A stretch of DNA of 27,672 bases from a virus: positions 1-27,672 of the IMG/VR virus record IMGVR_UViG_3300006805_000124; one strand, 5' to 3'. Below are positions 1-27,672 of this stretch, in pieces (position 1 is the first letter of the stretch; each line of letters opens with the position of its first letter). Under the pieces are notes generated by a model that saw only the letters and a list, made by a program, of their open reading frames with translations, did no database searches and had not been told where the DNA came from. The position numbers and the translations under genes are program-made.

Positions 1-6
1 ACCCTT

Positions 7-1173
7 ATGGATAAGGCACAAAAAATTGCAAAAGCGTTTACAGGTGATGGGCAATCAACACTTGTACACCTTAATACAGCACAGGCGGACAAATTCATTG
101 ACTATGTAGTTGATGAAAGTGTAATTCTCAAATCTTCTCGTGTGGTCCGTATGGATACACCAAGCAAGGTAATTGGAAAAATCGGTATTTCCGATAAGAT
201 CCTTTATCCGGCACAGCGAGGACAGGCACTTGACACAAACAAGCGAACAGAGGCAACACCGGACAAAATCACACTTACTTCTCAAGAGGTTATTGGTGAG
301 GTCCGTATCTATGATGACGAAATCGAGGACAACATTGAGGGTGTGGCTTTCAAAGAACACATGATGAAAATGATTGCCAAGAAAGTTTCAAATCAGCTTG
401 AAAGAGTTGGTCTTTACTCTCGAAAGGTTGCCAATCCGGCGGATCTTCTTCAAATGTTTGATGGTTTTGTGAAAGCAGTTGAAACAGCCGGAGTGGTTGT
501 TGATGCATCAAACACCGTACTCTTTGCAGATCGTTATATCGACAAAGAAAAACTTGCAAAACTTCGCAAGAGCATAGACACAAAATACCGCAATGTACTC
601 AACAAATGGTATATGCCGGATGATGTTGCTATTGATTACGAGGTGAAGTATGAGGCATCAAATAATACTGTAAACAAGTATGGTGCATTTGGTGTGGACT
701 TTACAAAGGCCAACATAATGAGCATTGATCGCCCAGTATTCAAAACCGGTGGACTCAATACAACTCTTACAGCATCACCAGTTGCCGGAGCGGTAAATAT
801 CACAGTTGCAAGCACAACCAATGCAACCGCAGGTGATGTTGTCACTCTCGCACTTGGACAGGACAAGGAATTTTCCACAACAATTGATACTGTTACGGAT
901 GCAACACACCTTGTACTCACCGATGCAATCCCATTTGGATACAACCACACTCTCTCAACAGAGAATACAGTCAAGGAAACAACCCTTGATGGTGCGGATG
1001 TACTTCTTACACCGGATTACAACTTTATCTATGGTATCCAAAGAGATATTACGATCGAGCCGGATCGAGTACCAAAGGAAAGAGCAACAGATTTTGTGAT
1101 CACAATGCGTCTCGACTTCCAAGTTGAAAATGCAGAAATGACCGGAATCCTCAAAAATGTGAAAGTCAAGTAA
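7..1173 (+). CDS. major capsid protein
   Basis: A 388-residue protein at the head of the structural region, with the size, alpha/beta composition and position of a phage major capsid protein. The N-terminal ~240 residues are charged and helical with a long central helix region. Residues about 248-318 form a Thr/Val/Ala-rich beta insertion resembling an Ig-like surface domain, and the last ~60 residues return to the core fold (TPDYNFIYGIQRDITIEPDR). It contains no TGA codon; all glycines are GGN, unlike most genes here, which fits a very highly expressed protein. It is followed by a strong terminator. Only six bases lie upstream, so a longer N-terminus cannot be excluded. The role is inferred from position and composition; no diagnostic motif is visible. 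Confidence 0.75.
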   Translation: MDKAQKIAKAFTGDGQSTLVHLNTAQADKFIDYVVDESVILKSSRVVRMDTPSKVIGKIGISDKILYPAQRGQALDTNKRTEATPDKITLTSQEVIGEVRIYDDEIEDNIEGVAFKEHMMKMIAKKVSNQLERVGLYSRKVANPADLLQMFDGFVKAVETAGVVVDASNTVLFADRYIDKEKLAKLRKSIDTKYRNVLNKWYMPDDVAIDYEVKYEASNNTVNKYGAFGVDFTKANIMSIDRPVFKTGGLNTTLTASPVAGAVNITVASTTNATAGDVVTLALGQDKEFSTTIDTVTDATHLVLTDAIPFGYNHTLSTENTVKETTLDGADVLLTPDYNFIYGIQRDITIEPDRVPKERATDFVITMRLDFQVENAEMTGILKNVKVK

Positions 1174-1194
1174 TATTGACCAACACTCACAAAG

Positions 1195-1220
1195 ACCAAT
1201 CCAAAAGGGTTGGTTTTTTT
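1195..1220 (+). terminator. intrinsic terminator after capsid gene
   Basis: Perfect 8-bp stem ACCAATCC/GGGTTGGT (one G-U pair) with an AAAA loop followed by a T run. It lies 22 nt after the capsid stop codon and just upstream of a late-type promoter motif, so the capsid transcript is separated from the next unit. Confidence 0.85.
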
Positions 1221-1230
1221 GTGCTATAAA

Positions 1231-1265
1231 AAAGACATTGAAAAAAACACCCGAAAGTTTACATT
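1231..1265 (+). promoter_or_regulatory. late-type promoter, copy 1
   Basis: AAAGACATTGA followed by AAAAAAC. TTGAAA (1238-1243) acts as a -35 with a 16-nt spacer to TACATT (1260-1265). The same extended motif is found at 4982, 6205 and 12127, always just upstream of a structural gene. It directly follows the capsid terminator and would drive the gene at 1309 and those after it. Confidence 0.55.
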
Positions 1266-1308
1266 GGCGGTGTGTTTACAACACTTTTATTTTTTTACAT
1301 TTCTCTAT

Positions 1309-1761
1309 ATGAGCAAGCAAGTAAAAATGATCAACCACACCACAAGAAAATGTGATGGTATTAAACCATGACAATCGGTGAGTGTTGATGAATCAATGGT
1401 GGAGTTTTATGAGTCAAATGGTTTTATCAGAGCAACAGTTGTTGCAAGTAATGCCAATGCCGAGGCAGAGGCAAAAGCCATTGCCGATCAGGAGCAAGCG
1501 GATCTTGATGCAGAGCAAGCAAGAATCCAAAAGGAGCAGGAGGATGCACAAAAGGATCTTGATGATGAGTATGCGGAAAAGAATGGCGGTGCAGATAATG
1601 CCAATGCCGAGGGTGGAGAGGGTACAGGTGATGAGGAGGGTGCAGGGGATGCAGATATTACCGGTGATGCCAACAAGGATGCCACAAGTGATATAAATGC
1701 ACTCAATGCAGATCTCACAAATGCACCGGCACCAAAGAAAAACAAGCCAAAAGCAAAATAA
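1309..1761 (+). CDS. acidic Ala/Glu/Asp-rich capsid-region protein
   Basis: 150 residues; one TGA (after IKP, residue 21) must be read as Gly to join the N-terminus to the body. ATG at 1309 is chosen because it follows the typical U-rich leader (tttttttacatttctctat). The N-terminal ~40 residues look globular (CDGIKPGQSVSVDESMVEF, like short phage proteins with a start-of-sheet segment). Residues 45-130 are a low-complexity Ala/Glu/Asp/Gly stretch with likely helix, and the tail is basic (KKNKPKAK). First gene of the second structural transcript. Function unknown; it could be a minor head or decoration protein. Confidence 0.6.
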
Positions 1762-1785
1762 TTATTTCCTAAAAATTCAAAGAGT

Positions 1786-2067
1786 ATGAGGATCACAGTT
1801 GGTACATCAAGTCAATCTTTGGTGGAAATCCTTGGATCAGAATATGGCAACATAACTCAAGACAAGGAAAACCAATTTTATAAACTCACATTACAAAATC
1901 TTTGATTGGTAGATATTTATATTGAAAATGGTTGAGAGGCCACAGTTGAGACAGGGTACATGTTGAAAAAAGGAAATGAGGTGGAAATCACCACAAAGTA
2001 CATCAACAAACTGTACCTTGTTTCAGATGGGGCAACCAATGATAATATCCGGATAATTACAAATTAA
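1786..2067 (+). CDS. small beta-rich structural protein
   Basis: 93 residues with two in-frame TGA codons (QNLGLVD, ENGGEA). The pattern is all-beta: LTLQNLGLVDIYIENG, then MLKKGNEVEITT, ending in LYLVSDGATNDNIRIITN. Such short beta proteins next to fibre proteins in phage head regions are often capsid decoration or head-fibre components, but no named family is recognised. It sits 2 nt upstream of the next start, so the two are probably translated together. Confidence 0.6.
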
Positions 2068-2069
2068 AT

Positions 2070-2582
2070 ATGCAACAAAATGTGATCATACCCGAGGCAA
2101 CAACAGGCGGTGGCGGAGATAATACCGATGTTGTAGCAAACCAAGTTTTGCAACTCGCAAATGATACCACTATCATTGCAAACCAAGATGAGCAAATTGC
2201 CAATGAGGTACTTGCACTTGGAAAACAGGATGAAGCCTTGGCCAAGGATGATACAATCATTGCCAACCAAGAGACTCAAATCACAAAACAGGATACAGAA
2301 ATTGCCAAGCAAAATGAGATCATTGTGAATCAAACGGATCTCAATGATTTGATATATGTTTTGCAAGATCTTGTTGCGAGATTGGCATTTTTGCCACTCA
2401 CAAAGGGTGTAAATGGTGAAATCCGAGTAACACCATTGAGTATACCAAACATGGCAACACTCTCAAACCTTACAACCCTTGCCAACCAAGTCAACATTGG
2501 TGGGTATCCGGCCAACCAACAGATCCCAAGCCTTGTAAACATGACAGCCAATGCCAACATTGATAATATCGTTATTTCTTAA
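2070..2582 (+). CDS. coiled-coil fibre-like protein (possible head fibre)
   Basis: 170 residues. Residues about 20-95 are a heptad-like repeat built on NQD/KQD units (IIANQDEQIANEV, ALGKQDEALAKDD, ETQITKQDTEIAKQN), which predicts a parallel coiled coil. The C-terminal ~70 residues (IRVTPLSIPNMATLSNLTTL...NQVNIGGYPANQQ) form a beta-rich tip typical of trimeric phage fibres. It has no TGA codon. The position among head genes suggests a capsid-borne fibre that may touch the host surface. Function inferred from architecture only. Confidence 0.6.
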   Translation: MQQNVIIPEATTGGGGDNTDVVANQVLQLANDTTIIANQDEQIANEVLALGKQDEALAKDDTIIANQETQITKQDTEIAKQNEIIVNQTDLNDLIYVLQDLVARLAFLPLTKGVNGEIRVTPLSIPNMATLSNLTTLANQVNIGGYPANQQIPSLVNMTANANIDNIVIS

Positions 2583-2593
2583 CCTTTCCGATT

Positions 2594-2743
2594 ATGTGAA
2601 ATTACAAACTTTTGAAGCCCGAGGCACTTTGATTTTTACCAAGCGATGCCGAAAATCCCGGATTTACATTTTCTCTTGATGGGAAAAGTGATGAGGAAAT
2701 CCAACAGCTTGTGGATGATGGGGTGATCCAAATTATAGAATAA
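2594..2743 (+). CDS. hypothetical protein, 49 aa
   Basis: Short ORF in which the second codon and one more are TGA (MGNYKLL, EALGFLPS). It has the compact look of a small phage head-region protein, with an acidic C-terminal helix (DEEIQQLVDDGVIQIIE). It sits 11 nt after the fibre-like gene and 13 nt before the next. No family recognised. It would be missed entirely under the standard code. Confidence 0.5.
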
Positions 2744-2756
2744 TCAAAAAACTTTT

Positions 2757-2996
2757 ATGGCGACACTTACAAACAGAAACAAGAGAATGTTGCACCGCAA
2801 GGAGTGGCAAATGATGACAAAGTTGCCGGTAAATACCGGTGCTTGATCTTTCATCATTAAAGATCATCTTGGTGTGCGAAAAACCGGCCTTATGGTTGTT
2901 TCCGCAACTGTACAATACATCTTGAGAATGGATGAGGATGGATGGGTTGAGACACCAAACATGGCACTTGCCGGTGTATTTGGAGGCGGTGCATAG
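2757..2996 (+). CDS. small structural protein, 79 aa
   Basis: 79 residues; one TGA (NTGAGSFI). The N-terminus is basic (NRNKRMLHRKEW), the middle hydrophobic (LGVRKTGLMVVSATVQYIL), and the end Gly-rich (LAGVFGGGA) before TAG. The sequence stops abruptly after GGGA, as if a longer relative had been cut by the TAG; this is an impression and not demonstrated. Likely a minor head protein by context. Confidence 0.5.
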
Positions 2997-3032
2997 GTGT
3001 ATGATCTTTTAATATTTAAACCCTCAAGGTAT

Positions 3033-3674
3033 ATGTCAGTTGAAGCAATACTCACAGCAATCGGAAATTATGGTGTAACCTTTGTGATCACCGCAATGGT
3101 CATTTACTATCTTTTCAAAATCGCAAATGTGTTTTACACAAAATTTGAGAGAAAAATGATCAATAATCACTCAAAGGATCTCAAGGAGAGATGGCCACAA
3201 ACGATCGAGAAAAACAACACCATCCACCAACTCTTGTACAAGGCATTGTATGAATTTAAAGGGGACCGAGCATACATTTTTGAGTACCACAATGGTGGCC
3301 ACTCAATAAGTGGTATTGATTTTCTCAAGGCATCAAATACCTTTGAGGTGGTAAACTCGAGGATCCAACCGCACCAAATATCATTGCAAAATTTGCCGGT
3401 GTGAGTATTTGCATATTGGAATGTGCGAGTATTAAACCGGGAGGTAATTTGCAAGAATGTTGAGGACATTGAAAGAGAGGATCTTGGAGCATATCAGATC
3501 ATTAAGCAAGATGGTGTGAAATCGGTATACATCATTGGCCTGTACGATGCAAAAGGCTATCCGATCGGATTTTTCGGGCTTGATTATATCAACAATGATA
3601 TGCCACAGCTCACCGAGAAACAAAAGAAAGATCTTGAGGTGATTTCATACCAAATAAGTGGGCTTTTATACTAA
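3033..3674 (+). CDS. membrane-anchored protein with GAF-like domain
   Basis: 213 residues with one TGA (PVGVFAYW). ATG 3033 is chosen over GTG 2997 because of the U-rich leader just upstream. Residues ~7-33 form one transmembrane helix (TFVITAMVIYYLFKIANVF). A basic linker follows, then an alpha/beta domain whose pattern (RAYIFEYHNGGHSISGIDF ... VYIIGLYDAKGYPIGFFGLDY) resembles a GAF/PAS-type fold, ending in a Gln/Lys-rich helix. Its place between capsid and connector genes is unusual for a membrane protein. It could be a holin-like or superinfection-related factor. The GAF resemblance is pattern-based only. Confidence 0.5.
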
Positions 3675-3692
3675 CTTTTTACTTCCAAATAT

Positions 3693-4250
3693 ATGGAATA
3701 CACAACACTTGAAACATTAAAGGGATACTTGGGAGTAACAGGCACAACCCTTGATACTACACTCACCAAGGTGATCTCAAGATGCACCAAGCAATTTGAT
3801 AAATACTTGGGCCGGAATCTCGAGGAAAAGACATATACAGAGTATTTTGTGGTTGATGGTGAGGATATTATCATTGTTGCCAATGGACCACTCACCGCCA
3901 TTACCAAACTCAAGATTGATGATGAGAATGGTGCGGATGTGCCATACTCTCGAAAAGATGGCAATATCATTTACCTCAAAGAATCGGTTGAGGCCACATT
4001 GTTTGTGGAATACACCGGGGGATATGTGGATCTTGAGGACATTGCCGATGTGGAGCAAGCATGCCTTGAGGTGTGCAAGGACATTTGGGACAATACACCG
4101 GCATCCGGTAATGAGTCAAACATCAAGTCAAAACAGATCGAGACATTGAGCAAAACATATTTTTCCAAGGATGAGATGGCCGGAGGAATCGGGGTATCTT
4201 TCCGAGAAACTTTGGACAATTACAAACCTTTTAATCCTTTAATCGTATAA
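3693..4250 (+). CDS. head-tail connector (adaptor) protein
   Basis: 185 residues, no TGA. The N-terminal helical segment (TTLETLKGYLGV, LTKVISRCTKQFDKYLGRNL), the middle beta region (EYFVVDGEDIIIVANGPL, KLKIDDENG, LFVEYTGGY) and the following helix (DVEQACLEVCKDIW) give the arrangement of HK97 gp6/SPP1 gp15-like adaptors. Size and gene order (adaptor, stopper, neck, tail terminator) agree. It acts at the portal-to-tail joint. Confidence 0.65.
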   Translation: MEYTTLETLKGYLGVTGTTLDTTLTKVISRCTKQFDKYLGRNLEEKTYTEYFVVDGEDIIIVANGPLTAITKLKIDDENGADVPYSRKDGNIIYLKESVEATLFVEYTGGYVDLEDIADVEQACLEVCKDIWDNTPASGNESNIKSKQIETLSKTYFSKDEMAGGIGVSFRETLDNYKPFNPLIV

Positions 4251-4254
4251 TCCT

Positions 4255-4617
4255 ATGGGCAAGAGTCTCTTGAGTAGCTTTGCAAATGATTTCAACCGCA
4301 CCATTGAGGTATGGCCAAGAGTTATGACAAAAAACAGCATAGGTGAGGAGGAAATGAGTTGGCCGGTGGCAAGTATCACCGGTATTTCTTGCCTCTTGCT
4401 TTTGAAACAAGAGCAATATAATAAATGGGTGCGAGAGCAAGTGGAGTATATCAAAACCACTCATAAAATCCGCCTTGATTTCGGGCCAACCATTGTGGAG
4501 GGTGACAAGATCAAGGATGAGTTTGATGTTTGGTATGATGTAAAGTTTGTCACCCCTACACCATGATTTGATGGTATTGATGATCACTTGTTGGTACTTT
4601 GCGATATAATCCGATAA
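4255..4617 (+). CDS. head-closure / stopper-like protein
   Basis: 120 residues. A TGA near the end (TPTPGFDGIDDHL) is read through, adding 17 residues before TAA. The short beta-barrel pattern (IEVWPRVMTKNSIGEEEMSW ... IRLDFGPTIVEGDKIKDE, DVWYDVKFVTP) matches the SPP1 gp16/HK97 gp7-type head-closure family in layout. It sits directly between adaptor and neck genes, four bases from each. Confidence 0.55.
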
Positions 4618-4620
4618 AAT

Positions 4621-4983
4621 ATGAGTACAATGAAATTTGATCAATCCCGGGTTGATAGAGCCATTGAGGTTGCCTTGGTGGATAGTGTGCAATTATTGCA
4701 AGAGGAGATCTTGAAAATCACCCCGAGAGATCCAAAAAGGCCACCAAAAGATCCATCAAGAAAAATCACCGGGGATCTCAAGCGGTCCATTGATTACCAA
4801 CAGGTTGGACAATTCGAGTTTAAGATTGGGACAAAGCAAGGCGAGGCGGAGTATGGAAAGTATTTGGAGTTTGGCACACCGAGGATGGCACCAAGATCAT
4901 TTTTGAGGCAAGGAATCATTGAGAGCAAAGATGCAGTATTGAAAAACTTTGCCAAGCGGTTTCGGGAGGCAATCAATGGATAA
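4621..4983 (+). CDS. HK97 gp10-like neck/tail-completion protein
   Basis: 120 residues, no TGA. The motif series is characteristic of the gp10-like family: N-terminal helix (VDRAIEVALVDSVQLLQEEI), TPRDPKRPP and GDLKRSI, then the hallmark YGKYLEFGTPRMAPRSFLR and a C-terminal helix. In HK97-type phages this protein completes the neck. Its end overlaps the second copy of the late promoter motif. Confidence 0.8.
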   Translation: MSTMKFDQSRVDRAIEVALVDSVQLLQEEILKITPRDPKRPPKDPSRKITGDLKRSIDYQQVGQFEFKIGTKQGEAEYGKYLEFGTPRMAPRSFLRQGIIESKDAVLKNFAKRFREAING

Positions 4984-5016
4984 AGACATTGAAAATAAAC
5001 TTTATTTTATAATAAT
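4982..5016 (+). promoter_or_regulatory. late-type promoter motif, copy 2
   Basis: AAAGACATTGA (4982-4992) with TTGAAA as -35. At the 16-nt spacer the -10 reads AATAAT; TATAAT is present but only 13 nt away. The extended motif matches the other three copies (1231, 6205, 12127). It starts on the stop codon of the neck gene and precedes the tail-terminator gene. Confidence 0.45.
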
Positions 5017-5024
5017 CTGATAGT

Positions 5025-5405
5025 ATGATCAATGTAAAAGAATTTGTATACAGCAAATTGCATGGAAATGCAACATTATCATGATTGGTGGGTGATCGTA
5101 TATTTCCGCAAACCATGCCTCAATCAAACAAGGTATGGCCGGTGGTGATATACTCAAGGATCTCACCATGAAAGTTGGACACAAAGGGCATCCGGAATGA
5201 GTATTTCCAAATTTCAGTTTGGTGAAAAAAGGTAAATGATAATGAAACGATCATGGGTGTGATTGCATCAACATTTCATTTACTCAAAGAGTCACCGGTG
5301 AAACATTGCGATGTACAAAGGATGGATGAAACTTTTGATCAAGAATCACAAACATTTTGAAATCATGTTACAGTGCATATAAAAATGTTTGATCAAACAA
5401 TTTAA
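5025..5405 (+). CDS. tail terminator / tail-completion protein
   Basis: 126 residues with four TGA codons (LSGLVGDRIFP, ISPGKLD, VWGKKV, TFGNHV), so it is invisible under the standard code. The motif LVGDRIFPQTMPQSNKVWP followed by VVIYSRIS and a central QISVWG strand is the pattern of DUF3168/gp17-like tail-completion proteins. Position between neck and major tail protein agrees. Confidence 0.7.
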
Positions 5406-5430
5406 TTTTATTTTTCTAAAAATTCTCACT

Positions 5431-6204
5431 ATGCAAAACAGTGTACAAAAGGTAAAATCAGTGAGGTTTTGAAGTGGTGTACTATCAATGTCAAAAGACG
5501 ATGGTGCAACATGGATCAATCTTGGTGCCATTAAAGATGCAAACCTCAATGTTACAAAGTCAATTATTGAAGTTGTAATGGACAATGCAAAAATGCCACC
5601 AAAGGTGAAAATTGATGAGGCGGTGTTTAGTGCCAACCTCTATGAAATTGTACTTGAAAATTTACAAGACATTGATGGCATTGCCACTTACTCAACAGTT
5701 TCCGCAACACTTCAAACAGTTGTTGCAGAGCCACATGGCACAGGTTGGACAATCAATACTCCGATCAAGACCAATTACAAGAATGCCAACAATACAGCAG
5801 TTGGATCTATTGTGGTAAAAAACAACTCAACAACCCTTACTCTCAATACCGATTACCGCACATTTGTTGGAGCCGATGGATACACTTATATCCTACCGGT
5901 AACAGCACAAACCGGTGCAATTACATTTGGTTACACATACACACCACTTGCGAGCAAAGAGCAACTTTACAAGGACATTGTGAAAACTCTTGCAACAAAT
6001 CGTTTCAAGTTTGTGAATGTTGATGAAGATGGAAAGGAGTTTGGAGTTGAGTTTTACGAGGGGTACAACCGAGCCGGAATTGATGCAACATTTCTTCCGG
6101 ATGATACAACAGATGATGCACTCAACATCCCTGTTGAAATCAAGGCATACCCAGTTGTTGGATCTCAAAATCTCTTCCGCATATTTGACGAACAGGATGT
6201 TTAA
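5431..6204 (+). CDS. major tail (tube) protein
   Basis: 257 residues; one TGA (VRFGSGVLS) near the start joins the true N-terminus (ATG 5431) to the body. The order suggests a tail tube protein: beta-rich N-terminal domain (LSMSKDDGATWINLGAIKDA), a long Thr/Asn-rich beta insertion at ~95-165 that may be an Ig-like decoration, then the tube core again (FKFVNVDEDGKEFGVEFYEG). It is preceded by a U-rich leader and followed at once by a late promoter motif and terminator. Low TGA use fits high expression. Confidence 0.75.
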
Positions 6205-6239
6205 AAAGACATTGAGTAAAACACCAAAAATGCTATCCT
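6205..6239 (+). promoter_or_regulatory. late-type promoter, copy 3
   Basis: AAAGACATTGA (6205-6215); TTGAGT (6212-6217), 16-nt spacer, TATCCT (6234-6239). It begins right after the major-tail stop codon. The -10 box lies inside the left arm of the overlapping terminator hairpin, so the two signals share sequence. Confidence 0.5.
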
Positions 6240-6256
6240 TTCGGGGTAGCATTTTT
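6227..6256 (+). terminator. intrinsic terminator after major tail protein
   Basis: AAATGCTATCC and GGGGTAGCATTT pair around a TTTC loop and are followed by more Ts. The stem is symmetric in A and T runs, so it could work on both strands. It ends the abundant tail-tube transcript 50 nt after the stop codon. Confidence 0.8.
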
Positions 6257-6275
6257 ATATTGTAAAAGTAAAAAC

Positions 6276-6557
6276 ATGGCAACATACAACCTTGATGCAA
6301 ATGAGGAAATCGACACCATGACAATCAATGGAGTACCATATGAGGTGGGAGATATACCGGTGAGGATCATTGAGAAAATCATGGCCATCAAAACCGGGTT
6401 TTTCCGAAAAGATTTGATTGAGCAATGGAAACCGATATGCCAAGAGATCCTTGAGTTGAGAAATAAAAATGTGGATCTCTCAAATCTCACCAAAGAGAAA
6501 CTTTTTGCTTTCATAACTTACATAAAATGAAAAATTGAGAAAGGCCAAATTTGATAA
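6276..6557 (+). CDS. tail assembly chaperone (gpG-like)
   Basis: 93 residues with TGA at the start and end of its C-terminal tail (TYIKGKIEK, GQIG then TAA). Small acidic/helical protein (EVGDIPVRIIEKIMAIKTGF, ICQEILELRNKNVDLSNL) lying between major tail and tape measure genes, the canonical place of tail chaperones. Its last 31 bases overlap the next gene, which is in the -1 frame, the arrangement used for gpG/gpGT frameshifting in lambda-like phages. No textbook slippery heptamer is aligned to this frame in the overlap, so separate initiation at ATG 6527 is equally possible. Confidence 0.6.
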
Positions 6558-7078
6558 GACAAAAACACCGCTTTCTCTATCATGGGGAGGAGTTTTTTTG
6601 CTATGATCTCACCTTGGAGGATTACTTGTTGATCACAATGGATGAGATCGCCGGATATACCAAGATTTTGATGGAGTGCAATGATGCATTACCAAAACTC
6701 AACTTGAGGCAAGGCCGGGAGTTTATGCGGATCATCCTATGAGGCGAGGAGGAGAAAAAAAGCATCATGGACCAACTCACCGAGACTCAAAAAAAGATCA
6801 ATGATTTCAAGAAAAAGAATGGAGAAAAAACAACCGAGAAAGTGGCCAAAGATATTGATGATATGTTGGAGGATTGGCACATCATAGAGGGGCAAATGAT
6901 GCATTTCCTTTGCCAACCATTATCCGAGATCAGAAAGTGGCCATATAGATACTTTATGGAACTATACAAGGACTTGCCATACTGTACCGGTGCGAAAGAA
7001 TACGACAGAAACAGGAAATCACAAAAGCCAGACAAGAAGTGATTTAAAAAGGAGCTTGGCGATATGTACCAAGGATAA
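6527..7078 (+). CDS. second tail assembly chaperone (gpT-like)
   Basis: 183 residues from ATG 6527, which overlaps the upstream gene in the -1 frame; TTG 6551 is a later possible start. Three TGA codons are read through (MKNGERP, RIILGGEEE, DKKGFKK). It is charged and mainly helical (DLTLEDYLLITMDEIAGY; MDQLTETQKKINDFKKKNGE; IRKWPYRYFMELYKDL). Position right before the tape measure and the overlap support a role with the preceding chaperone in tape-measure folding. Confidence 0.55.
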
Positions 7079-7105
7079 TAATTTTATTTTTTTACTCAAA
7101 AAAGT

Positions 7106-10012
7106 ATGTCAAACATTGGTGAGCTTTCGGTTGGTGTGAAAGTAGATCAAGGATCTCTCAACAAATCAACCAAGGATGTACAAGACAGTTTCAAGAAAAC
7201 AGGTGATCAGATAGAGCAAAACTTTACCAACAGGACAAAGAAAGGTTTTGCCGGCATAGGATCATCACTTTCCGGCCTATGAAGTACCATTGCCGGTATT
7301 TTTAGTGTGTGAGCCATTGTTGGTTTTACTCAAAAACTCTTTGGCCTTGGATCAGATCTTGAGGAGGTTTCAAGTAAATTCAATGTGGTTTTCAAAAACT
7401 CCGATCAAGTAAAGCAAAACTTTATTGATCTTGCCGATGCAACCAATAGATCCTCACTTGATCTCATGACATTTGGGAGTGGTATTGGTAATGTACTTGC
7501 ACCACTTGGACTTGCACAAAGTGAGGTTGATGGCCTTTCTCTTTCTCTCACACAACTTGCCATTGATGTGGCCAGTTTCAACAATGCGAGTGATGCACAG
7601 GCGATCCAAGCATTTACATCCGCACTTACCGGGGAAAGAGAGGCATTGAAATCCCTTGGTATTGTTATAAGTGAGGCCGATGTGAGCAACAAGGCATACG
7701 AGCTTGGGTTGGCATCACAGGGGCAGGAACTCACCAAGGCACAAAAGGCACTCTCAACATACCAATTATTGATTGAAAATACAAGCAATGCACATGGTGA
7801 TGCTATCCGCACCGCCGATAGTTTCGCAAATCAACTCAAGGGATTGAGGGGTGCCATCACCGATGTTTTCGCAAATGCCGGGAAAAGTGTTGCACAATCA
7901 ACCGCCGGATTACTCAAGAAAATCACAGTTTTTACATCCTCTTATGGGTGAGCTATCATTGAGACCATTGTGGAAACCGGAAAGGTAATTGGTGGAGTAA
8001 TCGCCGATGCCATGTGATTTTTTGGAGATCTCTTTGGTGTGATAAAAACCGGAACTTGAGAGAGTACCGATGATATGAATAATTTTGCCTTTGTATTCAT
8101 GAAAGTGGTGCAAGGGTTTGGTGTTGGTGTGAAATTCATTGGCACCCTCATGGGGAGCCTCTTGAAAATTGTTGGCATAGCACTCACCGGAATTGTGCAA
8201 TATAATATTGCTATGTGAAAAAGTGTTGGTGCAGTTTGGAATATAATAAAAACCACCATCATTGGTACTCTTAAAAGTATTGTGAGTGTAGTGGAGTTTG
8301 GGGCGGAGGGTATTGGCCAAATATTTGTTGGTATGGCGGAGGCGATTGTTGGAGTTTTCCAAGGGATTGCGGAAAATGTAGGGGTTGCAGTAAAAAAGGC
8401 GGTAAATGTTGCCATCAATGGGATCAATGGTTTCATTGATCTTGTGAATAATATACCATGAGTCAAGATTGATAAACTCTTGGGATATGGTGATGCCAAC
8501 TTTAAACCATTTGAGTTGAAAATATCCAAAAATATTGATGCCATCAAGGGGAAATTTGATGCATTTGGTGAGGATATAAAGGGGAATTATGCCGGAATTG
8601 GTGCAAGTTTTGATGAGGTATCATGAAACTTTGCCACCGCCACCGGCAATATCGTTGCGGTAACAGAGTGATCCGTTGCGGATATGGGTGCAAGTTGGAA
8701 TGAGTTTGGCCAATATGTTGAGGAGTCAAATGCCAAGGTGACAAAATCCCTTGATGAGTGAGCAAAGAAATCTCAAGAGAATGCAAAAAAGTATGATCAA
8801 GGATATTACAATATTTTGGATCTCATTGATAAGTACAAGGGGGGTATTGATGATGCCACCGATAAAACCGGAAAGCAAGGCGATGTGGCAAAAAAGACAA
8901 TGGACAAGGTGAAAGATCTTTACAAGGAATGGGAAAAAAAGGTGGAGGATGTAAACAAGGCCCAAGAGAAATTGGCCGAGGATACGAAAAAATACAACAT
9001 GGATATTGAGGATAGCTTGAGAAGTTTAAACAAGGAGCTTGCCAATACCACCGCAGAGTATGAGAAAGCCATTGGCCAAATATCCGGCGATACAGGAAAT
9101 GAGATTGCACAAAGAGGGGTTGAGATTGCCAAGGATCTTGCCGATGTGGAAAAAGATATTGCCGATTCAAAGGCAAAATTTGCGGATTCAAATTACTATG
9201 ATCCGGAGTTGGTAAATCTCGAAAAGAAAAAATTGGACCTCTTAAAGGAGCAAGAGTTTGTTGTGGCCAATACCACCGAGGCACAAAGAAAAGAGGCGGA
9301 GAGACTTGCATCATTGAGTGATGCACAAAAGATCAAGGAGGATGCAGATAAAGAGATTGCCGAAAAAACACGAGCATTTGAGGCGGAAAAAACCCGGCTC
9401 GAGAGCTTACAAAAAATCAATCAATATTTTCTTGATCTCAAGGTATTGGATCAAAAGGAATATGATCAAATGTTGAAAGATGAAAAGTTTTTGGCCATGA
9501 CTCAAGAGGAGCAAGAGTTGGTGTTGAAGTTGGCAAGAGAAAAACTTGAACTCACAATGCAAAAGGATGCCATCATTGCGATGCAACAGGAGATCCATGA
9601 TGCAACCATTGCCCTCAATGATAGTGCCTATGCGGTACAAAAGGCCAACATTGTTGGATTAAAAAGCGATTATGCGGATCTCATTGCACAAATCAATAAT
9701 GCAATCGAGGCACAAAGACAACTCAATGCCTTGAGGGCATCCGGTGGCCAAGGGTTTGCATCCGGAGGGTTTACCGGTGCAGGCGGTGCCAATGAAGTGG
9801 CCGGAGTGGTCCACAAGGGTGAGTGGGTTGCACCAAAATGGATGGTAAACAGTATGAAACCGCTTTTTGATAATCTTGAGGCATCAAGGACAAGGGGTTT
9901 TGTATCCGGAGGAAATACAAGCACTACCAATAAAAGCCAAACCAATAATATCACCGTAAATAATGGTGCGGATCTTCGGGCATTTATAGACTATGCAAAA
10001 TGGAAATTATAG
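7106..10012 (+). CDS. tail tape measure protein
   Basis: 968 residues, the longest gene. About ten TGA codons, all between 7279 and 8760, must be read as Gly; the rest uses GGN. Order: N-terminal helical region (VGVKVDQGSLNKSTKDVQD), hydrophobic segments (~45-75 and ~280-480, e.g. VGAIVGFTQKLFG, FMKVVQGFGVGVKFIGTLMG) that may insert in the host membrane, a charged coiled-coil region (~570-860), and a C-terminal motif typical of tape measures (SGGFTGAGGANEVAGVVHKG, then EWVAPKWMV). Length in phages scales with tail length. The uneven TGA distribution hints at a mosaic history. Confidence 0.9.
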
Positions 10013-10094
10013 GCAATTACTTATGGATTGATCCAAGTACCCCAAGTGGGTAAAACCATAAGTATCTCATTTATTTTTTATTACTTTCAAAAAT

Positions 10095-10967
10095 ATGATC
10101 GGCAAAAACTTCACATATAATGGCCAAGCAATATCGAGGACAACCATTGATTATCGGGTTGGCCTTGATGTAGTGCAATGGAAAGCATTGGATGTATCCG
10201 ATGAGCAACAAAATGTGCAAGGGTTTCATGGGGTGAGATTATCGCCAACCTTTGCCCGAGGTAGGCGGATCACTCTTGAGGGTATAATCATTGCCGATGA
10301 TCAAATTGGATCGAGCAAGGCCATTGATTTCCTTGAGAATCTTTTTGCATTACAGGGTGTGCCGGATCGGGTTGAGCTTTTGCCTTTCCTTGTCACCGAT
10401 GAGCAAGACCGAGTATGGAAACTTGATTGCAAGGTAAAAGAGCCACTTTCTCTTGATATTGGTGATTATGATTACTTACAGGGGGCAAACCGCCGATGGA
10501 GAGTGGTTTTGCAATCGGAGGATCCAAGATACTACAATGCCAATGAAAGCACCGCAACCGGTGGAGAGTGATATTTTTGAGGGGTACAACTCCCGGTATC
10601 ACTATGAGTACCATTGAGCATGGAATATAATGAGATCCAAGTGATCACCATTGGAAATAGTGATACACCACTCAAATTCACTCTCACCGCCCTTGGAAAT
10701 ATTGATGCACCACTCTATATCAAAAACCTTTCCAATGATACATTTTTTGCACTCAATATTGATGCGGTGGCCGGTGATGTAATTGTGGTTGATGGAGCAA
10801 AAAAAGTGGCCACAAAGAATGGCACAAATATCCTTGCAAATCGAGTGGCCGGATCAACTTGGCCAAAGGCAAAAGGCACCATGCTTTTTTCCATAGTGGA
10901 TGAGGATGGTGGATTGCTCGCAAGTGATTTTGATGTGGCAATCTCTTGGCATGATGTTTTACTTTAA
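10095..10967 (+). CDS. distal tail protein (Dit-like)
   Basis: 290 residues formed from two reading segments joined by three TGA codons around 10569-10605 (GGEGYFGGVQLPVSLGVPL). The N-terminal domain (FTYNGQAISRTTIDYRVGLDV; ARGRRITLEGIIIADDQIGS; DYLQGANRRWRVVLQSEDPR) is the siphovirus distal-tail pattern, forming the baseplate ring. The C-terminal domain is a beta galectin-like region (LTALGNIDAPLYIKNLSNDT ... GTMLFSIVDEDGG). Lies directly after the tape measure, the usual Dit position. U-rich leader ttttttattactttcaaaaat precedes ATG. Confidence 0.75.
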
Positions 10968-10982
10968 TAATTCACCCCGGAT

Positions 10983-12038
10983 ATGTTTATTGCCTATATA
11001 TACGATCTATCCGATACACTCATTGCACAAGTGGATGAGATCTTGGATTTTGAAACAACCAAGAAAATCAATGATGTATCAACCGCATCATTTGCACTTT
11101 TCCATACCAACCCATATTGCACCCGAGCATACTTGAAAGAGTACCGCCGGGTAAAAATCAACATGCTTGTGGATAGTATAGAAAAAACCATGTTTGATGG
11201 AGTGATAAGAGGGTTTGAGGCCAACTTGGTAAAAACCACCATCCGATGTGAGAGCTTTGAGCATTACTTTGACCGCCGATTATTGGCAACCGATCAATCT
11301 TTTGTTTCACAAAGTGTAAATACGATTATCCAATGATTACTCACAACCATCAATGGGGCATACAATAGCGGTATCACTCTTGATTGTGGTATCACAACTC
11401 TCACATCCAAGCAGTATAAGAGAGGGGAAAGTTTTTTGAAAGTGTTGAAAGATCTTGCCGAGAATGGGTTTGAGTTTACCATCATTGATAAGGTTTTAAT
11501 TTTCAAAAATACCATTGGTATTGATCGCACCACCGGTGATAATTTTGTGGAGTATCGGTATGATATAAATGAGCCGGATGATCGGAGTATTGATAATGTA
11601 AAAATGACAGTTGATGGGAAAGAGTTGGCCAATGGGGTACTTTGAAAGGCGGATACAGCATATACATATACAAGTGATGCACCAAGCATTGCAGATTTTG
11701 GATTGCTTGAGGCAAGTTTTTCCACCTCTTGAGATGATACCGCAACATCACAATCATACCTTGATGATCACAAAGTGAGTCTTTCGGAGTTTGATGTTGA
11801 TACAAATACCAATGATTTTTTCCAAACGGATCTTGGTGATTTGGTGAGTGTGTATATCTATGTTGGAAATGATGTGATGTTTTTTGATGGATCCATGAAA
11901 GTGATTGAGAAATCATACACATCCGGAGATCTTGCAAGAATCAATTTTAAACTTTGAGTATCGGTGGTAAAAAGTAAAGATATTATTGAGCAAATTGGAG
12001 ATGTGCAAAACCGATTGAAAACTCTTGAGATGAAATAA
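10983..12038 (+). CDS. tail-tip / baseplate hub-like protein
   Basis: 351 residues with four TGA codons (IIQGLLTT, GVLGKADT, STSGDDTA, FKLGVSV). The N-terminus (FIAYIYDLSDTLIAQVDEIL; SFALFHTNPYCTRAYLKEY; FDGVIRGFEANL) has the pattern of gp27/hub-type proteins that follow Dit: beta-barrel domains that bind the tail end. The C-terminal segment (SKDIIEQIGDVQNRLKTLEMK) is a short coiled coil, as if for trimerisation. No peptidase or lytic domain is visible. Role inferred from order and pattern. Confidence 0.6.
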
Positions 12039-12126
12039 AAATCTTGAATTGAAATGAAATATTACAGGATGTTGCAATGGTAAAAGAAAAACCGCATGAT
12101 GATATATTTGGAGTTATGATATAATA

Positions 12127-12161
12127 AAAGACATTGAATAAAACAGGGTTTGTTTTATATT
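12127..12161 (+). promoter_or_regulatory. late-type promoter, copy 4
   Basis: AAAGACATTGA (12127-12137), TTGAAT (12134-12139), 16-nt spacer, TATATT (12156-12161). It lies in the 157-base gap before the tail fibre gene. Apart from a 15-codon ORF (12077-12124) nothing else is seen in that gap. Confidence 0.6.
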
Positions 12162-12195
12162 TCGGGTATAGTTTACATCATTACATTTTCAGAAT

Positions 12196-13515
12196 ATGAC
12201 ACAAAGAGTTGGATTACTCAATGGTACAAATATCACCTATGATAAAGACCTCACAGCAGGCCTTTTGGCCATGCTTAATCCATGAGTTATTGAGGGGCTT
12301 GCAGTTTCGTGAACTGGTGCAAGTGCAAATATCACAGCATGAAAGGCACTTATTGAGTGTACAAGAACAAATTGAGAAAAGGTAATGGTGTTTTTTGAAA
12401 ATACCGCCAATGTTGGTGTTGATCTCACAGGTACAAAAAAAGTGTATATACTTGTAAACCAAGGAAAACTTGATGATGGATCAAGTAATGCCGAGGATGG
12501 CACAGGTATTGCATCAATTCAAACAGGTGCATCATGGCCATCATGATGACATATAAGAGTTGCATCAACAGCATCATGAGTAATTACCGATGAGAGAGAA
12601 TATGTATCACAAAAAAAATATCTTTTAAAAGAAAATAATTGGAGACTTCTTGCATGAAGTTGAAGCGGATGGACAAGAATTGGGAGATTTATAGGTGGAG
12701 AATCCGCAAGAATTTTAGTTGAGTATGTTGGTAGTCCAACATACGACTCATGATGATCAATATGACCAATCGCAACATCAACATGAAAAATTGCACTCAC
12801 AATATGAAATGCCTGGTGACAAAGGAATTGTGATTGACTTTGGAATAGTGAATTTTGATCATCACCAATTTCAATAGTTAGAGTACAAAAAGTAAATGGT
12901 GATGCTTATTCATGGGATATTTTTATATACCATTCAGGAATATATATACACAGTACATTTTTTAGGATTTCACACTCTTGAACATCATTTATACCAATGT
13001 TTGATGGGCTTGGGGCATCAAATGTAGATCAACCAAATTGAATATATGATATACCACAATATATACCATGATTAAGTATTTCATCATTGACAGATTATAC
13101 ATGATTTACCTCTCAAAATGATCTCTTTGTAATTTACGACTCAACCACCGGAGTAAATAAAAAGATGAGTTGGCAAAATCTATCAAAAGAAATTGCAAAA
13201 AAACTTTGAACAACCGCATCATGATGAAGCTCAACCCCATCATCTTCTGGTTGGACCTCTTCATCTGTTGCTGTTCCAAGATGAGGGCTTGCAAGTGGAA
13301 TACTGGTGATCTGAAACAATGCAGGGTATGCACACCCATCACCAACACTTCAATGGAGTCCTGACAACACAACATGGTCAACTTTATCACTCGGGTATCC
13401 AGCAAATATCTGAACAGTTCCAGTCAATGTAATTGTTCCACCATGATATGTGAGGTATACATGTGGAAATAATGGATACAATTCTTGACACTCTTTCCAA
13501 GTACAAATTTTTTAA
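12196..13515 (+). CDS. tail fibre / receptor-binding protein, TGA-rich
   Basis: 439 residues containing 29 in-frame TGA codons, including four TGA TGA pairs; read as Gly they give sensible beta structure (ASWPSGGHIRVAST; PTYDSGGSIGPIATSTG; VPPGYVRYTCGNNGY). The N-terminal ~130 residues resemble the attachment domain of phage tail proteins (GLLNGTNITYDKDLTAGLL). The middle is Gly/Ser/aromatic rich, like a receptor-binding jelly roll, and a Ser/Thr linker (~355-370) precedes a beta C-terminal domain. It has its own late promoter. No enzymatic motif is recognised. The heavy TGA use contrasts with the capsid gene. Confidence 0.65.
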
Positions 13516-13527
13516 TCTTACTTTTAT

Positions 13528-14109
13528 ATGTTTGCATACATCAACAAAGACAATTCTATATTTTGTATATCATCAACATCCCTCAAGAAAAAAATTGAAA
13601 CAGAGGGGTACACAAAAGATAAACTTGATGATACAGGTGCGGTGATTTGATCGGAATACATTGAGCCGGTTTTTGTTGATGATCCTGTTTTTCTCGATTT
13701 AATAGAGAAAGAATTTGATAATGAAAAAATCACAAATCCAATTTATGATCCAATTTCTAAAAAAATAATTCAATTTGAAAGTGATATTGAGAAAAAGGAG
13801 AAATTGAAAAAAGAAAAGTTTGAACAATTTATTGCCACTCAAGATTTTTCGGATTTCGATTGGGAGGGTGTTGATCTTACAACCAATGAATACTCACAGT
13901 TGATCACCGCAAGGGATTTTTCTTGAGATAATTGAAGCCAAGTTGCAATGCTTACCAAGGCACTCTTTAAATGTATGGCCATATTTGTACAACTTGGAAT
14001 ACCAAAGGAGACAATGCAAACAGTTTTTGCGGATGAGATACAGGTGGCCAACAAGGTTTCAGAGTCAAGAGTTGCCCTTGGATTATCACCATTTGAATTG
14101 CCAATATAA
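13528..14109 (+). CDS. tail-fibre-associated protein, unknown
   Basis: 193 residues; three TGA codons (VIGSEY, DFSGDNGSQ). N-terminal ~55 residues (FAYINKDNSIFCISSTSLKK) and the phrase IGSEYIEPVFVDDPVFLDLI could be a short domain docking to the fibre. A charged helical segment follows (FESDIEKKEKLKKEKFEQFI), and the C-terminal ~80 residues are helical. Only 12 nt from the fibre gene, so cotranscribed. A fibre chaperone or accessory tail protein fits the context, but no family is recognised. Confidence 0.5.
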
Positions 14110-14110
14110 T

Positions 14111-14584
14111 ATGGAAAACACACAATGGATTGCCACATACAGATCCATCAATTGGAAAAACCTTACCCCTCAAGATATTCTCTTTTTGAGGGGTGTTGGT
14201 GTATGTAATGGGTGCGGTGGTGCTTGAGAGAGATTTTGGCACAAGGCCATCCGATGGTTTTTGCAATGGATCCTTTCGATACTTCGGGCGGTATTCATTG
14301 ATGCATCATGCCAAATCCATGATTTCTCATATTGGCAAAGTCTTTTTGCAAAAATGACACTTGAGGAGATCGAGCGGATAAAAAAAGAAGATCCAAAACT
14401 TTTCCGGAAACTTTTGAGAGAAAGACGGAAAGAGTGCGATGATGGGTTTTTCTATCAGATCCTTGCGGACATCCAAAAAGCGGTGCAAGAGCCTCTTGCA
14501 TTTGTGTGATATACTTTACTTGCCCTCATATTTTATGGGGCGGTGAGATCTCTTGGATGGGTGTATTTTAATTCTTTATCATAA
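14111..14584 (+). CDS. phospholipase A2-like membrane protein
   Basis: 157 residues, two TGA codons (GGAGERF, FVGYTLL). Residues 31-39 (VCNGCGGAG) look like the glycine-rich calcium loop of secreted phospholipases A2, and residues 66-74 (ASCQIHDFSY) carry the C-x-x-H-D-x-x-Y signature; prokaryotic PLA2s have a CxRHDFGY-type site. H70-D71 would be the catalytic pair. A charged helix follows, and residues ~130-155 form a transmembrane helix (PLAFVGYTLLALIFYGAV). Placed right after the fibre genes and before a peptidase, so it may act on host membranes during entry or lysis. The Cys-rich loop could instead be a zinc site. Confidence 0.45.
14165..14194 (+). other. 9-bp perfect hairpin inside the PLA2-like gene
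   Basis: ACCCCTCAA (14165-14173) and TTGAGGGGT (14186-14194) are perfect inverted repeats around a 12-nt loop, extendable by G-U pairs on both sides. It lies 54 nt into the coding region with no T run after it, so it is not a standard terminator. It could slow ribosomes, bind a protein, or be chance. Confidence 0.5.
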
Positions 14585-14592
14585 TACTTTTT

Positions 14593-15636
14593 ATGGAAAA
14601 TATCAATTTGGAAAAATATGATTTTGCGGTGGATCTTCCGGATTCTCGAGACCTTACACATGATGAGGTTTTTGAGGAAACAGGGATGGGGGAAATACCA
14701 AGCCGGGTAATACTCGACATTGCACCTTGACTCAACCAAGGGAGCATTGGTGCATGTACTGTTTTTGGATCATCAATGGCATATAATGAAACCTTTGCAC
14801 AAAGAACAAAAGAAAATTATTACCAACCATACAATCCTTGGGATGTGTGGGATGAGGCAAAAAAGAGGGGTGCATGAGACAAAACCGGGTGGTTGTTTCA
14901 ATCGGCATTACAATTACTCAAGGATCTTGGCCACATTGGTGCCTATGTGAGAATTGATACAGGTGGAGGCACAAATGTTGATAAAATGAAAATGATTATC
15001 GCCGGAGGGAAAGGGATTGCAACCGGTGTAAAACTTGCCGATTGGCAGGCCATCAAAACATCAAAGGAATGGAATAAAACCACCAAGCAGGGTGGCCACA
15101 TATTCGCAATCACCGGGTATGATGATGAGCATACTTTTTCGGATGGATACAAAGGTGGGTTTTTCTCACCAAACTCTTGGGGAGGTATTGGCCAATTTTG
15201 GATCCGGTATAGTGAAATAAAGCATTTCTTTTCTCGCTATGAGTTTGCACTTACAACCGAACTTGAGAAAGTGATCAAGGCCCGAGAAAATCGCCGGACT
15301 CTTTATTTACAAAAAGCATTTGAGGCAAAGATTTGGAATGAGAGCAACCCGGATCAAGTTGCTACACCATCAGAAATTGCAAAGATGTTTAAAAGAGGGC
15401 TTGGTTTTGCGGATGATCGCCGGATCATGGTATATATGGTGGCCCGACATATTGACCGCCAAATTATCCGGGGAAAATGGCAGAGTATGCAATGAGTGTA
15501 CAACCAAAGAGTGATTGCCACCGATGCAACCATTGCCGATATTTTCACAAAAGCGGTGATGAGAAACATTGGAATTTCCGCACCGATCCTCTCGAGAAAA
15601 CAGGTTGCCGAGATTATCGGCCGAGATTTCCTTTAA
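14593..15636 (+). CDS. papain-like cysteine peptidase (C1A type) with SLH-like C-terminus
   Basis: 347 residues. Three TGA codons are read through (IAPGLNQGS, RGAGDKT, QSMQGVYNQ). All C1 catalytic elements are visible: oxyanion Gln49 and Cys55 in LNQGSIGACTVFGSS, His169 in GGHIFAITGYDD, and Asn194 in SPNSWGGIGQFW. From residue ~225 the protein changes to two similar helical units, WNESNPDQVATPSEIAKMF and YNQRVIATDATIADIF, reminiscent of S-layer-homology/cell-wall-binding repeats. The second unit lies after the TGA at 15493, which supports read-through. No signal peptide is seen. It may cleave host surface or virion proteins, or act in lysis. Leader tttttatg is typical. Confidence 0.8.
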
Positions 15637-15639
15637 AAA

Positions 15640-15690
15640 CCCTCGATTTCGAGGGAATAAAGAGCCACCCTATATCAATGGTGGTTTTTT
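15640..15690 (+). terminator. double-hairpin terminator after peptidase
   Basis: First hairpin CCCTCGA/TCGAGGG (15640-15655), second CCACC/GGTGG (15665-15684) followed by TTTTTT. It ends the long structural-lysis transcription unit before the recombination operon. Confidence 0.8.
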
Positions 15691-15720
15691 GTTGCATAGA
15701 AATTGTATAAACTATAAATA

Positions 15721-15762
15721 AAGTGTAAATAAACTTGAAAAATAAAAAGAATAATATATAAT
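15721..15762 (+). promoter_or_regulatory. operator-promoter of the recombination genes
   Basis: TTGAAA (15735-15740), 16-nt spacer, TATAAT (15757-15762). Just over the -35 lies AAGTGT-AAAT-AAACTT (15721-15736), a variant of the AAGTAT-AAAA-ATACTT palindrome found in the same place at 25371. The transcribed leader includes a small TGTGA/TCACA hairpin before the U-rich start leader of the annealing protein. Confidence 0.7.
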
Positions 15763-15807
15763 GCCTCTTGTGAGAAATCACACTTTAATTTTTTACTTTT
15801 TACTATC

Positions 15808-16830
15808 ATGCAAAAAGATATTGTACCCGGACAATCACAGGCGGTTGCACTTGTTGATGATCAGAGCTTGAGGGATTACCTCTTTGGCCTCAAGGATCCG
15901 ATCACCGAAAAGCAACAAAATCTTTTCCTCAACATTGCGAGGGTAAACAACCTCAACCCTTTCAAGAGGGAAATATATGCGGTTGGATATGGTGATAATT
16001 TCTCAATCATCACCGGATACCAAGTATATATTGATAAAGCCAATGCCACCGGACTTTTGAACGGATGGAAAGTTGAGACATTACGAAATGAGGCCGGAGA
16101 ACTTACAGGGGCAAGGGTGATCATCCACCGCCGAGGTTGGGACAATCCATTTGAATGGGATGCATCATTGAGTGAATTTGCCAAGATGCGATATGATGCA
16201 GTACAAAAAAAGAAAGTCTTGGTAAAGAATTGGGCCGAGATGCCCGAGTTTATGATCAAAAAGGTTGTAATTGGCCAAGGTTTCCGCCTTTGTTTCCCGA
16301 GTGAGCTTGGTGCATTACCATATCTTGCCGAGGAAATCACCAAGACCGGTGAAAAGGATGTGATGGATGCACAGTTTGAGGAGGTACCGGTTGATGATGA
16401 TGCACCGGATACGAAAGCACCGGAAGTAAAAACAGAAACACCGGCACAAACAGTTGATCCAACACCAACCGCCGATGCACCAAAGTATGATGATGGGATC
16501 GAGGCAACCGCCAAAGGTGCGGAAATGCTTGAGAAAATCACAGAAAGTGGCCAAGGTTGAGAGATTGCACCGGATGTGGTGGATTTACCGGCCGGTGATG
16601 CACCCGATGCACCACAAGGAAAATTGCCGGCAAATAAGGTGAAGCAAGTGCAAATGAAGTGGAAAGAATTTGCGGAAAAGAGTAAATGGAATTTTGAGGA
16701 TAGCGAAAGAAAGCGAAAGGCAACCATGAATCAATACTATTGAGTTGATACCACAACAGAGCTTACAGTTGAGCAGGCCAATGAGTTTGTTGCCAAGATC
16801 ACCAAGGCGATGGAAAAAATAGTGTACTAA
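15808..16830 (+). CDS. single-strand annealing protein (Bet/RecT-like)
   Basis: 340 residues; two TGA codons (GQGGEIAP, QYYGVDT) extend it 90 residues past the first TGA. The N-terminal ~180 residues have the phage Bet pattern: LKDPITEKQQNLFLNIARV, LNPFKREIYAVGYGD, SIITGYQVYIDKANATG, then IHRRGWDNPF. A Pro/Asp/Ala-rich linker (~185-265) leads to a basic/aromatic C-terminal domain (VQMKWKEFAEKSKWNFED) that may bind partner proteins. It would anneal ssDNA made by the adjacent exonuclease. Highly expressed start: strong promoter and U-rich leader ttttttactttttac. Confidence 0.85.
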
Positions 16831-16858
16831 CATTTTTATATTTTTACTTTTTACATTT

Positions 16859-18166
16859 ATGTTACCTTTGAGCAGGATAGAGATGGGGCAACAGATCGTT
16901 GCAAGCGGTATCAATTACCTTTCGTTTTCATCAATGAAAGAGTTGAGAAATAATGAGGCATTGTTTTTGAAACATTACATCAATTATGAGTGGGACAATA
17001 CAATTTACTTGGCCACCATCATTGGAAAATCATGCCATCATGGGGTTGAGTGATTTTATGGAGATCCGGACAATAAGGAACTCTTTGAAAAGGATCCGGA
17101 GTTTGTAGTGGCAAAGGTTGTAAAGATTGCCAAGGACTATGCAAAAAATGAGTACATTGCCAAGTATCGAAAACACGAGGCATTTTGGACAAGCACCAAG
17201 ATGATTGAGTTTTGATGATATGAGGACATACACAAACTTGTGGATGAGTACCGAGCAAAGATGGATGAGATCAAGGCGATCACCGCCACCGATGTGGACA
17301 CCATGAAAACCGCCAAGAAGGAGGCAACAAAGATCGAGACAAAGATCAAAAAGGCCATTGAAAAACACAAGGCCAAAGATGAGAAACTTGATGATTTCAT
17401 CAATTGGTGAAAGACCGGGACAATGGAGGGGATCTTTGAGGGGATTGAGTATGGTATTTCCAATTGGTTTTCTCAAGTGTATCCGAGAGTGAAAGGTTGG
17501 AAATTCATTGGTGCCGAGTTTGAAAGGACAATACCGGTGGCCGATCTTTCCGGTGAGATCCTTGAGGTGCCTTTGAAATTCATTATTGATGCACTCTTTG
17601 AGGATGAAAATAGTGATCTCATTATTGTGGATTGGAAATTTAAAGGAAAATTATCGGATGATACGAGCATCAAGCCGGATTACGATATGCAAGGCACAAC
17701 ATACTTTTTTGGATGCATGACAGCATTTGGAAAAAAACCGATCAAGGCATTGTTTATCGAGATCCAACCATCCGAGGCAAAGCCACCATACATGCAACAA
17801 GCGGAGTTGAGAGAACTTTGTGGATTACATGGCATTGATTGGGAAACCGGAAACAAGGGCAAGTACATGACCAATGCCCTCATGACGGATGCCCTCATGG
17901 CCAAGGGTATCATTTCCCTCAATCCGGTGGTGTATGAGTATGTAATCAACTTTGTGGAAAAACCATACTTGCTTGCGATGTGGGAGGTGTTTTATCACCA
18001 AACTACCAAGAGACTGTATGAGTTGATTGTTGATGGTGAGGACTTCATGCCAAATATCTTTGATGCATCTTTTGATGGAGGCATTGCAGTATACCAAGAT
18101 TGGATGGCACAATTCAAGCCCGAGGAGTCACCGGCATATACCGCCGATGATGTAGTTGCTTTATAG
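16859..18166 (+). CDS. PD-(D/E)XK exonuclease of the recombination pair
   Basis: 435 residues with five TGA codons (GVEGFYGD, EFGGYED, INWGKTG). RecB/Cas4-like landmarks: LSFSSMKELRNNEALFLKHY (21-40), H60/H61 in IGKSCHHGVEG, D244 in LKFIIDALF, D258-W-K260 in LIIVDWKFK, and Q278xxxY282 in YDMQGTTYFF. A charged coiled-coil insertion occupies ~125-185. Directly follows the annealing protein, as in lambda Exo/Bet and RecE/RecT. It would resect dsDNA ends for annealing. TAG stop. Confidence 0.75.
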
Positions 18167-18207
18167 AGTCAAATGGATATAGTGGTTATGCTTTAGCCTC
18201 AACAATT

Positions 18208-18233
18208 ACCCTTGCTGAAATGCAGGGGTTTTT
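18208..18233 (+). terminator. terminator after exonuclease gene
   Basis: ACCCTTGC/GCAGGGGT stem (one G-U pair), loop TGAAAT, then TTTTT. It closes the recombination operon 42 nt after its stop codon. Confidence 0.75.
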
Positions 18234-18271
18234 GTTTCCCGAGAGTCAAGGACAAATCCAAGACAAAATAT

Positions 18272-18299
18272 TTGCATTTATAGTTTATTTCCATATACT
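18272..18299 (+). promoter_or_regulatory. promoter of the candidate RNA
   Basis: TTGCAT (18272-18277), 16-nt spacer, TATACT (18294-18299). Same spacer as the early promoters. A start at about 18306 would put the first base of the transcript at the left arm of the long RNA helix. Confidence 0.5.
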
Positions 18300-18305
18300 C
18301 TTGGT

Positions 18306-18440
18306 AAGTAAAAGCCTTGCAACTTCTACATAACACTTTAGTTTGAAAATCCTCTAAAAAGAGAATGAAACATGGCCACGATGCCATGAAGTGTGTCCCC
18401 TCAATAAGTTACTCGCAAGGCTCTTACTGTGGGGATTTTT
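18306..18440 (+). ncRNA. candidate structured RNA, ~135 nt
   Basis: No convincing gene lies between 18167 and 18453. The stretch holds a closing helix P1 of 13 pairs in 14 (18307-18320 with 18415-18428; A18312 faces C18423), helix P2 ACACTT/AAGTGT (18333-18338 with 18389-18394), hairpin P3 CTCT/AGAG (18352-18363), and hairpin P4 CATGGC/GCCATG (18371-18388) abutting P2. TCCCC (18396-18400) can pair with GGGGA (18431-18435), just before TTTTT, either as a pseudoknot with P1 or as a competing terminator. A promoter is at the right distance upstream. It may be a free RNA or a switch-like leader of the replication gene 14 nt later. No known family recognised. Confidence 0.5.
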
Positions 18441-18453
18441 AATTTATAAAAAT

Positions 18454-19188
18454 ATGAAAGAATCGTTTTATTTTCCGCACGACAATAATGCACACAATGA
18501 TCCAAAGATCATGACGGTATTTATGAAAACATGACTTGCCGGAATCGGATTGTATTGGATATTGATTGAGCTTATGCATCAACAAGAATCTTGAAAAATA
18601 AAGTATGAGCAGTATGAGGACTATATAAAATGGTACTCAAGCCATGAAAACAAGTGAGAGCCATTTGTTGAACACTTGTTGAACATATTTATATCAAGTG
18701 AATTATTTTGCTTGGATGATGATGGTTTTATATTCTCAAAAAGGGTAATTGAAAACAAGAAATATAGAGAGGAGTTATCAGAAAAGCGAAGTGAGGCCGG
18801 AAAAAAATCCGCATTGGCAAGGCAAAAAACAACAAGTGTTGAACAAAATTGAACAAGTGTTGAACAAGGAAAGGAAAGGAAAGGAAAGGAAAGGAAATTA
18901 AAAGAAAATACAGATACAGTTGTTGCGGTGCAACCAAACGAATATACAGAATCAATTTTATTTCTAAAAAAACAGACTCTTGATAATATCCAAGTACCGG
19001 AATATGCCGAGAGTTACAAAAATGATTGGATCGCATTTATAGCCTATTGGACAGAAAAAGGGAAAACATGAAAAATACGAGCAGAAAGGGAGCCAACATT
19101 TGAAATAAAAAGGAGGTTTGCCACTTGGATGAGTAGAAAAAAAGAAAACTACCAAAAAACAGAGCAACCAAAGCGGTGAGTGTTCTAA
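18454..19188 (+). CDS. replication-initiator-like protein (DUF4373/Lin1244-type N-terminus)
   Basis: 244 residues, six TGA codons (MKTGLAGIG, QESGKIK, ENKGEPF, EQNGTSV, KTGKIRA, KRGVF). The N-terminal ~95 residues (SFYFPHDNNAHNDPKIM; LAGIGLYWILIELMHQQ; FIFSKRVIENKKYREE) match the domain found at the start of many phage and plasmid replication proteins. The linker (SEAGKKSALARQKT, then SVEQ repeats and GKERKGKERK) is encoded by DNA repeats that look like an origin. The C-terminal ~90 residues (YKNDWIAFIAYWTEKGKTGK, RRFATWMSRKKENY) are a helical domain seen in helicase-loader/initiator proteins. Follows the candidate RNA directly. Confidence 0.65.
18666..18897 (+). repeat. iteron-like repeats and purine tract: candidate origin
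   Basis: TGTTGAACA occurs at 18666, 18677, 18837 and 18858, with a degenerate copy (ATTGAACA) at 18848. Neighbouring copies are 10-11 bp apart, one helical turn. The last copy runs into six perfect GGAAA units (18868-18897) and an A-rich stretch, giving strong purine/pyrimidine strand asymmetry. The arrangement of iterons followed by an asymmetric tract inside the initiator gene is that of the lambda O/ori region. Confidence 0.5.
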
Positions 19189-19209
19189 ACCTGTATACAA
19201 TTTTTACAA

Positions 19210-19247
19210 TTTCAGTTACATTTTATATTTTTTCAGTTAAATTTTAT
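19210..19247 (+). repeat. 17-bp direct repeat before a small gene
   Basis: TTTCAGTTACATTTTAT (19210-19226) and TTTCAGTTAAATTTTAT (19231-19247) differ at one base and are 21 bp apart, two helical turns. The second ends on the start codon of the 66-residue gene. Could be a protein-binding site controlling that gene. Confidence 0.5.
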
Positions 19248-19446
19248 GACACAAACAAAACAAGAATACATCAAAAAGGAAGATGTAGAAAGAATAATAT
19301 TCAAGATGGTTGAGGATAGGACAATGGTATCAGATATGAAAAAAATAATAAAACCATTATTTGCACTCGAATACCGAGAATATAGAAGATGTTTTATGCA
19401 GACAAATTTTACTTCTTATACTTTTCCTGATGCCAACAATCAATAA
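19246..19446 (+). CDS. hypothetical protein, 66 aa
   Basis: Short charged protein (EYIKKEDVERIIFKMVEDRTM; FALEYREYRRCFMQ) with no TGA. ATG overlaps the second copy of a 17-bp repeat and follows a U-rich leader. Its last 17 bases overlap the start of the HNH gene, so the two are likely cotranslated. No family recognised. Confidence 0.5.
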   Translation: MTQTKQEYIKKEDVERIIFKMVEDRTMVSDMKKIIKPLFALEYREYRRCFMQTNFTSYTFPDANNQ

Positions 19447-19789
19447 ATACAAGTGGGAAAGGCTATACAGAAAGCAAAATTGACGATGTTTTTATTGCTT
19501 ACAACCATTTTCAGATAAGAGAACCGGAGTAAATGCACTTAAAAAAGCTACAGTAGACCACATAATACCGAAGTGTTCACTTAAATCACTCGAATACAAA
19601 GAGCAAACATATTGCAATACTGTTCTCGCCTGTACAGAATGCAATAGGCGAAAAGCAAATATATCCGCTGAGTTATTCCTCGATTGATATGAAGCACTAA
19701 ATATAGCACCTTATAACGAACAAAGTTTTTATATATCAGTAAAAACACGAAGCAAGCGAAGATGGTATCATAGATATTTTACTTGGTAA
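19430..19789 (+). CDS. HNH endonuclease
   Basis: 119 residues, two TGA codons (KQNGRCFYC and FLDGYEA). Zinc-type HNH motif in full: C20-x2-C23 (RCFYCLQPF), D43-H44 in ATVDHIIPKC, then CTECNRRK with C68/C71 and N72. This is the compact metal-bound HNH core that nicks or cuts DNA. It overlaps the preceding gene. Codons are more A/T-ended (gct, aat, ata) than neighbours, as expected of a mobile intruder. It could equally be a phage DNA-processing HNH. Confidence 0.8.
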
Positions 19790-19800
19790 TCTTTAATTTT

Positions 19801-20151
19801 ATGTCAGAAATAATCACCACACAACCACTTTGTTGGATTCTCGATAATGAGGGAAACCGCCATTATAAAGAATGCACACTTGAGGAACTACAAAAAGCAA
19901 GATCATATAAACCCGATATTCTCACATCATGAGATGAAGTACTCACCGATTATCAAATTGCAAAATATTGAAAGGCGGATGTTGTTGATCGTTTTTTATA
20001 TTTTGTACTCCCAAAGTATCCAAAGAAAATAAGAGATCGTTTCAATATTTCCGTTGTGAATATGTGAAAAAAGCAAAGAAAAAATCTATCCTATGATGCA
20101 ATTAAAAATGCACTTGATGGATGGATCAATGAGGAAACATACTATTGATAG
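19801..20151 (+). CDS. hypothetical protein, 116 aa
   Basis: Four TGA codons (TSGDEV, KYGKADV, NMGKKQR, YYG-TAG). N-terminal half beta-like (QPLCWILDNEGNRHYKECTL), C-terminal half basic and helical (FVLPKYPKKIRDRFNISVV, LSYDAIKNALDGWINEE). It starts 11 nt after the HNH stop with the leader ctttaatttt and is followed by a terminator. No family recognised. Confidence 0.55.
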
Positions 20152-20158
20152 CACAATA

Positions 20159-20186
20159 AAAAAGAGGGGCTTTCGCCTCTCTTTTG
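20159..20186 (+). terminator. terminator
   Basis: AAAAGAGGGGC, short TTT loop, then GCCTCTCTTTTG: a near-perfect stem with mirrored A and T tracts, probably active in both directions. It ends the replication/HNH unit. Confidence 0.75.
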
Positions 20187-20218
20187 TTTCTTGTAAATAT
20201 TTTTTAATTTACAATACC

Positions 20219-20269
20219 ATGCACACAAATCATAATCAATACCCGATAATTTGCAAATCTATTTTATAG
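20219..20269 (+). CDS. possible 16-residue peptide
   Basis: ATG with the typical leader ttttttaatttacaatacc, then 16 codons (MHTNHNQYPIICKSIL) and TAG. No other gene is visible between 20152 and 20414. The leader match is the only support; it may instead be an unused start-like sequence. Confidence 0.2.
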   Translation: MHTNHNQYPIICKSIL

Positions 20270-20303
20270 AAAAAACAGCATCAGAGACACGAAAAGAGAA
20301 AGA

Positions 20304-20356
20304 AAGTATAAAAATACTATAAAAATACTTGAAATTAAAAAAGAATGTGATATAAT
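20304..20356 (+). promoter_or_regulatory. early promoter with operator-like dyad
   Basis: TTGAAA (20329-20334), 16-nt spacer, TATAAT (20351-20356), with an extended TGTGA before the -10. Upstream, AAGTAT-AAAA-ATACTA (20304-20319) is an imperfect copy of the dyad at 25371, and a second half ATACTT (20325-20330) overlaps the -35. The transcript would start near 20363 and begin the accessory gene run. Confidence 0.7.
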
Positions 20357-20459
20357 GCCCTTGTTGAAATGATCAAGCAAGTACACCTCACGAAAATTCA
20401 AAGAGGATAAAACAATGCACCGGATCATAAAACACCTTTATTTCTTATTTTTACTTACC

Positions 20460-20783
20460 ATGCAAAAAGTAATATATACCTTGGATGATAAAATCCATAC
20501 AGTTTCCGAGCTTATCACAGCATTTGGAGATCCACTTGGATCAACCACAAGGATTGTTGATGCTGATAATTACATGAGGTATTTTGGTATTTTCATAAAT
20601 ACCATGATCGAGCAATTGGCATTTGATAAAAACCAAAAAGATCAAAAGTTGGCTTTAAATGATGCCTTTTCAATTTTCCTCACAAATGAGTTTTTACCAC
20701 AGTATGCCGAGATCCTTTGATTTAATCTCAATGAGTATAAAGCCGATGTGCAAGCCAAATTTGTTTCCGGTTTATCTATTTAA
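20460..20783 (+). CDS. hypothetical protein, 107 aa
   Basis: ATG 20460 is preferred over the upstream in-frame 20415 because of the leader ttatttttacttacc and the recurring start MQK. One TGA (AEILGFNLNEY). Mixed structure: MQKVIYTLDDKIHTVSELI, then a helical middle (YMRYFGIFINTMIEQLAFDK) and an acidic helical end. It is the first gene of the early transcript. No family recognised. Confidence 0.55.
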
Positions 20784-20796
20784 TCTTTTTCTCTAT

Positions 20797-20946
20797 ATGG
20801 CACCTCAAGTAAAAATTGTAAAAAACAAACAAATCAAGATCAATTTTAAATTTGTTTGTGATTGGTTTTTTCCAATATATCTCTCTTGCCGATGATCAAC
20901 CTATACAAAGGGGATGGCAACTTTACGATCGAGATTGGTTGGGTAA
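20797..20946 (+). CDS. hypothetical protein, 49 aa, possibly the first half of a split gene
   Basis: Starts after the leader ctttttctctat. The basic beginning (VKIVKNKQIKINFKFVCDWFF) is convincing. Past the T6 tract at 20866-20871 the frame uses poorer codons, while the -1 frame continues with good ones into the next small ORF. One TGA is read through before TAA. Either this is a short gene or the true product switches frame at the T tract. Confidence 0.4.
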
Positions 20947-20978
20947 TCTTTCGGGCCGAGATGGTGATTTATTACTAA
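20892..20978 (+). CDS. small ORF, 28 aa, possible second half of the previous gene
   Basis: MINLYKGDGNFTIEIGWVI and onward to TAA, written in codons preferred in this genome (gat, ggc, atc, gag, gcc). The frame is open back to 20850, across the T6 tract. It overlaps the 49-residue ORF in the -1 frame. A free-standing start at ATG 20892 lacks the usual U-rich leader, which favours a frame-switched fusion. Confidence 0.35.
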   Translation: MINLYKGDGNFTIEIGWVIFRAEMVIYY

Positions 20979-20996
20979 TTTTTTACTTTTCATACC

Positions 20997-21263
20997 ATGC
21001 CAAGAAAAATCATACAATATTGCCCTTGAAATGATGGGGTGATAGTAACATTTGATACCGGTGAGGAGATGGTGTTTTGGAAATCAGAAATTGCCGAGGC
21101 ATACGATAAATATTGAGGATCCTTTGTGAAAGCACTTGGCCTTGCATTATATCGGGCCGATGGTGTCAACACCTCAAAGATCCTCACATATTGGACAGAG
21201 TATGCCAAGGAATACATTGAAAAATTTTTATATCCCATAAGAAAAAAACAATCCCATGAATAA
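20997..21263 (+). CDS. hypothetical protein, 88 aa
   Basis: Two TGA codons (YCPGNDGV, KYGGSFV). Leader ttttttacttttcatacc is a textbook example for this genome. N-terminal beta hairpin (GNDGVIVTFDTGEEMVFWKS) followed by helices (IAEAYDKYGGSFVKALGLAL, YWTEYAKEYIEKFLYPIRKK). Its stop overlaps the next start by 8 nt. No family recognised. Confidence 0.55.
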
Positions 21264-21918
21264 GACAAAATACGAACTCGCCCGAGAAATCGCCGAGGAG
21301 TACCACAATGCATATTTGCAAGGTGATACCATGTTGCACATCCAAGAGTGGATTGATGAGCAAATCAAGATCCACAAGAAAAATCCAAGCATCACTATTG
21401 ATGAGGATGGCCATGTTACCGACATGGAAAAGTGAGAAACAACCATTTATGATTGTTGCGGATCGGAAATAAAATACCTCAAGGTTTCTTTTTCAAAACT
21501 TTTCATACCACCATTACAAAAAATCCTTGATCATGTTTGCGAGATCGAGAAAGAAACCGGAGTGCATACCAACATTGTGAAAATCCGAGATCTCAACCTC
21601 ACTCATACCGAGTACACCATCTTGAATAAGATTGCAAATTTTGGCCTCTTATATCGAGAGGAGACACCGGATGGCCGAAAGATAAAAAATGGCACCTATG
21701 GAGTGCCACAAAAGCGGATATACGAGTTTTTGAAAGGTGAGTGGGAGGTTGCAAGGTTTTATGTGGTAAAATCAACCACAGGGCAAAGAATATTGAGCAA
21801 GGAAAGAGTTTTTATTGGAAAGATCCATAATGATACTCATTTTGAGGATTACCAAACCAAGCAGTTGCCAAGCTATGTGCAATATATTGTAAACGATGAC
21901 ATTTTATGATACAAATAA
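21256..21918 (+). CDS. hypothetical protein, 220 aa
   Basis: Two TGA codons (MEKGETT, DDILGYK). N-terminal ~60 residues helical and charged; the middle (YDCCGSEIKYLKVSFSKLFI) contains two adjacent cysteines; the C-terminal ~110 residues (LNLTHTEYTILNKIANFGLL; GVPQKRIYEFLKGEWEVARF) have the rhythm of a winged-helix domain. It overlaps the previous gene by 8 nt and precedes the homing endonuclease. It may be a DNA-binding regulator; this is pattern-based only. Confidence 0.5.
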
Positions 21919-21929
21919 TTTGATACCCG

Positions 21930-22445
21930 ATGTATAAGATATTTAATACCGGTGAAATATTCAAAGACACCGATAATTGACTATGCCAATATATAAAACC
22001 AATACTTGGTAAAAATTGATATATGCAAGTATGATTATCAATATCATGAAAAAAGAAAATCTTTTATATCCACCGCCTTGTTGCACAAGCCTTTATACCA
22101 AATCCGGAGAATAAACCCCAAGTAAATCATATTGATGGAGACAAGACCAACAACCATGTGGATAATCTTGAGTGGTGTACAGTAACAGAAAACCAAATAC
22201 ACTCATACCGAGTTTTAAAAAATATTTGATGATTTCAAAAAATGAATTTCATGAAATGAAAAAAATGATCATTGCATCATAATTCAAAGAAAGTTATACA
22301 ATATTTTAAAGATTGAAATACAAAAATATTTGATTGCATAACAGATTGAGAAAAAGCAACTTGAATATCAAAAGCGGATATATCAAAGGTTTGTTACTGA
22401 AAAAGGAAATCCGCTTGATGATATGGTTGGCAATTTATTTCATAA
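21930..22445 (+). CDS. HNH homing endonuclease (NUMOD-type), copy 1
   Basis: 171 residues; 14 of 18 glycines are TGA, so the standard code shows nothing here. The N-terminal segment and the core ([37 protein letters not shown]) are the HNH_3 pattern with H48, N66-H67 and N75. The C-terminal module ([20 protein letters not shown], then [20 protein letters not shown] and GWQFIS) is a NUMOD1/IENR DNA-binding repeat. Residues 47-84 are encoded by DNA nearly identical to that in the gene at 26700. Probably a selfish free-standing homing endonuclease. Confidence 0.85.
22068..22181 (+). repeat. 114-bp block shared by two HNH genes, copy 1
   Basis: Matches 26874-26987 with three differences, all silent third-position T/C changes (Pro CCC/CCT, Asn AAT/AAC, His CAT/CAC). 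The flanks of the two genes have diverged far more. Confidence 0.9.
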
Positions 22446-22451
22446 TTTTCA

Positions 22452-22706
22452 ATGCCATGCAAAAAGCACAAAAAATCAGACTCACCGAGCAAGAGTTTAT
22501 GTGAAAATTTCTCACATGAAAATGTTGCGGGGGGGGGGGTGTACCTTGTAAATAAAACACTCAATCATGAGATCCGGAAACTCACCGGCCAAACCTATAT
22601 TTCCGATGATGACACCATCAAGGTGATCACATTTGATGGTATCAAAATCAAAGAAAGAATCCGCCATGTATATTTCATCCCGAGTGATCCCGATGTTGTT
22701 TTTTAA
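22452..22706 (+). CDS. small gene with an 11-G tract (frame uncertain)
   Basis: As written, ATG 22452 reads 84 residues (MPCKKHKKSDSPSK ... VAGGGVYLVNKTLNHEI ... IPSDPDVVF). However, ATG 22457 has the recurring start and codon style of this genome (MQKAQKIRLTEQEFMGKFL, two TGA) and reaches only 32 residues, stopping at 22555 after the G run. With 10 Gs in place of 11 that frame would join the C-terminal part (VYLVNKTLNHEIRKLTGQTY) into one ~82-residue protein. The gene is thus either phase-variable, a sequencing length error, or truly starts at 22452. No family recognised. Confidence 0.45.
   Translation: MPCKKHKKSDSPSKSLCENFSHENVAGGGVYLVNKTLNHEIRKLTGQTYISDDDTIKVITFDGIKIKERIRHVYFIPSDPDVVF
22529..22539 (+). 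repeat. poly-G tract, 11 bases
   Basis: Eleven consecutive Gs in an otherwise AT-rich genome, inside a coding region and at the point where two good reading frames meet. By far the longest G run in the window. Confidence 0.9.
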
Positions 22707-22724
22707 TTTTTAATATTTCATTTT

Positions 22725-23066
22725 ATGAGCTTGGACAAGTATAGATGAGAGATCCTTTTTGATCTTTCACAAACAAAACAGAAAGATATTTTTATCACTT
22801 GAGCATTACAATGAGGTGCCGAGTATATATTTATGATTGCACAAGTGAGAAAGGGTAAAGGTGCCTTTTGAACTGATAAGATCCTTTGATTTACAGAGGA
22901 TTGAGAATTGCACTCATTTGAAAATATGTGGGCATATAGTGTGAAAGATGAGTATATTGATGAGGTAAAAGAGCGGTTTATTGATCTCTTAAATGATGAT
23001 CTCTTAAATGATGATCTTGAATTTACAGTAATGTGAAAGGATCCAATGAAAGGATATATTGTTTAA
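22725..23066 (+). CDS. hypothetical protein, 113 aa
   Basis: Seven TGA codons (KYRGEIL, FITGALQGGAEY, GAFGTDK, KILGFTEDGEL, VMGKDP). The pattern SLDKYRGEILFDLSQ and ENMWAYSVKDEYIDEV suggests a small alpha/beta protein. A perfect 15-bp tandem duplication encodes LLNDDLLNDD near the end. Leader tttttaatatttcatttt. No family recognised. Confidence 0.55.
22986..23015 (+). repeat. 15-bp perfect tandem repeat in coding sequence
   Basis: CTCTTAAATGATGAT occurs twice in a row, keeping the frame and giving LLNDD twice. Confidence 0.9.
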
Positions 23067-23076
23067 TAAAATTACC

Positions 23077-23226
23077 ATGACAATCTCAAAAGAGAAATTT
23101 CGGGCATTATGGAATCAAAAAGCGGAACTCACCAAAGAGTTTCCGGATCGGCCGGCATTTATCGACATCAAGGAGGAAAAGTTGTACATCATCAATGATG
23201 ATGGCGAAAAGGAGTTTGTTTTTTAA
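23077..23226 (+). CDS. hypothetical protein, 49 aa
   Basis: Small charged protein without TGA (MTISKEKFRALWNQKAELTK ... LYIINDDGEKEFVF), 10 nt after the previous stop and 9 nt before the SET gene. Codon style is typical of the phage. No family recognised. Confidence 0.5.
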   Translation: MTISKEKFRALWNQKAELTKEFPDRPAFIDIKEEKLYIINDDGEKEFVF

Positions 23227-23235
23227 TTTTTACAC

Positions 23236-23655
23236 ATGATAATCAATACAGTACAGAAAGGCCGGTGTGTCTTTGCGGATAAACCATACAAGATCCATGA
23301 TATTATTGAGGTTTGCCAATATATCACCATCCCGAAAGAGCAAATCAATATCCTCAAGGATACGATCATCAATGATTATTGGTTTGGATCCCGAGGTGAG
23401 GATTGAGATGCATTGATCTTGCTTGGCAATGGGAGTCTTTACAACCACTCAAATGATCCAAATATGATCATTATAATGGATAAGGATGGCAACATTGGCC
23501 TTGAAGCCATCAATGATATTGAGGCCGGTGATGAGCTTGTTTTTGATTACGGATACCAACCGCATTTCCAAACATATTGAAACCTCAAGATCATGGGGAT
23601 CAAAAAATCATGAGAAAATACACTTTCACCATTACCCGATTTATGAGCGAAATAA
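23236..23655 (+). CDS. SET-domain protein (putative protein-lysine methyltransferase)
   Basis: 139 residues; four TGA codons, one within GEDGDALILLGNGSLYNHS. The SET core is recognisable in order: GRCVFADKPYKIHDIIEV (9-26, start of the fold), NGSLYNHSNDPN (65-76, the N-H-S..PN SAM/lysine site) and AINDIEAGDELVFDYG (91-106) with the catalytic-type Tyr105. The length fits minimal bacterial and viral SET proteins, which lack pre-SET zinc clusters. It would use SAM to methylate a lysine on a protein; the target is unknown. Its last 46 bases overlap the nuclease gene. Confidence 0.75.
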
Positions 23656-24047
23656 ACCAAGAGATCCCGATTGAGGACATTGAGGCGGAAAGCCTTGCCA
23701 CATGGTTGCGATACAAGCAATACAAGTTTACACATATTGCCAATGAGAGTGGCCAAAAAGGCACCGCCAACATCATCCAAATGATGGCCAAAAAAAAGAG
23801 GATGGGTACAAGCCCTTGATTTCCGGATTTTTGCATCATCCTCAAGCGGTGATCATTACTTTTCATAGAACTCAAGAGACAAAGGAAAATCAAGAAAAAT
23901 TGAGAGCTTGGAGCCTCACCAAGTGCGGTGAGTGATGAGCAAAAAGCATGGGTGGCGAGTTTATCGGCCCTTGATAATATCATGGCATGTATCGCCTATG
24001 GTTGGGAGGATGCCAAGGCTTGGGTGGAGCATTTTGAGGAAATTTAA
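23610..24047 (+). CDS. VRR-NUC domain nuclease
   Basis: 145 residues; three TGA codons (TSPGFPDFC, KRGSLLF, KKNGELG). Motifs of the VRR-NUC branch of PD-(D/E)XK enzymes: P72-D73 in GFPDFCIIL, E87-x-K89 in LLFIELKRQ, then S-x-x-Q (SDEQKAWVASL) and a closing helix (IAYGWEDAKAWVEHF). Stand-alone VRR-NUC proteins are common next to phage replication genes and are thought to cut branched DNA. One key Gly just before the PD motif is TGA-encoded. Confidence 0.8.
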
Positions 24048-24065
24048 TTTTTTACTTTCATTTTT

Positions 24066-24329
24066 ATGATACAAGAAATCGAGGCACCAAGAGAGGTGAA
24101 AATCAGAAAGGCACATAGATGCCATCATTGTGAAAGGAAATTTGAAAAAGGATCAATCATGGTTTCATCAGTATGGAAAGATGATGATGTATACCGGCTT
24201 TATGAGTGCAAAGATTGTATCCAATATATCAAAGATAATCCAAAAGATTACCAAGAGGTATGTGAGAGTGAAAGTTGCTTTCCATGATGGATCAGAGATT
24301 GTGAGCCTTTACCACTTTACCTTTTATAG
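24066..24329 (+). CDS. zinc-finger-like protein, 87 aa
   Basis: Two Cys pairs, C-x2-C (HRCHHCERKFEKGS) and C-x2-C (YECKDCIQYI), about 27 residues apart, form a likely single zinc site of the type seen in small phage proteins. One TGA (CFPGWIRDC) extends the protein 14 residues to TAG. Leader ttttttactttcattttt. Ends 2 nt before the next gene. The role could be nucleic-acid or protein binding. Confidence 0.6.
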
Positions 24330-24331
24330 AT

Positions 24332-24544
24332 ATGGAAACCTCAATAAGATTACCGCAAATGGTATGCGATCGGTGCGATGCCCCTATATGCTACCGGCCA
24401 CCAAAGTGGCACAAAGATCCACCAAAGATGGTTGGCCGGTGCAAGTGTGGGGTGTACAAGATTGATGCAAGGACCGGCCACACACTTTCTTACAAGGAAA
24501 GGGATGATCCGATGGGCCTTGCGGTGCTTTCCTCTATCCGATAG
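24332..24544 (+). CDS. zinc-ribbon-like protein, 70 aa
   Basis: CDRCDAPIC near the start and RCKCGVYKID later give a C-x2-C ... C-x-C ribbon. No TGA; TAG stop. Two bases from the previous gene, so probably cotranslated with it. Function unknown. Confidence 0.55.
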   Translation: METSIRLPQMVCDRCDAPICYRPPKWHKDPPKMVGRCKCGVYKIDARTGHTLSYKERDDPMGLAVLSSIR

Positions 24545-24584
24545 GATAACAAGCAAGCACGAAAAAGAGACACTATAAAGTGCC

Positions 24585-24612
24585 TTGAAATCATTATATT
24601 TATTTCTATAAT
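24585..24612 (+). promoter_or_regulatory. early promoter
   Basis: TTGAAA (24585-24590), 16-nt spacer, TATAAT (24607-24612), 8 nt before the next start codon. Upstream is a different small dyad, CACTATAAAGTG (24571-24582), so this promoter may answer to another control than the three with the AAGTAT dyad. The close start implies a very short leader. Confidence 0.6.
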
Positions 24613-24620
24613 ATTGCAAT

Positions 24621-25040
24621 ATGAAAAGACAAAAAAAACAAAGGCCGGAGGAAATCTTGGAAACTCTTGATCCAATGGATGATGATAGTGGTTGGGCATT
24701 TATGGATTTACAAGATCAGATCAACCGGAGAAACCGCATGAAAATTGCCAAGAGATATGGAAAGCATGTTGTTGCACAGGTTGAGAAAGAGTTTGAGAGT
24801 ATCCGGCATTGGTATGATGAGGTTTCATGCATACCACCAAAGAAAATCTTTTGAAAAAAACCGAAACTTTGCAGATGAGAGGATTGCCGGAATTTGCGGT
24901 ATTACAGCGATTGCCGGAGTGACATTTGTTGAGATTGATGGTTTTGAATGGTATATATAAAAACAAAAAAGGGCTTTTTCTCAATAATGGTATATATAAA
25001 AACAAAAAAGGGCTTTTTCTCAATACATGTGCAAGATTAG
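24621..25040 (+). CDS. hypothetical protein, 139 aa if TGA is read through
   Basis: N-terminal ~75 residues are convincing (EEILETLDPMDDDSGWAFMD, QINRRNRMKIAKRYGKHVVA). After the TGA at 24852 the frame continues through a Cys-rich part (KLCRGEDCRNLRYYSDCR) and both copies of a 39-bp repeat to TAG. Between 24814 and 24960 another frame has the better codon style (KSFEKNRNFADERIAGICG, ending TAA 24960) and may be the true gene there (48 residues from ATG 24814). The C-terminal half is therefore uncertain. Confidence 0.45.
24947..25024 (+). repeat. 39-bp perfect tandem duplication
   Basis: Two identical 39-base units (24947-24985 and 24986-25024), each with AAAAAAGGGCTTTTT, a short self-pairing element followed by a T run. 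The unit length is a multiple of three, so all frames survive. It may be a duplicated weak terminator or an in-frame coding duplication. Confidence 0.9.
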
Positions 25041-25066
25041 TTTTTATTTTCTCACCTTTTACATTT

Positions 25067-25378
25067 ATGTGATACCACATCAAATCGGCATCCGTTTCCT
25101 TTGAGGGAAACAAAAGACTCATTGCGGTGGAACTCGAAAAGAGGACACCAAGTATATTTTTTTGGCAAACCTACACCAAGCCGATGAGGCACAAGGTGTT
25201 TTTTGATCTTTACGATCACAAGACCACACACAAGATTTATGATGGATATGCCACCATTGATCGGGATTGGATAGAGCTTGGGTATGGTCCAAGAAATGAG
25301 ATTGTGTTGGCACTACAAAAGCATTTTATGAGTGATTACCAAGTGGGTAATTTCCGCAATACGATAAAAAAAGTATAA
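25067..25378 (+). CDS. hypothetical protein, 103 aa
   Basis: The second codon is TGA (MGYHIKSASVSFEGNKRL). Leader tttttattttctcaccttttacattt fixes the start. Central part YTKPMRHKVFFDLYDHKTTH and YATIDRDWIELGYGPRNEI; helical end. The stop codon lies inside the operator palindrome of the following regulator gene. No family recognised. Confidence 0.55.
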
Positions 25379-25412
25379 AAATACTTGAAAAAAGAAAATA
25401 TTGTGATATACT
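25371..25412 (+). promoter_or_regulatory. operator-promoter of the HTH regulator
   Basis: Perfect palindrome AAGTAT-AAAA-ATACTT (25371-25386) overlapping TTGAAA (25385-25390); 16-nt spacer; TATACT (25407-25412) with TGTGA before it. The start of transcription would fall near 25419, which rules out the in-frame GTG there as the regulator start. Related dyads cover the -35 at 20304-20334 and 15721-15740. Confidence 0.75.
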
Positions 25413-25448
25413 TCCCATGTGCCGATTTATTTTTTAACAATTCACCAA

Positions 25449-25658
25449 ATGATCAAAGGCATTGAATACACCAAGGCAATGGATCAAAAAATTGTGAGAT
25501 ACAAAAAAGAAAACCTTTTGACAATAAAGGAACTCACCGCCAAAGCGGATCTCACAGAAAGTACCCTTTATAAATTCAGAAATAGGGGAAAAATCAGCAT
25601 CCAAAGCCTCAAAAAAATCAAAGATAATCTTTGACTCGACCTGTTACCAAAAAAATAA
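25449..25658 (+). CDS. small HTH regulator (Cro/CI-like)
   Basis: 69 residues; one TGA (DNLGLDLLPKK). Helix-turn-helix of the XRE type: LLTIKELTAKADLTESTLYK (helices 2-3) followed by FRNRGKISIQSLKKIKDNLG. It lacks any additional dimerisation domain, so Cro-like in size. It is the first gene behind an operator-like palindrome, suggesting autoregulation. The same palindrome family at 15721 and 20304 makes this the obvious candidate regulator of the recombination and accessory genes. Confidence 0.7.
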
Positions 25659-25682
25659 ATATTCTTTAAAAATACCAATACC

Positions 25683-26039
25683 ATGCAAAATACAAATATG
25701 CCTATCGGGCAGGTGATCAAGAATCACAAAAACAAGATCCTCTATACTATCGCAATCATCATCCTTGTTGCCCTCATAGCAGGGAAAGCAATGGAGATTA
25801 CGAAACCCCAAGGAAAATCACAAATGGATGTGCTTGTTGAAAAACAGCAAAACAACCTTGTGATTATCGGGAAAAGTCTTGAGGATCAAAAGATTTTGAG
25901 AAACCAAATCAATGAGCTACAAAGCAAACTTGATGGAAGTGTAAAAAATGTAAAAGAGATTGAGGCCATAAACTCGCAAATCAGAAATGAGATGCTTGAG
26001 TATGCCAACACTTTATCACTAACATGATCAAATGAATAA
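25683..26039 (+). CDS. membrane-anchored coiled-coil protein (possible spanin/Rz-like)
   Basis: 118 residues. A short basic N-terminus, one transmembrane helix at ~19-35 (ILYTIAIIILVALIAG), then a coiled coil (VEKQQNNLVIIGKSLEDQK ... LRNQINELQSKLDGS). One TGA near the end (LTGSNE). Topology and size match inner-membrane spanins; its end overlaps the lysozyme-like gene by 8 nt, the kind of pairing seen in lysis cassettes. No partner lipoprotein is visible. Confidence 0.5.
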
Positions 26040-26694
26040 ATACACACTTTCCATTATGGTCCTTGTGATCATATATTTTTCCCTTGATTACTTACCGAAA
26101 AGCGATGAAAAACCATTGGTTGTTGCAACCATTGATACAGTACCGGCGATCAAAGAGGCCACCAAGATTGCACCCGAGATCCAACCGATCGAGAAACCAA
26201 TTGAGGTGAAGCCATCACCAAAGCCGGCAACACCGAAAGTATCCGCACCAAAACCAGTTGTTTCCAAAAAGGAAACAGTTGCACCACCACCAAAGGATCC
26301 TCAAAGGATCATCAAGAAAGGTTGGCCGGCAACCGATGAGATCCAAAACATTGTAAATTATGCCTACAAAAAAGGTGGCAAAGATTTCTTGCTCACTCTC
26401 GAGTGAGAAAATGGATTGTGGAAGTGGGACCGCCGGAGTGGAGTGGTTGGAGCAAATGGATATTACGATTATGGTATTTGCCAACTCAATGGCCAATGGC
26501 ATGGAAAGTTTATTTTTGCCAATGGTTACAATCTCAAGGCCGGGTTTTCCAAGGATTTCCAAAGCCCATACAAGCAAATTGATTATTGCATTGGAGTATG
26601 GAATGATGCGATCCGGAAAGGTAGGATAAAAAGTACATTTTATGCATATAATAAAAGGTTACCACTTGTTGCAAGGTTTACATGATTACAATAA
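26032..26694 (+). CDS. membrane-anchored lysozyme/transglycosylase-like endolysin
   Basis: 220 residues; two TGA codons, one inside the active-site motif (LLTLEGENGLW) and one near the end (RFTGLQ). N-terminal signal anchor at ~5-17 (TLSIMVLVIIYFSL), a Pro/Lys/Glu-rich spacer (~45-95, e.g. KPSPKPATPKVSAPKP), then a lysozyme-superfamily domain: E124/E126, YYDYGICQLN (144-153), KDFQSPYKQIDYCIGVWND and TFYAYNKR. E126 best fits the catalytic Glu. It would cut peptidoglycan from the outer face of the inner membrane, like signal-anchor-release endolysins. Confidence 0.75.
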
Positions 26695-26699
26695 AATAT

Positions 26700-27227
26700 A
26701 TGTTTTTAGAAAATTTTAAACAAGCAAATTGATTTCCGAGTAATTACCTTATTTGAGATAGATGAACTTTTAAAAATATCAATTATAGGTGAACTTGAAA
26801 GGAGAGAATTTTTGAAAGTAAAACATTGCGAAATTGATATTTATTTATTCACATAAAATGAAAATGTTTTAGTATCCACCGCCTTGTTGCACAAGCCTTT
26901 ATACCAAATCCGGAGAATAAACCTCAAGTAAACCACATTGATGGAGACAAGACCAACAACCATGTGGATAATCTTGAGTGGTGTACATCAAGCGAGAATA
27001 TACAACATGCCTTTAAAAATTGATTGAGCAATGTATGATCTTGATGATTAAATCACCTTAGCTTAAAAGTACAACAAGAGTTATTTGATTGAGAAATAAT
27101 TTGAATATTTTGAAGCATAAGAGAAGCATCAAGGATGACTTGAGTGCCAAATAGTAGCATTTCCGCATGCTGTTTGTGAAGATTGCAACATGCATGATGA
27201 TACTTTTGGAAAAGAGTACAAACATAG
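26700..27227 (+). CDS. HNH homing endonuclease (NUMOD-type), copy 2
   Basis: 175 residues; 18 of 19 glycines are TGA. The core ([38 protein letters not shown]) repeats copy 1. Its C-terminal module ([19 protein letters not shown], then GRLQHAGGYFWKRV) is again NUMOD1/IENR-like but divergent from copy 1, suggesting a different DNA target. ATG 26700 is just after the lysozyme stop; the leader is short. Probably a selfish element inserted between the lysis pair and the methyltransferase. Confidence 0.8.
26874..26987 (+). repeat. 114-bp block shared by two HNH genes, copy 2
   Basis: Partner of 22068-22181, three silent differences. It covers the catalytic HNH core only. Confidence 0.9.
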
Positions 27228-27301
27228 ATAATGTGAGACATGCCAAGGCGGTACGATTTCAAAACCTCAAATAATTTCATTTAATTCTATAAAATATAAT
27301 T

Positions 27302-27672
27302 ATGCAAATAAAAAACTGAACAGCACTACTCGGAGATTGTCTTGATATTATGAAAAGAATCCCTGATGGGAGTATAGATTGTATAATAACAGATCCTCCG
27401 TATGGAACTACAGCTTGCAAGTGGGATACAGTAATACCTTTTGAGTCTATGTGGGAACAACTAAAAAGAATAATAAAACCTAATGGAGCTATTGTACTAT
27501 TTGGAAGTGAGCCTTTTAGTTCTGCCCTCCGTATGAGTAATATAAAGCAGTATAAGTATGATTGGATATGGGAAAAAACAAATTCAACCTGATTTCAATT
27601 AGCAAATAAAAGACCACTTAAAAAACAAGAAAACATTTCAGTATTTTTCAATAAACAATCAATATATAATCC
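27302..27672 (+). CDS. DNA methyltransferase (DPPY type), truncated by window end
   Basis: The first ~124 residues are present. N6-adenine/N4-cytosine methylase motif IV is DPPY at 31-34 (CIITDPPYGTTACKWD), preceded by GDCLDIMKRIPDGSID. Then IKPNGAIVLFGSEPFSS and YDWIWEKTNSTGFQLANKRP, where the TGA-encoded Gly97 matches the Gly of the NATGF-type motif in relatives. Two TGA codons in all. The order (DPPY first) suggests the beta-type layout. It may protect phage DNA from host restriction or act as an orphan regulator. Confidence 0.85.

Follow-up and report, generated by a model that had tools for sequence, protein, structure and literature searches.

The window, that is, the whole stretch of DNA analysed here, is a 27.7-kb virus record (IMGVR_UViG_3300006805_000124, 27,672 nt) in which the genes for RecT (PF03837) and an exonuclease (phrog_1218) are followed by a 287-nt gap and a replication initiator gene. 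The exonuclease was aligned with those of three diverged phages, L003, L006 and L012, with which it is 57–60% identical. The genes of the window read through TGA as glycine (code 25), and the TGA columns of this alignment mostly correspond to GGN glycine codons of the relatives. TGA is also read as glycine in phages of Absconditabacteria/Gracilibacteria (PMC10746230), and the host of the window phage probably belongs to the bacteria that read TGA in this way. The use of TGA differs strongly among related code-25 phages, since it encodes 16 of 22 glycines in the L012 exonuclease (4950–6250) and 4 of 28 in that of the window. The gap extends from 18167 to 18453, between the exonuclease stop at 18166 and the initiator ATG at 18454, and no plausible gene was found inside it under code 11 or 25, in agreement with the gene-free gap of about 280 bp described in an earlier note on this DNA. 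The features of the locus are the following:

16859–18166, plus strand: upstream gene, PD-(D/E)XK-like phage exonuclease of 435 residues, code 25 (phrog_1218 exonuclease, E 4e-8)
18156–18234, plus strand: second promoter TTGCTT-16-TATAGT (18156–18183) and strong terminator (18208–18234), with a predicted RNA of about 45 nt
18272–18299, plus strand: promoter TTGCAT-16-TATACT, from which transcription is predicted to begin at about 18306
18304–18329, plus strand: P0 hairpin GU-AAGU[AAAAGCCUUGCA]ACUU-(CU)-AC, pairs 18304–18309/18322–18329, with the 5' strand of S1 in its loop
18313–18320, plus strand: 5' strand of S1, AGCCUUGC, predicted kissing or pseudoknot pairing (duplex -14.5 kcal/mol)
18333–18394, plus strand: inner domain, with P2 (18333–18338/18389–18394) and hairpins at 18352–18363 and 18371–18388; not conserved in relatives
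18395–18400, plus strand: 5' strand of S2, GUCCCC, terminator stem
18405–18408, plus strand: 5' strand of P3, UAAG, apical stem pairing with 18423–18426; counterpart of P3 in the group B relatives described below
18415–18422, plus strand: 3' strand of S1, GCAAGGCU, in the apical loop of the terminator
18431–18440, plus strand: 3' strand of S2, GGGGAU (18431–18436), and T run (18436–18440), predicted intrinsic terminator
18454–19188, plus strand: replication initiator of the Lin1244_N family, 244 residues, code 25 (PF14297, E 4.3e-9; phrog_2562 replication initiation protein)

Within the initiator gene there is a run of AGGAA repeats at 18867–18897 (GKERKGKERKLK), and lysine/glutamate-rich linkers similar to this region are present in the initiators of some relatives. 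Elsewhere in the window, two ORFs (21906–22445 and 26682–27227, code 25) have in common a 38-residue stretch, as in HNH homing-type endonucleases, and represent two related copies in one phage.

Taken alone, TTGCAT-16-TATACT is a weak match to the consensus, and promoter-like sites in the window number 58 against 52 expected. The class TTGNNN-16-TATANT, nevertheless, occurs seven times on the plus strand against 0.75 expected in shuffles, and the same boxes with spacers of 13–15 and 17–20 nt appear at about the expected frequency; the claim that this promoter has the 16-nt spacer of others in the window is thus borne out. Five of the seven sites are shortly upstream of genes (12134, 15735, 20329, 24585 and 25385, three of them with the exact sequence TTGAAA-16-TATAAT), and the other two are both around the 287-nt gap. 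One of these is the promoter at 18156, which sits where the exonuclease gene ends and, with its terminator, could produce an RNA of about 45 nt directly 5' of the leader element. This upstream unit has no counterpart in L003, L006 or L012, and a possible pairing in trans of its RNA with the leader was rejected (p 0.24).

The RNA predicted from the promoter at 18272 starts at about 18306, ends in the T run and has a length of about 135 nt. Its core is S1, a helix of 8 bp (18313–18320/18415–18422) that would join the loop of P0 with the apical loop of the terminator hairpin formed by S2 and P3. Initially, a long-range helix of 14 positions, P1, had been proposed to begin at the first base; it is present (18307–18320/18415–18428, 13 pairs and one mismatch) and corresponds to S1 extended by five pairs, which compete with P0 and P3, but it is not conserved in relatives. 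The three inner helices described together with it are likewise all present (18333–18338/18389–18394, 18352–18355/18360–18363 and 18371–18376/18383–18388), P2 and P4 again without conservation. The TCCCC/GGGGA pairing that had been placed before the T run is in fact GUCCCC/GGGGAU, and the initiator ATG is, as stated, 14 nt downstream of the T run. The second promoter with its terminator, the 5' hairpin P0 and the apical stem P3 were absent from that description. By itself P0 is weak (+1.2 kcal/mol). The long P1 with the inner helices has a calculated energy of -30.6 kcal/mol (MFE -33.2), and the nested terminator fold with P0, P3 and S2 reaches -24.3 without the kissing helix, whose duplex would contribute -14.5 before penalties. 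Long P1 therefore outcompetes the nested fold unless the kissing energy is added; on these energies both states may form.

The phages that read TGA as glycine will be referred to as group A, and include the window, its twin L002, L003, L006 and L012. L002, found by the exonuclease search, is 99% identical to the window and has the same gap. The gap of L006 is divided over the ends of its record and was joined with L008/L018. A descriptor of the generic design, which matches the window leader at 18306–18440, found the same design at the same place in L003, L006+L018 and L012, even though the sequences cannot be aligned; an alignment of these leaders was dropped at about 50% column identity. In each gap a 5' segment in the loop of a small hairpin is followed by a spacer, the 5' arm of the terminator, a loop able to pair with the 5' segment, the 3' arm, the T run and the initiator ATG. 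The loop pairing is GGUGGCAU/AUGCCACC in L003, GGUGGCAA/UUGCCACC in L006 and GUUGUGA/UCACAAC in L012. In S1, L003 and L006 are distinguished by a single compensatory pair, and their terminator stems are almost wholly different; compensatory changes maintain both helices. The core that recurs in relatives consists of P0, the loop-loop pairing of 8 bp and the terminator hairpin.

Initiators related to those of L003 and L006 led to a second family, group B, formed by viral contigs whose genes follow code 11 and whose promoters are of the Bacteroidota type (TAnnTTTG). The hosts of both groups are presumed from genetic code and promoter type. Here an RNA of about 95 nt lies between the promoter and the start codon of a replication operon, and a search with its core pattern recovered 32 viral contigs with 18 distinct sequences. 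For P0, S1, S2 and P3 taken together, all 412 of 412 pair cells are standard, 11 pairs have changed on both sides, and pairing falls to about 34–44% when one strand is slid as a control. Accordingly, the covariation that the earlier note had proposed to look for was found, although in P0, S1, S2 and P3 of group B and not in P1, P2 or P4, which are unconserved. Unconstrained folding of the members places S1 in the loop of P0 and its partner in the apical loop of the terminator, as predicted for a kissing loop. The T run is 9–23 nt 5' of the ATG in 31 of 31 complete elements, the corresponding distance in the window being 18 nt, and the promoter is just upstream in 30 (TAnnTTTG, or TAnnTTG in one). 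The next gene encodes a wHTH initiator, a Lin1244_N initiator (in L038, L041, L042 and L054; that of L041 is 30% identical to the window initiator, E 2e-18) or an HNH or methyltransferase protein; where such genes are inserted, the initiator was found further on in L044, L057 and L068. All parts of this design, P0, S1, S2, P3, the U run and the ATG, are present in the window leader. The unpaired linker and internal-loop bases of group B form invariant columns, the stems of P0 and P3 vary freely, and no competing antiterminator helix is present in the alignment, so that regulation by alternative folding finds no support there. Group A and group B have in common the design and the gene context but not the sequence, and their leaders may have a common ancestry.

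A covariance model of group B, R1 (sequence core CTTAAA..GCCNTCATT), gave no match to the leaders of the window, L003 or L006+L018, a weak match at the L012 terminator (21.4 bits, E 0.77) and only weak matches inside coding sequence across the window. In 84,980 cellular genomes the core pattern had 33 matches, which were attributed to chance, the CTCAC partner being missing upstream of all of them. A reading of group B as a leader peptide (ATGCCTTCATTTAATGAA...) was rejected, given that the ATG is absent in the L019/L048 group, L037 is frameshifted and the pairings explain the conservation. A second candidate (L052/L115, 5642–5713) was also taken as chance, since its P0 falls within the coding sequence of the gene upstream. 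No such element was found in ten records of phages with distant wHTH initiators, where the search covered the stretch beginning some 700 nt 5' of the match. A separate RNA, a permuted tmRNA, was observed at 9293–9527 of L025 (RF04321, 55.9 bits), a viral contig with a related initiator.

Comparison thus supports the architecture, recurrence and covariation of the element, and with them the structured RNA before the initiator, with a pseudoknot that joins or competes with the terminator, as originally put forward. Its position suggests a leader, because only 13 nt separate the U run from the ATG in the window; a hairpin and U run stand between promoter and start codon and no other promoter fits between the T run and the ATG, so the initiator must be read through the terminator, which favours a leader or attenuator. 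On balance, we favour the view that the phage replication operon has this element as its 5' leader and that it represents a new class of leader RNA. Transcription would start at the first bases of the leader, and the 5' hairpin would expose the S1 loop for pairing with the apical loop of the terminator hairpin, which ends in the U run a few nucleotides 5' of the start codon. By default much of the transcription would stop there, yielding the RNA of about 135 nt, and the initiator would be made only when the polymerase reads through; the loop-loop pairing would set how well the terminator forms and thereby tune the dosage or timing of the initiator. In this model the termination itself is inferred, and S1 may either help or hinder it. 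Action in cis is supported by the finding that each copy has a single matching loop pair: in L047 a second, diverged element precedes an HNH gene, and its loops form a pair of their own (ACTGCAAC/GTTGCAGT).

It could be argued that the locus is an ordinary terminator with a chance complementarity upstream. Terminator-like sites are frequent in the window (22 against 11 expected), and S1 complementarity alone is marginal against shuffles at single sites (p 0.0065–0.12). The fold z-score is -2.4 for the RNA (134 nt) and -3.7 for the whole gap; the full design of hairpin, loop pairing and terminator, however, arose in 4 of 6000 shuffles of the window gap and in none of the 3000 made per relative for three relatives. 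When whole records were scanned on both strands with the descriptor, which was composed with the design already known, the leader site ranked first in the window twin, L003 and L012 (33–38 kb), and in the window record itself a long-loop match inside a gene scored 44.2 against 42.8 for the leader site. Together with the covariation in group B, these results make a chance origin very improbable.

A less easily dismissed, if still unlikely, explanation is that the phage has an independent small RNA gene here, with the terminated transcript as its trans-acting product and the initiator mRNA resulting from incomplete termination. The compact fold, a promoter and a terminator of its own, the invariant unpaired bases and the lack of an antiterminator helix in group B would all suit such a gene. 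It agrees poorly with an element that is always directly before a gene at so short a distance from the ATG, with no room for another initiator promoter, and with kissing sequences that differ between the two copies in L047; possibly, a stand-alone small RNA could also limit initiator expression. The same conserved bases, beside stems free to change, could instead mark a riboswitch or protein-binding aptamer, in which termination would depend on the binding of a metabolite or a phage protein, for instance the initiator, to the kissing-loop fold; kissing loops or pseudoknots do occur beside terminators in known riboswitches. This is rather improbable, considering that no known riboswitch family matches, that group A is devoid of the conserved bases and that the downstream gene families differ. 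Almost no weight is given to a target of antisense RNA, as in rep leaders of the pT181/pIP501 type: the logic is the same, with an initiator gene whose leader contains a terminator, and antisense RNAs use kissing loops, but the minus strand near the window element has no promoter of the phage's class, and an antisense TAnnTTTG is present at only 5 of 32 group B loci.

The leader of the replication operon remains our preferred reading. RNAs of one design, with different sequences and at the same place in related and unrelated phages, probably represent a so far uncatalogued element that switches or slows phage replication. More tentatively, and at slightly less than even confidence, they may form a recurrent class in which a 5' hairpin kisses the terminator loop, controlling replication initiators across very different hosts and genetic codes with a conserved fold and an almost free sequence. 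The textbook control of the switch into phage DNA replication relies on repressors and protein antiterminators, and this class, if real, would add an RNA layer to it. To our knowledge, there is hardly any work on phages whose hosts read TGA as glycine.

At gathering score, Rfam 15 gave no relevant match for the window, the gap, L003, L006, L018 or L012, nor for L019, L027, L028, L030 or the L047 element; the group B family, with its 18 distinct, covarying sequences, is thus new to Rfam and ready for probing. DNA similarity to named phages was limited to chance matches, and a literature search on kissing-loop or pseudoknot leaders before phage replication genes found nothing matching. The paper on phages of TGA-as-glycine bacteria makes no mention of noncoding RNA (PMC10746230), and one potential counterpart is HMP_4078, a candidate human-microbiome RNA from Bacteroidetes near phage domains (PMC8040213).

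Among known systems, type III toxin-antitoxin RNAs (ToxI-like) have the same order of promoter, pseudoknotted RNA, terminator and gene, but the gap contains no RNA repeats (no repeated 9-mer) and the next gene is a Lin1244_N replication initiator instead of an endoribonuclease toxin. The purine, preQ1, ZTP and fluoride riboswitches likewise couple a loop-loop or pseudoknot fold to an intrinsic terminator in a leader; in the window leader, however, the second kissing hairpin would be the terminator itself and not part of a separate aptamer, and the gene context is replication, not metabolism. The attenuator leaders of pT181 repC and pIP501 repR also carry a terminator just before a replication initiator gene, and the level of the window initiator would similarly be set by read-through. 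These plasmid leaders act via an antisense RNA from the opposite strand, which in pIP501 uses kissing loops (PMC4981023), whereas in the window leader the terminator loop is predicted to pair with a hairpin situated further 5' in the same transcript.
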